This document shows, one piece after another, positions 1 to 64,000 of a DNA stretch of 64,000 nt. The DNA comes from Heyndrickxia acidiproducens DSM 23148. Lineage in GTDB: Bacteria > Bacillota > Bacilli > Bacillales > Bacillaceae_C. The notes beneath the pieces are model-generated. The model was not told where the DNA came from. It searched no databases and saw nothing but the letters and a program-made list of their open reading frames with translations. The DNA lies in NCBI RefSeq assembly GCF_000374345.1, contig NZ_KB893985.1, forward strand, positions 1 to 64,000. Direction: 5' to 3'. Both the position numbers and the translations under genes were made by a program. Every line of letters starts with the position of its first letter. Positions within the stretch are counted from its first letter, which is position 1.

Positions 1-128
1 ATCTCAGCGAACATATCTTTTGCAAAATCAGATATTTCGCTATCGAACACTTGTCTACGGTATTTTACAACCAATACAAGGTGATAATGCAGTAAGAATA
101 CTGAATGATTATTACTATCTAATTTCAT
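1..128 (-). CDS. tnpA: IS200/IS605-family transposase TnpA, N-terminal part (runs off the window)
   Basis: Reading the minus strand from an ATG at 128 gives 42 codons without a stop before the window edge. The peptide starts MKLDSNNHSVFLLHYHLVLV and continues VKYRRQVFDSEISDFAKDMF. The HYH pair followed by VVKYRR is the HUH metal-binding region of the small Y1 tyrosine transposases (TnpA, usually about 130-150 residues) that move IS200/IS605 elements as single-stranded DNA. The catalytic tyrosine lies beyond the window, so integrity cannot be judged. Whether a tnpB follows is also unknown. The identification rests on the motif and the hairpin next to it. Confidence 0.85.
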   Translation of the reverse strand, partial: MKLDSNNHSVFLLHYHLVLVVKYRRQVFDSEISDFAKDMFAE

Positions 129-190
129 TGATATATCAACCCTTTATTCCATCTAAGACTGATTATATCAAAACCTTTGGCTAAAGCCAA

Positions 191-278
191 CCGAAATTCA
201 TCTCCCACCTACTCATTGGTGCTATTCGCACCTTCACATTCCTTGAGGATGGGAGACTTCTTTCGGAAAGCCGTTAAA
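191..278. repeat. Subterminal hairpin and probable left end of the IS200/IS605 element
   Basis: CCGAAA (191-196) pairs with TTTCGG (261-266), TCTCCCA (201-207) with TGGGAGA (250-256), and an inner GGTGC (218-222) with GCACC (228-232), making an imperfect branched hairpin just upstream of tnpA. IS200/IS605 ends are recognised as such hairpins instead of terminal inverted repeats. Outward of the hairpin the minus strand reads TTTTTTAAC (273-281), so the element probably ends near 273-280 next to a T-rich target. The exact boundary is inferred; no empty site is available for comparison. Confidence 0.65.
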
Positions 279-345
279 AAATCCATCGGCAAGGCAGCCA
301 TGGTTACGGTGAATATCTTTATTCCGAAAATATCAAATTTCTCCA

Positions 346-374
346 TTGTATTCCAGACTTCCAGGTGATACTAT
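346..374 (+). promoter_or_regulatory. Probable sigma-A promoter of msrA
   Basis: TTGTAT at 346-351 and TACTAT at 369-374 are separated by 17 bp and lie 32 bp before the msrA start. The promoter sits just outside the inferred IS end, so msrA seems to keep its own promoter. Confidence 0.5.
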
Positions 375-406
375 TTTTCTAAAGAACATTCTATAGGAGG
401 AGAACG

Positions 407-937
407 ATGACAGATCAATTTGAAAAAGCAACGTTTGCAGGTGGCTGTTTTTGGTGCATGGTTAAACCGTTTGACCAGTTTGACGGAATTGAAAAAGTCG
501 TTTCCGGATATACAGGAGGCAACGTTGAAAACCCTACCTATGAGCAGGTAAAAACCGGGAAAACCGGCCATTATGAAGCCGTTCAGATTACATACGATCC
601 GGAAGTTTTCCCTTATGAAGACTTGCTGGAAATTTTCTGGCAGCAGATCGACCCGACCGATGCAGGCGGACAATTCCAGGATCGCGGCGACAATTACCGG
701 ACAGCGATTTTTTATCATAATGAATGGCAAAAAGTACTTGCCGAACAAACAAAGCAGGCACTTGCAGACAGCGGCAAATTTAAAAAGCCGATTGTCACAG
801 AAATTTTGCCGGCAAAGCCCTTTTACCCTGCCGAAGACTACCACCAGGACTTTTACAAAAAAAGACCTGACGCCTATCATGAAGACCGGAAAAAATCCGG
901 GCGTGATGAGTTTATAGCGGAACATTGGAAATTGTAA
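407..937 (+). CDS. msrA: Peptide-methionine (S)-S-oxide reductase MsrA
   Basis: This cytosolic enzyme reduces methionine-S-sulfoxide in proteins back to methionine, using thioredoxin-type electrons. The 176-residue protein has the family signature GGCFWC, with the catalytic Cys14 and a second Cys17, then SGYTGG and the GHYEAV stretch that shapes the active site. Its length is that of a single-domain MsrA; there is no fused MsrB domain and no msrB follows. The ATG at 407 is preceded by AGGAGG (395-400). A strong terminator directly downstream makes it a single-gene unit. The IS200/IS605 end lies about 130 bp upstream. Confidence 0.95.
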
Positions 938-944
938 TTCCGGG

Positions 945-990
945 GCCGCCCCTAAAGAGCCATCTGAATGGCTTTTTAGGGGCGGCTAAT
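945..990 (+). terminator. Strong hairpin downstream of msrA
   Basis: GCCGCCCCTAAA (945-956) pairs with TTTAGGGGCGGC (975-986), and the inner AGCCAT/ATGGCT continues the stem, giving an almost perfect long hairpin right after the msrA stop. The tail is only moderately T-rich. Confidence 0.7.
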
Positions 991-1063
991 TTGTAATGGA
1001 ATCCGGTGTTTATTAGAACAAGCGGAACAGTTCCATTGTTTTTGCATATCCTTGCTTTTCCGT

Positions 1064-1092
1064 TTGTGATTCCGTACATATTGAGCTATCAT
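1064..1092 (+). promoter_or_regulatory. Probable sigma-A promoter of the phasin-like gene
   Basis: TTGTGA (1064-1069), a 17-bp spacer and TATCAT (1087-1092) lie 40 bp upstream of the start at 1133. Confidence 0.5.
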
Positions 1093-1132
1093 AACAGTAA
1101 GATAATCAAGCCTGCAAAAGGAGGAATCGGCC

Positions 1133-1426
1133 ATGTTAGATCGAATGAATCAATTACTATCTCTAGGCCTGGGTGTGGCTGTTTTGAGCAAAGAGCAAGT
1201 AGAAAAAGCGGTGGATAAACTTGTCGACAGAGGAAACCTTACCAAAGCGGAATCAAAGCTGCTGATCGATGATTTGCTGGAAAAAGGCGAACAATCCAAA
1301 CAAGAATTGAATGAGGTGATCAAAACCCGGGTCACCCAGCTTCTTTCGGAAATGAATGTCGCGACAAAAGACGAAGTAAAAGAACTGCAGCTGCGCATCC
1401 AGCAACTGGAAGAACGGCTGAAATAG
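1133..1426 (+). CDS. Phasin-like small helical protein
   Basis: A 97-residue, highly charged protein that should be almost entirely alpha-helical. The first 25 residues are amphipathic (LLSLGLGVAVLSKEQVEKAV), the middle carries RGNLTKAESKLLIDDLLEKG, and the C-terminus is a coiled coil ending LRIQQLEERLK. This layout is typical of Bacillus proteins annotated as polyhydroxyalkanoate synthesis regulator or phasin-like. No PHA genes lie nearby, so a role at storage granules is family inference only. The ATG is preceded by AAAAGGAGG (1116-1124). It is followed by a weak hairpin and then, on the same strand, by the AarF-like gene. Confidence 0.7.
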   Translation: MLDRMNQLLSLGLGVAVLSKEQVEKAVDKLVDRGNLTKAESKLLIDDLLEKGEQSKQELNEVIKTRVTQLLSEMNVATKDEVKELQLRIQQLEERLK

Positions 1427-1435
1427 CTTTGCTAA

Positions 1436-1462
1436 AGCCCCCTTCGTTTCATTTCGGGGGCT
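1436..1462 (+). terminator. Weak terminator-like hairpin
   Basis: AGCCCCC (1436-1442) pairs with GGGGGCT (1456-1462) just after the phasin-like gene. No clear T run follows, so read-through into the next gene is likely. Confidence 0.4.
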
Positions 1463-1502
1463 GTATGTTGCTTAAAAATTTTTAAACCCGGGGGTGATTT
1501 TT

Positions 1503-3176
1503 TTGTTCCGCAGAAGAATGAAGCACGGGAAGCGATATCAGGAAATTATCGGGGCATTGATCCGCAATGGCCTCGGCTACCTCATCAATGATTTTGGGCT
1601 GGCCGAACTGCTTTCGGTTTCCCCAAAAAAGACAGACACCCCCCGCGCCAATCACCGCAGTACCGGAGAAAGAATCCGGCTTTTTCTGGAAGATCTTGGC
1701 CCGACTTTTATTAAACTGGGGCAGCTCGCCAGTTTGCGCCGGGATCTTCTGCCCGAATCCATTATAGTGGAATTGGAAAAATTGCAGGACTGCGCACCCC
1801 CATTTTCTTATGATGAAGTAAAAAACACCATCGAAAGTGAATTTGGAGCCAGTATTGATGACCTATTTGCCGAATTTAACACTGAACCGCTAGCGACTGC
1901 ATCAATCGGACAGGTTCATCAGGCGAAACTGCACACGGAAGAACCAGTCGCCGTCAAAATCCAGCGCCCGAATATCCGCCCGCAGATCGAAACAGACCTT
2001 GAGATTCTTGAAGATTTGTCAATCATGCTGGAATCTCGTTTTGCATGGGCAAAAGCCTATCAATTAAGGGATATCGTGGATGAATTTTCGCAGGCACTGC
2101 TCTCGGAACTCGATTACTACCTTGAAGGGCGCAATGCTGAACGGTTCGCAAAGCAATTTGAGGATGATGCCAATATCCGCATTCCTTCGATTTATTGGGA
2201 CTTCTCAACCAAAAAGGTATTAACGATGGCATACATAAAGGGACGTAAAATCAGCGAATTTTTCGACGGCGATGTGATTGGTTACCGGCGCAAAGTTATT
2301 TCCGACCGCCTGATCCACTCAATGCTGAAACAGATCTTTATTGACGGCTTTTTTCACGGTGATCCGCATCCCGGCAATCTCCTTGTGCTGCCGGGCGATA
2401 TTCTTGCTTATATGGATTTTGGCATGGTCGGCCGCCTGACAGAAGAAACGAAGTACCATTGTGCTTCCCTTGTCATTGCCTTAATGCGCGCTGACAGCAA
2501 TGCGATTATTAAATCGGTTGATGCGATTGCCGCCATTCCGGATGATATTGATCTGCATCTATTGCGTGAAGATGTAGAGGTCATCCGTGAAAAATACTAT
2601 GATATCCCGATCAGCCAACTGAGCCTCAAGGATGCGATCAATGACCTGTATCATATTGCATTTAAGTACCATATTCGCTTTCCTGCAGACTTAACGATTC
2701 TGGCCAAGTCTTTGATCACAGTAGAAGGTGTCGTCCAGTCACTCGACCCGGCCTTCAGCCTGATCGAAGCTGCACGCCCGTTCGGCGAAAAGCTGTTACG
2801 CGATCGCTATCATCCGAAAAAAGTTGTCCAGAAAAGCTGGAAGACATTCCTTGATCAGATGGAAATTGCGCTGGAGCTGCCAAAAAATCTCCGCGATATT
2901 TCAAAAACCATGCGCAAAGGAAAATTCAGGATGGAAGTCGTCGTCCCGGATCTGCACTTGTTTTTGGAAAAACTCGACCGGATCAGCAACCGCCTTTCGT
3001 TTGCCATTGTCCTTCTGGCATTCAGCATCATGATGGTCGGTTTGATGATCGGTACTTCGATCAGCGGCCAACCCACCCTGATTTGGAAAAATCCAATTAT
3101 TGAAATTGGATTTGGCGTGGCGACTTTGATGCTTTTGTGGTTGTTGTTTTCAATTTTTAAATCAGGAAAATTTTAG
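1503..3176 (+). CDS. AarF/UbiB (ABC1/ADCK) atypical kinase-like protein
   Basis: A member of the UbiB/ADCK family, atypical ATP-binding kinases linked to isoprenoid-quinone metabolism and membrane lipids. Visible motifs are the family KxGQ element (FIKLGQLASLRRDLLP), the ATP-site lysine in EPVAVKIQRP, the catalytic loop HGDPHPGNLL and the metal-binding DFG in YMDFGMVGRL. Two hydrophobic helices at the C-terminus (IVLLAFSIMMVGLMIGTSI and GVATLMLLWLLFSIF) anchor it in the membrane. I choose the TTG at 1503 (557 residues) because GGGGGTGA at 1490-1497 is then well spaced; a GTG at 1494 would overlap that site, and an ATG at 1518 is also possible. The substrate is unknown. Confidence 0.85.
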   Translation: MFRRRMKHGKRYQEIIGALIRNGLGYLINDFGLAELLSVSPKKTDTPRANHRSTGERIRLFLEDLGPTFIKLGQLASLRRDLLPESIIVELEKLQDCAPPFSYDEVKNTIESEFGASIDDLFAEFNTEPLATASIGQVHQAKLHTEEPVAVKIQRPNIRPQIETDLEILEDLSIMLESRFAWAKAYQLRDIVDEFSQALLSELDYYLEGRNAERFAKQFEDDANIRIPSIYWDFSTKKVLTMAYIKGRKISEFFDGDVIGYRRKVISDRLIHSMLKQIFIDGFFHGDPHPGNLLVLPGDILAYMDFGMVGRLTEETKYHCASLVIALMRADSNAIIKSVDAIAAIPDDIDLHLLREDVEVIREKYYDIPISQLSLKDAINDLYHIAFKYHIRFPADLTILAKSLITVEGVVQSLDPAFSLIEAARPFGEKLLRDRYHPKKVVQKSWKTFLDQMEIALELPKNLRDISKTMRKGKFRMEVVVPDLHLFLEKLDRISNRLSFAIVLLAFSIMMVGLMIGTSISGQPTLIWKNPIIEIGFGVATLMLLWLLFSIFKSGKF

Positions 3177-3220
3177 CTTTTTGCAAGTGAAACGGTTTAT
3201 CGTTTGAAAGGAAGTATTTT

Positions 3221-4426
3221 ATGGAGCAACAGAGAGAGAAAACCCAATATTTATCAAGAGGATTGTTGATACTCGGCATTATTTTTATCGCGGCCAATCT
3301 GCGCCCCGCGATTACATCGGTCGGCCCGGTTATCGGTGCCATCCGCCACGATCTGAGCCTGTCAAATGCAGCTGCAGGCTTCATCACTACCCTTCCGCTG
3401 CTCTTTTTTGCACTGGTATCACCGCTAGCTCCAAAGCTGGGAAACCGGATCGGCCAGGAACTGACAATATTTCTCGGCCTGCTCGTTTTAATGGTTGGTA
3501 TCTCAATACGTTCTACCGAAAGTCCTGTTTTGTTGTTTGCCGGCACCGCCTGCATTGGAACGGGCATTGCTATTGGAAATGTCCTGCTGCCAAGCCTTAT
3601 CAAGCAGAGACTGCCTGATAAGCTCGGTTTGATGACGAGTATCTACACAACGGTAATGGGCGGCTTTGCTGCGCTTGCATCAGGGCTAAGCGTTCCCCTC
3701 GCGAACGGCCTTCATCTTGGATGGAGACTTGGCCTTTTGGTTTGGGCGGCCGTTTGCCTTTTGGCTGCCCTGCTATGGATTCCGCAGTTGCGCGTGCACG
3801 GGCACAATCCATTTTCAAATCTACCTGACACGCCGGGCAAATCTGTGTGGGCTTCGGCACTGGCCTGGCAGGTTACGTTATTTCTCGGCCTGCAGTCCTT
3901 TTTATTTTACAGTACCGTTGCCTGGCTGCCGGAAATTATAGTCAGCCACCATATCAGTTTGCCGACTGCCGGCTGGATGCTTTCCATTATGCAGTTTATC
4001 AGCCTGCCGTCTACCTTTATGATGCCGATTTGGGCGGAAAGGATGAAAAATCAGATCGCTCTCGTGATCATTACAGCTGTTTTTTATTTAGTCGGCCTTG
4101 CCGGGTTGTTTGCCGGCGGAAACCACTTTTTGATGTGGACTTACATTTTGCTTATCGGTCTTGCCCAGGGTGCCAGCATCAGCCTGGCCCTTGCATTCAT
4201 CGGCCTTCGTTCCAAAACCGCCGCAGAAGCTGCCAATTTATCGGGAATGAGCCAATCGGCCGGCTACCTGGTGGCAGCAGCCGGACCGTTTTTGATTGGT
4301 GATTTGTATGACCATACGCATAACTGGAACCTGCCGATTTTTATGATGATCGCTGTAGGTGTGCTGATGTTGATCATTGGCATCGGCGCAGGCCGGAACC
4401 GATATGTGTCCGGGAAACAGCAATAG
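3221..4426 (+). CDS. MFS transporter, CynX/NimT (YycB-like) family
   Basis: A 401-residue polytopic membrane protein with about 12 predicted helices. The first helix region IFIAANLRPAITSVGPV, with its buried Asn-Leu-Arg-Pro, is the hallmark of the cyanate/2-nitroimidazole (CynX/NimT) branch of the major facilitator superfamily. Its members export or import small polar compounds; the substrate here is not predictable. The start at 3221 follows AAAGGAAG. It lies 44 bp behind the AarF-like gene on the same strand with no terminator between, so the two may be co-transcribed. Confidence 0.85.
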   Translation: MEQQREKTQYLSRGLLILGIIFIAANLRPAITSVGPVIGAIRHDLSLSNAAAGFITTLPLLFFALVSPLAPKLGNRIGQELTIFLGLLVLMVGISIRSTESPVLLFAGTACIGTGIAIGNVLLPSLIKQRLPDKLGLMTSIYTTVMGGFAALASGLSVPLANGLHLGWRLGLLVWAAVCLLAALLWIPQLRVHGHNPFSNLPDTPGKSVWASALAWQVTLFLGLQSFLFYSTVAWLPEIIVSHHISLPTAGWMLSIMQFISLPSTFMMPIWAERMKNQIALVIITAVFYLVGLAGLFAGGNHFLMWTYILLIGLAQGASISLALAFIGLRSKTAAEAANLSGMSQSAGYLVAAAGPFLIGDLYDHTHNWNLPIFMMIAVGVLMLIIGIGAGRNRYVSGKQQ

Positions 4427-4738
4427 GGGCGGCATAATGGCTAAATCATAAAGCAGGGACTGTTTCCTCTGTCAAAATCGTCTCATTGTGAACATAACAG
4501 ATCTGTAGAGAATCATTGTTATGAACAATATACTTAGCCTCGAAGTCCATTTCAATTTGCCGGTATAATCTCTACAAAACTATGATTCTTCACGAAGTGC
4601 TGTTGGCAGGGCTTTGCGCAAATCCTTGCAAGTAAAGGAAGATGCTTTATCACTGGGCTAGTCGAAGAAACTGGGTACTCTGAAAGATAACATGTACCTT
4701 TCAAAACCATCAATGAAAATGTATATACCTTCAAAAAC
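4427..4738. other. Gap with an isolated inverted repeat
   Basis: I see no credible gene here. The only structure is an inverted repeat: ATTGT-gaa-CATAACA (4485-4499) against TGTTATG-a-ACAAT (4517-4529). It lacks the T run of a terminator and could be an operator remnant or a degraded element end. Most of the gap looks like unconstrained sequence between the MFS gene and the converging puc operon. Confidence 0.4.
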
Positions 4739-4770
4739 AGAGCAGCCCCGGGATCTATTCAAGGGCTGCC
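4733..4770 (-). terminator. Terminator of the puc operon
   Basis: On the minus strand GGCAGCCC (4770-4763) pairs with GGGCTGCT (4748-4741), followed by CTGTTTTTG. It lies immediately after the pucE stop. Confidence 0.75.
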
Positions 4771-4774
4771 TGTT

Positions 4775-5296
4775 CTACAAGACGCTGCCTTTTTTCGCTT
4801 TCTCCAATTTATACCGTTCAACGGCACGGATGATCCCGCCGTATCCTGTACAGCGGCATAGATTTCCTGATAATGCTTCAATGATTTCGCTTTGAGACGG
4901 GCTGGGGTTTTCATCCAGGAGCGCTTTTGCTGCCATAATCATGCCTGGCGTACAATAGCCGCACTGGAATCCGCCTTCTTCCAAAAAACATTGCTGGAGC
5001 AAGTCCGGCTCACCATCTATCTGAAGGCCTTCGATGGTTGTCACGTGTGAACCGTCGATTTGATAAGCCAGCACCAGGCAGGCGTTTACAACATGCCCGT
5101 CCAACAGCACAGAACATGCCCCGCAGCGCCCAATGCCGCAGGAAATTTTGGTTCCCCTCATTTGCAGTTGTTCACGAAGCAGATCTAAAAGCCTTAAAGC
5201 CGGGTCCGTTTCGATCGTCTGCAGCACGCCATTTAATTCAAAAGAAATCCGGATGTTACCTGCTTTTACGGGTTGAGCTGTTTTTTCATATTCCAT
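4775..5296 (-). CDS. pucE: Xanthine dehydrogenase, [2Fe-2S] subunit PucE
   Basis: The small iron-sulfur subunit passes electrons from the molybdopterin centre to the FAD subunit during oxidation of hypoxanthine and xanthine to urate. The 173 residues hold two domains. The N-terminal plant-ferredoxin-type cluster has CGIGRCGACSVLLDG with a later Cys in VVNACL; the C-terminal helical cluster domain has QCGYCTPGMIMAAKALL and LCRCTGYGGI. It is the last gene of the minus-strand pucABCDE operon, and its ATG lies 31 bp inside the end of pucD, so translation is probably coupled. All eight expected cluster cysteines appear present. Confidence 0.92.
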   Translation of the reverse strand: MEYEKTAQPVKAGNIRISFELNGVLQTIETDPALRLLDLLREQLQMRGTKISCGIGRCGACSVLLDGHVVNACLVLAYQIDGSHVTTIEGLQIDGEPDLLQQCFLEEGGFQCGYCTPGMIMAAKALLDENPSPSQSEIIEALSGNLCRCTGYGGIIRAVERYKLEKAKKGSVL

Positions 5297-7551
5297 CTTC
5301 CGTCCCCTTCTTTCGTGCCAAACAGCAAAATATCTTCAGGTGAAACCGGCAGGCGGGTTGCCCAGAAACCGATTGCATGATGAATGGCTTTTGCCACTGC
5401 CGGCGCAACGGCTACTGAACCAATTTCCCCGACCCCACGCGGGCCGTATAAATCTCCTGCCACTAAGTCCTCTATCGGTTCCACTTCCATATGAAATGGT
5501 ACATCTGCAATCGTAGGGATAAAATACTGGTCAAGATTTTCAACCAGATATCTGCCTTCTTTCATGGCAGCGTCTTCCATTAATGTATACCCGAGAGCCA
5601 TCACACTACCCCCTTCAATTTGGCCGGTATATCCAATTTCATTAACGACCGGCCCGGCTGCCACTACCTGGTCCAGCCCAACCACTTTTACCGAACCCGT
5701 CAGCAGGTCCACTTCCACTTCAGCCGCGGTGCCGGCAAAAGCATATAAAAAGTGCCCGCCGTTGATCTTATCCGGCGTTACCGGAAAATCAAATTTTACA
5801 GTAACCTCAACCGGATCATTCCGGGCCATATGCTTTGCGAGTCTGCCATAGTCCAGCACCCTGCTGTTTCCGAGAAAAATGCCGCCTTTCCCCAATTGCA
5901 ACCGGGAAGCTGGAATACCAGTAACTTCTCCCGCTCTTTCCGCTAATTTTCTGCGGAACTCGCCTTTCATTCGCTGCAAGGCATGCCATACCATGCTCGT
6001 TCCCCTGGAAGCTGTGGTTGATCCGGTGGACGGGACAAGTGAAGTGTCCCCGACCACAATCGATAAATCTTTTTTTGAACAGCCAAGTGAACTGCAAGTG
6101 ATTTTTTCAATGACGCTTAAAATTCCCTGGCCGGCTTCTTCAAACCCGAAGGCAATCTCAATTTTTCCTTCCTTTGTGAAGCGGAGGCGCCCGCCGGCAG
6201 GATCGAGGCGCCCGTACCCGAGCCCGCCTCCGTGCATGGTAATGGCCAGGCCTGCCCCGCGTTTTTTCCATTTGTGCTGATCGTTGTACCGGTCTGCCTC
6301 GCCTATTTTCGGCTCCAGTTTCTTTTTGATCGCTTTCAGCACATCCGATGCCCCGGTCGTTTCGGCGATCTGGTGGCCGAGCGGTCCGCGGTCATCTTTT
6401 TTACGGAGATTCCGCCTTCTGATTTCAGCCGGGTCAAGCTGCAATTTTTCCGCCAGGCGGTCCATCTGCCCCTCGAGTGCAAATGTGACCTGGTTACCGC
6501 CAAAGCCGCGGAATTCACCGGAAACGCCATTATTGGTGAACACCGACAGCCCTGTTACTTCAACATTCGGAATGATATAAGGACCGACCGCGTGCTCAAC
6601 GGCAAAGTCCAGCACAGCAGGCCCGAGCGTGGAGTAGGCGCCGGTATCTGCAATGATCAGCGCCCCGAATGCAAGCAATTTACCGTTTTCATCCGCTCCG
6701 GTTTTCACTTTGATTTCCATCGGATGACGCTTTATGCTCGAAAGGACAGATTCTCTTCTTGTTTGATGGATTTTCACCGGCCGTCCGGTGGCCAATGCCA
6801 GTAATGCGGCGTACGGCTGGATATTCAGCTCATCTTTTCCTCCGAAAGATCCGCCGATCGGGCTTGAAACAACGCGGATTTTTCCTTCTTCCATGCCCAG
6901 GATTCTCGAAAGCTGGAAACGGTCCTTATAGCCATGCTGGGACCCGCAATAAACGGTGATGCCGCCGTTTTTTTCCGGAACAACGACGCCCCCTTCTGTT
7001 TCCATATACGTATGCATCTGGCGAGGAACACGGTATGTTTCTTCAACCAGCACCGCACAATGGGTAAATGCCGTCTCCACATCCCCCCGCCGGTTTTCCG
7101 CACGATGCAGGATGTTTCCGCCCGCATGCAGCACCGGCGCTGCCGGATCCAGTGCTTTTTTGGGGCTGTCAATAACCGGAAGCGGTTTATACACGACTTC
7201 GATCCTTTCCAAAGCTTTTTCGGCAATTTCCACGGAGGCTGCCGCAACTGCCGCTATCGCATCGCCGACATAACGGACCCTGTCTTTACAAAAAACCGGC
7301 TGGTCGGGCATCACAATCCCGAAGCCGTTTAAACCGGGAACATCTTTAGCCGTAATAATTGCCGCAACACCCGGCAGCTGTTCTGCACGCGACGTATCAA
7401 TTGAAATGATTTTTGCATGCGGATGCTGGCTTCTCAGTATTTTGCCGTAAAGCATATCCGGAAAAGACAGGTCGGTTAAATAGGAAAGGCTGCCGGTTAC
7501 TTTTGCCATTCCGTCCGGCCGGATGCTCCGTTTTTTATTTTCTTTACTCAT
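5266..7551 (-). CDS. pucD: Xanthine dehydrogenase, molybdopterin-binding subunit PucD
   Basis: Large catalytic subunit (761 residues) of the xanthine dehydrogenase, which hydroxylates purines at a molybdopterin cofactor. It begins with the family opening SIRPDGMAKVTGSLSYLTDL, contains the hammerhead-domain stretch GDAIAAVAA and the cofactor-binding regions PIGGSFGGKDE, GEFRGFGGNQ and GSTTASRGTSM, and has a late conserved GPRGVGEIGS. The ATG at 7551 overlaps the pucC stop (ATGAGTAA) and has GAGAGG suitably upstream, so I prefer it over the in-frame ATG at 7560. Length and motif order match the B. subtilis protein, and no frameshift is seen. Confidence 0.93.
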   Translation of the reverse strand: MSKENKKRSIRPDGMAKVTGSLSYLTDLSFPDMLYGKILRSQHPHAKIISIDTSRAEQLPGVAAIITAKDVPGLNGFGIVMPDQPVFCKDRVRYVGDAIAAVAAASVEIAEKALERIEVVYKPLPVIDSPKKALDPAAPVLHAGGNILHRAENRRGDVETAFTHCAVLVEETYRVPRQMHTYMETEGGVVVPEKNGGITVYCGSQHGYKDRFQLSRILGMEEGKIRVVSSPIGGSFGGKDELNIQPYAALLALATGRPVKIHQTRRESVLSSIKRHPMEIKVKTGADENGKLLAFGALIIADTGAYSTLGPAVLDFAVEHAVGPYIIPNVEVTGLSVFTNNGVSGEFRGFGGNQVTFALEGQMDRLAEKLQLDPAEIRRRNLRKKDDRGPLGHQIAETTGASDVLKAIKKKLEPKIGEADRYNDQHKWKKRGAGLAITMHGGGLGYGRLDPAGGRLRFTKEGKIEIAFGFEEAGQGILSVIEKITCSSLGCSKKDLSIVVGDTSLVPSTGSTTASRGTSMVWHALQRMKGEFRRKLAERAGEVTGIPASRLQLGKGGIFLGNSRVLDYGRLAKHMARNDPVEVTVKFDFPVTPDKINGGHFLYAFAGTAAEVEVDLLTGSVKVVGLDQVVAAGPVVNEIGYTGQIEGGSVMALGYTLMEDAAMKEGRYLVENLDQYFIPTIADVPFHMEVEPIEDLVAGDLYGPRGVGEIGSVAVAPAVAKAIHHAIGFWATRLPVSPEDILLFGTKEGDGRWNMKKQLNP

Positions 7552-8443
7552 CAGCCTCATCCTCTCTATCTAAAAATCGGGCAAACCGGGAAACAATTAA
7601 ATTGGCAGCCGCTGTTTTCAAGTACGCTGCCGAAGCAAAATTGCCGGGCAGGGGATCATATTCTTCCATGATTTTTTCATATACGCCGGCAAGGATTTCT
7701 TCAGACAGGACCGCCCCTTCCAGCAATGCCTCGCTGGCTGTCAGCCTTTTCGGCTGGCCGGCTCCCCCGCCTGCAGCAATCCGGATACGGCTGATATGAT
7801 TTTCATTTGATACTTTGGCGCAAACCGAGACCACCACAAGAGAAGGAGTAAATGCCGCTCTCCGCCCGACTTTTTGATAAAAACTGATCCAATTCCCGGG
7901 TGGCTGTTTTGGGAGATAAATGGATGCCAGGATTGTATTCGAATGAAGCCGCGCCTGCTGTAGAAAAACTTCCAGGGTATCCATTTTTAGCCCTCTTTCG
8001 CTAAACCAGGCGGCTTTTGCACCGAGCGCCAACAAGGCCGGAATCGTGTCCCCGGACATGTAGCAGATGTTGCCTCCGATTGTCGCCCGGTTCCGGACAG
8101 CCGGTGCCGCTACCTGCTTTACCGCCTCTTGAAGGATACGCCAATCTTTTTTAACGAAAAGGCTTTTCCGCAAAGCCGAAAGCCGTACACAAGCCCCGAT
8201 TTTTAAATATGCTGCGGCTCCGTCTTCAATAAACTCCATTGCCTGCAATGCTTGAATGTTTTCCAGGCTGATGAGGCAGGGCGGAAATGCAATACCCTGC
8301 TCCCGTTTCATTTGAAGGAGCGTCCCGCCAGCAATCATTGCAGCATTTTCGTTGAATTTCCGTTTTAACTCCCACGCTTCCCGGATCGATGCCGGCCTGT
8401 ACACGGCGGCAGGTACAGCAGCAATTTCTTCCTGTTCAGCCAT
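7544..8443 (-). CDS. pucC: Xanthine dehydrogenase, FAD-binding subunit PucC
   Basis: Medium subunit (299 residues) that binds FAD and passes electrons to NAD. The FAD pyrophosphate loop is MIAGGTLLQMK, and the second family signature is RNRATIGGNICYMSGDTIPALLALGA. The start is taken at 8443 because the minus strand reads GAGGGGG followed, after a short spacer, by ATGGCTGAA, which overlaps the pucB stop. A longer frame that opens at 8518 lies inside pucB and has no ribosome binding site. Order and overlaps with pucB and pucD show a tightly coupled operon. Confidence 0.9.
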   Translation of the reverse strand: MAEQEEIAAVPAAVYRPASIREAWELKRKFNENAAMIAGGTLLQMKREQGIAFPPCLISLENIQALQAMEFIEDGAAAYLKIGACVRLSALRKSLFVKKDWRILQEAVKQVAAPAVRNRATIGGNICYMSGDTIPALLALGAKAAWFSERGLKMDTLEVFLQQARLHSNTILASIYLPKQPPGNWISFYQKVGRRAAFTPSLVVVSVCAKVSNENHISRIRIAAGGGAGQPKRLTASEALLEGAVLSEEILAGVYEKIMEEYDPLPGNFASAAYLKTAAANLIVSRFARFLDREDEADE

Positions 8444-9074
8444 TGGTGCACCCCCTCGCTTTTTCATAATCTTCTTTTGTATCAATGTCATAGAAAAGCC
8501 GCCAGTCGTCATATGCACGAAACACCCCGCGCCTTGATCCTTCCCGCACGAGCTTGCGGGCGCCCTGATCGCCTTCGAGCTTCAACAGCAGTGGAAAAAT
8601 GGATTTGGCGAATAAAATTGGCGGGAGAATTTCCCCTTTGAAACTGGATGCAACAAATTCAATCTGATCCCCGGAAGCGCTCCGTTTCTGAAATTCGACA
8701 ATTAAATGATTGACCATGCCCGCCTGGATAAACGGTTGGTCAGCGAGCATGATAAGCAGGGCTGCAGCCTCCATCCCAAGGGCTGCCTTTACTCCGCATT
8801 TAAGCGAACTGGACATCCCCTGTCCGGCATTGGGACAAGAAACGAAAGACCAGTTGTTCCGGCTGTTGCCGGAAAATTCCGTTTTGATCCACGCTGGGGG
8901 TTCTTCTGCTTGACGGACCACCACAAGCGTATGATCCAGCTTCGATCTCACTGCGGTTGTTAAAGCAAGGCTCCCAAGCGGTTTCCCCTTTAGCGGGAGG
9001 GCCAGTTTGTTCTTCCCCATCCGGCTGCTGCTGCCTGCAGCCAGATAAATTCCGATGATGTTATCCTTTTTCAA
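8436..9074 (-). CDS. pucB: Molybdenum-cofactor nucleotidyltransferase-like protein PucB
   Basis: A MobA/MocA-type nucleotidyltransferase (212 residues), probably adding CMP to molybdopterin to make the cytosine dinucleotide cofactor of xanthine dehydrogenase. The nucleotide-binding signature IYLAAGSSSRMGKNKLALPL lies at the N-terminus, and a later LADQPF supplies metal-binding residues. I place the start at the TTG at 9074, which overlaps the pucA stop (ATTTGA) and puts the signature at residue 8, as in homologues. An ATG at 9119 would add 15 residues inside pucA. The final residues overlap pucC. Confidence 0.85.
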   Translation of the reverse strand: MKKDNIIGIYLAAGSSSRMGKNKLALPLKGKPLGSLALTTAVRSKLDHTLVVVRQAEEPPAWIKTEFSGNSRNNWSFVSCPNAGQGMSSSLKCGVKAALGMEAAALLIMLADQPFIQAGMVNHLIVEFQKRSASGDQIEFVASSFKGEILPPILFAKSIFPLLLKLEGDQGARKLVREGSRRGVFRAYDDWRLFYDIDTKEDYEKARGCTNG

Positions 9075-10087
9075 ATTAGCACGCCCTCGCCTACACGCCC
9101 GTTTTTCAGCTGAATACATTCGGCAACAATGCTGATCGCAATTTCCTCCGGTCCCTCCGCTGAGATCGAAAGCCCGGCAGGAGAACGGACACCAGGCGGA
9201 AGTTTCTCCGTTCCAAGCAGGCGTTTTGTACGTTTGGCTGAACCCAGGACACCGAGATAGTGCGGATTTTTCTGCAGCACATATGCTAAAATTTCCTGAT
9301 CCCTCGAAAAATTGTGCGTCATAATCATCACATAATCATCCCGGTGAATGGTGATTCTGCCTGCTGTAAACACTTCTGCAGGAAATCCGGCGGCAATTTC
9401 GTCTGCATCCGGAAAATGGTTCCTGTTACATAAACCCGGGCGCCAATCCGAAACAATCACGGAAAAACCGGCTTTTGCTGCCAGGGCACAAAGCGGCATG
9501 GCATCCTTTCCCGCACCGAACAGAATGAACCGCGGCTTCGGCCGGTAATGGCGGATATAAACCTCTTCCTGTTGGGCCGGAAATATAAAGGTACCCTTTT
9601 TCATCCGGATACACCGCACAACATCCTCATCTAATTCACCTTGAAAACTGCCAAACTGCTTTCCGTCTTCAGTAATAAACAAATACGTGCCGGAAGCTAA
9701 AAATTTTATACCGGTAACAGCCGTGCCATTTTTTAAAAGCTGTTTGAATTCAAGAAGATGTGCGGCATATCCGGCATCTACGGGCTCAATGTAAATATGG
9801 ATGGCGCCGTTGCAGCCGGAACCAGTCCCCCATGCCAGATCATCATCACTGCGCATATCATAGACAACGGTTTCGGGTTTCCGCCCAAGGCCTGCCTGAA
9901 TTCTTGCTGCTAAATCTTCTTCCAGGCACCCCGCACTGAGCAGCCCGGTCCAGGTGCCATCCGGTTTGATCAGCATGCTGGCCCCTGCTTTTTTGTAGGC
10001 GGAACCCTCAACCCGAATGACTGTTGCCAGCACGCTCCCGGAACTGTCCGGGCTGATTTCTTCCAGAATACTGTACATGTCTTCCAT
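9071..10087 (-). CDS. pucA: XdhC/CoxI-type maturation factor PucA
   Basis: A 338-residue XdhC/CoxI family protein, which binds and sulfurates the molybdenum cofactor before insertion into xanthine dehydrogenase. The N-terminal XdhC domain has TVIRVEGSAYKKAGASMLI and SAGCLEEDLAARI; a C-terminal Rossmann domain has LFGAGKDAMPLCALAAKAGF and DWRPGLCNRNHFP. It is first in the minus-strand operon. The ATG at 10087 lies very close to GAGG; an ATG at 10078 is also possible. No pucR regulator is next to it, unlike B. subtilis. Confidence 0.88.
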   Translation of the reverse strand: MEDMYSILEEISPDSSGSVLATVIRVEGSAYKKAGASMLIKPDGTWTGLLSAGCLEEDLAARIQAGLGRKPETVVYDMRSDDDLAWGTGSGCNGAIHIYIEPVDAGYAAHLLEFKQLLKNGTAVTGIKFLASGTYLFITEDGKQFGSFQGELDEDVVRCIRMKKGTFIFPAQQEEVYIRHYRPKPRFILFGAGKDAMPLCALAAKAGFSVIVSDWRPGLCNRNHFPDADEIAAGFPAEVFTAGRITIHRDDYVMIMTHNFSRDQEILAYVLQKNPHYLGVLGSAKRTKRLLGTEKLPPGVRSPAGLSISAEGPEEIAISIVAECIQLKNGRVGEGVLI

Positions 10088-10201
10088 TACCTCACATCCT
10101 TAATGGGAAAAGCCGGTAATTTCAACGGTCATATTTTTATAATTGCTGAATATTCTGCTAACATCAAGCCTTCTGCCATACTTTCTGACATAAAAAATTA
10201 A

Positions 10202-10240
10202 AAAAAAGGCCTGGCACCCTGTATGGCGCCAAGCCTTTTT
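10202..10240 (-). terminator. Terminator of the DUF2653 operon
   Basis: AAAAAAGGC (10202-10210) and GCCTTTTTT (10233-10241) close a stem with inner TGGC/GCCA pairs. On the minus strand it ends in a run of seven T. It overlaps the stop codon of the 97-residue gene. Confidence 0.85.
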
Positions 10241-10533
10241 TAATCCACGTATGCGACCATGCCTTCATCATCCTCGATTTCAAGGCGAATGCTGACGGCG
10301 AACGGATCGATGCTGTATTCCTCCTCAAGCCATTTGCGGATCGCTTTGACCAGCTGGGCTTCAGTCAGGGAATCAAGATCCTTGCCGTTTAATTCAATAT
10401 CAGCACCATAGCCGATCTCATCATCATAGGTAAGAACTGCCATTACATTTTCGGGATAAGCATAATGCTGATCAGCCACATATGAGCAAACGGCATTGAT
10501 CAATTCCTGTTCCAAAAGTTTTAATTCTTCCAT
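10240..10533 (-). CDS. YxcD-like DUF2653 family protein
   Basis: A 97-residue acidic, soluble protein of unknown function, resembling B. subtilis YxcD (DUF2653). It starts MEELKLLEQELINAVCSYVA, has a central YDDEIGYGADIELNG and ends with an acidic strand-like region (VSIRLEIEDDEGMVAYVD). No catalytic motif is visible. Its ATG overlaps the end of the preceding membrane-protein gene by 13 bp, and the two share a promoter at 11018-11046 and a terminator at 10202-10240. Confidence 0.75.
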   Translation of the reverse strand: MEELKLLEQELINAVCSYVADQHYAYPENVMAVLTYDDEIGYGADIELNGKDLDSLTEAQLVKAIRKWLEEEYSIDPFAVSIRLEIEDDEGMVAYVD

Positions 10534-10970
10534 TTACTATACGCCTCGTGATCTTTCTTTCTATTACCGAAAACGGATTGGAACAATTTGATAATGAGTA
10601 AAATCAACGCCACGAAAATCAAGATATTGACCAACCCGGTTAAAGCTGTACCCATAACACCAAGATGGCTGAACATGGAACCGAACAGCATACCGCCTAA
10701 TCCCCCGAGAAGCATACCTTTAACAAAGCTGCCTTTGGATGAAGAAGCCGCCGTGTTTTTAGATTTGTTTCCAAAAACGGATGATGTTGAGTTTGTTTTT
10801 GAATTGTAATGCGAATTTTGCTTCGGTGACGGTGTAGTCGTTTTTGGCACCGTCTGGTAGGATCTTTTAACAGAGCGATAACCCTTTGCATCTACAGAAT
10901 GGGCAAAATTTACGCCTACAACTGAAAAAGCAAACGTAAAAGCCAGCAACAATGATAAAAATTTCTTCAA
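10521..10970 (-). CDS. Secreted or membrane protein with glycine-rich hydrophobic segment (Tim44-like annotation)
   Basis: A 149-residue protein with a signal peptide (MKKFLSLLLAFTFAFSVVGV, cleavage likely after HSVDA), a Ser/Thr/Asn-rich linker (residues 30-75) and a glycine-rich hydrophobic stretch GMLLGGLGGMLFGSMFSHLG. One good transmembrane helix (LVNILIFVALILLIIKLF) and a basic tail follow. Bacillus homologues are sometimes called Tim44-like translocase subunits, but nothing here proves such a role. The start is the TTG at 10970 behind GGAGAAAAGGGG. It is the first gene of a two-gene operon with the DUF2653 protein. Confidence 0.7.
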   Translation of the reverse strand: MKKFLSLLLAFTFAFSVVGVNFAHSVDAKGYRSVKRSYQTVPKTTTPSPKQNSHYNSKTNSTSSVFGNKSKNTAASSSKGSFVKGMLLGGLGGMLFGSMFSHLGVMGTALTGLVNILIFVALILLIIKLFQSVFGNRKKDHEAYSKWKN

Positions 10971-11000
10971 TTCTATTTCCCCTTTTCTCCTCGTTAATTT

Positions 11001-11031
11001 TAGGTTCCCATGAACTTATTATATGAACCTA
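11001..11031. repeat. Inverted repeat over the -10 region of the DUF2653 operon
   Basis: TAGGTTC (11001-11007) and GAACCTA (11025-11031) are perfect inverted repeats enclosing the minus-strand -10 box, with additional ATGAAC copies inside. The position suggests an operator for an unknown repressor. Confidence 0.45.
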
Positions 11032-11046
11032 TTAGACAAAATGCAA
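11018..11046 (-). promoter_or_regulatory. Sigma-A promoter of the DUF2653 operon
   Basis: On the minus strand TTGCAT (11046-11041), a 17-bp spacer and a perfect TATAAT (11023-11018), about 48 bp upstream of the TTG start at 10970. Confidence 0.65.
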
Positions 11047-11278
11047 GCTTTTTTCTTAAAAAATATTTCATTTCCACAATATGCACGTTTAAAGAGCGAT
11101 AATTCTTCTCTAAAAAGCAATTATCACATATAAATTGGCAGCACTTCCATAACTTTGTCGCATTCAATTGAAATTTATATTTTTTATATGCACTGACACT
11201 TCCTCTATTTCCCCGCCGGATCGGGGGAAAAACGCTCAGGCGTGCAAGCTTAAAACAATCGCCGGATTTTTGTTACGA

Positions 11279-11307
11279 TTGACTTTTCCGGATTTCAATC
11301 ATACGAT
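11279..11307 (+). promoter_or_regulatory. Sigma-A promoter of the DUF1836 gene
   Basis: TTGACT (11279-11284), a 17-bp spacer and TACGAT (11302-11307) lie 35 bp before the TTG start at 11342. The promoter lies inside the longer open frame that begins at 11168, which argues for the shorter protein. Confidence 0.65.
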
Positions 11308-11341
11308 TAAAGGAGCAGCCGATATTGGGAGGTGCGCTAAT

Positions 11342-12109
11342 TTGGAAATATTTCAAATGACCCGCAGAGAAATGGCAGACCTTTTGCTGGCATTTAAAGG
11401 CCGGGGTTCACAATCCCCTGCTTCATTTTTGCAAAAACTATGGCTGGAAAAAACCGGCAGCGAATCCGGCGGCAATCCCGTCCAATCTTTCGTTACCGCT
11501 GCAATGCCCCCTATTTTTACAAAGATCATGAAAAAGAATGTGAACGATTTCGCATTTTCTTTAAACGAGATTGTGGCACTCGGCAGCTTAATCGAAAATA
11601 CGAATTTCACCTTGACCGCGGTTCAAAACTGGGTTAAAAGAGATATTAAAGAAATGATCACTGCGCCGGAAAAAGGCAAAAAATACTCCATCGAACAAAT
11701 GGCGCTATTATTTTTAGTGGAAGATTTAAAGACAGCACTGGACTTTGATTCAATCCGCAAGCTTTTAAAGTTGATTGTAAATGATCCGGAAGATGATAAT
11801 GATGATTTAATTAATCCGGTCCAGCTGTACGCGACCTACTCCGAGTTGTTTGAAGAATTGAACAAAGTGCGGCAGCAGGACGTGAATTTTTCGTTTGGGG
11901 ACCATAAGCATTTGATTTCTGCAATGGAGAATATGATTACAGAAAAAGCGGAAGCCATGATTTCCGTTTACATTCCCCCTGATGATCCAAAAAAGGAAGC
12001 GATCCGCAATACGATTGTGATTGCTACGCTATCCGTATTTACCGCCTATTTCCAGATGCTTTCGCGGCGGTATTTAACAGCAACAATCTTTTTGCAAAAG
12101 CTCCAATAA
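11342..12109 (+). CDS. DUF1836 family protein, putative DNA-binding regulator
   Basis: A 255-residue DUF1836 protein. Visible family features are MTRREMADLLLAFKG, SPASFLQKLW, the TAVQNWVKRDIKEMI helix (a helix-turn-helix-like QNWVKRDI core) and the run KKYSIEQMALLFLVEDLK. These proteins are assumed to be transcription regulators but are not characterised. I choose the TTG at 11342 because GGGAGGTG (11327-11334) precedes it at 7 bp and a sigma-A promoter lies just upstream. The 58 extra codons in the longer frame show no family similarity. It is monocistronic between divergent and convergent neighbours. Confidence 0.75.
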   Translation: MEIFQMTRREMADLLLAFKGRGSQSPASFLQKLWLEKTGSESGGNPVQSFVTAAMPPIFTKIMKKNVNDFAFSLNEIVALGSLIENTNFTLTAVQNWVKRDIKEMITAPEKGKKYSIEQMALLFLVEDLKTALDFDSIRKLLKLIVNDPEDDNDDLINPVQLYATYSELFEELNKVRQQDVNFSFGDHKHLISAMENMITEKAEAMISVYIPPDDPKKEAIRNTIVIATLSVFTAYFQMLSRRYLTATIFLQKLQ

Positions 12110-12236
12110 ATCACCGGCTATCCTGCTCCTCCCTTTTGCAAACCGGGCGCTTGTCCTTTTCGGTGCATCATAGCCGCTTGGCCCGGTTGAAAGTCCGCAA
12201 TGAAAGGTGAGCATCCTTATCATTATGCTTTACCGT

Positions 12237-13115
12237 TTAAAACCGGAAATGGGATAGAAACTCCAAAAACTTGGTTACTTTTTGGTGTTCGTATTTGAAC
12301 ACAGCATACGTTTTAGCCACAGGCATCTGCAAAAACGGGCAGGGGACGGATAAAAGCCGGCCCTCTGCAAGTTCCCGGCGCACGGTTGATTCCGGCAAAA
12401 ACGATACCCCGAGCCCTTCTATTACAAACCTTCTTGTGACATGCACCTGGGATACCAGCATCGTCCGCAGCAGCGGGATTTCCGCGCGCAAGGTCCGCAG
12501 CAGCCCTTCCCAATATTCGGGGTGATTATGCGTAAATAAGTACCGGCTCCTTAAGACTTCACGGGCATCAATCGGCGGTGCAAATTCACTGTCTGCCCCG
12601 TCATGCGGCACAACAAGCAGAACCGGGTCCTCATACAGCGGTTTGCATTTCAATTCCGAGTGGTTTACCTGCATGCGCGACAGCCCCAGATCCACTTCTC
12701 CTTCCAGCACCGCATCCGTAATGTATTTTGATTCCAGCACTTGAATGGACATTTCAATTTCCGGGTGGATGATCATAAATTTTCTTAAAACAAATGGCAT
12801 GATTGATTCTCCGATCAGCGGGGACATGGCCAGCGCCAGCTTTTGCGAATAGCCCTGGCGATATCTTTCCAAATCGTCGAGGCCATTTTCATATACCTTA
12901 AGCAGCTCTTTTGCGACCGGCAGAAATTCTCTACCCGCCTCGGTTAACAGGACTTTTCTCCCTTCTCTTTGGAACAAGGAACTTCCAATTTCATCTTCCA
13001 ACTGCCTGATATGGACGCTTACTGTCGGCTGCGAAATATAGAGGGCTTCTGCCGTCTTCCGGAAATTTTCATATTTTGCTGCGCTAATAAAGGTATGTAG
13101 CCACTTAAAATCCAT
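12237..13115 (-). CDS. citR: LysR-type regulator CitR
   Basis: A 292-residue LysR-family regulator with the N-terminal helix-turn-helix in MDFKWLHTFISAAKYENFRK and ALYISQPTVSVHIRQLEDEI, followed by a periplasmic-binding-like effector domain. Its opening residues and its ending FLEFLSHFRF closely resemble B. subtilis CitR, which represses the minor citrate synthase gene citA. The divergent arrangement with a citA-like gene separated by 113 bp is the same as in B. subtilis. The ATG follows AGGGGGAAC. It probably binds the AT-rich region between the two starts and may control itself. Confidence 0.88.
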   Translation of the reverse strand: MDFKWLHTFISAAKYENFRKTAEALYISQPTVSVHIRQLEDEIGSSLFQREGRKVLLTEAGREFLPVAKELLKVYENGLDDLERYRQGYSQKLALAMSPLIGESIMPFVLRKFMIIHPEIEMSIQVLESKYITDAVLEGEVDLGLSRMQVNHSELKCKPLYEDPVLLVVPHDGADSEFAPPIDAREVLRSRYLFTHNHPEYWEGLLRTLRAEIPLLRTMLVSQVHVTRRFVIEGLGVSFLPESTVRRELAEGRLLSVPCPFLQMPVAKTYAVFKYEHQKVTKFLEFLSHFRF

Positions 13116-13142
13116 CCGCTGTTCCCCCTGATTATCTTTTTT

Positions 13143-13196
13143 AATGGAATTGATTATGATTATTTAATTTTTTTAATTAATTATAGCACTTATAAT
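13143..13196 (+). promoter_or_regulatory. citA promoter and likely CitR-binding region
   Basis: A perfect TATAAT (13191-13196) stands 33 bp before the citA start without a recognisable -35 box. The AT-rich stretch upstream holds an imperfect inverted repeat built of ATTATTTAATT and AATTAATTAT, as expected for a LysR-type site. Promoter and operator assignment is inferred. Confidence 0.5.
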
Positions 13197-13228
13197 GATC
13201 ATAACAAGAAATGAAAGGAAGATGAAAA

Positions 13229-14341
13229 ATGATCAGTCGCGGTTTAAAAGGGGTAAAAGCAGCTGAAACAGCGATCAGCTTTATCGATGGAACTCACGGC
13301 ACACTTATTTACCGGGGAAAAAATGCAAAAGAGGTTGCAGCGGAACACACGTTTGAAGAAGCAGCCTATTTTCTTTGGTACGGGAAGTTTCCTGATCCGA
13401 CGGCACTAAAAGAATTCTCAGCAGGGTTAAAACAGCAGCGCCGGATCCCTGATTACACAGCAAAAATTTTACAATGTCTTCCAAATGATATGGATCTCAT
13501 GAGTGTCCTGCGCACTGCTGTTTCCAGTCTCGGCACACAGAAGTATACTTTCAAACCGGCGATTGAAGATGCGGTCCGGCTCACCGCTATTCTCCCCACA
13601 ATAATTGCATACCGGTACCGGCAATTGTCCGGCCTTCCCCCTGTTGCGCCTAAAAATGAATACGGCCATGTGAAAAATTACTTATATATGCTGACGGGGA
13701 AGGAACCGCTTGATGCCCATGTGCGTGCACTTGAAGCATATATGATCCTTACACTGGAACACGGCATGAACGCTGCCACTTTTTCCGCCAGAGTAACAAT
13801 TTCAACAGAATCAGATCTCGTTTCGGCTGTTGTCTCAGCGATCGGAACCATGAAAGGCCCGCTCCACGGCGGTGCGCCTTCTGAAGTTACCAAAATGCTG
13901 AATGAAATCGGCAGCAAAGAAAGGGCTGAAAATTGGCTTAGAACGAAATTGGAAAAAGGCGAAAAGCTGATGGGCTTCGGGCACCGGATCTATAAAACAA
14001 AAGACCCGCGCGCCATTGCCTTAAAACATATTTTACTTGAAAACATGCACGGCGATCCATGGCTGTCGCTCGCCCTCCATGTGGAAGAAACAGCAATCCG
14101 GTTATTGGACCAATACAAACCCGGACGCAAGTTGTATACAAATGTCGAATTTTATGCAGCAGCCATTATGCGTGCGATCGGGATGGAGGATATGCTTTTT
14201 ACCCCGACATTTACTGCAAGCCGGGTCGTTGGCTGGACTGCCCATGCCATTGAACAGGCGAAGCATAATACCATTTTCCGGCCTGACGCAGAGTATACCG
14301 GAGAATTTCCTGGTTCTCCCGCTATTTTTCAAAGCCATTGA
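13229..14341 (+). CDS. citA: Citrate synthase (CitA type)
   Basis: Condenses acetyl-CoA and oxaloacetate to citrate (or performs the related 2-methylcitrate reaction). The 370-residue protein has the catalytic histidines in [11 protein letters not shown] and [16 protein letters not shown]. The third catalytic position reads [14 protein letters not shown], with Glu where most citrate synthases have Asp. That Glu, as far as I recall, also occurs in B. subtilis CitA, and together with the adjacent citR it supports the CitA assignment over the main enzyme CitZ. The ATG at 13229 follows AAAGGAAG. Regulation by CitR and carbon source is expected from the family, not shown. Confidence 0.9.
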
Positions 14342-14435
14342 ATAAGCAGAAAGGCAGACTGCTAAAGAACCAGGATTTAAAGTTGGAAGAAAGGCAACCA
14401 AAGCCGGGCCGGGGTTGATCCGGCAAAAACGCTTA

Positions 14436-15110
14436 TTAAAATTTCCTGCGCAGTTTTTCGAGGTCTTTTTCTTCACCGATTACAAAAAGGGTGTCTCCGG
14501 TGCCAAATTCGTAATCGGGCGGCGGAGAAACAAGCGGAAATTTTTCGCCGCTGATGGTGATCATAACGACGAGCGCATTGTATTTGCGGCGGAAGTCGAG
14601 TTTTGCGAGGGACTTTCCGATAAATTCTTCCGGGACTTTCATTTCCATACCGGAGCAATACGGCGACAACTGGACATATTGCAAAATTCCCGGATTGGCG
14701 ATATGGTAGGCAACGCGGCGCCCCGTTTCTTCTTCCGGGAAAATGACATCGGTCGCACCTGCCCCTTTGAGCCCTCTTCCCCGCTTTTGATCGTTGGCTT
14801 TCGCATACACCGTTTCGCAGCCTAAATCTTTCAAGGCAAGCACTGCCAGGATCGCCGATTCAAAATCGTCGCCCATGCTGACAACGACGGCATTGTAATT
14901 GGTGACATTCAATTCCTCTAAAAATGTTGTGCTGGTGACATCCCCTTCGACTAAATAGGCAGCAGCATCCTGGAGTTCCTCATCCTGCAGCACTTTCTCG
15001 TTCTTATCGGCGCCGACAACATCATACCCCAGTTTCGCCAGTTCTTTCAGCACGCTTGACCCGAAACGCCCGAGCCCTAAAATTAAAAAACTTTGTTTTA
15101 AATTTCTCAC
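14436..15110 (-). CDS. RCK (TrkA-N/TrkA-C) regulatory subunit of a Ktr potassium channel
   Basis: A 224-residue cytosolic subunit that gates a Ktr-type K+ channel by binding nucleotides and, in related proteins, c-di-AMP. The N-terminal Rossmann fold shows ILGLGRFGSSVLKELAKLGY with an acidic VVGADKNE after the second strand; the C-terminal TrkA-C domain spans roughly residues 145-224. It differs enough from KtrA and KtrC of B. subtilis that I do not assign a symbol. GTG at 15110 is chosen because GGGAG then has proper spacing. It begins 11 bp after the channel gene, so the two form an operon. Confidence 0.85.
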   Translation of the reverse strand: MRNLKQSFLILGLGRFGSSVLKELAKLGYDVVGADKNEKVLQDEELQDAAAYLVEGDVTSTTFLEELNVTNYNAVVVSMGDDFESAILAVLALKDLGCETVYAKANDQKRGRGLKGAGATDVIFPEEETGRRVAYHIANPGILQYVQLSPYCSGMEMKVPEEFIGKSLAKLDFRRKYNALVVMITISGEKFPLVSPPPDYEFGTGDTLFVIGEEKDLEKLRRKF

Positions 15111-15120
15111 AAGCACTCCC

Positions 15121-16428
15121 CTACCCGATTAAAATAGATTCTTTCGTAAACTTAATGGTTGATTTTTTATTTTCTACAAATGTATAGATTAAAATGATAA
15201 CGCCAAGCCGTCCAATCAGCATAATGGCTGCGAGCCACAGTTTTGCAAACGTGCTTAGTGCAGCTGTTATCCCTAAAGATAGTCCGGAAGTCGTTAAGGC
15301 TGACATCAATTCAAAAGCCAGCTCAAAGGGTGGCTTTTTTTCCGTAAAAGATAATACGAAAAATGACAAAAAGAATAAAAACAGGAACGAAAAGAAAACA
15401 AGAAAAGCTTTGTTGACATCTTCCGTAAACAACGTCCGTTTAAACATATGTGTGTCGTTTGAGCCGCGGATCGTTGACCATAATTTTGCCAGGATGACGG
15501 CAAATGTTGTAGTCCGGATTCCGCCCGCACAGCTGCTCGGCGATCCTCCGATAAACATCAGCACCATCATGAATAAGAGAGATGGAAACGAGAACACGTG
15601 GAGATCAAGCGATGCCAGGCCCCCGCTTCTCGGTGCAGCGCTGAAAAACAAAGACTGTACGACTTTGTCCGTCCATGAAAAATGCGGCATCCAGATAAAC
15701 TCAGCGCAAAAGAAAAAGATAAATCCGGCAGCAAGCAAACAGATATGTACTGCGATATTTACTTTAAAATACAGGCTTTTCTTTTTACTTCTTGAATGCA
15801 GCAGTTCCATCACAACTGAAAAACCGAGCACACCAAGCACAATTAAACAGGCCAGCACAAACAACACAAACGGCGCGCCCTGATAATAGTCAAGCCCATT
15901 GCCAAAGATTTCGAAACCGGCATTGGTAAAAGTCGAAACAGACAGAAAGAATGCGGCAAATACTCCGTCACCGCCTTTTACATGCTGCAATGTTTCCGGC
16001 AAAATCAATAGAAAGCCCGCGATTTCAATTACGAACGTGTACAAGACAATAAACGTCATCAATTTTGAAATCGAGCGCCCGCTATTTTGGTTTTGATCAA
16101 AGATCATTAGTGTTTGGGACGGCACCGGGGCATTGGTACGCAGAAAAATCAACAGCGACCCAATCAGCGCCATGATGCCGATGCCACCAATTTCAATCTG
16201 GATGAGCAGAATGATTTTCCCGGCCATTGTGAGTGTTTCGGCAATCGTAAAAGTGGTTAACCCCGTTGCACTAATCGCACTGCACGATAAAAAGAACGCG
16301 TCCACAAAAGGAAGCGGCTGCTGATGGGAAAAAGGCAGCATGTAAAGAACCGTAAAGATGGCAGCAAACAATAGGTAAATAGAAAATATGGTTTTAAAAG
16401 GAGCCGATCGAAACTGAAATTTAGACAT
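15121..16428 (-). CDS. Ktr/Trk-type potassium channel subunit (KtrB/KtrD-like)
   Basis: A 435-residue polytopic membrane protein of the Trk/Ktr/HKT superfamily that forms the K+ pathway. All four pore-loop filters can be seen: SATGLTTF, FTNAGFEIFG, PRSGGLASL and TTSGLSLG. The third-repeat gate region is glycine- and serine-rich (FIGGSPSSCAGGIRTTTFAV). It is the first gene of the pair with the RCK subunit downstream, the reverse of B. subtilis ktrAB. I see no ydaO-type c-di-AMP riboswitch in the 190 bp upstream, only a TATAAT near 16510. Confidence 0.88.
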   Translation of the reverse strand: MSKFQFRSAPFKTIFSIYLLFAAIFTVLYMLPFSHQQPLPFVDAFFLSCSAISATGLTTFTIAETLTMAGKIILLIQIEIGGIGIMALIGSLLIFLRTNAPVPSQTLMIFDQNQNSGRSISKLMTFIVLYTFVIEIAGFLLILPETLQHVKGGDGVFAAFFLSVSTFTNAGFEIFGNGLDYYQGAPFVLFVLACLIVLGVLGFSVVMELLHSRSKKKSLYFKVNIAVHICLLAAGFIFFFCAEFIWMPHFSWTDKVVQSLFFSAAPRSGGLASLDLHVFSFPSLLFMMVLMFIGGSPSSCAGGIRTTTFAVILAKLWSTIRGSNDTHMFKRTLFTEDVNKAFLVFFSFLFLFFLSFFVLSFTEKKPPFELAFELMSALTTSGLSLGITAALSTFAKLWLAAIMLIGRLGVIILIYTFVENKKSTIKFTKESILIG

Positions 16429-16576
16429 GATCTATGGTTTTCCATTCCTGTTCAATTGCATGTTCATGTGTACCGCCCCTTTTTACATCCAAGTATTTAC
16501 TTTTTTTATTATAGCTTAAGACTTAGGGCAAATAAAGTTTCAAAAGCGCAGTGAAAGCCCTGTAAGGCAAAACATA

Positions 16577-16620
16577 TAAAAAGCAAACAGGCCAGCCCGT
16601 ACGGTTTGGCCTGTTTGCTT
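16577..16620 (-). terminator. Terminator of rarD
   Basis: AAGCAAACAGGCC (16581-16593) and GGCCTGTTTGCTT (16608-16620) form a 13-bp stem overlapping the rarD stop. On the minus strand it is followed by TTTTTATATG. Confidence 0.85.
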
Positions 16621-17539
16621 ACGCCATTTTTTCCAGGTGCAGCTTTTTCTTCGGCATAAGCCCCGAGAAGGAAAATACAAGGAGCGCCAGCCAGATAAAG
16701 GAAAAAGAAATCAATTGCACATGTGTAAATGGTTCTTTAAAAAGCACAATGCCCATGATCAGGGTCATCGTCGGTGTCAGATATTGAAAAAATCCGATCA
16801 GCGTCAATGAAATCCGTTTAGCTCCCTGTGCAAAGCAGATCAGCGGGGCGGCTGTCACAATCCCGATACCAATCAGAAGCCAGGTAGTAACCGGAGAAAC
16901 GGTGGCAAATGAAGCTGTGCCCTTTACTTGAATCATAGACAAATAGATGAGTGCAACCGGCATGATAAAAAAAGTTTCATATGTCAGGCCAAGAAAAACA
17001 TCGATGACCACTTTTTTCTTTACAAGGCCGTAGAAACCGAATGTCAGGGCGAGACCGATTGCAATCCATGGCACCCGGCCAAAGCTGAATGTCTGGATAA
17101 AGACGCCGCAAGCTGCCAGCATAAATGCCGCGAGCTGCCAGCGGTTCAGTTTCTCTTTCAGGAAAATGATCCCGAGCAGGATGCTGACAAGCGGGTTAAT
17201 GTAATATCCCATACTGGATTCAATCACATGATCGTGATTGACCGCCCATATGTAAATAAACCAGTTCGCACTGACAAGAACCGAAGCCAAAAGCAATAAC
17301 AAAGGCGTGCGCGGGTGGCGGATGCCTTCTTTTATGCTGTTTTTCAAATCGCCCATTTTTCTTAAAAAGAATAGCAAAATAACCATAAAAATAAACGACC
17401 AGAAAATCCGGTGCGCTAAAATTTCAAGCGCAGGTACTTGTTCAATCGGCTTCCAGTACAAAGGAAAAAGCCCCCACATAAAATAAGCGAAAAACGCATA
17501 AAACATTCCGCTTTTCTGATTGGTTCCCATTTGTTTCAT
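16619..17539 (-). CDS. rarD: EamA-family permease RarD
   Basis: A 306-residue drug/metabolite transporter with ten predicted helices and two EamA repeats. The opening FYAFFAYFMWGLFPLYWKPI and SSMGYYINPLVSILLGIIFL are characteristic of the RarD branch; substrate unknown. The frame is closed by a stop (TAG) six codons before the ATG at 17539, and neither this ATG nor the one at 17530 has a ribosome binding site. The strong GGAAGGAGGG upstream serves an ATG in another frame (17576). Translation may therefore be coupled to that short frame, or the start is obscured by a frameshift. Confidence 0.85.
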   Translation of the reverse strand: MKQMGTNQKSGMFYAFFAYFMWGLFPLYWKPIEQVPALEILAHRIFWSFIFMVILLFFLRKMGDLKNSIKEGIRHPRTPLLLLLASVLVSANWFIYIWAVNHDHVIESSMGYYINPLVSILLGIIFLKEKLNRWQLAAFMLAACGVFIQTFSFGRVPWIAIGLALTFGFYGLVKKKVVIDVFLGLTYETFFIMPVALIYLSMIQVKGTASFATVSPVTTWLLIGIGIVTAAPLICFAQGAKRISLTLIGFFQYLTPTMTLIMGIVLFKEPFTHVQLISFSFIWLALLVFSFSGLMPKKKLHLEKMA

Positions 17540-17576
17540 CGAGGACTTGAGCGGCTATATGCCGAACTCGAGCCAT
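17442..17576 (-). CDS. Possible 44-residue leader ORF overlapping the start of rarD
   Basis: An ATG at 17576 directly behind GGAAGGAGGGAG opens a frame of 44 codons (start MARVRHIAAQVLDE) that overlaps the first 98 bp of rarD in another frame and stops at 17442. The only strong ribosome binding site in front of rarD belongs to this frame. It could be a coupling leader peptide. It has no recognisable family, and coding use is uncertain. Confidence 0.25.
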   Translation of the reverse strand: MARVRHIAAQVLDETNGNQSEKRNVLCVFRLFYVGAFSFVLEAD

Positions 17577-17626
17577 CTCCCTCCTTCCGTAATGATAAGC
17601 TGATTTCATTATTTTACCACTTTAAA

Positions 17627-17764
17627 CTATTCAGATAAAGAAACCCGCTCACGCAGGATATAGCAATGACAGGCCGGGGGATTTTTCGGTAAACTGTTCT
17701 TTTCAGTAGCTCCACCGTTAATTGTCTTCACATGGCAGGGGAGCATAATCCCATAATCTAACAT
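17627..17764 (-). CDS. Possible 45-residue small protein upstream of rarD
   Basis: ATG at 17764 is preceded by AAAAGGAGAT at about 10 bp. The frame runs 45 codons (start MLDYGIMLPCHVKTINGGAT) and contains a CH and a CHC element (Cys10, Cys32, Cys34), which could bind a metal. It lies in an otherwise empty 350-bp intergenic region. No homologue comes to mind, so treat it as a candidate only. Confidence 0.25.
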   Translation of the reverse strand: MLDYGIMLPCHVKTINGGATEKNSLPKNPPACHCYILRERVSLSE

Positions 17765-17829
17765 GGATATAACCATCTCCTTTTATTCTGGAAAAGTTGG
17801 CTAAATCAAGCAAATTTTCTGCTGCAATC

Positions 17830-17858
17830 ATTCCGTATACGAAATAATTTGCTATAAT
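17830..17858 (+). promoter_or_regulatory. Promoter of the YeeE-TusA pair with an overlapping palindrome
   Basis: A perfect TATAAT (17853-17858) lies 31 bp before the start. The region where the -35 and spacer should be is occupied by the palindrome ATTCCGTATACGAAAT (17830-17845; 16 bp with one mismatched pair). The -35 box itself is poor (ATTCCG). The layout fits a repressor or activator site for a sulfur-responsive regulator, which is inference. Confidence 0.55.
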
Positions 17859-17888
17859 AAAAGATGTTTTTAAAAGGAGGCAAAGATT

Positions 17889-19127
17889 TTGTTTACCGCA
17901 TTATTGCAAAAAGTCCATGAAAAATATTTTGGACGGTTTTGGAATCCATTTATTGTTTTAATTTTGGCAGGCTTCTTTGCCGCTTTTTATTTTGGCCTGA
18001 CCGGAACACTTTGGGCTGTAACCGGGGAGTTTACGCGCTGGGGAGGAAATTTTCTGCAGCTATTTGGCGTAGATACTTCCGAATGGGCGTATTTTAAAGG
18101 GATTAAACTGGTCGGAGAACCGGTGGACCGGACAGATGGCTGGCTTGTGATGGGGATGCTGCTCGGCAGTCTGTTCAGTGCGCTGATCAGCCAAAATTTC
18201 AAATGGAAACGCCCGCGGCAAAAGCGCCGCTGGGTATGGGGATTTATTGGCGGCATGATTGCCGGGTTCGGTACCCGGCTTGCAATGGGCTGCAACTTGG
18301 CGGCTTTTTTTACTGGGCTGCCGCAGTTTTCTGTCCATTCATGGCTGTTCATTGCCGGTACCGCAATTGGAACATATGCAGGCGTAAAGCTTGCCGTTCT
18401 GCCAGTATTTAAAGGAAAACCAAAGCTTGAATTCGGCGCCCGTCCTGCAAGAAAAGCAGTTCCCGGCACCCAAAAACAAAGCGGGCAGCTTTATGCTGCA
18501 GTTTTTGTCCTGATCATGATTGCCCTCATTGCAATTTATTATATTGCTGCCGGCAAGGCCATGCTCGGATTTTCCGCGCTGTTTGGGGCTGTATTTGGTT
18601 TACTGATTCAACGTGGGCAAATTTGCTTTACATCCGGGCTTCGCGACTTATGGCTGACAGGCAGGGGCACGCTCGGAAAAGCGATTATTGCCGGGATGGC
18701 GATCCAGACGGTTGGAACGGCTATCTTCATTTTCAAAGGCACCCAGCCTGTCATCCACTGGGCAAGCCCGGGAGCGTTCATCGGCGGCATCCTGTTTGGC
18801 GTTGGAATTGTCATTGCGGGCGGCTGTGAAACCGGCTGGATGTACCGGATCACCGAAGGCCAGGTCCAGTTTTTTGCAGTTGGTGCCGGAAATGTGGCAG
18901 GCGCAACCCTTCTGGCATACGGATGGGACCATTGGGGCGTATTTAATCAGTTTGTCAAAGGCTGGCCTGAAATAAACTTGGTTTCATCTCTCGGATGGGC
19001 CGGGGCATTGCTGGGCACGGCTGGATTTCTGGCGTTGCTCTATCTGCTTGTCATCTGGAGGGAGAACTGGTATACGAAAAAAATGGCGCAAAAAAAGAGG
19101 CTGTTATCCAAAAAGACGACAGCATAA
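17889..19127 (+). CDS. YeeE/YedE-family sulfur (thiosulfate-type) transporter
   Basis: A 412-residue polytopic membrane protein of the YeeE/YedE (TsuA-related) family, members of which import thiosulfate or related sulfur or selenium species. Two repeated halves each carry glycine-rich helices with conserved cysteines: RLAMGCNLAAFFTGL, GQICFTSGLRDLWL and IAGGCETGWMYRITEGQ. The start is the TTG at 17889, placed by AAAAGGAGG (17872-17880). The tusA-like gene follows 21 bp later, a pairing widely seen for sulfur uptake and trafficking. The exact substrate cannot be read from sequence. Confidence 0.88.
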   Translation: MFTALLQKVHEKYFGRFWNPFIVLILAGFFAAFYFGLTGTLWAVTGEFTRWGGNFLQLFGVDTSEWAYFKGIKLVGEPVDRTDGWLVMGMLLGSLFSALISQNFKWKRPRQKRRWVWGFIGGMIAGFGTRLAMGCNLAAFFTGLPQFSVHSWLFIAGTAIGTYAGVKLAVLPVFKGKPKLEFGARPARKAVPGTQKQSGQLYAAVFVLIMIALIAIYYIAAGKAMLGFSALFGAVFGLLIQRGQICFTSGLRDLWLTGRGTLGKAIIAGMAIQTVGTAIFIFKGTQPVIHWASPGAFIGGILFGVGIVIAGGCETGWMYRITEGQVQFFAVGAGNVAGATLLAYGWDHWGVFNQFVKGWPEINLVSSLGWAGALLGTAGFLALLYLLVIWRENWYTKKMAQKKRLLSKKTTA

Positions 19128-19148
19128 CCATACAGGAGGCTAAATCAA

Positions 19149-19400
19149 ATGGCTGAAAAAAAGAAACAATTAATGGTTGATGCAACACTCGATGTTCGTG
19201 GGGAATCCTGCCCCTATCCGGAGCTTTATACGCTTGAAGCAATAGAAAAATTGGAAGACGGGAAAATATTAGAAGTCATCGCTGATTGCCCGCAATCCTT
19301 CATCAATGTGCCGGCATCCTGCAAAAGGCACGGGCATCAAGTCCTGTCAACTGTCAAAGATGGCACAACATTATATTATTATATCCAGGTTTGTAAATAA
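19149..19400 (+). CDS. TusA/SirA-family sulfur carrier protein
   Basis: An 83-residue TusA-like protein with the defining CPYP motif; Cys21 would carry the persulfide. The sequence VDATLDVRGESCPYPELYTL is typical of the group found next to YeeE/YedE transporters, which hands imported sulfur to cellular acceptors. The ending FINVPASCKRHGHQVL has a second conserved cysteine. It follows the transporter by 21 bp with its own AGGAGG and precedes a strong terminator, so the two genes are an operon. Confidence 0.9.
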   Translation: MAEKKKQLMVDATLDVRGESCPYPELYTLEAIEKLEDGKILEVIADCPQSFINVPASCKRHGHQVLSTVKDGTTLYYYIQVCK

Positions 19401-19412
19401 GCTGGATACAGA

Positions 19413-19452
19413 AGAAATCAGGCCCGATAAAAATGCGGCCTGATTTCTTTTA
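19413..19452 (+). terminator. Terminator of the sulfur transport operon
   Basis: AGAAATCAGGCC (19413-19424) pairs with GGCCTGATTTCT (19437-19448), followed by TTTTATTTAT. Confidence 0.88.
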
Positions 19453-19557
19453 TTTATAGGGAGATAAAAGAACATGCCCCTTTATGAGAAACCCGCACAA
19501 ATGTTCACGATTAAACTTTTTCTGTCTGCCTCTACCATTTTTTGAGATGATTCAGGT

Positions 19558-20223
19558 TTACCACTTTTCAATTTTCTTGCGGTCGCCTTTGCTGTTTCCC
19601 TTTTTCGCTGACCGGTTTCGCAATTCCTGTTCCACCTCTTCAAGTTTTACATTTTGGCTGGCGAGCAGGACAAACGTATGGAACAATAAGTCCGCCGTTT
19701 CGAAAACAATTTCTTCTTTACTGTTGTTTTTCGCAGCGATGATCACTTCGCCGGCTTCTTCGATAAATTTTTTTGCAATTTTATCAATGCCTTTATCAAA
19801 TAAATAGTTGGTATAGGAATTTTCAACCGGTTCTGTTTTCCGGCTTTCGATTTCTTCCATTAACAGGTCGAAAATTCTTTTGTTGGAAGGCATGCCCGTT
19901 TCCGCTGCTTTCCCGTTTTCATCAATCGTGCGGTAAAAGCAGGTGCGCTCTCCGGTATGGCAGGCCGGGCCGCTTGGATCTACACGGAGCAGCAGCGTAT
20001 CGGCATCGCAGTCGGCCTGGATTGATTTTACTTTTTGCGTGTTGCTGGATGTTTCGCCTTTATGCCAGAGTGTTTCTCTTGAACGTGAGTAAAACCAGGT
20101 TTCTTTTGTTTCTAGTGTCTTTCTGTACGCTTCTTCATTCATATATGCGAGCATCAATACATCGCCCGTGCTGTCATCGACCACAATCGCGGGGATCAGC
20201 CCTTTTGAAAAATCAAGCTTCAC
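19558..20223 (-). CDS. hisI: Bifunctional phosphoribosyl-AMP cyclohydrolase / phosphoribosyl-ATP pyrophosphatase HisI (HisIE)
   Basis: Catalyses the second and third steps of histidine synthesis. The N-terminal cyclohydrolase domain (residues 1-115) has the metal-binding [11 protein letters not shown] and the zinc cysteines in [13 protein letters not shown]; the C-terminal MazG-like pyrophosphohydrolase domain (about 120-205) has [12 protein letters not shown] and ETADLLFH. The GTG at 20223 follows GGAGTG and overlaps the hisF end. It is the last gene of the minus-strand his operon. The 221-residue length is that of a standard fused HisIE. Confidence 0.95.
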
Positions 20224-20974
20224 GAATATTCACTCCTTCATTGCTGCAGCAGTCCTTCACTTCTTTGATGGTAAACGTGCCTTCATGGAAAATCGACGCT
20301 GCAAGTGCCGCGGAGACATCGGTTTCTTTAAATACTTCCGGGAAATGTTCCGGTTTGCCGCAGCCGCCGGACGCAATCACAGGAATTTGCAGCGTTTTGA
20401 CCATTGTTTCCGTAAGCGGCAAATCAAAACCATCTTTGACGCCGTCCGTATCAACGCTCGTCAATAAAATTTCGCCGGCGCCGAGGCGTTCAGCCTCCTT
20501 CGCCCATTCGAGCGCGTCAAGCCCGGTGTCAATCCTGCCGCCATTGACAAGCACATGCCACTTGCCTGCTTCCACTTTCTTCGCATCGATTGCAACGACC
20601 ACACATTGCGCGCCGAAACGTTCGGACGACTGGCGGATCAGCTCCGGATTCCGGACTGCAGCTGAATTCATCGATACTTTGTCCGCCCCTGCTTTTAACA
20701 GGCGGGTAACATCATCTATTGTCCGTACACCGCCTCCGACTGTAAATGGAATAAACACATTTTCAGCAGTTCTTTTTACCATGTTGACAACCGTGTCCCG
20801 CTGTTCATGAGTTGCCGTGATATCGAGGAAAACCAGCTCATCGGCGCCGCTTTCAGAGTAAAATTGTGCTAGTTCAACCGGATCACCGACCGTGCGCAGG
20901 CCGACAAAATTTGTGCCTTTTACCACTTTCCCGTCTTTGACATCAAGACAGGGGATGATTCTTTTCGCAATCAT
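20213..20974 (-). CDS. hisF: Imidazole glycerol phosphate synthase cyclase subunit HisF
   Basis: The 253-residue (beta/alpha)8-barrel cyclase uses ammonia from HisH to form imidazole glycerol phosphate and AICAR. Catalytic Asp residues are in [15 protein letters not shown] and [13 protein letters not shown]; phosphate-binding loops are FTVGGGVRT and [11 protein letters not shown]. The ATG at 20974 follows AAAGGGAGTGG within the end of hisA (32-bp overlap), so translation is coupled. Confidence 0.96.
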
Positions 20975-21677
20975 TTTGCGCCACTCCCTTTAAACGGATT
21001 CTGCCTTCGTAAATGGCTTTGCCGACAATGGCTTCCTGAATGCCGATTGCACTTAAGTTTTTTACATCTTCTTCGGTTGTGATCCCGCCTGATGCGATGA
21101 TATCGCAGGAAACGGCGTTAAGAAGTGCTTTTAATGCTTTAAGATTTGGCCCCTGCATGGTGCCGTCCCTTGAAATATCGGTAAAAACAATGCGTTTTAC
21201 ACCGATTCTTTCCATTTTTCTGGCAAAATCGATATCATCCATTTCCGTAACTGAAAGCCAGCCATGTGTTGCAACTTTACCATTTTTCGCATCAATGCCG
21301 ACGACAATTTTTTCCGGAAACGCGGCGACGGCTGCTTTTAAAAAATCCGGATTTTCAATTGCCGCCGTCCCAAGTACAATCCGGGATGCGCCGATTTCCG
21401 CGTATTTACGTATCGTCTCGAGATCGCGAATGCCGCCGCCGATCTCGATTGGAACCGTAGATAATTTACATAAATTTTCGATGAGATCGATTTGTTTCGG
21501 GCTGCCTGCTCTCGCCCCGTCGAGATCAACAATATGGATGATTTCGGCGCCGTCTGCGATAAAACGGGCAAGCTGGGCAGCCGGGTCAGATGCAACTTCT
21601 GTTGTCCTGTTAAAATCGCCCTGGTAAAGCCGGACGCATTTTCCGGCTATTAAATCAATGGCAGGGATAATTTTCAT
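20943..21677 (-). CDS. hisA: Phosphoribosylformimino-AICAR ribotide isomerase HisA
   Basis: A 244-residue (beta/alpha)8-barrel isomerase opening the ProFAR ring. The first catalytic Asp is in [19 protein letters not shown] and the second in [14 protein letters not shown]; phosphate loops are [11 protein letters not shown] and [12 protein letters not shown]. It overlaps hisH by 4 bp (ATGA) and hisF by 32 bp. The sequence looks intact. Confidence 0.96.
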
Positions 21678-22285
21678 GCCTGCACCTCCATGCTGCTTTC
21701 CTGTAAAAATGTTTTTAATAAGTCCATGCCGACCTTTCCGCTTTTTTCCGGGTGGAACTGCATACCGTATACATTTTTGTTGCGGACAACTGCAGGAATT
21801 TCTGTCCCGTAATCGGTTGAGGCAACGATATATGACGCGGTTGTCTCTGCCTGGAACGAGTGGACGAAATATACATGTTTATTTTGAAAGGCATTAAAAG
21901 CCGGGAACCCTTCCTTAATATCAAGCGTATTCCAGCCGATATGCGGGAGGATGTGCTTCGTTTCAATCTTTCTGACTGTGCCCGGAATAAAGCCAAGCCC
22001 TTTTGAAAGGCCGTTTTCAAAACCGGTTTCAAATAATAGCTGCATGCCAAGGCAAATCCCTAAAAAAGGTTTCTTTTCGGCGAGGTCTTCCAATACCGGC
22101 CGCAGCCCGCGCTTTTCAATTTCAAAGACGGCCGCTTTAAAGGCGCCAACCCCCGGCAGCACGATATGGGAGGCTGCATACAGCTGCTTCGGGTCATCGG
22201 TTATGATCACTTCATAGCCAAGCTTGCGGAAAGCGTTTGATGCGCTCGCAATATTGCCCATGCCGTAATCTACAATGGCAATCAT
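21674..22285 (-). CDS. hisH: Imidazole glycerol phosphate synthase glutaminase subunit HisH
   Basis: Class I glutamine amidotransferase (203 residues) that supplies ammonia to HisF. It starts [20 protein letters not shown], has the nucleophile Cys in [13 protein letters not shown] and the His-Glu pair in [10 protein letters not shown]. It overlaps hisB and hisA by ATGA junctions on both sides. Confidence 0.96.
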
Positions 22286-22869
22286 TCAATCAACCCCTTT
22301 GTGGAATTTACGCCTTTAATTTCCGGGTCGACCGCAACTGCCTGGTGGAGCGCACGGCCCAGGGCTTTAAAGAGTGCCTCGATTTTATGGTGCGTGTTCA
22401 TGCCATACAGTACACGGGCGTGCACCGTCATCGCCGACTGGAAGGAAAAAGCCTGGAAAAATTCGCGGACGAGTTCGGTATCAAAGTTTCCAAGTTTCGG
22501 GTTGGCAAGCTCAGCATCAAAATGAAGGAAAGGCCGGCCGCTGATATCGAGTGTAACAAAGCCAAGCGCTTCATCCATCGGCACATAAGCCGATCCGTAA
22601 CGTGTAATGCCTTTTTTATCGCCGAGCGCTTCGCGAACCAGCTGCCCAAGCACAATGCCGATGTCCTCGACAGTATGGTGGCTGTCGATATGCAGATCGC
22701 CTTTTGCCTTCACAACAAGGCCGATGCGGCCGTGTTTGGCAAACAGGTCCAGCATATGATCAAAAAATCCGACACCTGTTTCAATTGTGACTTCGGTTGC
22801 ATCATCTAAATTGACCGCGACTTCGATAAATGTTTCATTGGTTTTTCTGCTTTTTGCTGCTGTACGCAA
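22282..22869 (-). CDS. hisB: Imidazoleglycerol-phosphate dehydratase HisB
   Basis: A 195-residue manganese-dependent dehydratase without a fused phosphatase domain, as usual in Bacillota. The metal-binding His/Glu groups are in [24 protein letters not shown] and [17 protein letters not shown]. The start is a TTG at 22869 behind AAAGGGTG that overlaps the hisD stop region. The separate histidinol-phosphatase (HisJ) and aminotransferase (HisC) are not in this window. Confidence 0.95.
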
Positions 22870-22875
22870 AGTTTT

Positions 22876-24159
22876 TCACCCTTTCACCCGTTTTTCAACT
22901 GCCCGCAAATGCCCGGCGAGCCGTTCCTGATCCGCAATTGCGATTACTGACGGTGCCGCTTTTTGCAAAGCATTCTTGGAATAATGCAAATATGTAATTT
23001 TTTTGAAGAAATCATCAACAGACAGCCCTGATGAGAAACGCGCTGTCCCCGACGTCGGCAGGACATGGTTCGGGCCGCCGAAATAATCGCCAATTGCTTC
23101 CGGTGTGTTTTCACCAAGAAATACTGAGCCGGCATTTTTTACTTTTGAGAGCTGCAAGAGCGGATTTTGGACCTGAATTTCCAAATGCTCAGGCGCCAGC
23201 CGGTTGCAAAGTTCAAAGGCCTGGTCAATATTTTCCACAAGTACTGCTGCACTTTGTGTTTTGATCGAGGTTTCAGCGATCTCCCGGCGCGGCAGGACAG
23301 TGCATTGTTTTTCAAGCGCTTCTTTTGTTGCTTCAATTAACGGGCGTGAAGTCGTGAACAAGAACGTCCGGGCCCGCTCGTCGTGTTCTGCCTGTGCGAT
23401 TAAATCAGCGGCAATATAAACCGGGTTGGCATTTTCATCAGCAATGACCGCCACTTCCGAGGGGCCTGCGATCATATCAATGCCAACTGTTCCGTAGACA
23501 AGCGATTTGGCGGCGGCCACATATGCATTCCCCGGGCCGACGATTTTATCGACCGTTGGAATCGTTTCGGTTCCGTACGCCAGCGCGCCGATCGCCTGGA
23601 TGCCGCCGATTTTGTAGATCGTGCGAACGCCGGCAATGTCTGCAGCAACCGATAAGATCGGGGCAATTTTTTTGCCTTCGCGCAGCGGCGTCACCATGAT
23701 GACTTCTTCAACCCCCGCCAAAACGGCAGGAATGGCATTCATTAAAACGGTTGATGGATAGCAGGCAGTCCCGCCCGGCACATAAATACCGACTTTTTCA
23801 ACCGGCCTGAACAGCTGCCCGGCAATGATGTCTTCCTCCATCTGGATGATCCGCGAGTTTTGCAGCTGTTTTGCGTGGAAATTGCGGATGTTTTCAGCCG
23901 CTTTCTGCAGGGCTTCGATGACTTCTTTTGAAACTTCCTGCCAGGCCCGTTTCCGTTCATCAGCGGAAACTTCCCAGGTTTCAGGCACTTCGCCATCAAA
24001 TTTGGCGACGTATTTTTCAAGTGCCGCATCGCCGTTTAAACGAATGTCTTCAAGCACAGCTTTTGCCGTTTTCAATACGTTTTCATCTAGCACACTGCTT
24101 TTGTTTTTCGAACGTAAAAAACTTTCGGTAAATTGTTCCTTTGTGAACTCCCTAATCAT
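22876..24159 (-). CDS. hisD: Histidinol dehydrogenase HisD
   Basis: A 427-residue zinc enzyme that oxidises L-histidinol to histidine in two NAD-dependent steps. Recognisable regions are YVPGGTACYPSTVLMNAIPA, KIVGPGNAYVAAAKSLVYG, IDMIAGPSEVAVIAD, the zinc- and substrate-site QAEHDERA, and NRLAPEHLEIQ. Its ATG overlaps the hisG stop by 4 bp. The full length and motif order are normal. Confidence 0.96.
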   Translation of the reverse strand: MIREFTKEQFTESFLRSKNKSSVLDENVLKTAKAVLEDIRLNGDAALEKYVAKFDGEVPETWEVSADERKRAWQEVSKEVIEALQKAAENIRNFHAKQLQNSRIIQMEEDIIAGQLFRPVEKVGIYVPGGTACYPSTVLMNAIPAVLAGVEEVIMVTPLREGKKIAPILSVAADIAGVRTIYKIGGIQAIGALAYGTETIPTVDKIVGPGNAYVAAAKSLVYGTVGIDMIAGPSEVAVIADENANPVYIAADLIAQAEHDERARTFLFTTSRPLIEATKEALEKQCTVLPRREIAETSIKTQSAAVLVENIDQAFELCNRLAPEHLEIQVQNPLLQLSKVKNAGSVFLGENTPEAIGDYFGGPNHVLPTSGTARFSSGLSVDDFFKKITYLHYSKNALQKAAPSVIAIADQERLAGHLRAVEKRVKG

Positions 24160-24776
24160 TTGAGGATCTCCTCTCCCTGCAATTTCTGAATGAAGGGCTG
24201 TATCGCGTCTTTTTTTAATTTTAGCGCGGACCGGTTGGCAATCAGCCTCGATGTGATGGGCTGAATATTTTCAATGACAACGAGCCCGTTTTCTCTCAGT
24301 GTGTTCCCTGTTTCAACAATGTCGACAATTGCATCTGCGAGCCCGACGATCGGTGCCAATTCAACGGAACCTTCCAATTTTACGATGTCAACAGATTCGC
24401 CTTTTTCACGAAAAAAGCGCTGTGTAACATGGGGATATTTCGTGGCAATCCGTCGTTTGCGGTTATGCCGGATGCTTTCCGGTTTTCCGCAGAGCGCAAA
24501 GCGGCATTTACCGAACGGCAAGGGCATCAGATCGAATACATCCGGCTGGTCTTCGGCTAAAATATCTTCCCCGACAATGCCGATATCGCAAATTCCGTAT
24601 TCGACATAGGTTGCAACATCGACACCTTTTACGAATATACAGATAAATTCATCGGTTTCAACGAGTAATTTCCGGCCTTTATCGATGAGCGGGCCAACCT
24701 CAAATCCGCGCGTCTTTACATATTGCAAAAATTGTTTTTCTACTCTGCCTTTTGTTAATGCAATGCTGATTTTCAA
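24156..24776 (-). CDS. hisG: ATP phosphoribosyltransferase HisG, short (HisZ-dependent) form
   Basis: First and committed enzyme of histidine synthesis. The 206-residue short form lacks the C-terminal regulatory ACT-like domain and needs HisZ. Family features are KISIALTKGRVEKQF, YGICDIGIVGEDIL and the PRPP loop region IVDIVETGNTLRENGL. The TTG at 24776 overlaps the hisZ stop and stands a proper distance from GGGGGG; an ATG at 24794 precedes that site and is less likely. Confidence 0.93.
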   Translation of the reverse strand: MKISIALTKGRVEKQFLQYVKTRGFEVGPLIDKGRKLLVETDEFICIFVKGVDVATYVEYGICDIGIVGEDILAEDQPDVFDLMPLPFGKCRFALCGKPESIRHNRKRRIATKYPHVTQRFFREKGESVDIVKLEGSVELAPIVGLADAIVDIVETGNTLRENGLVVIENIQPITSRLIANRSALKLKKDAIQPFIQKLQGEEILK

Positions 24777-25897
24777 ACCTCTTCTGCCCCCCATTTGCCG
24801 CTATTGTTTGTAAGCTGCAGCACGGTGTCAAATTCACCCCGGACCGGCTTTTCGAACCGGACATCGACAATGCTGCCTGTATACTTTTTTCTTAGCTTTT
24901 CCGCTTCAGCGAGCGTTTCCTCAGTGGCGATGATACAAATTTTTTCAGGCGTTTTTTCATTCCCGAGCTGTTCTGCTAAAATATCGGCGTTAAACGCAAT
25001 TCCGACAGCAGTCGTTTTGCGGTTAAACTGGTCATACAGTTTATCATAGCAGCCCCCTGAAAAGCAGGCTGCCCCATTTTGTTTTAAGAATCCCCTGAAC
25101 AATATCCCGGTATAATAAGGAAGATTTTTGACCCTGCCCAGGTCAATGATGATATCTTTAATACCGATTGCAAACAAGGTTTCGCCCAGCTTTTGAATAT
25201 GTTCAAGCATCCTGATGTGTGCGGGCCTGCCTTTCCAGCGGTCCAGATAGGTTTGGATCATGCTGAAAGGGCCGTAAGCATCAACGAGTGCTGCCAGTTC
25301 TGCCGCGATTTCCCCATTGCCGCCTGAGCTTGCAATGCCATATACTTCATCTTTGCGCTTATCGTGCATCGCAGCCCGCAACCTGTCAACCTGGTCAGCC
25401 GGCAAACCCAATTCTGCCACCCATTCTTCAAAAATGCCGGTATGGCCAAGTTCAACCATGACATCCTGAATCCCGAGCTGTGCGAAGAAATCGTGGGCAA
25501 AAAACAAGCATTCGCTTTCCCCGAGCAGTGCCGGAAGATCCACGATTTCGATTCCGACCTGCCTGCTTTCAAGTCCCGGCGTTTCCTGTCTGAAAATCGA
25601 TCCCTGGTATGCCCATTTATGTTGCTGAAACTCCTTTTTAGCAAGCGCTCTTGCAATTGAAGTGGTCCAGTCCGGCCGAAGCACTTCAATCTGGCCGCCG
25701 GCGTTAAACCATTTCAGCATATTTTGCAGTTTCATCCCGACTTGCACGTTTGTAAATGTATCTGCATATTCAACAAGCGGCGTTGAAATTTCTGTATAAT
25801 TCCGCAGTGCTGCCACATGGCGGAAGGTTTCAAATACTTTTGAACGATTGGCAATAATTGCGCCAATTTCATCCTGGCTGCCTTCTGGTAAAAACAT
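24773..25897 (-). CDS. hisZ: ATP phosphoribosyltransferase regulatory subunit HisZ
   Basis: A catalytically inactive histidyl-tRNA-synthetase paralogue (374 residues) that pairs with the short HisG and mediates feedback inhibition by histidine. The class II motif regions are visible as YTEISTPLVEYADTF, EVLRPDWTTSIARALA and GSIFRQETPGLESRQVGIEI. The N-terminus (MFLPEGSQDEIGAIIANRSK) departs from the usual class II opening. It is the first gene of the operon, behind the promoter at 25973-26001; its start follows a GGATGTGAG site. Confidence 0.92.
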   Translation of the reverse strand: MFLPEGSQDEIGAIIANRSKVFETFRHVAALRNYTEISTPLVEYADTFTNVQVGMKLQNMLKWFNAGGQIEVLRPDWTTSIARALAKKEFQQHKWAYQGSIFRQETPGLESRQVGIEIVDLPALLGESECLFFAHDFFAQLGIQDVMVELGHTGIFEEWVAELGLPADQVDRLRAAMHDKRKDEVYGIASSGGNGEIAAELAALVDAYGPFSMIQTYLDRWKGRPAHIRMLEHIQKLGETLFAIGIKDIIIDLGRVKNLPYYTGILFRGFLKQNGAACFSGGCYDKLYDQFNRKTTAVGIAFNADILAEQLGNEKTPEKICIIATEETLAEAEKLRKKYTGSIVDVRFEKPVRGEFDTVLQLTNNSGKWGAEEV

Positions 25898-25930
25898 TCG
25901 GTCTCACATCCTAAAGATCTCTCTTTATTA

Positions 25931-25946
25931 TATTAGTACTCTAATA
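25931..25946. repeat. Palindromic operator candidate in the his leader
   Basis: TATTAG-TACT-CTAATA is a 12-bp palindrome around a 4-bp centre, located between the his -10 box and the hisZ start. The position suits repression. TrpR-like HisR/YerC proteins are predicted his regulators in Bacillota; linking this site to them is inference. Confidence 0.5.
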
Positions 25947-25972
25947 CACTAAAGGATTATTGGTTGAATTAA

Positions 25973-26001
25973 AGATAACATATTTGGAGAGGAGACGTCA
26001 A
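25973..26001 (-). promoter_or_regulatory. Sigma-A promoter of the his operon
   Basis: Minus strand: TTGACG (26001-25996), 17-bp spacer, TTATCT (25978-25973), about 76 bp before the hisZ start. No T-box features (such as the GGGTGG antiterminator bulge) are seen in the short leader. Confidence 0.65.
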
Positions 26002-26297
26002 GAAGAAATGTTGCAGAGGTTCAGGGCCCTTTTGCTAATAGATTTCGACAAATATAACAGATATTCCTGCAATTAAAACCTGCCAATTCCCCGAAATCCC
26101 TAAAATATGAAAATTGTTCAAAAACCTTATTAAAAAAACCTCCTAAAATGATGTAACCCCCTAAGTAAAAACAGCTAGGGGGATTTTTAAACTTTAAATT
26201 TTCAAGTGCAAGCAGAAGGAATAGCTGGCAGATAGGCCTGTGGATTACTTGCCGGCACAGCATTTTAGGCTTATGGTGCCGGCTGTCCTTAAAAGTT
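26002..26297. other. Intergenic region with an orphan terminator and a second hairpin
   Basis: No convincing protein gene. On the plus strand CCCCCTA (26157-26163) pairs with TAGGGGG (26176-26182) followed by ATTTTT, a good intrinsic terminator with no plus-strand gene upstream. A second hairpin, GCCGGCAC (26251-26258) with GTGCCGGC (26276-26283), lies just after namZ and may stop that minus-strand operon, although its tail is not T-rich. A short plus-strand RNA ending at about 26188 is possible. Confidence 0.4.
26157..26188 (+). terminator. Intrinsic terminator without an obvious upstream gene
   Basis: A 7-bp perfect stem with a 12-nt loop and a T-rich tail on the plus strand. The his operon and the namZ operon both run on the other strand. 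Confidence 0.55.
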
Positions 26298-27566
26298 TCA
26301 ATGATACATCAAATACTTGGCGCGTTTTTTCTTCCATTCCTTCAAATCTTTCTGCCAGCGCTTTTCAATGTCCTGCAGGGATGTGCCATTGTTGATCGCT
26401 TCCCTTACCCAGACGTTTCCGATCAGCTGGTCAAAGTAGGAAACGCCATTTTTGTCCTCGGCACGGAAGGCAAATTGATTCGGATAGAGGTCATGGATCG
26501 TTTTGACAATCGCCAAGCCGGTTTTTACAGATTGGTACTTATTCCGGTCTGTAACATGGATCTGGATGCCGTTTGTAAGCCGGCCGCTCCATTTAGATGT
26601 TGTTGGCGTAAACGAAGCGCTCCTGAAACGCACCCCCGGCAGCCCCAGTTGGTTAAGTTTTACAGTCAGCCGGTCACCATCGATAAACGGGGCGCCGATC
26701 AATTCAAACGGCCGCGTTGTCCCCCGCCCTTCTGAAATATTTGTCCCTTCTATCAATGCCGTACCGGGATAGACGGCGGCCGTGTCCAGTGTCGGCATAT
26801 TCGGTGACGGCATCACCCATTCGAGCGGGGTGTCGTCCATATACATTTCTCTGTGCCAGCCTTTCATCGGGACGACAGTGAGATCAGCGCCGATTCCGCA
26901 TGCTTTATTAAAATATTTTGCCAGTTCGCCGACAGTCATGCCATGGCGGAGGGCAATCGGGTACATCCCGACAAAAGAAGCATAGTCCGGATTAAGTACC
27001 GGTCCTTCTACTTTCGTGCCGCCAATCGGGTTCGGGCGGTCAAGGACGATAAATGGGATGCCTTTTTCCTTTGCCGCTTCCATCGCATAGGCCATCGTGT
27101 AAATATAAGTGTAAAACCGGGCTCCCACATCCTGGATATCAAAAACGAGCACATCGACATCTTTGAGCATTTCCGGTGTGGGCTTTTTTGTTTCACCGTA
27201 TAAGCTGTACACCGGAAGACCCGTTTTCAGATCTGTGTAAAACGGTACATAAGCTCCTGCCTCGGCACTGCCGCGGACGCCGTGCTCCGGGCCAAACAAC
27301 GCAGTCAAATGAATGTCTGAATTGCCTGCAAAACGATCAACAATGCTGTTTAACGATTGGTCTACGCCGGTCGGGTTGGTGATTAGCCCAACGCGTTTCC
27401 CTTTTAACAAGTCGAGCCTGTCTTTCAGCAAAACATCAACGCCAAGTTGAAACGAAGACCGCTTATGTGATTGCGGCGGTTTGCTGTGTGCAACCTGTAC
27501 TGCCGCCAGAGAGGAAAAAGCTAAAAGGAACACCAGAATGGCAGCATACCATTTTTTCATTTTCAT
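26298..27566 (-). CDS. namZ: Exo-beta-N-acetylmuramidase NamZ (DUF1343)
   Basis: A secreted 422-residue DUF1343 protein; in B. subtilis NamZ (YbbC) removes terminal MurNAc from peptidoglycan fragments. The signal peptide (MKMKKWYAAILVFLLAFSSL) is followed by family regions LGVDVLLKDRLDLLKGKRV, LFGPEHGVRG, VFDIQDVGARFYTYIYTM, LDRPNPIGG and LIEGTNISEGRGTTRPFE. It is third in the operon nagZ-amiE-namZ and starts 12 bp after amiE, with AAGGGGGAAT in front of its ATG. With its neighbours it would break down muropeptides outside the cell. Confidence 0.9.
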   Translation of the reverse strand: MKMKKWYAAILVFLLAFSSLAAVQVAHSKPPQSHKRSSFQLGVDVLLKDRLDLLKGKRVGLITNPTGVDQSLNSIVDRFAGNSDIHLTALFGPEHGVRGSAEAGAYVPFYTDLKTGLPVYSLYGETKKPTPEMLKDVDVLVFDIQDVGARFYTYIYTMAYAMEAAKEKGIPFIVLDRPNPIGGTKVEGPVLNPDYASFVGMYPIALRHGMTVGELAKYFNKACGIGADLTVVPMKGWHREMYMDDTPLEWVMPSPNMPTLDTAAVYPGTALIEGTNISEGRGTTRPFELIGAPFIDGDRLTVKLNQLGLPGVRFRSASFTPTTSKWSGRLTNGIQIHVTDRNKYQSVKTGLAIVKTIHDLYPNQFAFRAEDKNGVSYFDQLIGNVWVREAINNGTSLQDIEKRWQKDLKEWKKKRAKYLMYH

Positions 27567-27578
27567 GCAGATTCCCCC

Positions 27579-29249
27579 TTACCGGTTTCGAAGTGCCCAG
27601 CCTGTACTTGTGAAAACAGCCTTGATGGGTTGGCCTCCCGCTATCACTTCAGGTTTAAGCACATACCAGCCGCGGCCGTTTACCGATCCGTCTGTTTCAT
27701 AAACGAAGCGAAGATATTTCGTTCCCTCAGGCAGCGGGCAGGATATTTGTTTCCAGGTGCCGCTTGAACCGGTTAAATCCTCGCCGAGCGTTGTCCATGT
27801 TTTGCCGTCTTTAGAGGCTTGCACTCTGCCCCAGTCTGCATTCTGTTCAATGCGGTACCAGGTTTGGAAGCGGAGAACCGCCGGCTTGTTCAGACTGACT
27901 TCAGTTTGCAGAACGAATTCATTATTGTCGCCATAGCCCGCAAACCATGCCTGCTTTTTCCCGGGGATTGCGACCGGAATCGCATCTGCTGCAAGCCGGG
28001 CTACTGTTCTTCTTATGCCGTTTGTCGAAACCGTGTCGCGGGTCGGATGGACGCGGTTGGTTAACAGGATGACAATGGTCTGGTTTTTCGGGCTGATGAC
28101 AATTGATGTGCCGGTATAGCCGGTATGGCCCATGGTGTTCATGTCTGCGAACGCATCCATGTACCAGCCCTGGTTCAGCTCGAAACCGAGCCCGTGATCA
28201 TCACCCGGAAAAGCGCTGTTCAAATTCTGTTCCATCAGCTGCACGGTTGATGCTTTTAAAATCCGGGTGCTGCCGTATTTGCCTTGCTGCAGAATCGTTT
28301 GTGCAAGTACAGCGAGGTCATGCGCGGTTGAAAACACGCCTGCATGTCCCGCCACGCCGCCGAGCGCCCATGCGTTTTCGTCATGAACCTGTCCCCGTAT
28401 AAGCCCCCTGTCCGTCCACGTTTGATACTCTGTTGCGGCAATGCGCTGTTTTAACGATGCGGGCGGATTATACATCGTGTCTTTCATGCCGAGCGGATTG
28501 GTGATATGGTCTTTTACATACGCATCAAGCCTTTGCCCGCTGAGCCGTTCGACTAAGACGCCAAGCGTGATCATATTTAAATCGCTGTACGTATAAACCG
28601 TTCCCGGCGGATTGGCAAGCCCGTGCTTCAGGACAATTTCAAGGCGGTCTTCCCGTGATGTACCCATTTTATAAACCGGAATGCCAGCTTCAAATCCTGA
28701 AGTATGGGTCATGAGCCCGCGGATTGTGACGGATTCTTTTCCGTTCTCCGCAAATTCCGGAATGTACTTGGCAACAGGGTCCTCGAGCGTAAATTTCCCT
28801 TTCTCATACAGCTGCATGGCGGCGATCGAAGTGAACAGCTTGCTGATCGATGCAATATCATAAATCGTGTTTGTTTTTGCAGCTGCCGGATCGGGTGCTT
28901 CCGTATATTGGTCATCCGTGTAACGGTAAGCATAGCCGTATGCCTGCTCTTTTACCACTGCCCCTTTCCGCGCCACAAGCACGACAGCGCCCGGCATAAC
29001 TTTACGCGCAATCGCTTCGTTTACAGCCCGGTCTATTTCATTTAATGGGCTGTGCACCATCCCGGCTGTTTCAGGGGGGCCTTTATGCAACACACTGGAA
29101 GATGGGCCCGGCTTGTCCCAGGAAAACCTGGCCGGCGCCTCTCCCCATGTTTTTTTGTCCGCTTCTTTTGCAAAAACCGGCGCGGCATATCCCCATAACA
29201 TCGTCATCATCAACACCCATACACCAATTTTTAGGCCTCTGCTTTTCAA
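27579..29249 (-). CDS. amiE: AmiE-like secreted serine beta-lactamase-fold N-acetylmuramyl-L-alanine amidase, with extra C-terminal domain
   Basis: A secreted protein of 556 residues. The signal peptide is followed by a serine beta-lactamase/penicillin-binding-like domain (about 65-420) with SISK as the SxxK nucleophile motif near residue 136, a YSDLN second motif and HTGYTG as the KTG-type third motif. In B. subtilis the neighbour of NagZ and NamZ, AmiE (YbbE), cleaves the peptide from MurNAc and is about 440 residues. Here about 120 more residues (from about 425) look like a beta-sandwich with LRFQTWYRIEQNADWGRVQA and KYLRFVYETDGSVNGRGWYV, possibly wall or sugar binding. The TTG at 29249 has the better spacing from AAGGGGGG. 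Confidence 0.82.
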   Translation of the reverse strand: MKSRGLKIGVWVLMMTMLWGYAAPVFAKEADKKTWGEAPARFSWDKPGPSSSVLHKGPPETAGMVHSPLNEIDRAVNEAIARKVMPGAVVLVARKGAVVKEQAYGYAYRYTDDQYTEAPDPAAAKTNTIYDIASISKLFTSIAAMQLYEKGKFTLEDPVAKYIPEFAENGKESVTIRGLMTHTSGFEAGIPVYKMGTSREDRLEIVLKHGLANPPGTVYTYSDLNMITLGVLVERLSGQRLDAYVKDHITNPLGMKDTMYNPPASLKQRIAATEYQTWTDRGLIRGQVHDENAWALGGVAGHAGVFSTAHDLAVLAQTILQQGKYGSTRILKASTVQLMEQNLNSAFPGDDHGLGFELNQGWYMDAFADMNTMGHTGYTGTSIVISPKNQTIVILLTNRVHPTRDTVSTNGIRRTVARLAADAIPVAIPGKKQAWFAGYGDNNEFVLQTEVSLNKPAVLRFQTWYRIEQNADWGRVQASKDGKTWTTLGEDLTGSSGTWKQISCPLPEGTKYLRFVYETDGSVNGRGWYVLKPEVIAGGQPIKAVFTSTGWALRNR

Positions 29250-29263
29250 AAACAATTCCCCCC

Positions 29264-31036
29264 TTATTGATATTTAAGCCCATACCCAAATGGATAATGC
29301 CCCGGAATCGAGACCGGCAAATGCCCGCCTGGATTGATTTCGCCTGCGAGTGCTTTTGCGGCTGCTTTTGTTGATGCATCACGGTTTCCGTACGTTAACA
29401 GGTTGGCGTCCGCTTCAGGCGCGCCCATGATGTCGTAAGGATTCCGCACCGATACCATCACAACTGGTTTTCCCGCTGTTTTTAATGCTTTCAGGAACGC
29501 CTGCAGGGCTTTGTTTGTATTCACATTATAGGCAGGGACAACAATGACATCCGCCGTTTTCGCTTTTTCAGCAGCGTCCTTCATCTGTTCCTGTGTTGGC
29601 GAAATTGCGGTGGCATAACTGCTTGCTTTAAAACTTTTTTCCGCTAAAAGTGCTGCCAAACGGTCGGTATTTGCTGCTGACGGTCCGGCAACCAATATGT
29701 TCTGCTGTTTTTGCAACGGTAGAATATTGTTGCTATTTTTTACAAGTGTCAGGCTTTTTTCCGCTATTTTATCCGCTGCCGCCAGATGTTCTGCTGTCCC
29801 GATATTCCTGAGTGCCTGCTTTTTTGTAAACGGGTGACGGACGATCCCGCGTTCATATTTTACCCCTAAAATCCGTGCAACCGACTCATCCAACCGTTTG
29901 CGGCTGATTTTACCTTCTTTCACTGCCTTAAGCACTGACTGGTAAGCAACATCAACATCTGGCGGATTCAGCAAGATGTCGGCGCCCGCTTCAAAAGCCG
30001 CAACCGCAACCTGGCCGGCAGGCAGGACATTGGCGCCCGACATATCGAGGCTGTCTGTAATAATCAGGCCATTGTAACCAAGCTTTTCACGGAGCAGCCC
30101 CGTCATTATTTTTTTGGAGAGTGTTGCCGGCAAGCCGGAATCATCCAGGGCGGGGACGACAATATGTGCCGTCATAATTGCGTCAACTCCCGAACGGATT
30201 GCCGCTTTAAACGGTTTTAAATCGACCTCATTTAACGTATTCAAGTCATGGTTAACAATAGGCAGGCCGTAGTGGGAATCGACATCGGTATCCCCGTGGC
30301 CGGGAAAATGCTTGCCGGTTGCAATCACATCTTCGCTTTGAAACCCGGCAATCTGTGCCGTTCCGAGAGTGGCAACGAGATCGGGGTTCTCAGAATAGGA
30401 ACGCACCCCGATAACAGGATTTTCCGGATTAACATTTACATCAAGATCCGGTGCAAAATCCATATTAATCCCGAGGCTTTTAAGTTCTGTACCCATGATT
30501 TGCGCAGACTGCCTGGCGTATGCAGCAGACCGTGCAGCCCCGAGCGCCATGTTCCCGGGAAAAACAGCCGCCGGTTCTGTTACGCGCGCCACAACTCCGC
30601 CTTCCTGGTCGGTTGAGATAAACAGCGGAATGCCCGGCCTCTGTTTCAAGGCTATTTTTTGCAAGCCATTGGATAATTGCTGCACCTGGGCAGTATCGGC
30701 CGGTGTCCCGATATTATCCGACCAGTTGAAATAAATCACCCCGCCTATATGGTATTTTTTAATGATCTCTTTAAAATTCGCACCGCCGCGGTCTGCTTCC
30801 ATATTTGCTTCCGCATCGGCCGGATCATCCGGCGTTTTTCCGTTGGCATAGACGATAAACAACTGGCCGACCTTTTCTTCTAACGACATCCTTTTCAGTT
30901 TCGTTTCCACCCACCGGCTTTTCGCTTTATTTATACTGTTCCCGTGATTTTCCCCCGCATTGGCAGTGATGCCTGTAAAATTAACGATGGAAAAAAGCAA
31001 CATAAAAGCCAAACTATATTTCCCCAGTTTCTTCAA
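29264..31036 (-). CDS. nagZ: Secreted beta-N-acetylglucosaminidase NagZ (GH3)
   Basis: A 590-residue glycoside hydrolase family 3 enzyme that trims GlcNAc from the non-reducing end of muropeptides. After a signal peptide ending near ITANA comes the barrel with FISTDQEGGVVARVTEP, the Asp-His dyad loop ATGKHFPGHGDTDVDSHYG and the nucleophile Asp in LIITDSLDMSGA; a C-terminal alpha/beta domain follows, as in B. subtilis NagZ (YbbD). The TTG at 31036 lies 8 bp after AAAGGAG and is preferred over the TTG at 31054, which is part of that site. It is first in the operon. The MurNAc uptake and etherase genes murQ/murP/murR are not next to it. Confidence 0.92.
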   Translation of the reverse strand: MKKLGKYSLAFMLLFSIVNFTGITANAGENHGNSINKAKSRWVETKLKRMSLEEKVGQLFIVYANGKTPDDPADAEANMEADRGGANFKEIIKKYHIGGVIYFNWSDNIGTPADTAQVQQLSNGLQKIALKQRPGIPLFISTDQEGGVVARVTEPAAVFPGNMALGAARSAAYARQSAQIMGTELKSLGINMDFAPDLDVNVNPENPVIGVRSYSENPDLVATLGTAQIAGFQSEDVIATGKHFPGHGDTDVDSHYGLPIVNHDLNTLNEVDLKPFKAAIRSGVDAIMTAHIVVPALDDSGLPATLSKKIMTGLLREKLGYNGLIITDSLDMSGANVLPAGQVAVAAFEAGADILLNPPDVDVAYQSVLKAVKEGKISRKRLDESVARILGVKYERGIVRHPFTKKQALRNIGTAEHLAAADKIAEKSLTLVKNSNNILPLQKQQNILVAGPSAANTDRLAALLAEKSFKASSYATAISPTQEQMKDAAEKAKTADVIVVPAYNVNTNKALQAFLKALKTAGKPVVMVSVRNPYDIMGAPEADANLLTYGNRDASTKAAAKALAGEINPGGHLPVSIPGHYPFGYGLKYQ

Positions 31037-31089
31037 CCTGCCCGCTCCTTTCAAAATCGTTTCCTTTTCATTTCCAGTCTAGCTTGTCT

Positions 31090-31118
31090 ACTCTATTTGT
31101 CTATGCGACTTTTGTCAT
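31090..31118 (-). promoter_or_regulatory. Possible promoter of the nagZ-amiE-namZ operon
   Basis: Minus strand: ATGACA (31118-31113), 17-bp spacer, TAGAGT (31095-31090), 54 bp before nagZ. TAGACA-like repeats overlap the spacer and follow it. Confidence 0.4.
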
Positions 31119-31236
31119 TTTTGTTTTAATATTTTTTCTTTTTCGAAACTTATTGCCTGCGCCTTTTTGCTCATTTTTATTCTTGCCTTTTCATGCATCT
31201 GCATACACCCAGTCTTTTTAGAAAATTTTTCGCATT

Positions 31237-31266
31237 AAAAAAGCCTGCGCAAGAGCAAGCTTTTTT
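31237..31266 (-). terminator. Terminator of corA
   Basis: AAAAAAGC (31237-31244) and GCTTTTTT (31259-31266) with partial inner pairing; T run on the minus strand. Confidence 0.75.
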
Positions 31267-31269
31267 CCG

Positions 31270-32217
31270 TTATTTAAAGAGCGAGTGTTTTTCTTTCCCC
31301 TGTAAAATATCGCCGGTCCAGCCCCTTTTAAACAAAAAGAAATACAGGAAGACCGTATTGAGAAGAATCACGCCGAGCGCCAGCAAATAACCATAGTGCC
31401 AAGATAATTCCGGCATATTTTTAAAATTCATGCCCCATAAAGCGCCCCAGGCAGAGATTGGTGTAAACAGGGTTGTGATTACGGTCAAGGTTTTCATAAT
31501 GGAGTTTCCGCGGTGGCTGGATATGACTTCTTCGACATTAATCATGGTATCAATTTCCTGCTGGTATTCTTTTATCAAAGTCAGACATCGCTTCATCTTC
31601 ACATACCGCTGCCGGATCTGCGGGTAGCGAAGTATTTCTTCCCCGAACCCTTCTTCCAGGCCGAGCATAATTTCCTGGATCGGGATCATCAGATTTCTGC
31701 ATATTAATAATTCGTGGCGCCGTTCATAAATTTTATCCAAAGTATGAATATTATTCCGCTTTTGGATTTCCCAAATCAGATCATTCAGTTTTATTTCAAA
31801 GTCATCAATTTTTTTCAGATAGTTATTGGTGAGGGCACCGAGAATAATTGAAAAAGCTTCCACCGAATTTTGGGAGTGCTCCATTTGATTGATGATTTTT
31901 TTTATTTCGGTGTTCTTCAGCTTTGAAAAATCGAGGTCGACAGTTAAAAGAATCCGCTCCGTCAAATAAAAGTGGAACAAATCATGTTCTTCACGGTTAA
32001 TCGTGTTCTGCTGGTAAATCAGCGAACCGTTCACAAAAGGTTTTTCATAGCGGGTGGTATCTACTGTCAGTTTATTGGTTTGGTTTTTTTCTATATGATC
32101 GAGCCAGTCTTTGCATTCTTTATTTTCATCAATAATTTGTTTTATTTCCTCTTGATTATGGCTCTCCAGATGATACCATTTCCAGTGGTGGTCATCATTT
32201 TTGAATTCATGGATCAT
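31270..32217 (-). CDS. corA: CorA-family magnesium/cobalt transporter
   Basis: A 315-residue CorA-type pentameric cation channel. A long cytosolic N-terminal domain with many charged helices precedes two C-terminal membrane helices; the signature GMN that lines the pore is in ALWGMNFKNMPEL. The second helix (LLALGVILLNTVFLYFFLF) is followed by a basic tail. The length fits B. subtilis YfjQ. The ATG at 32217 follows GGGGGATGG. It is a single gene with its own terminator. Confidence 0.92.
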   Translation of the reverse strand: MIHEFKNDDHHWKWYHLESHNQEEIKQIIDENKECKDWLDHIEKNQTNKLTVDTTRYEKPFVNGSLIYQQNTINREEHDLFHFYLTERILLTVDLDFSKLKNTEIKKIINQMEHSQNSVEAFSIILGALTNNYLKKIDDFEIKLNDLIWEIQKRNNIHTLDKIYERRHELLICRNLMIPIQEIMLGLEEGFGEEILRYPQIRQRYVKMKRCLTLIKEYQQEIDTMINVEEVISSHRGNSIMKTLTVITTLFTPISAWGALWGMNFKNMPELSWHYGYLLALGVILLNTVFLYFFLFKRGWTGDILQGKEKHSLFK

Positions 32218-32285
32218 ACGCCATCCCCCCAGTTTCTGTTTCGTTTCCCATTCATATTCCCGCTTGCATGTATTTAAAACGCGGT

Positions 32286-33371
32286 TTAAAAGGAATGCGG
32301 GTCTGGCAGGATGTCGCGGCTGATATAAAACAGGACGCCGAGGACAGCGATTAAACCTAAATAGGCCAAGCCGGTGCTGATTTTTTCTTTTGTTGTCGTT
32401 TTATAATAGTTGCGCCGCCTGGCAACGGCTTCTTTTTCGGTTTTAATGGTTTTGCCAAGCCAGTTCAAGCCGGTTTCCACATCCTCGTAAGACGTTTCAT
32501 CATACATTTCCAGCTGTTTTTCCATTAGCGCAAGCCTTGGTTTCCGGTATTTTTTATCCAGCTTTTGATTTTCCTCCAGCTGTTCGAATCTTTCTTTTAA
32601 GTGCCTGGCGTATTGGACATCGTCATAAGCAATGGTGTTGCGCTGATAAACATCATCCATCTGCTGATACGCTTCAAATCGCTTTTTCCTTTTTTTCAGC
32701 ATCCGTACATACGCCTCAGCCAGCCGGCCTTCATAGGGTCTTCGCAGCTGCGAAAATGCTTCAATAGCGCCAATGATGATGATGAAAATGACGATCGGGC
32801 TCGGTACGAAAAATGTGTAAACCCCAAGCAGCAGCAAACCGGCCCCCCAGATTTTCGGGGAAAGCACAGTAACAATCCGCCCGCCATCGAGCGGAGAGAG
32901 CGGGATCAGATTAAACAGATTCAGTATCGAACCGATGTAAACCGCAAGCAGCCAGATATCGCCGTGAAAGATCAAGTAAAAGAGAAGCGCAATGATGGTA
33001 GCAATTGTGCCGAATAATGGCCCCCCGTAGGCGATATAACTCTCGTCTTTTGAGTGTTTTATGTCTTCCTTTAATCCTACAGCTGCGCCGACAAACGGGA
33101 TAAAAAAGATTGGCGATGTTTTCACGCCGCGCTGCTTAGCAGCAATCATATGCCCGGATTCATGCACCAGCATGGAATACATTAAGGCAATGGCAAATGA
33201 CCAGCCGTAAGCCACAGCATATACCCCAAGTGATAAAAATAAAGTAAACAAGGAAGATAATTTTGTTAATTTTAATATCACCAGCAAATATTTTAGTTTT
33301 GCCGCAATCAAAAGGCCGATGGAACCCAGACTAATGGCCGTCCGCAGTGTTTTCCCCTTTTTTCCGGACAT
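32286..33371 (-). CDS. M50-family membrane zinc metalloprotease (site-2 protease-like)
   Basis: A 361-residue membrane protein with the zinc-binding HESGH in MYSMLVHESGHMIAAKQRGV and the second metal-site motif NLIPLSPLDGGRIV, both within membrane segments, as in site-2 proteases. The segment from about 200 to 330 is soluble and highly charged (KKRKKRFEAY, YDDVQYARHLKERFEQLEEN), then a last helix. Such soluble tails may hold substrate- or nucleotide-sensing functions. The substrate is unknown, and no anti-sigma factor is nearby. The ATG at 33371 is chosen because AAAGGG precedes it properly. Confidence 0.82.
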   Translation of the reverse strand: MSGKKGKTLRTAISLGSIGLLIAAKLKYLLVILKLTKLSSLFTLFLSLGVYAVAYGWSFAIALMYSMLVHESGHMIAAKQRGVKTSPIFFIPFVGAAVGLKEDIKHSKDESYIAYGGPLFGTIATIIALLFYLIFHGDIWLLAVYIGSILNLFNLIPLSPLDGGRIVTVLSPKIWGAGLLLLGVYTFFVPSPIVIFIIIIGAIEAFSQLRRPYEGRLAEAYVRMLKKRKKRFEAYQQMDDVYQRNTIAYDDVQYARHLKERFEQLEENQKLDKKYRKPRLALMEKQLEMYDETSYEDVETGLNWLGKTIKTEKEAVARRRNYYKTTTKEKISTGLAYLGLIAVLGVLFYISRDILPDPHSF

Positions 33372-33646
33372 TTTTGTCACCCTTTCATTATGCTTTTCAA
33401 CTCTTTATCTATAAATCCACTATACTGTAAAACTTGCTGTGTTGGAATGTTTCAATACTTGAGCATTTAACCGTGACAGGATTACGAACACCCTCCGGTT
33501 AAGGTTTCGGTTTCGCAAAAATTTTCATGTATGCCGGCTCTGCCCTGCCTGTTGGGTTTCCCTGTGCCTTTTCATCCCTTCCCCTGGCATGAAACAAAGT
33601 TGTCCTGCATAAAATGTACAAGTTTCCGTATGAAGGAGTGGGGCAA
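33372..33646. other. Divergent intergenic region
   Basis: Between the M50 protease (minus) and the LysE-family gene (plus). An inverted repeat TTAACCG (33467-33473) / CGGTTAA (33496-33502) is the only clear structure. No gene is evident. Confidence 0.4.
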
Positions 33647-34279
33647 TTGAGCATGAGTCTTCTTGCCGGTTATATTTTCTTAGGCCTGACGTTAGCGGCA
33701 CCCATCGGCCCGGTGAATTCCGCCCGTATTGATAAAGGCATTAAAAACGGGTTCTGGCACGCCTGGATGGTCGGCACCGGGTCAATGATGGCGGATGCCA
33801 TTTTTATGCTGGCGGTCTATTTGGGGCTTGTCCAATTTTTAACAATTGAGATGATACAGGTGTTTCTCTGGCTGTTTGGCGGGTTTGTGCTGATTTATTC
33901 CGGTGTGGAAAGTATTGTCAGTGCAAGAACCATTATTGTCGATATGGACCGCAAGAAAGAACCGCTTACCACCTGTTTTTTCACCGGATTTATCATGTCA
34001 ATCACAAGCCCGCTCTCCATTCTGTTCTGGCTCGGAATTTATGGTTCGGTACTGGCAAAAACTGCGGCGAGCTTCGGGACCGGCATGCTAATGGCCTGCA
34101 GCAGCATGATATTTCTCGGCCTCTTCATTTGGGATATTTTTATGGCTGCCTTAACTAGCGGATTCCGGCGTTTTTTAAATCATCGTACTTTGCAGGCCAT
34201 TTCTGTCATCTCCGGTGCATCGTTGATTGTATTCGGGCTTTATTTCGGCGGCCATGGCATCAAAACTTTGCTGAGTTAG
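33647..34279 (+). CDS. LysE-family amino acid exporter
   Basis: A 210-residue LysE/RhtB-type exporter with six predicted helices. The N-terminal signature is GYIFLGLTLAAPIGPVNSAR, then GTGSMMADAIFMLAVYLGL and a conserved SPLSILFWLGIYGS. Substrates of this branch are amino acids or related metabolites; none can be named. I place the start at the TTG at 33647 (AAGGAGTG at 33633-33640) with the ATG at 33653 as an alternative; a frame opening at 33614 has no ribosome binding site. The APC permease follows after 84 bp. Confidence 0.85.
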   Translation: MSMSLLAGYIFLGLTLAAPIGPVNSARIDKGIKNGFWHAWMVGTGSMMADAIFMLAVYLGLVQFLTIEMIQVFLWLFGGFVLIYSGVESIVSARTIIVDMDRKKEPLTTCFFTGFIMSITSPLSILFWLGIYGSVLAKTAASFGTGMLMACSSMIFLGLFIWDIFMAALTSGFRRFLNHRTLQAISVISGASLIVFGLYFGGHGIKTLLS

Positions 34280-34315
34280 CACGCTTTTAAAAAAACCGCT
34301 TCTATACATAATTCT

Positions 34316-34357
34316 CCCTTTTTCATCAAACAGTATGACTATGTTGATGAAGGAGGG
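34316..34357 (+). promoter_or_regulatory. Hairpin sequestering the ribosome binding site of the amino acid permease
   Basis: CCCTTTTTCATCAA (34316-34329) can pair over all 14 positions (two G-U) with TTGATGAAGGAGGG (34344-34357), which contains the GGAGGG ribosome binding site of the gene starting at 34364. The loop is 14 nt. No T run follows, so this is not a terminator. It would hold translation off unless melted or displaced. Confidence 0.6.
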
Positions 34358-34363
34358 TGACGG

Positions 34364-35713
34364 ATGGGCAAGACAAAACAACCATCTAAAGCGACAAAAA
34401 AAGGGGATTTATCGTGGTGGCAGCTTTCTTTGATCGGGGTGGGCTGTACAATCGGGACGGGTTATTTTCTCGGCTCGGGAATCGGGATTAAAACGACGGG
34501 CCCTTCTATTGTCATTTCATTTATCATTGCGGCAATTGGCACTTATATTGTTTTTCATGCGCTTGCGAAAATGACCGCGGATGACCCGCATGAAGGTTCA
34601 TTTTGCTATTATGCGAAAAAAGCGTATGGCAATTGGGCGGGTTTCAGCTGTGGCTGGAATTATTGGAGTTCGAATATTCTCATCATGGGCAGCCAATTAA
34701 CCGCGCTTTCGATCCTCACGAAATTTTGGTTCCACCAGCTGCCATTATGGGTGCTGGCTGCCATTTATGCAGCGCTTTCGGTACTGGTCGTTTTGCTTGG
34801 CACGAAAGGTTTCGATAAGGTGGAAAATATTCTTGCGGTCGTAAAAACAGCGGCGATCGTCATGTTTATCGTGCTTGCACTTGCCGCACTATTCGGGTGG
34901 ATTGACGGCGGGCATGGGGACAAAATGCAGTTTCCGGATTCCGTGCAACAACTCTTCCCGCACGGCCTGCTTGGCTTTTGGGCTTCCCTGCTCTATGCGT
35001 TTTATGCGTTTGGCGGCATCGAGGTGATCGGCTTGATGGCGATGCAATTGAAAAACAAAGACGATGCGCCGAAATCGGGGTCCATTATGCTGATCGTGCT
35101 TACAATCATCTATGTTGTTTCACTCGGGCTGACCGTCGTGATGGAGCCCTACCATGTCTTTAATGAAAAAGAAAGCCCGTTTGTCAAAGCAATGGATGAC
35201 TACCATCTTGCGTTTTTTCCGCATGTCTTTAACGGAGCGATTATTATTGCCGGCTTTTCCACGATGACTGCATCCCTGTTCGGGGTAACCAATCTGCTTG
35301 TCACATTATCGGATGATGGGGATGCACCAAAACTGTTTGCAAAGAAAATAAAAAAATGGAAAAATCTTCCGCTTCCTTCCCTGGCGCTGGCAACTGCCGG
35401 TTTAATTCTTTCCATTGTGACCGCGCTGCTTCTTCCGGGAAAAATTTATGAATACATTACAACAGCTGCCGGGATTTTGCTATTGTTTAACTGGCTGTTC
35501 ATTATTATTTCGTCGCTGCGTGTACTGAAGACGGGCGGTGCCGGAAAATGGATGTCCTGGACCGGGCTGCTGTTCCTGCTCGCCGGCATTAGCGGCACGC
35601 TTGCCGAAAAAGAAATCCGCCCCGGCCTTTATGCAAGCCTGATTGTGATGGTCCTGATTGTTTGTGTCGCGGTATTTGTGAATAAGAAAAAAAAACGGGC
35701 AGAAGCGGGATAA
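34364..35713 (+). CDS. APC-superfamily amino acid permease
   Basis: A 449-residue secondary transporter with about 12 helices. The start of helix 1, SLIGVGCTIGTGYFLGSGIG, is the unwound substrate-binding region typical of the amino acid-polyamine-organocation superfamily, and helix 6 reads FYAFGGIEVIGLMAMQLKN. Substrate is not predictable. The ATG at 34364 has a very strong GAAGGAGGGTG, but that site is buried in a 14-bp hairpin. It may be part of a transcript with the LysE-family exporter, giving import and export functions side by side. Confidence 0.85.
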   Translation: MGKTKQPSKATKKGDLSWWQLSLIGVGCTIGTGYFLGSGIGIKTTGPSIVISFIIAAIGTYIVFHALAKMTADDPHEGSFCYYAKKAYGNWAGFSCGWNYWSSNILIMGSQLTALSILTKFWFHQLPLWVLAAIYAALSVLVVLLGTKGFDKVENILAVVKTAAIVMFIVLALAALFGWIDGGHGDKMQFPDSVQQLFPHGLLGFWASLLYAFYAFGGIEVIGLMAMQLKNKDDAPKSGSIMLIVLTIIYVVSLGLTVVMEPYHVFNEKESPFVKAMDDYHLAFFPHVFNGAIIIAGFSTMTASLFGVTNLLVTLSDDGDAPKLFAKKIKKWKNLPLPSLALATAGLILSIVTALLLPGKIYEYITTAAGILLLFNWLFIIISSLRVLKTGGAGKWMSWTGLLFLLAGISGTLAEKEIRPGLYASLIVMVLIVCVAVFVNKKKKRAEAG

Positions 35714-35760
35714 AGGCGCGGGGCTGCCCGAACATTCCGAAAGCGGCCCCTGCCCCTATG

Positions 35761-37932
35761 CTATTTTTTTGCCCCTGCTTTCTGCTGTGCAAAGATAAAG
35801 TGAAGTTTTTCGCCATCCAATTTTAATTTTGCATCAAATGAACGCTCCTTTTTCCTGAAGCCTTTGATGACATTGGTTTCTTCGCCGGCCAGGAGCTTCT
35901 TCACATTGGTCTGGCTGATTTTTTTGCCGAGCAGCAGTTTCGGCAAGGTAAAGCTGCAGCTTGTTTTTTTATAGGCACTGCAGCCGTAAAAATTGCCCTT
36001 ATCGACGATATAACTGCCGCATTTCGGGCATTTGCCGATCTTTTTCCCGATTGTATACTTGGAATTTGTGCGCACAATCTCCTCTACTTTCAGCCCGGTA
36101 AAATCCCATGATTGTGAAGCCCGGATCGCATCCTGGACAATTTTGGCGGACAGTTTCTTTGATTGTTCCATAAACACAGCGGCAGAAGCCTGCCCGTTGC
36201 TGATTTCATGAAGGCGCTGCTCCCATTTGGCTGTCATTTCCGGTGAAGCAAGGATTTTATCGCCAATCGCGCGAATCAGCACTTTTGCCTTATCAGTCGC
36301 ATACACCTGGTTCTTTCTCACTTCGATGTATTTACGGTCTTTTAAAATGGTAATAACCCCGGCCCTTGTTGCTTCTGTGCCAAGCCCTTCCACTTTTGCC
36401 ATTACTTTCTCCATCTCTGCATCATCCAAGGATTTGCCCGCCGTTTTCATGAGCGTGATCAGCTGTCCTTCTGTATAACGCTTCGGCGGCTGGGTTTTGC
36501 CTTCTTTTACCTTCGCATCTTTTACGAGGCCTTTTTCCCCTTCTTGAACGTCCGGGAGAAGCGCTGCTTTTTCTTTTTGGTTTGCAAACAATACTTTGCG
36601 CCAGCCTTCCTGCTCCATCTGCGTGCCTTTCGAAATAAATTCGGCGCGCCCGTCTACTAAAGTCGTAATGGTCGTGTAGTTGAATACCGCGTTCTCATGG
36701 TGGGCAGCAATAACGCGTTTGACAATCATCTCATAAATTTTTCGTTCGTCATGCTGCAGGCTCGCCGGGTTCGCCACTTGTTCAGTCGGGATAATCGCAT
36801 AGTGGTCGGTCACCTTTTTTTCATTTACAAAACGCTTATTGTTTGTAATGGTTGGGTGCGGCAGCGGAAAATACGGGGAAAACTCCGGAAAAGCGCTGAT
36901 TTTCTGCATGATGTCCGGAAACGTCTCGGCTTCGCCTTTTGTCACATAATTGGAATCGGAACGGGGATAGGAAACCATGCCTTTTTGATAGAGCGATTGG
37001 ACGAGATCCAATGTTTTTTTCGGCGGGAATTTGTAAGCCTGGTTTGCGGCAGCCTGCAAGGTTGATAGATTATAAAGCAAAGGCGGCTGGAATTCCTTCC
37101 TTTCCTTTTTCAATTTGGCAATTTCTGCAGGTTTTTGCCGGCAAAAGTCGGCGATCTTTTGGGCAAGCGCCGGGTTTTTTAGACGTGATTCGCGTTTTTG
37201 CTCCCATTTTCCTTCGTATTGTTTGTCATCAAATTGAAATGTTGCGGTAACTTCCCAGAACGGTTCCGGTTTAAAGTGTTCGATATCAAGTTCGCGTTTG
37301 ACAATCAAAGCCAGCGTTGGCGTCTGGACACGCCCAACGGAAAACACGTCATTCATGCCTTTTTGTTTCAAAAGCAGACTGTATACACGGGATGCATTAA
37401 TGCCGACGAGCCAGTCTGCACATGTCCGCGCATAGGCTTCCTCATACAAAGGTCGGGTATCCCGGTCATTTAAAAGATGGCGGAACCCTTCCCGGATCGA
37501 TTTCGGCGTTAATGACGAAATCCACAGCCGCCTGAGCGGTTTTCTAACGCCTGAAAGCCGGATAATGTTGCGGATAATCAGTTCCCCTTCGCGCCCGGCA
37601 TCACCGGCATGAATGACCTCTGTCACGCGCGTATCTTTCAGCAATCCTTTGACAATATGAAACTGTTTGGCTTTTGATTTGGAGACTTCGTACTTGAATT
37701 TTCCGGGGATAATGGGCAAAGTGCCAAGTTTCCATTGTTTCCAGGCTGGATCATAGGCCTGCGGCTGCACAAGCTGGGTGAGATGGCCGACTGCCCATGT
37801 GCAGAACGCGCCCCCCGGGAAAATCTCATTCGGCTTGATTTCAATGTATCCCTGGCGTTTTACATACGGGAACACCGAGCACAGCGTCAGGCCCTGGTCG
37901 GGTTTTTCGGCGATGATTAACGGGAAGGACAA
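35761..37932 (-). CDS. DNA topoisomerase III (type IA), divergent copy
   Basis: A 723-residue type IA topoisomerase. The Toprim domain opens FPLIIAEKPDQGLTL and carries HAGDAGREGELI; the strand-passing domain has GRVQTPTLALIVKRELDI, and the catalytic tyrosine is in MVSYPRSDSNYV. The C-terminus has one four-cysteine zinc element (CPKCGSYIVDKGNFYGC) plus a repeat-like tail. It is clearly different from the TopB at 49983. The start is taken as the TTG at 37932, which puts the Toprim signature at the expected place behind AAAGGAAGTG; a TTG at 37953 overlaps that site. No plasmid or conjugation genes surround it. Confidence 0.88.
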   Translation of the reverse strand: MSFPLIIAEKPDQGLTLCSVFPYVKRQGYIEIKPNEIFPGGAFCTWAVGHLTQLVQPQAYDPAWKQWKLGTLPIIPGKFKYEVSKSKAKQFHIVKGLLKDTRVTEVIHAGDAGREGELIIRNIIRLSGVRKPLRRLWISSLTPKSIREGFRHLLNDRDTRPLYEEAYARTCADWLVGINASRVYSLLLKQKGMNDVFSVGRVQTPTLALIVKRELDIEHFKPEPFWEVTATFQFDDKQYEGKWEQKRESRLKNPALAQKIADFCRQKPAEIAKLKKERKEFQPPLLYNLSTLQAAANQAYKFPPKKTLDLVQSLYQKGMVSYPRSDSNYVTKGEAETFPDIMQKISAFPEFSPYFPLPHPTITNNKRFVNEKKVTDHYAIIPTEQVANPASLQHDERKIYEMIVKRVIAAHHENAVFNYTTITTLVDGRAEFISKGTQMEQEGWRKVLFANQKEKAALLPDVQEGEKGLVKDAKVKEGKTQPPKRYTEGQLITLMKTAGKSLDDAEMEKVMAKVEGLGTEATRAGVITILKDRKYIEVRKNQVYATDKAKVLIRAIGDKILASPEMTAKWEQRLHEISNGQASAAVFMEQSKKLSAKIVQDAIRASQSWDFTGLKVEEIVRTNSKYTIGKKIGKCPKCGSYIVDKGNFYGCSAYKKTSCSFTLPKLLLGKKISQTNVKKLLAGEETNVIKGFRKKERSFDAKLKLDGEKLHFIFAQQKAGAKK

Positions 37933-38153
37933 ACAACAGCACTTCCTTTCCAAGTATTTTGTTATATCCTTACTTTACTATGTTTTTGAAAAAGTTCCAA
38001 GCAGGACTTTTCATCCCGGGACATAAAAAAAAGGCTGTACGGGAGGCAATCTATAAGCCGGAAGCTGTAAAGAAATGCCTATCGTATAGCCGGATGTGAC
38101 TCTTCTTTCATTTTCGCTTGTTACTTTTACACTTTTGCCTGAAAATGATGCCA

Positions 38154-39026
38154 TTAGTCCAGGACTGTTACTTTAACCGTTTTTCTTCCCCAATTCCTGG
38201 CCGTGCCTGTGTCCGGGACCAGTACATCGATGCGGTTGCCTTGGATGGCGCCGCCTGTATCCCCTGCTACTGCGGTTCCGTACCCCTCCACATAAACTTT
38301 TGAACCGAGCGGAATCACGTTTGGATCCACTGCGATGACTTTTGCATTCGGATTACTTTTGACATTGATGCCTGTCGCGGTGATACCGGAGCAGCCGGCA
38401 CAATCCCCCGTATAGGCTGTTGCCGTCACCGTAATCGTTTTTCCTCGCGGCTGGGTGTTATTGCCGGATGCAGTTGACGACTGCGATTTCACCTCAGCAT
38501 CCGGTTTTTTCACTTCTTCCTTTGCTTCGTTGGCCGGGGCTTCCGGCTGCGATTTTACCTCAACATTCGGCTTTTTCACTTCCGTTTTTGCATTTCGTGT
38601 ATCTGTTTTTCCTTGCACGGAAACGTCCACAGAAGCTTCTTTTACCGTTACTTTGCTTCTTGGATTAGATTGGATCACAATTTCTTGATTCGGGAATATA
38701 ATGTTGGATGGCAGGTCGTTCCAATTTCTGAGCTGTTCGACCGTTACTCCATATTTATTGGAGATCTCTGATAACGTATCCCCTGCTTTAATCACGTAGA
38801 CTTTTTTCGTGGAAATGTTGATTTTTTGTCTTGGATATATGATATCTGAAGAAAGCTGGTTCACTTGTTTTAAATGTTGGATAGATGTATCGTACTTTTG
38901 TGAAATACCCCAAAGTGTATCCCCTTTTTCTACAACATGCGTATCCGGAACAGCGGCTGAAGCATTGGCAGCCATTGCCCCTGTTAATGTCACCGCAGTT
39001 GCGAATGCTGTTACTGCTTTTTTCAT
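38154..39026 (-). CDS. Secreted LysM and 3D-domain cell wall protein (YocH-like)
   Basis: A 290-residue exported protein: signal peptide (MKKAVTAFATAVTLTGAMAA), two LysM peptidoglycan-binding repeats (THVVEKGDTLWGISQKYDTS and VYVIKAGDTLSEISNKYGVT), a low-complexity linker with two related repeats (EVKKPNVEVKSQPE and EVKKPDAEVKSQSS), and a C-terminal 3D domain (TATAYTGDCAGCSG, VIAVDPNVIPLGSKVYVEG, GDTGGAIQGNRIDV) whose three Asp define the lytic-transglycosylase-like fold. B. subtilis YocH has the same plan. The ATG at 39026 follows AGAGGAGG. A WalR-like box lies upstream. Confidence 0.88.
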   Translation of the reverse strand: MKKAVTAFATAVTLTGAMAANASAAVPDTHVVEKGDTLWGISQKYDTSIQHLKQVNQLSSDIIYPRQKINISTKKVYVIKAGDTLSEISNKYGVTVEQLRNWNDLPSNIIFPNQEIVIQSNPRSKVTVKEASVDVSVQGKTDTRNAKTEVKKPNVEVKSQPEAPANEAKEEVKKPDAEVKSQSSTASGNNTQPRGKTITVTATAYTGDCAGCSGITATGINVKSNPNAKVIAVDPNVIPLGSKVYVEGYGTAVAGDTGGAIQGNRIDVLVPDTGTARNWGRKTVKVTVLD

Positions 39027-39077
39027 GTATTGTAACCTCCTCTTTTTGCTGGCAATTTTGCCAACACAGAGAATGCT

Positions 39078-39094
39078 AACACAGAAAGTTAACA
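39078..39094 (-). promoter_or_regulatory. WalR-box-like site upstream of the YocH-like gene
   Basis: Minus strand TGTTAA-N5-TGTGTT (39094-39078). The first half matches the WalR consensus TGT(A/T)A(A/T/C) fully, the second in four of six positions. yocH is a WalR target in B. subtilis, so the location fits. Confidence 0.45.
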
Positions 39095-39201
39095 AGCGAA
39101 TAACGGGAAAATGTTGATTTGATTACAGCAGCAAGCAGTTTTGAAACATCGCGAAAAATTTGTAATAAAGGAATACGCCCCGCGTGCCGCGCATATGATG
39201 C

Positions 39202-39230
39202 AAAAAACACCGTCGAAATCCGACGATGTT
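39202..39230 (-). terminator. Terminator of the Rieske oxidoreductase gene
   Basis: Minus strand ACATCGTCG and CGACGGTGT form the stem around GATTT, followed by TTTTTTG. Confidence 0.8.
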
Positions 39231-39247
39231 TGGCAGCTGTCAATAGA

Positions 39248-40771
39248 TCATTCTTCTGCAATTTTCTTTAGCGGTTTTTTTGCAGGGCCTTCAATGACTT
39301 CACCGGTATAGGAAAATCTTGAACCATGGCACGGGCAGTCCCAGGTGCGGTCTCCGGAATTCCAATTTACTTCGCATCCCAGATGGGTGCATGTTGTATC
39401 AAGTACGTGAATTTTCCCGTCTTCATCTTTATAAGCACCCGCCCGTTTTCCTTTCATCCGCACAATCGCGCTTTCTCCCTGCTGTAAATCTTGTAAGGAT
39501 TTATCCGGAAGATCGAGTTTTCCTTCTATGAAATGGCCGGCAACATCAAGATTGGTTGAAAGAAACTTTTTAACCATCGGGTCGCCTTCAAACCGCTGCG
39601 GCGAGAAAAGTTTAAAATATGGATTTGGTTTGTTTACAATCTTATCCCTCATGATCATGGCTGCAAGATGACTGCTCGTCATGCCCCATTTGCGGAAACC
39701 GGTTGCGATTAAAACATTCGGTTCATTTTTGGTGATCGGCCCGATAAATGGCACCTTATCAAGGGTCGTTAAGTCCTGTGCCGACCAGCGGGAATAAAAC
39801 TTTTCGATGCCAAAAGTTTTTTCCGCGTAATCCTGCAGTGCTTCATAATGCTGTATCATCGGCTCGCCCTCACCGGTTTTGTGGTTTTCGCCGCCAACTA
39901 AAAGCAGCTTTTCCCCGTTAACCGTCACACCGCGGAGGGAGCGTACAGGCTGCCCGGCGTTAATATACATGCCGCCGGGAAAGGGTTTTACCGGCTTTAC
40001 TGCGATGAGGTAGGAACGATTCGGATACATCCTTGTGTAATAGAGTCCTTTTGCATCACAAAAAGGGAAATGGGTACATACGCAAACGGTATTGCAGGAC
40101 ACCGTATGCCCTTTATCCGTTTTTATTTTGACCGGTTTCCCGTACTCAATCTCTTTTGCGGTGGTGTTTTCAAAGACAGGCACATTGTTTTCAGCTAAAA
40201 ATGTGACCAGCGGCTTTAAATAGGCGAGCGGATCAAACTGTGCCTGCCCTTCCATTTTGATTGCCTTTTTCACAGAAATATCAACGGGAAGGCTGTCCAG
40301 CCATTCTCCTTTGATACCCAATGTCTGATAGGCTTGCCATTCTTTTTCAAGTTTTGCCAGATCTTGATCACGATTCGCATAAATATAAGCATCCTGATGG
40401 GAATAATCGCAAGAAATGCCAAGTTCTTTAACGATTGCTTCGATACAGGCCGCACCGGCTTCGTTCGCCTTGTAATAGGTTTCTGCCATTTCCTTGCCGA
40501 AATGCCCGATCAATTCATCATAGATCAGCCCATGCTGTGCTGTGATTTTTGCAGTGGTATGGCCGCTTGTACCATTTGCAATTTCGCCGGCATCGAAAAG
40601 CGCGGCCTTCACGCCTTCTTTTGCGAGCAAATAGGCGGTGGCAATTCCGGTCATGCCGGCGCCGACAACCGCAACGTCGACATGTATATCTTCTGTTAAA
40701 GAAGGGAAATGCGGCATTGCAGTTGTTTTGCGCCATAGCGGTTCTGGATTTTTTGGAAAAGATGCGTTCAT
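39248..40771 (-). CDS. FAD-dependent oxidoreductase with C-terminal Rieske domain (YhfW-like)
   Basis: A 507-residue fusion: an N-terminal glycine-oxidase/DadA-type FAD domain (VDVAVVGAGMTGIATAYLLA, NGTSGHTTAKI, TGFRKWGMTSSHLA) and a C-terminal Rieske [2Fe-2S] domain with CTHLGCEVNWN and CPCHGSRFSYTGEV as the two Cys-His ligand pairs. B. subtilis YhfW has the same architecture and length. The electron donor, acceptor and substrate are unknown. The ATG at 40771 follows GGGAGG. A CBS-domain gene lies 58 bp upstream on the same strand. Confidence 0.9.
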   Translation of the reverse strand: MNASFPKNPEPLWRKTTAMPHFPSLTEDIHVDVAVVGAGMTGIATAYLLAKEGVKAALFDAGEIANGTSGHTTAKITAQHGLIYDELIGHFGKEMAETYYKANEAGAACIEAIVKELGISCDYSHQDAYIYANRDQDLAKLEKEWQAYQTLGIKGEWLDSLPVDISVKKAIKMEGQAQFDPLAYLKPLVTFLAENNVPVFENTTAKEIEYGKPVKIKTDKGHTVSCNTVCVCTHFPFCDAKGLYYTRMYPNRSYLIAVKPVKPFPGGMYINAGQPVRSLRGVTVNGEKLLLVGGENHKTGEGEPMIQHYEALQDYAEKTFGIEKFYSRWSAQDLTTLDKVPFIGPITKNEPNVLIATGFRKWGMTSSHLAAMIMRDKIVNKPNPYFKLFSPQRFEGDPMVKKFLSTNLDVAGHFIEGKLDLPDKSLQDLQQGESAIVRMKGKRAGAYKDEDGKIHVLDTTCTHLGCEVNWNSGDRTWDCPCHGSRFSYTGEVIEGPAKKPLKKIAEE

Positions 40772-40829
40772 TTTTTAACCTCCCGAAGAATACTCTTGAT
40801 AGTTTCCCCAGGAAAGCAAAGGTTAAACC

Positions 40830-41294
40830 TTATTGCCGGCGAATCAATTTTGTTGTGATTTGGCGCATGATATCGCCCCTGCTGATCACGCCAACCACAC
40901 GGCCTGCCGGATTTGTCACCGGAAGTTTTTTAAAATGGTGTTTTGCAAGTATGGTTAAGGCATTTTCAAAGTCATCTTCCGGTTTTACGGTATAAATTTC
41001 CCGCCTTTTCATGATTTTTTCAATCGGCAGGTCCAGGCTCTGCGCCAATTTCAGTTGAAAATCTTCGCGGTCATTCACGACAAATGTCATATAAATATCA
41101 TACACAGTGCGGGCTTTCGGCTGCAAAAAGCGGATGACATCGCCGTCTGTGATCATCCCGAGCAGTTTTCCCCGGTCATCTACAACCGGGGCCCCGCCGA
41201 TCTTATTGTCAACAAGCAGCTGCAAAAGTTCCCGAATGGTTGTTTCTTTTGTTACGGTGATGACATCCCGTATCATAAAATCTCTGACTTCCAC
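40830..41294 (-). CDS. Tandem CBS-domain protein
   Basis: A 154-residue soluble protein made of two CBS domains. The first has MIRDVITVTKETTIRELL and GGAPVVDDRGKLLGMITDGD; the second has YTVKPEDDFENALTILAKHH and KKLPVTNPAGRVVGVISRGD. Such stand-alone pairs bind adenine nucleotides or cyclic dinucleotides and regulate partners that cannot be identified here. The start is a GTG at 41294 behind GGGAGAGAGG. It may be co-transcribed with the Rieske oxidoreductase. Confidence 0.85.
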   Translation of the reverse strand: MEVRDFMIRDVITVTKETTIRELLQLLVDNKIGGAPVVDDRGKLLGMITDGDVIRFLQPKARTVYDIYMTFVVNDREDFQLKLAQSLDLPIEKIMKRREIYTVKPEDDFENALTILAKHHFKKLPVTNPAGRVVGVISRGDIMRQITTKLIRRQ

Positions 41295-41393
41295 GATCCT
41301 CTCTCCCTATGAAAAAAGTCCTTACCATTATTGTATTCCTTTACGCAAAAGCTGGCAACGATCCCCGCAACAATCGGTCAGGATAAACCGGAG

Positions 41394-41419
41394 CCGCGAT
41401 CCACCCCGGGGATTCGCGG
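41394..41419 (-). terminator. Weak hairpin after the MBL gene
   Basis: CCGCGAT (41394-41400) and ATTCGCGG (41412-41419) with G/C-rich inner pairs; the minus-strand tail is GGTTTATCC, so it is a poor terminator. Confidence 0.35.
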
Positions 41420-41455
41420 GTCCTATCATGACCTTACTGCAATAGGGTTGCCTGT

Positions 41456-42322
41456 CTAATGGCTTCGATCTTGCTCCGGATCCACATATTTTCCGTAGTC
41501 CGGAACCGCCACTTTGTTAAAATTTCCGGCCAGTTCCTGCAGGCCGTGATGCAGATCTGCTCCTGCCATCGGGATGCCATGCCCGCATACCGCAGTTGCC
41601 GGATCAAGTGCTGCAAGTTTTCTGACTGAATCATTGGCAGCCTGCCAGTCCGTTGTGAGATAGCGCGGCGGGCCGCTCACCTCCTGCTTTTGCGTGAGTA
41701 CTTTCCAAAATTCATCCTGTTTGACAGTAATAAATGCATCCCCCGCAATCAGCGCCCGGTCCGCATCCCGAAAGAATGATACATGCCCGCGTGAATGGCC
41801 CGGTGTGTGGATCCAGCGCCAGTTGTCCAGAAAAGGAACGGTTCCGTTCTCGGGAAGCGGCTGCACACGACTTCCCAGCCGGACCGGTTCCGTCGGATAA
41901 AGCGGCGATATTTTCGCCAGCAAGCCCCCTTCTACAGTCGGATCGGGATCCGGATACTTTTCTTTACCTGTGACATAAGGGATTTCGAGTTCATGTGCAT
42001 AAACCGGTACATCCCATACTTCAAGCAGGTCACGAATGGCGCCGACATGGTCAAAATGCCCATGTGTTAAGAGGATGGCCTTTGGTCTGGCCCGGCTGCC
42101 GAAACGCTCTCTTACAGTATCCAAAATAGCGTCTGCCGATCTTGGCATGCCTGTATCGATCAGTACAAACTCAGAAGCATGTTCGTGCCCGATAAAACAA
42201 ATATTTACGATTTGCAGCGACAATGCATAAAGATCAGGCAAAACCTCGTACCCCGTACCGCTGGTGATTGATGTCATTGGGATGATTGTACGCTCAAAAG
42301 GGTGATGAAGCTCCTCGTCCAT
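41456..42322 (-). CDS. Metallo-beta-lactamase-fold hydrolase
   Basis: A 288-residue MBL-fold protein with the dinuclear metal motif LLTHGHFDHVGAIRDLL, a second His in WIHTPGHSRGHVSFF, the bridging Asp in LIAGDAFITV and a late AVCGHGIP. The overall pattern fits the broad glyoxalase II-like or lactonase branch; the substrate is unknown. The ATG at 42322 follows AAAGGAAGCG. It is a single gene, and its terminal residues DPEQDRSH show no special feature. Confidence 0.85.
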   Translation of the reverse strand: MDEELHHPFERTIIPMTSITSGTGYEVLPDLYALSLQIVNICFIGHEHASEFVLIDTGMPRSADAILDTVRERFGSRARPKAILLTHGHFDHVGAIRDLLEVWDVPVYAHELEIPYVTGKEKYPDPDPTVEGGLLAKISPLYPTEPVRLGSRVQPLPENGTVPFLDNWRWIHTPGHSRGHVSFFRDADRALIAGDAFITVKQDEFWKVLTQKQEVSGPPRYLTTDWQAANDSVRKLAALDPATAVCGHGIPMAGADLHHGLQELAGNFNKVAVPDYGKYVDPEQDRSH

Positions 42323-42429
42323 TTTTTCGCTTCCTTTCTTCTTTTATGTGCTTATCATTTCCCATTATGAAAGAATCATGACCGCCGCACGCAAAAGAAG
42401 CAGCCAAACATACTGGCTGCTTCCAAAAT

Positions 42430-43020
42430 TTATGCCGCTTTTCTATTGTGATGCTGGTATTTTGTCAATAACTGGGGGGCAACGCTGAAAAGGATAACAG
42501 AAAGCACTGCGCATAATACGGCATTCCCTATCATCGTACCGCCATTTAAAATCAATGAATACATAAATGCAGATTGTCCGGGAGGTGCGTATGATCCCCA
42601 GAACACAATGCCGGCGATAAAATGCCAAAAATAACGTGCAGCACTGCCCAGCAAAACCGCCATACAGATCCAGAATGACATTTTCGTCCTGCTGCCCTTT
42701 TCGTAACTGCTCCGGATGAGCGGGGTTAATAATCCTGCGAAGGCGGTGAATGAAAAGGCAACCGGGTATTCTAAAATCCCCTGTACCGGATTTAAAATAT
42801 CCCTTGCATCACCGGTTATGAGCTGCAAAAGGCTCCAGACAAACCCCGAAGCCAGGCCCGCCTTCAAACCCCACCGGAAGGCAATAACAAATACCGGCAG
42901 CATCGCAAATGACAAAGAAATGCCAGATGTCACCTTCACGGACGGCAGCATGTCCAGCACCATCGCGAAGGCCGCGAAAATCGCCGCTTCAATCATCGCC
43001 TGTAAACTTAAAGTCTTCAT
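42430..43020 (-). CDS. thiT: Thiamine ECF transporter S component ThiT
   Basis: A 196-residue membrane protein with six predicted helices, the substrate-binding component of an energy-coupling-factor transporter for thiamine. Typical stretches are LPSVKVTSGISLSFAMLPVF, GVVWSL-like GFVWSLLQL, EYPVAFSFTAFAGLL and ARYFWHFIAGIVFWG, the last being the thiamine-binding helix 6 region. The ATG at 43020 follows GGGGGA; an ATG at 43089 falls inside the TPP riboswitch and is rejected. The shared EcfA/EcfT units are elsewhere. Confidence 0.93.
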   Translation of the reverse strand: MKTLSLQAMIEAAIFAAFAMVLDMLPSVKVTSGISLSFAMLPVFVIAFRWGLKAGLASGFVWSLLQLITGDARDILNPVQGILEYPVAFSFTAFAGLLTPLIRSSYEKGSRTKMSFWICMAVLLGSAARYFWHFIAGIVFWGSYAPPGQSAFMYSLILNGGTMIGNAVLCAVLSVILFSVAPQLLTKYQHHNRKAA

Positions 43021-43026
43021 AAAAAA

Positions 43027-43071
43027 ATCCCCCTTTTTGGTATCAATGAACATAACGAACCCTTGGGAGAT
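43027..43071 (-). promoter_or_regulatory. Expression platform of the thiT riboswitch (ribosome-binding-site sequestering stem)
   Basis: Minus strand ATCTCCC (43071-43065) can pair with GGGGGAT (43033-43027), the ribosome binding site of thiT. The adjacent AAGGGTT (43064-43058) can instead pair with the aptamer segment AACCCTT (43127-43121). The two states would switch translation with TPP binding. Confidence 0.55.
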
Positions 43072-43085
43072 AAAAGAAATGTATT

Positions 43086-43170
43086 CCACATCCCTACGCT
43101 AGTATTAACTAACAGGTTCAAAGGGTTAGAACAAAATGTTCACTCTCAGCTAAAAAGCTCCCCTTGTGGT
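43086..43170 (-). promoter_or_regulatory. TPP riboswitch (THI element)
   Basis: Minus strand shows the conserved parts in order: closing stem CCACA / TGTGG, GGGGAGC, the CTGAGAG box, ACCCTTTGAACCTG and AGCGTAGGGA. It lies 66 bp upstream of thiT. Thiamine pyrophosphate should reduce ThiT production. Confidence 0.95.
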
Positions 43171-43226
43171 TACGTTCATTCAATTGTCATTCTTAATATA
43201 AACTTCTTTTTCTAAAATTTCAATTC

Positions 43227-43906
43227 TTATGTTTGTTTTTTTGGAAGAAGCAGTTCCGGGGTATTGTTTTTCGGCGAATTTACGAGATCCGGGACTTCAT
43301 AGGCTTCCATTTTGCTGCTGTCATAAGGCTTAAGCAATGGCAGCAGTTCATCCGGATTCGTGAGGCGCGGATCGAGCCATTTTTCTTCATCTTCTTTTCG
43401 CAATATCACCGGCATGCGGTCATGGATTTCAGCCATTAACCCATTTGCCTTGGTAGTGAGAATGGCACAAGTAAAGACCGGTTTTCCGGACGCGTCCACC
43501 CACTTATCCCATATTCCCGCCATCGCAAACAGCTTGTCTTTTTTCAATCGGATCCGCATCGGCGTATTCGTGCCATTTTTCCGGTTCCATTCATAGAAAG
43601 AATCTGCTATAATGAAACAACGTTTTTTCCGGAATGCTGCCCGGAAACTTGCTTTTTCAGCAATGGTTTCGCTGCGGGCATTGATCATTTTATATCCGGC
43701 GGCAGGATCCTTTGCCCACGAAGGGATAAAACCCCATTTCAAAAAGCCTAATCGTTTTTTTCCGCTCCGTGAATCACAGCGGCAACCATTTGGGATGGCG
43801 CAACATTATAGCTGGGCCGGTAATTCTCCGTGTCAAACGCAGCCTGTGCTTCAAACCGCGCTTCGATTTCCTGCAGTGGCACTGTTAAAGTAAACCGTCC
43901 GCACAT
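43227..43906 (-). pseudogene. SRAP-family (YedK/HMCES-like) protein gene with a frameshift in an A7 run
   Basis: The ATG at 43906 (behind AAGGCGG) starts MCGRFTLTVPLQEIEARFEA, the catalytic SRAP N-terminus with Cys2 that crosslinks abasic sites in single-stranded DNA. After GAEKND the frame stops. With eight instead of seven A (complement of T 43755-43761) the reading continues GAEKKRLGFLKWGFIPSWAK and runs on through NARSETI, CFIIADSFYEW and MPVILR to 43227. The repaired product would be 226 residues, the usual size. The defect may be real, a sequencing error, or tolerated through slippage; translation of the 171-residue downstream part alone would lack Cys2. Confidence 0.85.
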
Positions 43907-45794
<1,888 letters not shown>

Positions 45795-45823
45795 ATTCCT
45801 GCAAATTAAAATATAACAAAAGT

Positions 45824-45864
45824 AGGCTGCAGAAACAGGGGATGCTCCCCTGATTCCGCAGCCT
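45824..45864. terminator. Bidirectional terminator between the ABC-F and transporter genes
   Basis: AGGCTGC (45824-45830) with GCAGCCT (45858-45864) and inner CAGGGG/CCCCTG. T-rich sequence lies on both sides, and the flanking genes converge. Confidence 0.8.
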
Positions 45865-45902
45865 TTCATTTATGCCTGATCGTTCCTTTACAACAGCATG
45901 TG

Positions 45903-47465
45903 CTATTTCAGCAATCCTTCCTGCTCAAGAAATTCCTGTGCCACATCATCATAGTCTTTCTTTTGCAAATCTACCTTCGCATTAAGCTCTTGCATTTTTT
46001 CATTGTTGATTTTTCCCGCAAGCAGGTTGATCACATTTTTCAATTCCGGATGTTTCTTTAAAACCTCTTCGCGAATAACCGGTGCAGCATTATACGGCGG
46101 GAAAACATGCTTATCATCTTCCAGCACATATAAATGGAAGGCTGGTATCCGCCCGTCTGTTGTGAAGGCATCAATGACATCTGTCTTACGGTTTTTCAAC
46201 GCCGTGTACATGATGCCTGCGTCCATTGTTGATGTGTTTTTAAATTGAATGCCGTACGCTTCTTTTAACGCCGGGTACCCGTCTTTTCTTTCCAAAAATT
46301 CCGCTTCTGATGAAAAATTCAATGCCGGCGCTTTTCGTGCAAGATCTGAAATGGTTTTGATCTTCCATTTCTTGGCATCATTTTTTCGGATTGTCAGCGA
46401 GTACGTGTTATTAAAGCCAATCGGTTTTAGCCAGACGATCCCGTACTTATCTTTAAATTGCTTTTTCACACGGTCATAGACCTTGTCCGGGTCTGTTGAC
46501 GTGGCATCTTCTTTCAAAATATTGACAAGTCCGGTACCGGTATACTCAACATAAAGATCATAATCTCCTCTTGTCATGCCTTGAAATACCGGGGTCGTGC
46601 CGCTGACAAAGGATTTATAATCAACGTTTAGATTCGTGCGGTTTTCAATCAATTTTCCATAAATATGGACGAGGATTTCTTGTTCGGTGAAGTTTTTGCC
46701 GGTTATCACGATCTTATCAGAAGCCTGCCTCGCCCGGTAAACACCGAAAACAGCAGCACCAATAATAATGGCCGCCAGGATGGCTGTCAGCACAATTTTT
46801 ACGTTTTTGGGAATTTTCCTTCTTTTTACACCTGGTTTTGCCCGGCCTTCAATGCGCATTAATACCTGGTCGATCACAATTGCAATGACGGCTGAAGGAA
46901 TGGCGCCGGCTAAAATCAGGCCGGTATTGTACGTTTGCAGCCCTCTGAAAATCAGATCGCCAAGACCGCCGGCACCGATTAACCCTGCCATCGTTGCCAC
47001 CCCGACAACCAGGACAGAAGCCGTGCGGATCCCGCCCATGATCACATTGAGAGCAAGCGGCAATTCGACAATCCATAATACCTGCCTGCTTGTCATGCCC
47101 ATGCCGATTCCGGCCTCCACTGTACTCCGGTTCACGCCCAAAATACCCAGGTATGTATTCCTCAAAATCGGCAAAAGCCCGTAAATGGTTAAGGCCACAA
47201 TCGCCGGCGGCTTACCTGTTCCAATAAAAGGCACAAGAAATACAAGCAGTGCAAGGCTTGGAATCGTTTGAACCGCCGAGGCAACCCCAATGACCGGATC
47301 AGCCAATTTTCTGTGCCGGGTTAGAAAAATGCCAAGTGGTACCGCAATGGCAATGGCTATCGCAATGGATATCAAAGACAAATACAGATGTTCAACCAAA
47401 AGGCTCCAGATTTCATCCCATCTGTTCGTTAAAATGCCGGATGCTTCATTCCAAAAGGTTTTCAT
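45903..47465 (-). CDS. ABC transporter permease fused to substrate-binding domain (BilE/EgtU-type, OpuC-related)
   Basis: A 520-residue fusion. The N-terminal part (about 1-210) is a binding-protein-dependent permease with AVQTIPSLALLVFLVP and the EAA-like loop VEAGIGMGMTSRQVLWIVELPL. After a linker helix the C-terminal part (about 245-520) is an OpuAC/ProX-like binding domain (KIVITGKNFTEQEILVHIYG, DYDLYVEYTGTGLVN, DAFTTDGRIPAFHLYVL). This fused layout is that of Listeria BilEB and streptococcal EgtU (ergothioneine uptake) and differs from the four-gene OpuC osmoprotectant system. The ligand, quaternary amine or ergothioneine, cannot be decided by eye. The ATG at 47465 follows GGAGGAAGGAG and overlaps the ATPase gene by 20 bp. 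Confidence 0.85.
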   Translation of the reverse strand: MKTFWNEASGILTNRWDEIWSLLVEHLYLSLISIAIAIAIAVPLGIFLTRHRKLADPVIGVASAVQTIPSLALLVFLVPFIGTGKPPAIVALTIYGLLPILRNTYLGILGVNRSTVEAGIGMGMTSRQVLWIVELPLALNVIMGGIRTASVLVVGVATMAGLIGAGGLGDLIFRGLQTYNTGLILAGAIPSAVIAIVIDQVLMRIEGRAKPGVKRRKIPKNVKIVLTAILAAIIIGAAVFGVYRARQASDKIVITGKNFTEQEILVHIYGKLIENRTNLNVDYKSFVSGTTPVFQGMTRGDYDLYVEYTGTGLVNILKEDATSTDPDKVYDRVKKQFKDKYGIVWLKPIGFNNTYSLTIRKNDAKKWKIKTISDLARKAPALNFSSEAEFLERKDGYPALKEAYGIQFKNTSTMDAGIMYTALKNRKTDVIDAFTTDGRIPAFHLYVLEDDKHVFPPYNAAPVIREEVLKKHPELKNVINLLAGKINNEKMQELNAKVDLQKKDYDDVAQEFLEQEGLLK

Positions 47466-48597
47466 TTTCGGCCGCTCCTTCCTCCACCGGGAATTGGCTC
47501 GCAACATAATTGACAATGCTGGAGCGGTTTATGATCCCTCTCACCACTTCGTCCCGGTCAAGAACAGGAATAAAGCCTGTTCTGGATTCATTTACCATCT
47601 GCAATGCTTTTTCAGGTGTATCGTCAACAGAAATGGTTGGATAATCCTTTTGGATAATATCTTTCAACGTTAAGTTTTCATCTGCATAAGCTCTTCTCAT
47701 ATCCCATATATTGACCACGCCGTAATATTTTTTATTACGGTCTTCTATTACCAAATGGTCAACCCGTTTATGGCGCATAAATTTTAAAGCTTCGGCAAGC
47801 CCTCTGGTCGGAAGAGCGGTTACCGGGGGGATCATGAATGTCTCTAAATTCGGCAGAACAGCGGTATCCTGCAAACGTTCTTCGCCGATAAAAGTACGGA
47901 CAAACTCGTTTGCAGGGTGGCGCAAAATCACTTCCGGTTTATCCAGCTGGACAATTTCCCCGCTTTTCATCAAACAAATACGGTCACCGATTTTTATTGC
48001 CTCGTCCATATCATGGGTGACAAAAACGATCGTTTTTTTCAATTCCTGATGCAGCCTTGATAATTCGTCCTGCAGCTGTTCACGGCTGATTGGATCAAGC
48101 GCGCTGAAGGGCTCATCCATTAAAATTACTTCCGGCTCGGCTGCAAGCGCGCGGATGACACCGATCCTCTGCTGCTGGCCGCCCGAAAGTTCACCGGGAT
48201 AGCGTTCCCCCACCTCTTTTGGGTCCAGTCCCACCATTGCAATCAGCTCATCTACTTTATCAACATACTTTTTTTCATCCCATTTTTTTAGTTTCGGCAC
48301 AAGCCCTACGTTTTCCCGGATGGTCATATGCGGCATAAGCCCGATTTGCTGGATCACATATCCGATATTCCGCCGCAATTGAACCGGGTTTTTCTTTGAA
48401 ATGTCTTCCCCATCAATCAGAATTTTCCCGCCTGATGGCTCTATCAGCCGGTTGATCATTTTCATTGTCGTCGTTTTTCCGCAGCCGCTTGGACCGATTA
48501 AAACAAGCAATTCATCATCCTGGATGGTAAGGTTCAAATCTTTAATGGCAGTAAACCCGTCCCCGTACTTTTTTGAAACATGTTGAAACTCAATCAC
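47446..48597 (-). CDS. ABC transporter ATP-binding protein with C-terminal CBS pair (OpuCA/EgtV-like)
   Basis: A 383-residue ATPase that energises the fused permease/binding protein downstream. The nucleotide-binding domain has Walker A IGPSGCGKTTTMKMI, signature LSGGQQQRIG and Walker B VILMDEPFSALD. Residues about 255-370 form two CBS domains (VDHLVIEDRNKKYYGVVNI, RTGFIPVLDRDEVVRGIINR), which in OpuA-type systems sense ionic strength or cyclic dinucleotides. The GTG at 48597 is preferred, since the GTG at 48606 lies within the AGAGGTG site. The operon has two genes. Confidence 0.88.
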   Translation of the reverse strand: MIEFQHVSKKYGDGFTAIKDLNLTIQDDELLVLIGPSGCGKTTTMKMINRLIEPSGGKILIDGEDISKKNPVQLRRNIGYVIQQIGLMPHMTIRENVGLVPKLKKWDEKKYVDKVDELIAMVGLDPKEVGERYPGELSGGQQQRIGVIRALAAEPEVILMDEPFSALDPISREQLQDELSRLHQELKKTIVFVTHDMDEAIKIGDRICLMKSGEIVQLDKPEVILRHPANEFVRTFIGEERLQDTAVLPNLETFMIPPVTALPTRGLAEALKFMRHKRVDHLVIEDRNKKYYGVVNIWDMRRAYADENLTLKDIIQKDYPTISVDDTPEKALQMVNESRTGFIPVLDRDEVVRGIINRSSIVNYVASQFPVEEGAAENENLLE

Positions 48598-48770
48598 GCA
48601 TTTCACCTCTTTATATTAATAATAAAGCTAAAGCAGTCATCGACTTACAGAACAGCTGCCCGGCCACGCCCGTATACTTTTAAATGTAATTTTATTCCAT
48701 AATCAGCCAGTTAGCAAGCCAAACAGTTTACCTGCCCCTGATATATGCACCTATATCTTGTCCCTATATA

Positions 48771-48804
48771 AAAAAAGATAGCCATTATCAAGCTATCTTT
48801 TTTT
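48771..48804. terminator. Terminator after trhO, active in both directions by sequence
   Basis: AAAAAAGATAGC (48771-48782) pairs with GCTATCTTTTTTT (48792-48804), directly after the trhO stop. Confidence 0.88.
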
Positions 48805-48807
48805 CGT

Positions 48808-49779
48808 TTATTTGCCTATTGCTGTATCTTCTTCAATGACACGCAGACGCTCCGCGATTTCCGCTTCTGTCATATTGTGTTCCTTGACATACAGGTTGTT
48901 TGGGGAGACCCGGCACTCATGCGAACAGCTCCGCATATATTTATGTTCATTTTCTTCCGAGCATAAAAATTGCTTGTTGCATTCCGGGTTTGCGCAATTC
49001 ACATAGCGTTCACAAGGTTCGCCGGTAAAATAGTCCCTGCCGACAATGACATGTTCTTTGTGGTTGACAGGAACGGCAATCCGCTGGTCAAAGACATACA
49101 GTTTCCCATCCCAAAGCTCACCCTGCGTTTGCGGGTCTTTTCCGTATGTGACTATCCCGCCGTGCAGCTGTGCAACATCTTCAAATCCCTCTTCCAACAG
49201 CCAGCCCGAAAACTTTTCGCAGCGGATACCACCGGTGCAGTATGTTACAATTTTTTTGCCTTTCAGCTCATTTTTATGTTCACGAACCCATTCCGGCAGT
49301 TCACGGAACGTTTTAATATCCGGCCGTACTGCCCCCCTGAAATGGCCGAGGTCATACTCATAATCGTTGCGCGCATCCAAAACAAGTGTATCTTCATCAC
49401 GGAGCGCTTCGTAAAATGCTTTCGGCGACAGGTATTTGCCGGTTTTTTCATTTGGATTAATATCCCGTTCAAGGCGCAATGTGACAAGCTCTTTGCGCGG
49501 GCGCACATGCATTTTTTTAAATGCATGACCCTCTGCTTCGTCTTCTTTAAAAACCATGCTGGCAAAACGCGGATCATTGTGCATCATTTCCTTATACTTT
49601 TCTGTCTGTGCAACCGTTCCGGAAACAGTGCCATTGATCCCTTCTTTCGCGACAAGAATGCGTCCCTTTAACCCGGTCTCTTTGCAAAACTTTAAATGTT
49701 CCGCTGCAAATTCTTCCGGGTTTTCAATTTCAACATACTTGTAATACAATAATACTCTGTACGGTTTTGTTTTCTCCAC
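48808..49779 (-). CDS. trhO: tRNA uridine-34 hydroxylase TrhO (rhodanese family)
   Basis: A 323-residue protein that hydroxylates U34 of certain tRNAs on the way to 5-methoxyuridine. An N-terminal ferredoxin-like domain ([37 protein letters not shown]) is followed by a rhodanese domain with the active-site loop [12 protein letters not shown] and a C-terminal cysteine-rich part ([22 protein letters not shown]) probably binding zinc. B. subtilis YbfQ is the counterpart. GTG at 49779 lies 8 bp after AGGTGG and is preferred over the GTG at 49791 inside that site. Confidence 0.93.
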
Positions 49780-49922
49780 TTTCTTTACCACCTATCGATT
49801 TATATTTGCAAGATATAATGTAGGCTGGATTTTCATACACTCTTCTCTTACAGAGATGTATTTTAACAGATTGCTGCCGGGATTTCAAAAGTTTCCACTG
49901 TGGCTATGGAATGAATAGGATT

Positions 49923-49950
49923 TTGTCCGCGGGTTTGTTTACGTTATACT
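49923..49950 (+). promoter_or_regulatory. Sigma-A promoter of topB
   Basis: TTGTCC (49923-49928), 16-bp spacer, TATACT (49945-49950), 33 bp before the topB start. Confidence 0.6.
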
Positions 49951-49982
49951 AGATATATAGGAATAGAAAGAAAGGTGTTCAC

Positions 49983-52076
49983 ATGAAATCACTCGTTTTG
50001 GCAGAAAAGCCGAGTGTCGCCCGCGAATTGGCGCGCGTACTCGGCTGCAAGGATAACAAAAAACGTTATATTGAAGGCCCGAAATACATTGTCACATGGG
50101 CGCTCGGCCATTTGATCGAACTGAAAATGCCGGAAGACTACGATCCAAAATATAAAGAATGGCGCATGGAGGATCTGCCGATTATCCCTGACAAGATGCG
50201 GACAAAACCAATCCGGCAAACGTACCAGCAATATAAAGCAATTGAGCAGCTTGGCAAAAGAAGCGATATAAAAAATCTGATTATCGCAACAGACGCCGGC
50301 CGGGAAGGCGAACTTGTCGCACGCTGGATTTTGGAAAAAATGCGCTGGAAAAAACCGGTGCAGAGGTTGTGGATTTCTTCGCAGACAGATAAAGCAATCA
50401 GAGACGGTTTTAATCATTTAAAACCGGCAAAGCAATACGACCACTTGTACCAATCCGCTGTCTGCCGCAGTGAAGCGGACTGGCTGATCGGATTGAATGT
50501 GTCGCGCGCTTTAACTGTAAAATATAATGACCCGCTGTCTGCGGGGCGCGTCCAGACACCTACCCTCGCCATGGTATTGGAACGGGAAAAAGAAATCCAG
50601 TCGTTTGTGCCGAAAAAATATTGGACGCTTGAAGCCGTCGCGGGCAAACTGCAGGTGACTTATGAACAGAACGGCGAAAAACGGCTGTTTGACGAGCAGA
50701 AGGCAAAGGATTTGTACAATGCGTTGTCAGGTCAGACTGCAGAAGTCACGGCTGTTGTCCGCAAAGAAAAAACCGAACAGCAGCCTCTGCCGTACGATTT
50801 AACCGAGCTGCAGCGTGACGCGAACCACCGCTTTGGTTTTACCGCGAAAAAAACGTTGAATGTGCTTCAGAATTTATACGAACAACATAAGCTTGTCACT
50901 TATCCGCGGACAGATTCGAAGTACTTGACAAAAGACATGGAAAACACAATGTATGACCGCCTGCTTGCATTGAAAGATGCTTATAAAGAAGAAATCCAGC
51001 CGGTTCTCGGCCGGAGAGGGAAAATCATGGCCAAACGTGTTATTAATGATGCAAAGGTGACCGACCACCATGCGATCATCCCGACTGACCAGCGTCCGTC
51101 CTTGTCTTCTTTATCGGCGGATGAGCGGAAATTATATGGTATGATCGTGGTTCGGTTCCTGACTTTGTTTTATCCGGTGCACCAGTACGACACCATCCAA
51201 TTTAAATTAACCGCAGCAGGCAGCACGTTCACCGGAAAAACAATCGTCCAGAAAAACCCGGGCTTCACTGCCATTCTGTATCAAGATGCCGGCCGGGAAA
51301 ATCAGGCGCTCATTGCGATCAAAAAAGGAAAAACATTTAAACTCGAACAGCTCCTGCTCAAACCGCATTTAACAGAAGCACCAAAACGCTTTTCGGAAGC
51401 GGATATCCTTTATAAAATGGAAAAATTCGGGCTCGGTACGCCGGCAACGCGTGCAGAGATCATCGAAAGGCTCGTCACCTCCGAAACGATCCAGCGTGAA
51501 AACGGCCGCTTGGTGCCGACACCTAAAGGCAAGCAGCTGATTGAGCTTGTCAATGACGAGCTGAAATCCCCCGAGCTGACGGCAAAATGGGAAAAACAAC
51601 TGGAATCGATCGCACGCGGAAACGGAAACCCGAAACAATTTCTGGATACGATCCGCAAAGAAACGGCCCGCCTGGTGCGCGAAGTACAAAACAATGAGAA
51701 AAAATACCACGCTCATAATTTAACCGGAACCAAATGCCCGGAATGCGGTTCTTTAATGAAGGAAGTTCACGGCAAGGATGGAAAGATGCTCGTTTGCTCA
51801 AACCGCGAATGCCGGTTTAAAAAGCGCAAAAGCCCGAAACTGTCCAACCGCCGCTGCCCAACCTGCCATAAAAAGATGGAAATCCATCATGGCAAATCCG
51901 GTTTGTACTTCCAATGCCGGCATTGTAATATTGTCCAAAAAGCAGAGGATAAGAAAAAAACCGTATCCAAACACGAGGAACGGAAATTATTGCAAAAGTA
52001 TACCAAAAAAGAGGAATCATTTGGCAACAGCCTGGCAGATGCTTTCAAGTCTGCTATGAAAAATGACACACTTTAA
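49983..52076 (+). CDS. topB: DNA topoisomerase III TopB
   Basis: A 697-residue type IA topoisomerase that decatenates and relaxes DNA. The Toprim domain starts SLVLAEKPSVARELARVLGC and has IATDAGREGELVARWI; GRVQTPTLAMVLEREKEI and the catalytic tyrosine region LVTYPRTDSKYLTK follow. The C-terminus carries two four-cysteine zinc ribbons (from CPECGSLM and from CPTCHKKM), then a basic tail. It is closer to the canonical B. subtilis TopB than the copy at 35761. The ATG follows AAAGGTG, and a sigma-A promoter and a strong terminator delimit a single-gene unit. Confidence 0.94.
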   Translation: MKSLVLAEKPSVARELARVLGCKDNKKRYIEGPKYIVTWALGHLIELKMPEDYDPKYKEWRMEDLPIIPDKMRTKPIRQTYQQYKAIEQLGKRSDIKNLIIATDAGREGELVARWILEKMRWKKPVQRLWISSQTDKAIRDGFNHLKPAKQYDHLYQSAVCRSEADWLIGLNVSRALTVKYNDPLSAGRVQTPTLAMVLEREKEIQSFVPKKYWTLEAVAGKLQVTYEQNGEKRLFDEQKAKDLYNALSGQTAEVTAVVRKEKTEQQPLPYDLTELQRDANHRFGFTAKKTLNVLQNLYEQHKLVTYPRTDSKYLTKDMENTMYDRLLALKDAYKEEIQPVLGRRGKIMAKRVINDAKVTDHHAIIPTDQRPSLSSLSADERKLYGMIVVRFLTLFYPVHQYDTIQFKLTAAGSTFTGKTIVQKNPGFTAILYQDAGRENQALIAIKKGKTFKLEQLLLKPHLTEAPKRFSEADILYKMEKFGLGTPATRAEIIERLVTSETIQRENGRLVPTPKGKQLIELVNDELKSPELTAKWEKQLESIARGNGNPKQFLDTIRKETARLVREVQNNEKKYHAHNLTGTKCPECGSLMKEVHGKDGKMLVCSNRECRFKKRKSPKLSNRRCPTCHKKMEIHHGKSGLYFQCRHCNIVQKAEDKKKTVSKHEERKLLQKYTKKEESFGNSLADAFKSAMKNDTL

Positions 52077-52091
52077 AAGATCCCTAAAACC

Positions 52092-52122
52092 GGCAAGCCT
52101 GCTTGTAAAGGCTTGCCTTTTT
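52092..52122 (+). terminator. Terminator of topB
   Basis: GGCAAGCC (52092-52099) pairs with GGCTTGCC (52110-52117), followed by TTTTT. Confidence 0.9.
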
Positions 52123-52399
52123 ATCCAAGCATATCAGTTTCCTTTCTTTATTGTTTGTAATATAATTAATATATAGACATTTAATGATTACTTCCCATTT
52201 TCATTATTCCTCATCTTTTCTCATCAGCCGTTTGAAAGTTCTTTTGTGCAAATCGGCATCGGTTTTTCAGGCCAATTTTTAAAGGAAATACTGCCATTAT
52301 GCAAAAAACAGACTGTTCACCCGGCACGATAGATTTATGGGCTATGTTCATTCATTCACATGAAAAGCAAATAAAATTCTAACTGGAAAGGGGATAGCT
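52123..52399. other. Intergenic region upstream of the YitT-family gene
   Basis: AT-rich, with a TATAAT-like element near 52162 but no matching -35 box. No gene or strong structure is visible. Confidence 0.4.
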
Positions 52400-53290
52400 A
52401 TGGAAGAAGCGATAATTAAACAGTATCCAATGAAACCTAAAAAAAACAAATTGGCGGCATTAGTCAAACGTTTTTTTATTGTCAGTGCCGGCGCCATTAT
52501 CATGGGGGTCGCCCTGGAATTATTTCTTGTGCCAAACAAGATTTTAGACGGCGGCATCACAGGCATCTCGATTATTCTTGCCCACTTAACCGGTTTGAAA
52601 CTTGGTGCACTCATTTTCATTTTAAACCTTCCGTTTTTCTATATTGGTTATAAACAAATCGGCAAAACATTCGCACTAACCACACTCTACGGCATCGCAG
52701 TGATGTCAGTAAGCACCTTCCTTTTAACGCCGGTTAAAGTATTCACAGATGATTTGCTGTTATGCACCGTTTTCGGCGGTATGATTCTCGGAATCGGGAT
52801 TGGGCTTGTGATCCGGTTTGGCGGCTGCCTGGATGGGACAGAAGCGCTAGCCATTTTATTAAACAAGCGGCTGCCGTTCTCAGTTGGGGAGATTATTCTC
52901 TTCATCAACTTATTTATTTTTACCTGCGCGGGCTTTGTATTCAGCTGGAAGTATGCAATGTATTCGGTTATTACCTATTTTATTTGCACGAAAACAATTG
53001 ATGTCGTCGTGCAGGGGCTGGATGAATCCAAATCGGTGTGGATCATCAGTGATCAAATGAATGAGATTGGCGATGCCATTATGGCCAGGCTTGGGCGCGG
53101 TGTCACCTATTTAAATGGCGAGGGTGCTTATACAGGCGACAATAAAAAGGTCATATTTTGTGTAATTACCCGGCTGGAAGAAGCAAAATTAAAATCGATT
53201 GTGGAAGAATTCGATTCCAGCGCCTTTATCGCGGTCGGGAATATTTCTGAGGTGCGCGGCGGCAGGTTCAAGAAAAAGGACATTCATTAA
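52400..53290 (+). CDS. YitT-family membrane protein (DUF161 + DUF2179)
   Basis: A 296-residue protein with five or six N-terminal helices ([58 protein letters not shown]) and a soluble C-terminal DUF2179 domain (about 210-290, [35 protein letters not shown]). B. subtilis has several paralogues (YitT, YpjC, YqfU, YvjA, YxkD), and none has a firm function. ATG at 52400 follows GGAAAGGGG. It is a single gene on its strand; the UPF0180 gene is 107 bp further on. Confidence 0.88.
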
Positions 53291-53397
53291 CCTGGACTTT
53301 CCAATCAGGCTGCCGGCATCCTGATTTTCCCAAACCGCCGCGGCATGCATATTTGGCCCTGTTAAAGCCACCCTATATTCCAGGGAGGTGCATTAAA

Positions 53398-53640
53398 ATG
53401 GCGAAAATTGGTGTTGAACAATCTCTGACAGATGTACAAGATGCCTTAGCAGAAAAGGGCTATCAAGTTGTGCCATTGCAGACGGAACAGGATGTGAAAA
53501 ACTGCGATTGCTGCGTCGTCACCGGTTTGGACAGCGATGTGATGGGAATAGAAAATACGGAGACAGAAGGATCTGTCATTGAGGCATCCGGTCTCTCTGC
53601 CGATGAAATCTGCCGGATCGTTGAAAAAAGACTTCAATAA
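53398..53640 (+). CDS. UPF0180 (YkuS-like) small protein
   Basis: An 80-residue soluble protein of the UPF0180 family (B. subtilis YkuS), function unknown. The conserved stretches are [20 protein letters not shown], the double cysteine in [17 protein letters not shown] and [15 protein letters not shown] choose the ATG at 53398 because GGGAGGTG lies directly upstream and family members begin MAKIGVE; a frame from 53353 adds 15 unsupported residues. A strong terminator follows. Confidence 0.88.
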
Positions 53641-53651
53641 AAAGCTTTTCC

Positions 53652-53698
53652 AAAAGAATTTCCTGTACGCTATCCGGTGGAACAGGAAATTCTTTTTT
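53652..53698 (+). terminator. Terminator of the UPF0180 gene
   Basis: AAAAGAATTTCCTGT (53652-53666) pairs with ACAGGAAATTCTTTT (from 53682), with a T run. Confidence 0.9.
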
Positions 53699-53722
53699 AT
53701 CTTGTTTTACAGCATTCTACTA

Positions 53723-53751
53723 TGTACACGCTGGAAATGAAACTTTATAAT
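53723..53751 (+). promoter_or_regulatory. Probable promoter of fnr
   Basis: TGTACA (53723-53728), 17-bp spacer, perfect TATAAT (53746-53751), 36 bp before the gene. No TGTGA-N6-TCACA FNR site was seen in the short upstream region. Confidence 0.5.
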
Positions 53752-53786
53752 AAAATGAAGAGATGCGCTAAAAAGCAGGTGATACC

Positions 53787-54491
53787 ATGATAACAGAAAT
53801 TGACATGATCCGGAATAATGAAGCGCTTCTGGAAAAACTTTTATCCCTCTCCGGCCAGGAATTTTGGATAAAAAAAGGCCAATATTTATTCCAGGAAGGG
53901 ATGGAAGCGGACGGAATCCATATGATTATACACGGGAAAATTCAAGTCGGAAAAATAGCTTCCGACGGGCGGGAACTTGCCTTCAGCATTTGCAAAGAAA
54001 ATGATCTATTAGGTGAAGATGCGCTTTTTTCCTATTCCGGCACTTACCATGTAACAGCAAAAGCACTTGATGACAGCCGCATCTTCTTTATCCATAAAAA
54101 GACGCTGGAACAGGGGCTTTTAAAAGAACCAGATTTCATGATGGGCTTGCTAAAGCGGCTCAGTGACCAGTACAGGAAAAGCCAGACAAAATTCCGCGAT
54201 TTAATTTTATATGGAAAAAAAGGCGCATTATACTCAACTTTAATCCGCCTTGCCAATACATTCGGAAAAAAAGTTGCAGACGGCATCCAGATTGATTTTC
54301 AATTAACCAACCAGGAGCTCGCCAATTTTTGCGGGACTTCCCGTGAAAGTGTCAACCGGATGCTCAGCGAATTAAAACGCGATCAACTGATTTCCCTGAG
54401 AAATAAGCAAATCGTTATTCACCAATTGGATGAATTGAAGAAAGAAATCAACTGTGAAAACTGCCCGGCACTGTATTGCCAAATCAATTAA
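53787..54491 (+). CDS. fnr: Crp/Fnr-family oxygen regulator Fnr (Bacillus type)
   Basis: A 234-residue regulator: cyclic-nucleotide-binding-like N-terminal domain (about 15-125), dimer helix, and C-terminal helix-turn-helix (LTNQELANFCGTSRESVNRM). The last residues carry Cys223-x2-Cys226-x4-Cys231. In B. subtilis Fnr three cysteines with just this spacing at the C-terminus plus an Asp hold the [4Fe-4S] cluster that senses oxygen; Asp138 here is near the expected place. This differs from the N-terminal cysteines of E. coli FNR. It should activate anaerobic genes (narK, nitrate reductase), none of which is in the window. Confidence 0.88.
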   Translation: MITEIDMIRNNEALLEKLLSLSGQEFWIKKGQYLFQEGMEADGIHMIIHGKIQVGKIASDGRELAFSICKENDLLGEDALFSYSGTYHVTAKALDDSRIFFIHKKTLEQGLLKEPDFMMGLLKRLSDQYRKSQTKFRDLILYGKKGALYSTLIRLANTFGKKVADGIQIDFQLTNQELANFCGTSRESVNRMLSELKRDQLISLRNKQIVIHQLDELKKEINCENCPALYCQIN

Positions 54492-54504
54492 AAAAGCAGG
54501 AGAA

Positions 54505-54532
54505 GGCCCCATTAAGCAATGGGCCTTTTTTT
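54505..54532 (+). terminator. Terminator of fnr
   Basis: GGCCCCATT (54505-54513) and AATGGGCC (54518-54525) with a run of seven T. Confidence 0.9.
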
Positions 54533-54605
54533 CATCATGAAAACGCCCCGGCATTCAAAAACCTTAGGATAATATCCGCTTATATGTTAGAATAGTGGAT
54601 GCTGA

Positions 54606-54634
54606 TTGTAAAAAACAAGGAATTACGCTATACT
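54606..54634 (+). promoter_or_regulatory. Sigma-A promoter of the mifM-yidC2 unit
   Basis: TTGTAA (54606-54611), 17-bp spacer, TATACT (54629-54634). It stands 32 bp before the small membrane ORF at 54667, so the ORF is first in the transcript and yidC2 second. Confidence 0.7.
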
Positions 54635-54666
54635 TTGACTGATTACTTTAAGGTGAGTGAAAATCA

Positions 54667-54957
54667 TTGACTCAAAATTTGCTTGATTTTATGAATGACC
54701 CTGCCATTTATATGCTTTCTTTTCTCGTTTTAACGGCTGGTTTAATGTATCTCGGCCGCTTAATCGGGAGACCTAATGCCTATTTTGCAGCTAAACCGGC
54801 GGCGTTACTGATAGACCGCTCGTTTCAGGACACGACGGTTTTAAATTGCGGCAGCCATTCAGTGATTATTTGGATTTTAAGCTGTGTCAGACTGAAAACA
54901 TATCCTCCTGAAGATCCCGATGCTGTTCACCATTCTCCACTTACAGCACATGCATAG
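54667..54957 (+). CDS. mifM: MifM-like regulatory nascent chain (membrane-insertion sensor leader)
   Basis: A 96-residue protein whose TTG start lies 9 bp after AAGGTGAG. One transmembrane helix (about 13-30, AIYMLSFLVLTAGLMYLG) is followed by a soluble tail. The C-terminal part reads W69-I70-x4-R75-L76-K77-T78, then Y79-P80-P81-E82-D83-P84-D85-A86. The MifM arrest region of B. subtilis, as I recall it, has WI-x4-RMNS and then an acidic DEEDA cluster at the same distances, an ungapped match. MifM (95 residues) stalls the ribosome unless inserted by SpoIIIJ and so induces YidC2. Gene position, size, topology and the downstream hairpin all agree. Arrest itself is inferred; the sequence is clearly diverged. 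Confidence 0.72.
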   Translation: MTQNLLDFMNDPAIYMLSFLVLTAGLMYLGRLIGRPNAYFAAKPAALLIDRSFQDTTVLNCGSHSVIIWILSCVRLKTYPPEDPDAVHHSPLTAHA

Positions 54958-54980
54958 AGAACATCATTTAAGGAGGATAT
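54900..54980 (+). promoter_or_regulatory. Stem that sequesters the yidC2 ribosome binding site
   Basis: ATATCCTCCT (54900-54909), within the Lys77-to-Pro81 region codons of the leader, is a perfect 10-bp complement of AGGAGGATAT (54971-54980), the yidC2 ribosome binding site. GATG (54919-54922) / CATC (54962-54965) and TTC/GAA extend it inside. A ribosome stalled with codons 82-86 in its P site would cover the left arm and free the site. Confidence 0.8.
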
Positions 54981-54983
54981 TTC

Positions 54984-55766
54984 ATGAAAAGATTTTTTAA
55001 TTTATCATTTTTAATTGTGGGTCTGCTTTTCGTACTAAGCGCGTGCTCCAGTTCAGCAGGCAGTGCAAATAACGATGGATTTCTATACCATTATTTTGTA
55101 AGCCCGTTTGCCGTTGTCATCAAGGCGACAGCCCAGATGTGCAACGGCGATTACGGCATTGCAATTGTCATCTTGACACTTGTTATCCGTCTGATCCTGA
55201 TGCCGTTGACTTTGCATACGTATAAAAACCAGCAGATCATGAAAGAAAAAATGGACAAGTTGAAACCTGAAATGAACGAATTGCAGAAAAAGATCAAAGC
55301 AGCGAAAACAAAAGAGGACCAAGCGAAATTGCAACAGCAAATGATGGGTTTGTACCAAAAGCACGGGGTCAATCCTTTAAACATGGGCTGTCTGCCAATT
55401 CTGATCCAAATGCCGATATTAATGGGCTTTTACTATGCAATACGCGGATCAAAAGAAATTGCCACCCATTCATTTTTATGGTTTAACCTCGGCCATGCCG
55501 ACCTGCCCATGGCGATCCTTGCAGGTATCATTTATTTGGTCCAAGCCCAGATTTCATTGGTCGGGCTTCCGGAAGAACAGAAAAAACAAATGAAATACAT
55601 GACATTAATGTCACCGATCATGATTTTATTCGTTTCCTTTTCCGCCCCTGCAGTACTGCCGCTTTACTGGACGGTCGGCGGACTGTTCCTCATCGGACAG
55701 ACGCTGCTGGCGAAAAAGTTTTATCAAACCCATCCGCCTAAAGAAAATACAGAATCAAATTCTTAA
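54984..55766 (+). CDS. yidC2: Membrane protein insertase YidC2 (YidC/Oxa1 family lipoprotein)
   Basis: A 260-residue insertase that places proteins in the membrane alone or with Sec. The signal peptide ends in a lipobox (LSAC, Cys21), then the family core: first core helix with the conserved groove arginine in TLVIRLILMPLTLHTY, a cytosolic coiled-coil hairpin (KPEMNELQKKIKAAKTKEDQ), GVNPLNMGCLPILIQMPILM and three more helices, ending in a short charged tail. Size and lipoprotein form match the Gram-positive YidC1/YidC2 pair. The leader upstream argues for the inducible copy (YidC2/YqjG); the other copy should lie near the origin, outside this window. Confidence 0.92.
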   Translation: MKRFFNLSFLIVGLLFVLSACSSSAGSANNDGFLYHYFVSPFAVVIKATAQMCNGDYGIAIVILTLVIRLILMPLTLHTYKNQQIMKEKMDKLKPEMNELQKKIKAAKTKEDQAKLQQQMMGLYQKHGVNPLNMGCLPILIQMPILMGFYYAIRGSKEIATHSFLWFNLGHADLPMAILAGIIYLVQAQISLVGLPEEQKKQMKYMTLMSPIMILFVSFSAPAVLPLYWTVGGLFLIGQTLLAKKFYQTHPPKENTESNS

Positions 55767-55775
55767 TGTATGCAT

Positions 55776-55810
55776 AAAAACAGAACGGGCAAGATGCCCG
55801 TTCTGTTTTT
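55776..55810. terminator. Bidirectional terminator between yidC2 and rok
   Basis: AAAAACAGAACGGGC (55776-55790) pairs with GCCCGTTCTGTTTTT (55796-55810) perfectly, with T runs on both strands. Confidence 0.92.
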
Positions 55811-56375
55811 ATGCTTTTTCCGGTTCAAGATGCGCCGTTTCTGCAGATAGCTCCTCCTGTACCGGTTTATTTTCAGCTGCTTCATCCTGTACAGGGTTCA
55901 GGAATTGGTACAGGCCCCGATTAGGCTTACAAATTCTGGGATCCACCTTTTCGACTGTTTTCATGAATGAAGTCATATTTGCAATTTTAAACCCGGTCCT
56001 TTCTTCGATGATCCGCTGCAAGTCAACGCCTCTGATCGGTTCTGCTTTTTCCTGCAGGATATGGATAGCAACTTCCCTCATTTTACTGGATTTGCTCCGC
56101 CTTGAAGGCCGCGATTTCCGTAACTTCCGGTCCCTTTGGAATATCTGTCCCGGGAATTCCTCCAAGGCAGCGGAAGAAAACGATTGGTAATTTAAAAATT
56201 CCTTTGAAAAATCATCTGATATATCTTTTAATTGTACCGCTTCTTTTTCATCCAATTCTCTTAATCTCTTGAAAATAAATTCCCTTTCTTTTCTGAACTC
56301 TTGCAGTACACTCATTTCGGCACTCTCAAGCTGGTTCAGCCTGATTTTCAGCGCCATTCTTTCATTAATGGTCAA
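55809..56375 (-). CDS. rok: Rok-family nucleoid-associated silencer
   Basis: A 188-residue homologue of B. subtilis Rok, which represses comK and silences AT-rich acquired DNA. The N-terminal coiled coil (MALKIRLNQLESAEMSVLQE) mediates oligomerisation, a basic linker (KLRKSRPSRRSKSSK) follows, and the C-terminal winged-helix-like DNA-binding domain (about 97-160) shows KMREVAIHILQEKAEPIRGV, IANMTSFMKTVEKVDP and KPNRGLYQFL, aligning with the Rok C-terminus. A Glu-rich tail of about 25 residues follows. The start is a TTG at 56375 behind GAGGGG. The nearby 14-bp palindrome may serve autoregulation. Confidence 0.82.
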   Translation of the reverse strand: MTINERMALKIRLNQLESAEMSVLQEFRKEREFIFKRLRELDEKEAVQLKDISDDFSKEFLNYQSFSSAALEEFPGQIFQRDRKLRKSRPSRRSKSSKMREVAIHILQEKAEPIRGVDLQRIIEERTGFKIANMTSFMKTVEKVDPRICKPNRGLYQFLNPVQDEAAENKPVQEELSAETAHLEPEKA

Positions 56376-56401
56376 CCAACATCCCCTCGTTTCTTCTAAT
56401 C

Positions 56402-56415
56402 TTCTAAATTTAGAA
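56402..56415. repeat. Perfect 14-bp palindrome in the rok leader
   Basis: TTCTAAATTTAGAA lies 26 bp upstream of the rok start, between the likely promoter and the ribosome binding site. It is an operator candidate, perhaps for Rok itself, which is autoregulated in B. subtilis. Confidence 0.5.
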
Positions 56416-56566
56416 AATTACTATGTATATAGCTTATTATAATATGTTTGCAGAAAAATAAAAAGAGAAAAAAGTTACTTTTTTTAGAATATTGATTTCC
56501 GATGAATAAATATACAGACAGCCACACACAGGTTGCTTCGTAAGCCGGCATTTCAATCTTGCGTTC

Positions 56567-56614
56567 CATAACGGGACCAGACATTGCATGTTTACTGGAA
56601 CTGCTCCCGTTATG
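56567..56614. repeat. Inverted repeat between rok and dhaS
   Basis: CATAACGGGA (56567-56576) and TCCCGTTATG (56605-56614) are perfect inverted repeats; CCAG (56577-56580) and CTGG (56595-56598) extend the stem. Without T runs it is not an obvious terminator. Function unknown. Confidence 0.5.
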
Positions 56615-56754
56615 TGAAAGTGGGAAAACCAGTCTTCTTTTCAATTGGTATTTTTATAAAATTTGTCGAATATCCTCATTTTCACCCTTTTTATGTTTTA
56701 ATTTTTAGAAAAGTTTTTATTGATCCATTTAATTACTTTTAGTAGAATTTTGTA

Positions 56755-56768
56755 TGTAAGCGTAATCA
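56755..56768 (+). promoter_or_regulatory. cre-like CcpA site upstream of dhaS
   Basis: TGTAAGCGTAATCA matches the CcpA consensus TGWAANCGNTNWCA at 13 of 14 positions, 160 bp before the dhaS start. Catabolite control of dhaS is inferred. Confidence 0.5.
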
Positions 56769-56929
56769 ACAAGATTTGATTGCACCATGATTTTTCTATG
56801 CCAGCCATTTTAAGGTTGAAACACAGGTCACGGCCGATCCTTATCTTTTTTGGGCTTTGTAAAGAAGTTTATGATTTCGGCTGTGCCGCTGCATTATCCT
56901 TTAAGAATATTTTCAATGGAGGGAATACG

Positions 56930-58414
56930 ATGGAACAATTTACTGTGCAGTTAGATCAAAGGGTTCAGAAATTTCTTCAGGGCCGCAAAAAAATGTACAT
57001 CAATGGGCAATTTACAGACAGTGCTTCGGGAAAAACATTTGATACGCCTAACCCTGCTACCGGTGAAACGCTGGCAACAGTATATGAAGCAGAAAAAGAA
57101 GACATCGACCGCGCAGTCAAAGCAGCACGCAACGCTTTTGACAATGGCCCGTGGTCAAGTATGGCTGCGGCTGAGAGAAGCCGGCTGATGTATAAATTAG
57201 CTGACCTGATCGAGGAGCATCAGGAAGCTTTAGCACAACTCGAGACACTTGACAACGGAAAACCAATACGTGAAACTGCAAACGCCGATATCCCGCTGTC
57301 CATTGAACATATGCGCTATTATGCAGGCTGGGCAACCAAAATCACTGGGCAGACGATCCCTGTCAACGGCCCGTATTTTAATTACACCCGCCATGAACCG
57401 GTCGGAGTCGTCGGACAAATTATTCCATGGAATTTCCCGCTTTTGATGGCGATGTGGAAGATGGGTGCCGCGCTTGCCACCGGCTGTACAATTGTGCTAA
57501 AACCTGCGGAACAAACCCCTCTGTCAGCTTTATATCTTGCCCGGCTGGTTGATGCGGCCGGATTCCCGGACGGTGTCATCAACATCGTTCCAGGCTTTGG
57601 CGAAACAGCAGGCAGCGCTTTGGTGAACCATCCTTTGGTTGATAAAATTGCTTTTACAGGATCAACTGAGGTGGGCAAACTGATTATGTCCAATGCTTCT
57701 AAAACTTTAAAAAGAGTCACCCTTGAACTGGGGGGCAAGTCGCCAAATATTATTCTCCCTGACGCAGATCTTACGAAAGCAATCCCGGGAGCATTGAACG
57801 GCGTTATGTTCAATCAAGGGCAGGTCTGCTGTGCCGGATCCCGCGTTTTTATCCAAAAGAAGCATTTTGATAATGTCGTCAGCGATATGGCTTCGCATGC
57901 CCGGTCCATTAAGCAGGGGTTCGGCCTCGGCCGGGACATTGAAATGGGCCCGCTTGTTTCGAATGTGCAGCAGGCAAGGGTGCTAAATTATATTGAGAGA
58001 GGAATTACTGAAGGGGCCGAGGTTGTTGCCGGCGGAAAAAAGCCGCGTGAAGAAGGCTATTTCGTTGAGCCAACAATTTTTGCGGATGTCCGCGATGAAA
58101 TGACGATTGCAAAAGAGGAAATCTTCGGCCCGGTCATTGCAGCCATGCCTTATGAAAGCCTCGATGAAGTAATTGATCGCGCAAACCACAGCGAATACGG
58201 GCTTGCAGCAGGAGTCTGGACTGAAAATGTTGCAAACGCCCATTATATTGCCAACCGGCTCCGCGCCGGCACCATCTGGGTCAACTGCTACAATGTCTTT
58301 GACGCCGCATCCCCATTCGGCGGCTATAAGCAATCCGGAATCGGCCGCGAGATGGGATCCTACGCACTGAATAACTATACAGAAGTAAAAAGCGTCTGGA
58401 TTGCCATTCCTTAA
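56930..58414 (+). CDS. dhaS: Aldehyde dehydrogenase DhaS
   Basis: A 494-residue NAD-dependent aldehyde dehydrogenase closely resembling B. subtilis DhaS. Conserved parts are GVVGQIIPWNFPLLMA, FTGSTEVGK, the general base Glu in VTLELGGKSPNII, the nucleophilic Cys in FNQGQVCCAGSRVF, and KEEIFGPVI. It oxidises aliphatic or other aldehydes; the natural substrate is unknown. The ATG at 56930 follows GGAGGG; a frame beginning at 56780 adds 50 residues without family likeness. It converges with odhB. Confidence 0.92.
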   Translation: MEQFTVQLDQRVQKFLQGRKKMYINGQFTDSASGKTFDTPNPATGETLATVYEAEKEDIDRAVKAARNAFDNGPWSSMAAAERSRLMYKLADLIEEHQEALAQLETLDNGKPIRETANADIPLSIEHMRYYAGWATKITGQTIPVNGPYFNYTRHEPVGVVGQIIPWNFPLLMAMWKMGAALATGCTIVLKPAEQTPLSALYLARLVDAAGFPDGVINIVPGFGETAGSALVNHPLVDKIAFTGSTEVGKLIMSNASKTLKRVTLELGGKSPNIILPDADLTKAIPGALNGVMFNQGQVCCAGSRVFIQKKHFDNVVSDMASHARSIKQGFGLGRDIEMGPLVSNVQQARVLNYIERGITEGAEVVAGGKKPREEGYFVEPTIFADVRDEMTIAKEEIFGPVIAAMPYESLDEVIDRANHSEYGLAAGVWTENVANAHYIANRLRAGTIWVNCYNVFDAASPFGGYKQSGIGREMGSYALNNYTEVKSVWIAIP

Positions 58415-58437
58415 ATAAAAAAAGCAGCTGAAACCTG

Positions 58438-58468
58438 GAAACAGCACCGGCTATTGCCGGTGCTGTTT
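58438..58468. terminator. Terminator between dhaS and odhB
   Basis: AACAGCACCGGC and GCCGGTGCTGTT form a 12-bp stem around TATT between the converging genes. T tails are short on both strands. Confidence 0.7.
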
Positions 58469-58484
58469 ATCATGGTGTATAAAT

Positions 58485-59747
58485 TTATGCTTCCAATAGC
58501 AAGTCTTCAGGATTTTCAAGCAATGTTTTTACCGTTTTCAGGAACCCAACGGCATCTTTCCCGTCGATTACCCTGTGGTCATAAGAAAGCGCCACGTACA
58601 TCATTGGGCGAATTTCAATGCGTTCCCCGTCAACAGCAACAGGGCGTTTTTGAATGGTGTGCATGCCAAGAATCCCGACCTGGGTGCCATTAATGATCGG
58701 CGTTGAAAATAAGGATCCAAACACCCCGCCGTTTGTGATCGTAAACGTTCCGCCCTGCAAATCGCTTAAAGCCAGTTTATTATCACGGGCTTTGACAGCG
58801 AGTGCAGCAATGTCCGACTCAATTTCCGCAAAATTCTTGCGGTCACAGTCACGAACAACCGGAACGACAAGCCCGTCATTTGTGGAAACGGCTACGCCGA
58901 TATCATAAAATTTTTTCAGCAGCAGTTCATTCCCCTGGATTTCGGCATTAACATACGGGTATTTCTTTAATGCAGCAACAACAGCTTTTGTAAAGAATGA
59001 CATAAAGCCAAGGCGGACATCATGATCTTTCGAAAACTGTTCTTTTTTGCGTTTTCTTAAATCCATTACTGCTGTCATATCAATTTCATTAAAGGTTGTC
59101 AGCATCGCCGTTGTATGGGTTACTTCAACCAGCCGTTTTGCAATCGTCTGGCGGCGGCGCGACATGCGGATCCGTTCAACCGGTTTGCCTGCCTCCTGGG
59201 ACACTGCCGCCGGAAAGGCTGGCTGAGCCGGCGCAGCCGCGGCATCTGCCGGTTTGGCTGCAGGTTGATATGAATCTACATCCTGTTTTCTTACTCTTCC
59301 TAATGGATCAACCGTCGGAACTTGCGACAAATCAATGCCTTTTTCACGGGCAAGTCTGCGGGCCGCCGGGGATGCAATGGTCCGTTCTTTCTTTTCTTCT
59401 GCTGCCGGTTCCTGCGGCTGTGAAGCCTGCTGAGCAGCCGGCTCGGCAGCTGCTTCCGGCGCTTTTTCAGGCGCCGGCTTTTCCGCAGCTGCCTGTGGTG
59501 CCACTTCAGCAGCATCTTCACTTACGACTGCAATCACATCACCCACTTGGACCGTGTCACCTTCTTCAAACTTAAGTGATTGGACTATCCCCTCTTCTTC
59601 TGAAATAACTTCCACATTTACTTTATCTGTCTCCAGTTCAACAATATATTCTCCTTTATCAACATGTTCCCCCGGGTGTTTTAGCCACTGCGCAATGGTT
59701 CCCTCTGTTATAGATTCTGCTAATTCAGGCACTTTTACTTCAGCCAC
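58485..59747 (-). CDS. odhB: 2-oxoglutarate dehydrogenase E2, dihydrolipoyl succinyltransferase OdhB
   Basis: The 420-residue core of the 2-oxoglutarate dehydrogenase complex of the TCA cycle. Domains in order: lipoyl domain (1-77) with the lipoylated Lys in ETDKVNVEV, an Ala/Pro/Glu-rich linker, a peripheral-subunit-binding domain (about 125-160, [19 protein letters not shown]), a second linker, and the catalytic domain with [16 protein letters not shown] holding the HxxxDG active site. GTG start at 59747 behind GGGAGG. odhA lies 137 bp upstream on the same strand. Confidence 0.95.
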
Positions 59748-59884
59748 AATGTTGTCCTCCCTTTTACAAGTTCTTTTTATATTTTATATTCATTCTTCTG
59801 CTTGAATTGCTGCCGGCAGATTGCCACCATTCAGCCTCCGCTAAAATTCCGGGCCGCCCGCTTGGCGCAGGCTGCCTCTGGCAA

Positions 59885-62719
59885 TCAGCGGGAAAGCGCC
59901 CCGGTTAAAATTCTGTTCTGTTCTTTTTTATGGATAACCGGGTCGCCTTCAGACGGGCTTGAACGCCTTGGCCGCCCGATGTATTTAATTTCCGCCCCCT
60001 GCGGCGCAAGTTTTTGCAAATACGGTTCAACAAAGAACCATGAAGCCATATTTTTAGGCTCTTCCTGCAGCCAGACAACTTCCTTTACGTTTGGATAGCG
60101 TGAAAATGCCGCCTTGATTTCATCTTCAGGGAACGGGTAAACTTGTTCAACCCTTAATACATGGAGCCAGTCTAAATCAGCCGTGCTGTTTAATTTTTCT
60201 TCAAGGTCAATGGCCACTTTCCCGCTGCACAATACAATTCTTTCAACCTTTTCTTTTTGTGCCCCGAGCCCCGGCTGTTCCAATACCGTATTGAAATGGC
60301 CGTCGATTAAAACTGATGGCTCAACCGATGCAAGCGGATGGCGCAGCAAGCTTTTTGGCGTCATTAACACAAGCGGCCGGATTTCTTCTTTATTCAGCCA
60401 TTTCGCTTGTCTTCTTAAAATATGAAAATATTGTCCGGCTGTTGAGACGTTTGCCACCGTCCAGTTATTTTCCGCCGCCAGCTGCAGAAAACGTTCCATC
60501 CTGCCGCTCGAATGTTCCGGGCCCTGGCCTTCATAGCCATGCGGAAGCATCATAACAAGCCCTGATTTCTGGCCCCATTTAGCCCTGCCGGAAGAAACAA
60601 ACTGGTCAAACATCACTTGTGCCATATTGGCAAAATCACCGAACTGTGCTTCCCAAATGACAAGCGTCGTCGGAGAAAAGACATTATAGCCATATTCGTA
60701 ACCGACAACCCCGGCTTCAGTCAGCGGGCTGTTGTAAATCGCAAATGATGCATGAGCTCCTTTTAAATGATGGTGCGGGATGAACTCTTTTCCGGTTTCT
60801 TCATCGTGGAGAACAAGATTGCGCTGTGCAAACGTACCGCGCTGTGTATCCTGGCCGGTAAAGCGGATCGGCACGCCGTCTTTTAAGATCGACCCGAATG
60901 CCAGGGCTTCTGCGTGCGCCCAATCAATTTTTCCCTGTCCTTCAAATACTTGTTCACGGCGTTTCAAAATCCGCGCCAGTTTTTTAAATACATGGAAATC
61001 TTCCGGCCATGCCAGCAGTTCCGTATTCAATTCTTTTAATTCTTCTTCCGGTATACCCGTTTCCATTCTTAAATAGCCTTTTCTGACATTTTCCGGCGGT
61101 TCCATTGCCGTGTCCGGTTCTTCCTTGTTATCCGGTACCCGGTCATATGCTTCCTGAAGCTTGTGCCGGACAGCTTCATCCAGTTCTTTTACATAACCAT
61201 CAGGAATGATGCCTTCTTTTTCAAGGCGTTCCCCATAAATAACCCTGACAGTCGGATGTTTTTGCACATTTTTGTACATCATCGGATTGGTTGCCATCGG
61301 TTCATCCATTTCATTATGGCCGTATCTGCGGTAACCCACTAAATCGATTACAAAATCTTTATGAAAACGCTCGCGGTAAGCGTACGCAAACAAAGCCGCC
61401 TGTACGCATGCTTCCGGATCATCCGCATTTACATGAAGGACCGGGATTTCATAGCCCTTTGCCGGATCGGAAGCATATTTTGTCGACCTGGAATCGTAGG
61501 TTTCGGTTGTAAAACCGATATTGTTATTGGCAATGATATGGATCGTGCCGCCGGTTCCATAACCGTTCAGCTTACTCATATTCAAAGTTTCAGTAACAAT
61601 CCCCTGCCCGGCAAATGCGGCATCCCCGTGAACCAAAATTGCAAACGCACGGAGCGAATCATGTTCCGGATAACCCGCTGTGCTGCGATCGTCCTGTGCA
61701 GCCCTTGTATAGCCTTCGACAACAGGATCTGCAACTTCCAAATGGCTCGGATTATTGGCCAGCACAATTCTTGCACTCATCGGGCAGCCATTCTTTTCTT
61801 TGCGGTCTGCACCAAGATGGTATTTGACATCTCCTGTCCATCCGTACGTAATTCCGATTGAGCCTTCGGAAGGAATGAGATCCTTGTTGGCCGCATGTTT
61901 AAATTCTGCAAAAATCAATTCATACGGTTTTTCCAAAATATGCGCCAGCACATTCAGGCGGCCTCTGTGTGCCATGCCGATGTTCACTGTTTTCACACCG
62001 GATTTAACCGAGGCAATAATCATTTGCTCCAATACAGGGACAAGCGCGTCCAGTCCTTCAATAGAAAAGCGTTTCTGCCCGACAAAAGTGCGGTGGATGA
62101 ACTTTTCAAATCCTTCGACATCCGTAAGCCGTTTTAAAATTTCCAGCTTCTGTTCTTTGCTTATCTCCTGAAAGAAATTGCCGGATTCGACCGTACGCTG
62201 CAGCCAGTGCTTTTCTTCCAGTTCATGAATATGGTCAAATTCAAAAGCAACTTTTTTTGTATATACTTCTTTTAAATAATTGATCGCATCGAGCCCGTTT
62301 TTTACTTTTGGCGGAGCATCCGGGCAAATGAACGATGCCGGCACTTTTTTCAGATCTTCTTCTGTTAAGTCAAATTCGCTTAAGTCTATCAGCCTTACAT
62401 GTTGTTCCGGTTTACGCAGCGGATTGATATCAGCCGCCAGATGTCCGAATGTGCGGATATTGTCCGCCAGTTTCACTGCAGCCACTATCTTGCTGAAAAT
62501 TGTCGGGTTTGCCGGCAATTGAAAAGATATATCTGCCTGCCCTTGCGTCGTTTCCCCGCTTGCCGGCAGAACAGGCGCACCCCAGTGTTCAAACAGCTCC
62601 TTCATTTCTTCGCTAACGCTGTCCGGATTTTCCAAGTATTGTTCATATAACCCCATGACATAACCCAGATTCGGTCCTGAAAAACTTTCCCAAAAACCCT
62701 TTGGTGTTTTTACACTCAT
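59885..62719 (-). CDS. odhA: 2-oxoglutarate dehydrogenase E1 OdhA
   Basis: Thiamine-diphosphate-dependent E1 (944 residues) that decarboxylates 2-oxoglutarate and transfers succinyl to OdhB. Visible motifs are [20 protein letters not shown], the thiamine-diphosphate site [16 protein letters not shown] with [31 protein letters not shown] and, in the second half, VVGYEYGYN and [18 protein letters not shown]. The start [20 protein letters not shown] follows TGGAGG. The promoter region carries a cre-like site, consistent with the known glucose repression of odhAB in B. subtilis. Confidence 0.96.
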
Positions 62720-62832
62720 TTTGAAAAACCTCCAGCCCTTAAGCCTTATTCATTTTTCATTTGTTTTCCATTTGCTGTTTTGCAGTAAATAGAAATAATG
62801 AAAATTATGTAATGATAAAGAATTTTTATAAG

Positions 62833-62881
62833 CTATAACGCTTACAATCACAATTTTATCACTGTATACGTAATAGATAAA
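62833..62881 (-). promoter_or_regulatory. odhA promoter with a cre-like site
   Basis: Minus strand TTTATC (62881-62876), 17-bp spacer, TAAAAT (62858-62853). TGTAAGCGTTATAG (62846-62833) matches the CcpA consensus in 12 of 14 positions and sits at the predicted transcript start, a position where CcpA blocks initiation or clearance. Confidence 0.5.
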
Positions 62882-63013
62882 GTTAAAAACTCTATTTTTT
62901 TAAAAATTGCATGAACGGTCGTTCAGTGCTGAATGTACAGGGAAAACAGGCATATTTTTCTTTTTTTGCCATCATCATTTTTGAGGAATTAGACGGCATC
63001 TGCCTAATGAAAC

Positions 63014-63043
63014 GCACCACTTCCGTTTTTCAAACATACTTTA
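63014..63043 (+). promoter_or_regulatory. Sigma-K-type promoter of the GerT-like gene
   Basis: CACC at 63015-63018, a 16-bp spacer and CATACTTTA (63035-63043), which fits the sigma-K -10 consensus CATAnnnTA. It is 49 bp upstream of the coding start. This predicts expression in the late mother cell. Confidence 0.55.
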
Positions 63044-63091
63044 TAGACAGCAGTCATGTTTCTCCCCCATTGATGAAAGGAGAAAGTCAGC

Positions 63092-63565
63092 ATGTTTCCT
63101 TGGAATACGTTCCCTTTTAACCAGGATGTGTCCGAATTTATGAAAAATATGCAGCTGCCAAATATGGATGAACAAATGAGCCAAGCCTTTTCCCAATGGA
63201 TGCCTGAGCAATGGAAAGAAATGTTTGGGCAAAACGGAGAATCCGGCGCTCAGGGTCCGGCGTCGGATACCGGCCAGGCGGAGGCCGATCCTGTTATTAT
63301 AGATGTTTTTGAAACACTCGATTTTATTTACGTCCGGGTTCGGGTGCAACAGAAAGAATGGCTGGAGCAGTTGAAAATTTTCCATACTTCCCATAAAGCC
63401 ATCTTAAAACATATCCCTGCTGAAGGTGACGAACAGGAAATCCAGCTGCCGTCTCCGGTACTGAGAAAAGGAACCACAGCCCGGTATCAGGATGGCATAC
63501 TGGAAGTGCGTTTTGTAAAAAAGGCGGAAAACCAAATGACCGAAATTGATATTCGCTTTTCGTAG
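63092..63565 (+). CDS. GerT/Hsp20-like spore coat protein
   Basis: A 157-residue protein with an N-terminal aromatic and Met/Gln-rich part (MFPWNTFPFNQDVSEFMKNM), a short linker and a C-terminal domain (about 65-157) that looks like a degenerate alpha-crystallin fold (IDVFETLDFIYVRVRVQQ, ARYQDGILEVRFVKKAE). This plan fits GerT of B. subtilis, a coat protein needed for normal germination and made under sigma-K. The sigma-K-like promoter upstream supports the assignment. ATG at 63092 follows AAAGGAG. Similarity is judged from the general pattern, so no symbol is given. Confidence 0.6.
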   Translation: MFPWNTFPFNQDVSEFMKNMQLPNMDEQMSQAFSQWMPEQWKEMFGQNGESGAQGPASDTGQAEADPVIIDVFETLDFIYVRVRVQQKEWLEQLKIFHTSHKAILKHIPAEGDEQEIQLPSPVLRKGTTARYQDGILEVRFVKKAENQMTEIDIRFS

Positions 63566-63643
63566 CCGGATACCCTTTTCCAGGCGGAATAGAAAAAGAA
63601 CAGGGCTGTACCCCGCTCGTTCTTCCAGCATGATCGTCTGTTT

Positions 63644-64000
63644 TTAGCTGCCTTGGTCTTTATAGAGCGGAAAAGAAAACAAAATTTCCGTGCCTTCTCC
63701 GACCGCACTTTTTGCTTCAATCGTTCCTGTATATCCTTCCACAAGCTGTTTTGCGATCGCAAGCCCCAGTCCGTTCCCGCCTTTTTCACGGCTCCGTGCC
63801 TTATCGACGCGGTAAAAGCGGTGAAAGATATGCGGCAGATCTTCTTGCGGAATCCCGATACCGTAATCTTTAATTTTCAAGCAGGCTTTTTCTGCTGTTG
63901 CTTTCAAGCTGATGTCCACTTTCGCAATGCTTGCGGAGTATTTAATGGCATTATCCATTACAATGACGAGCACCTGTTCAAGGTGGTTTTCATTGATTAA
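63644..64000 (-). CDS. Sensor histidine kinase, C-terminal ATPase part (runs off the window)
   Basis: The last 118 residues of a membrane or cytosolic sensor kinase. The ATP-binding HATPase_c domain is complete in its main motifs: N box LVIVMDNAIKYS, G1 box KDYGIGIPQEDLPHIFHRFYR and G2 box GGNGLGLAIAKQLVEGYTG. The frame is open through base 64000 (LINENHLEQV...), so the sensor and the phosphorylated His lie outside. The response regulator is probably upstream beyond the window; the signal is unknown. Confidence 0.9.
   Translation of the reverse strand, partial: LINENHLEQVLVIVMDNAIKYSASIAKVDISLKATAEKACLKIKDYGIGIPQEDLPHIFHRFYRVDKARSREKGGNGLGLAIAKQLVEGYTGTIEAKSAVGEGTEILFSFPLYKDQGS

Follow-up and report, generated by a model that had tools for sequence, protein, structure and literature searches.

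A MifM-type leader of yidC2 in Heyndrickxia acidiproducens with its putative masking arm before the predicted arrest codon

MifM of Bacillus subtilis, the leader of yidC2 (yqjG), is a sensor that stalls the ribosome translating it when the insertion of membrane proteins is impaired, and in this way turns on YidC2 as a reserve insertase; it was reportedly described by Chiba and colleagues in 2009. According to the accessible text of PMC4423224, its critical residues are R69, I70, W73, I74, M80, N81 and DEED at 86-89, its ribosome stalls at D89, A90, G91 and S92, and species specificity is set by M90 of uL22. The motif published for MifM, in the accessible part of PMC7897499, is RIXXWIXXXXXMNXXXXDEED. 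A 2024 survey of 30,175 genomes assigned 631 raw sequences to a MifM cluster, or 572 non-redundant sequences after filtering, and its accessible sections give a median distance of 54 from helix to arrest site (PMC10987492).

Within the window (the whole stretch of 64,000 nucleotides analyzed here, from a genome of 3.3 Mb), a 96-codon open reading frame with a TTG start (54667-54957) is followed by a gene for a lipoprotein YidC (54984-55766), just as the original prediction had described. The leader lies directly upstream of the secondary yidC and on the same strand, as is expected of a MifM. The features of the locus are as follows.

53787-54491: open reading frame of a Crp/Fnr-like regulator (named by eye), flanking the leader-yidC2 pair on one side
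54606-54634, + strand: promoter-like site TTGTAA-17-TATACT, a 9/12 match; its boxes recur in the genus
54650-54656, + strand: leader ribosome-binding site AAGGTGA, read from the sequence; the purine-rich stretch recurs in relatives
54667-54957, + strand: MifM-type arrest leader with TTG start, 96 codons
54706-54765, + strand: single membrane helix, codons 14-33, from hydropathy, with boundaries and topology set by eye
54871-54921, + strand: arrest region, spanning W69-D85 and placed from its alignment to B. subtilis MifM
54900-54909, + strand: anti-SD arm ATATCCTCCT, the last base of codon 78 plus Tyr79-Pro80-Pro81
54919-54921, + strand: predicted first stall codon 85 (P site), aligned to B. 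subtilis D89
54971-54980, + strand: yidC2 ribosome-binding site AGGAGGATAT, predicted to be masked by the ATATCCTCCT arm
54984-55766, + strand: yidC2, YqjG-type lipoprotein insertase of 260 aa with lipobox LSAC, the regulated gene
55772-55814, + strand: intrinsic terminator-like hairpin, closing the two-gene operon

Both boxes of the promoter proposed upstream of the leader are present and recur, together with the TTG start, in all five genus sequences, but a scan found 4 promoter-like sites where 3.4 were expected by chance, so the count itself is not above chance. Relatives share the run of purines that precedes the TTG, although the SD-match rule was negative in three of them (L018, L019 and L021). 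The second YidC of the genome sits between rnpA-like and jag-like open reading frames (both named by eye), the usual place of SpoIIIJ. At the uL22 loop position that we take, from the loop sequence, to be equivalent to M90, the residue is M in the window genome and both H. coagulans (L111, L109, L110) and Q in the genomes assigned by matching contigs to Weizmannia acidilactici and H. ginsengihumi (L108, L112). Rfam returned nothing above the gathering score in 54480-55900, and no family in Pfam or NCBIfam matched the leader.

A search by YidC2 similarity found 108 loci, of which 80 were kept; at each, a script weighed the SD match, the start codon and the lipobox to choose where yidC begins. 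The nearest relatives of the window YidC2 are those of W. acidilactici (80% identity), H. coagulans (79%) and H. ginsengihumi (77-78%). Of the 80 loci, 71 have a leader before yidC, 64 identified by a leader rule and 7 that the rule missed. Ten loci failed the rule. Three of them have no leader, namely L022 and, in what by eye is an AraC-type context, L041 and L050; the other seven belong to the Cytobacillus group, and six more passed it but were AraC-type by eye and were removed. The alignment holds 64 leaders (63 distinct ones plus the window), one duplicate having been removed. Ten Bacillus loci of a single genus (L098-L107), which match the B. subtilis MifM sequence at 58-96%, are absent from this alignment and are referred to as B. 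subtilis-type; nine of them, with L105 left out, make up a separate MifM alignment. A further 25 loci of the window's family, several of which repeat species of the first set, comprise L114, which has no leader, and 24 that were examined.

Some of these loci depart from the common layout. Six of the Cytobacillus group (L036, L040, L046, L051, L056 and L073, one of them labelled Sporosarcina globispora) have a MifM-type frame with no ATG, GTG or TTG at the homologous start; where relatives have ATG after the GAGGTGA site, five have ATC and L036 has ATT, and these six leaders likely use a non-standard start codon. Annotation-based surveys may miss leaders of this sort. The seventh, L044, likewise has ATC at the homologous start, plus an in-frame ATG two codons earlier that touches the GAGGTGA site. 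Six Psychrobacillus loci and one of Kurthia (L029, L033, L037, L043, L050, L067 and L090) have an AraC-type gene, recognized by eye, upstream of yidC and no MifM-like leader, and Rummeliibacillus L041 has the end of a similar gene upstream and no MifM-like leader. In H. sporothermodurans DSM 10599 (L022) unrelated sequence occupies the place of the leader, which strain J6TS2 (L024) does have; the upstream sequence of L114 is the same as that of L022.

The original prediction read the leader as a diverged MifM. A W-I-x4-R-x-K-x4-acid-acid-x-acid block recurs in the 64 aligned leaders. Among these yidC-upstream reading frames the C-terminal block is kept, as had been anticipated: W69 is found in 43 of 64, R75 in 58 (R or K in 61) and K77 in 53 (K or R in 61), while residues 37-63 drift. 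Position 82 is D or E in 58 of 64 and position 85 in 56; at least two acids occur at 82-85 in 62 of 64 and at least three in 56 of 64. The acid counts are favored by the leader rule, which demanded an acidic pair after residue 65; the counts for W, R and K are less affected. R75, equivalent to R79 of B. subtilis MifM, is the arrest-region residue most often identical, and it is absent from the critical residues given in the accessible text of PMC4423224.

The link from this leader to MifM needs a profile, because a single-sequence search finds no match in the window's genus. The B. subtilis MifM sequence, used alone as query, hit nothing in the window genome at E ≤ 0.01; across 397 genomes of the order, 17 matched, ten of them from one genus at E < 1e-27 and the other seven weakly (0.0026-0.0099). 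When the window and seven more leaders of the Heyndrickxia type were withheld, the resulting profile recovered the window leader at E = 4e-6 and the ten B. subtilis-type MifM at 2e-6 to 0.016, against 0.36 for the best unrelated open reading frame in a background of 910. With the full 64-leader profile, all ten loci of the B. subtilis type came up, with E values of 3e-7 to 0.007, the best unrelated of the 910 frames scoring 0.48. Using hhalign, the 64 leaders aligned to the nine B. subtilis-type MifM over the C-terminal 29 columns with P = 5.4e-6 and a probability of 86%. Searched with a profile, the solved structures gave weak matches only (best 0.015, eS17), with no MifM chain among them. 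On the sequence comparisons, we identify the leader as an orthologue of B. subtilis MifM; the MifM type of the original prediction is borne out by the shared block and the profile link, and the separate proline code that it added is not.

At the columns of the MifM critical residues the window leader reads S, V, W, I, L, K and EDPD, and 3 of the 10 positions of the published motif are identical (W, I and the last D), so the exact motif is absent from it. In the 64 leaders the Met80-Asn81 columns are mostly [RK] and K. Judged by the alignment, Met80-Asn81 of B. subtilis is further from the family's [RK]K than the L-K of the window, and the published motif describes B. subtilis and not the wider family.

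The leader has one N-terminal membrane helix, in agreement with the original prediction (hydropathy maximum of 1.7 over 19 residues). With acidic residues before it and arginines after it, the helix is expected to be oriented N-out/C-in. From the helix at 14-33 to D85 there are 52 residues, in line with the spacing of ~50 in MifM. The leader precedes yidC2 in all five genus genomes, with 48-55% identity in the other four. Between the window and these four relatives pN is 0.23-0.31 and pS is 0.66-0.74; pN far below pS indicates constraint on the leader at the protein level. The constraint is uneven: in the same comparisons pN is 0.40-0.47 at residues 37-63 and 0.14-0.22 at residues 64-85, so that the middle drifts while both ends of the leader are held.

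The ribosome-binding site of yidC2, AGGAGGATAT, is perfectly complementary over 10 bases to ATATCCTCCT in codons 78-81, exactly as noticed at the outset, and only 33 of 2000 synonymous recodings of the window leader reach a 10-bp perfect helix. Folding of 54890-54990, which had been proposed as a check, gave -20 kcal/mol (z = -2.2; 2 of 200 shuffled sequences folded equally well), and the predicted probability that the site is paired is 0.85, consistent with a hairpin of the kind found with MifM. Pairing of the site exceeded that of synonymous recodings with p = 0.036 in the window and 0.010, 0.074 and 0.002 in L018, L019 and L021 (n = 1000 for each of these four clade members). Over the 64 loci, mean pairing is 0.91 against 0.68 in the recodings (150 for each locus outside the clade); the site lies above the synonymous mean in 62 of 64 and reaches p ≤ 0.05 in 35 of 64, related loci not being independent. 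The helix is kept in all four clade sequences, with a single C-G to U-G difference that goes with Pro81 versus Ser. No two-sided compensatory change was found among these four sequences, two of which are near-identical.

The original prediction recognized this complementarity and passed over its unusual place. With the arrest codon placed by alignment at the D85 column, the window arm ATATCCTCCT occupies -19 to -10 of the predicted stall codon, inside the sequence coding for the arrest region. The arm is ~10-20 nt before the arrest codon in the window and its three close relatives (L018, L019 and L021) and ~3-23 nt after it in 59 of the 64 loci and in all ten B. subtilis-type loci. The five loci with the arm before are thus the window, both H. 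coagulans, W. acidilactici and one distant MAG (L074). At L023 the longest single helix falls before the arrest codon (-19 to -14), and the ensemble pairing falls after it. Among the 24 further loci of the window's family the arm is after the arrest codon in 23 and has no clear side in one; L113 pairs weakly (0.38). In H. ginsengihumi, as in other genera, the arm follows the arrest codon; in the YidC2 tree this species forms one supported group (100/98) with the four clade members. The fewest label changes on that tree are two, one at L074 and one inside the genus; the single change inside the genus presumes that H. ginsengihumi branched first, and the tree leaves the order of the window and H. 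ginsengihumi open.

The distance from the arrest codon to the start of yidC is 134 nt at L086; in the remaining 63 of the 64 loci it falls within 52-70 nt (sd 4.3), being 65 nt in the window, and it is 52-55 nt in the ten B. subtilis-type loci. Measured from the leader stop codon, the yidC start ranges over -58 to +52 nt (sd 21.4), negative values marking stops inside yidC. Because the first distance is constant while the stop wanders, it is the position of arrest, and not of termination, that is held. At L075, L077, L093 and L095 the leader crosses the ribosome-binding site of yidC and has its stop 46-58 nt past the yidC start; owing to this overlap, a ribosome escaping arrest there would read across the yidC start. 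The L074 leader overlaps yidC by 11 nt, and the L044 frame is open far into yidC.

We consider it probable that the leader is a MifM orthologue serving as a YidC-monitoring substrate, and that the trailing half of the stalled ribosome covers the arm and frees the yidC2 site. The N-terminal helix would be inserted by YidC. Upon slow insertion, the C-terminal block would halt the ribosome that is making it, the P site then holding codon 85 or perhaps 86. The clade's arm at codons 78-81 would then lie just behind the stall codon, under the trailing half of the ribosome; in the other species examined the arm would be met from the front, by the leading half. The CCTCCT core of the window arm, at -15 to -10, would fall within the trailing half and be out again by codon 87-88. 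With the arm covered, the yidC2 site would be free and YidC2 would be made; once insertion pulls the chain, translation would resume, the arm would re-form and yidC2 would be switched off. Orthology, constraint, the position of the arm and pairing beyond coding need can be read in the sequences; what we infer is that the ribosome stalls, and at which codon, that its release depends on insertion, and that YidC2 is induced. A more specific reading is possible, though we lean somewhat against it: in the H. coagulans clade the arm may have jumped from the leading to the trailing side, so that the switch would read the first one or two stall positions only, as a sharper, position-gated sensor in which RNA pairing dictates TYPP/TYPS.

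A stalled ribosome covers roughly -15 to +15. When a ribosome with this footprint was masked in a folding model, the computed openness of the window site, 0.15 to start with, reached 0.30 for codon 85 and 0.50 for codon 86 but was back at 0.10-0.12 for codons 87-88. A footprint of -12 to +12 gave 0.35 at codon 85 and already 0.10 at codon 86, one of -18 to +15 gave 0.30, 0.37 and 0.51 at codons 85-87 and 0.10 at codon 88, and a slightly shorter stretch of the window gave 0.40 and 0.48 at codons 85-86. Within the clade, L019 opens also at codon 88 (paired 0.47). The sites of L052 and L061 open with the ribosome at the arrest codon or close to it, and are still open when it stands several codons further on; L020 behaves in the same way with two of three footprints and is shut at the arrest codon (0.03) with -12 to +12, and L047 opens only to ~0.4. 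Across the 64 loci, median pairing of the site falls from 0.99 to 0.58, 0.49, 0.50 and 0.50 with the ribosome at the four codons. The B. subtilis-type positive control, L098, reached 0.17-0.18 at the four known stall codons (0.03 when free) and opened strongly ~six codons later. The model allows RNA to pair across the ribosome, and for that reason it supports the direction of the change only; it weakly backs the opening and reproduces its positive control poorly.

The same modeling bears on a simpler account, in which this is an ordinary MifM switch, the arm position has no mechanistic meaning and the region would be held open by whichever ribosome has come close to the leader's end. A masked ribosome does open the window site somewhat over a span that begins ~ten codons short of the arrest codon and extends one codon beyond it, and the orthology and the constant arrest-to-start distance hold whatever the position of the arm. 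However, the arm follows the arrest codon in 59 of the 60 other aligned loci (L074 being the exception) and in 10 of 10 B. subtilis-type loci, and the probability of an alternative downstream arm is 0.00 in the four clade members; we regard this account as unlikely.

Translational coupling with no nascent-chain arrest, the leader being a small membrane protein whose translation merely opens the yidC2 site, would draw on the fact that any leader ribosome would disturb the hairpin. It does not explain why the C-terminal block is kept across genera while residues 37-63 drift with their higher pN, or why the arrest-to-start distance is held while the leader stop codon wanders, and we judge it very improbable. 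Least credible of all is a diverged arrest peptide with a Pro-Pro stalling code akin to RAPP stallers: PPEDPD is indeed present, and RAPP-like stallers lie upstream of yidC and secDF in other phyla according to the accessible text of PMC10987492, but Pro80-Pro81 occurs in the window alone of the 64 leaders, the three nearest relatives having Pro-Ser and reading YPSEDPD.

The RAPP-like code was accordingly rejected for this leader, which contains neither R-A-P-P nor a close variant; Pro84 occurs in 18 of 64. The ACATATCCTCCT of the window corresponds to ACATATCCTTCT (Thr-Tyr-Pro-Ser) in its three nearest relatives, and the one differing base keeps its pair with the yidC2 site, as U-G in the relatives and C-G in the window. 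The difference thus preserves the RNA pairing and not the prolines. Since Pro-Pro is found only in the window and the arm sits there, we prefer to see in Tyr-Pro-Pro the mark of RNA pairing and not a code for stalling.

Under the reading we prefer, a MifM orthologue whose arm would be covered by the trailing half of its ribosome, the locus suggests that an arrest-peptide switch can be rewired with its logic intact, since the spacing from arrest codon to yidC start stays the same as the masking arm and the stop codon shift. An RNA constraint would explain an odd stretch of the arrest peptide, and the window switch would offer a clean test case for how a downstream hairpin reads ribosome position. 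H. coagulans is used industrially and is non-pathogenic, which makes such a test practical. A literature search for coagulans, yidC and translation arrest, supplements being outside its scope, returned no title on the H. coagulans leader, and we found no discussion of arm placement in MifM homologues in the accessible sections of PMC10987492.

Compared with B. subtilis MifM, as described in the accessible parts of PMC4423224 and PMC6037786, the window leader likewise precedes yidC2, has ~95 codons and one N-terminal helix, and carries W-I followed by an acidic cluster, with a hairpin masking the yidC2 site. It differs in that R69, M80-N81 and the unbroken DEED are replaced by S, L-K and EDPD, in its TTG start, and in a masking arm that comes before, not after, the arrest codon. 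The MifM cluster of the survey has an acid-rich region at residues 75-95 of yidC upstream open reading frames (PMC10987492, accessible sections), and the window leader, with EDPD at 82-85, would probably fit the survey's MifM criteria. CliM of Clostridia shares the place upstream of yidC, the membrane helix, YidC-dependent release and a masked ribosome-binding site, whereas it has, according to its authors in the accessible text of PMC13183943, no sequence similarity to MifM and another arrest mechanism. ApcA, ApdA and ApdP, stallers of the RAPP type, are likewise arrest leaders of yidC2 or secDF2 (accessible text of PMC7897499 and PMC10987492); they carry RAPP or RAPG, neither of which is present in the window leader. 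Leaders of this kind are already known, and the arm position in the H. coagulans clade is plausibly a new variant of them.
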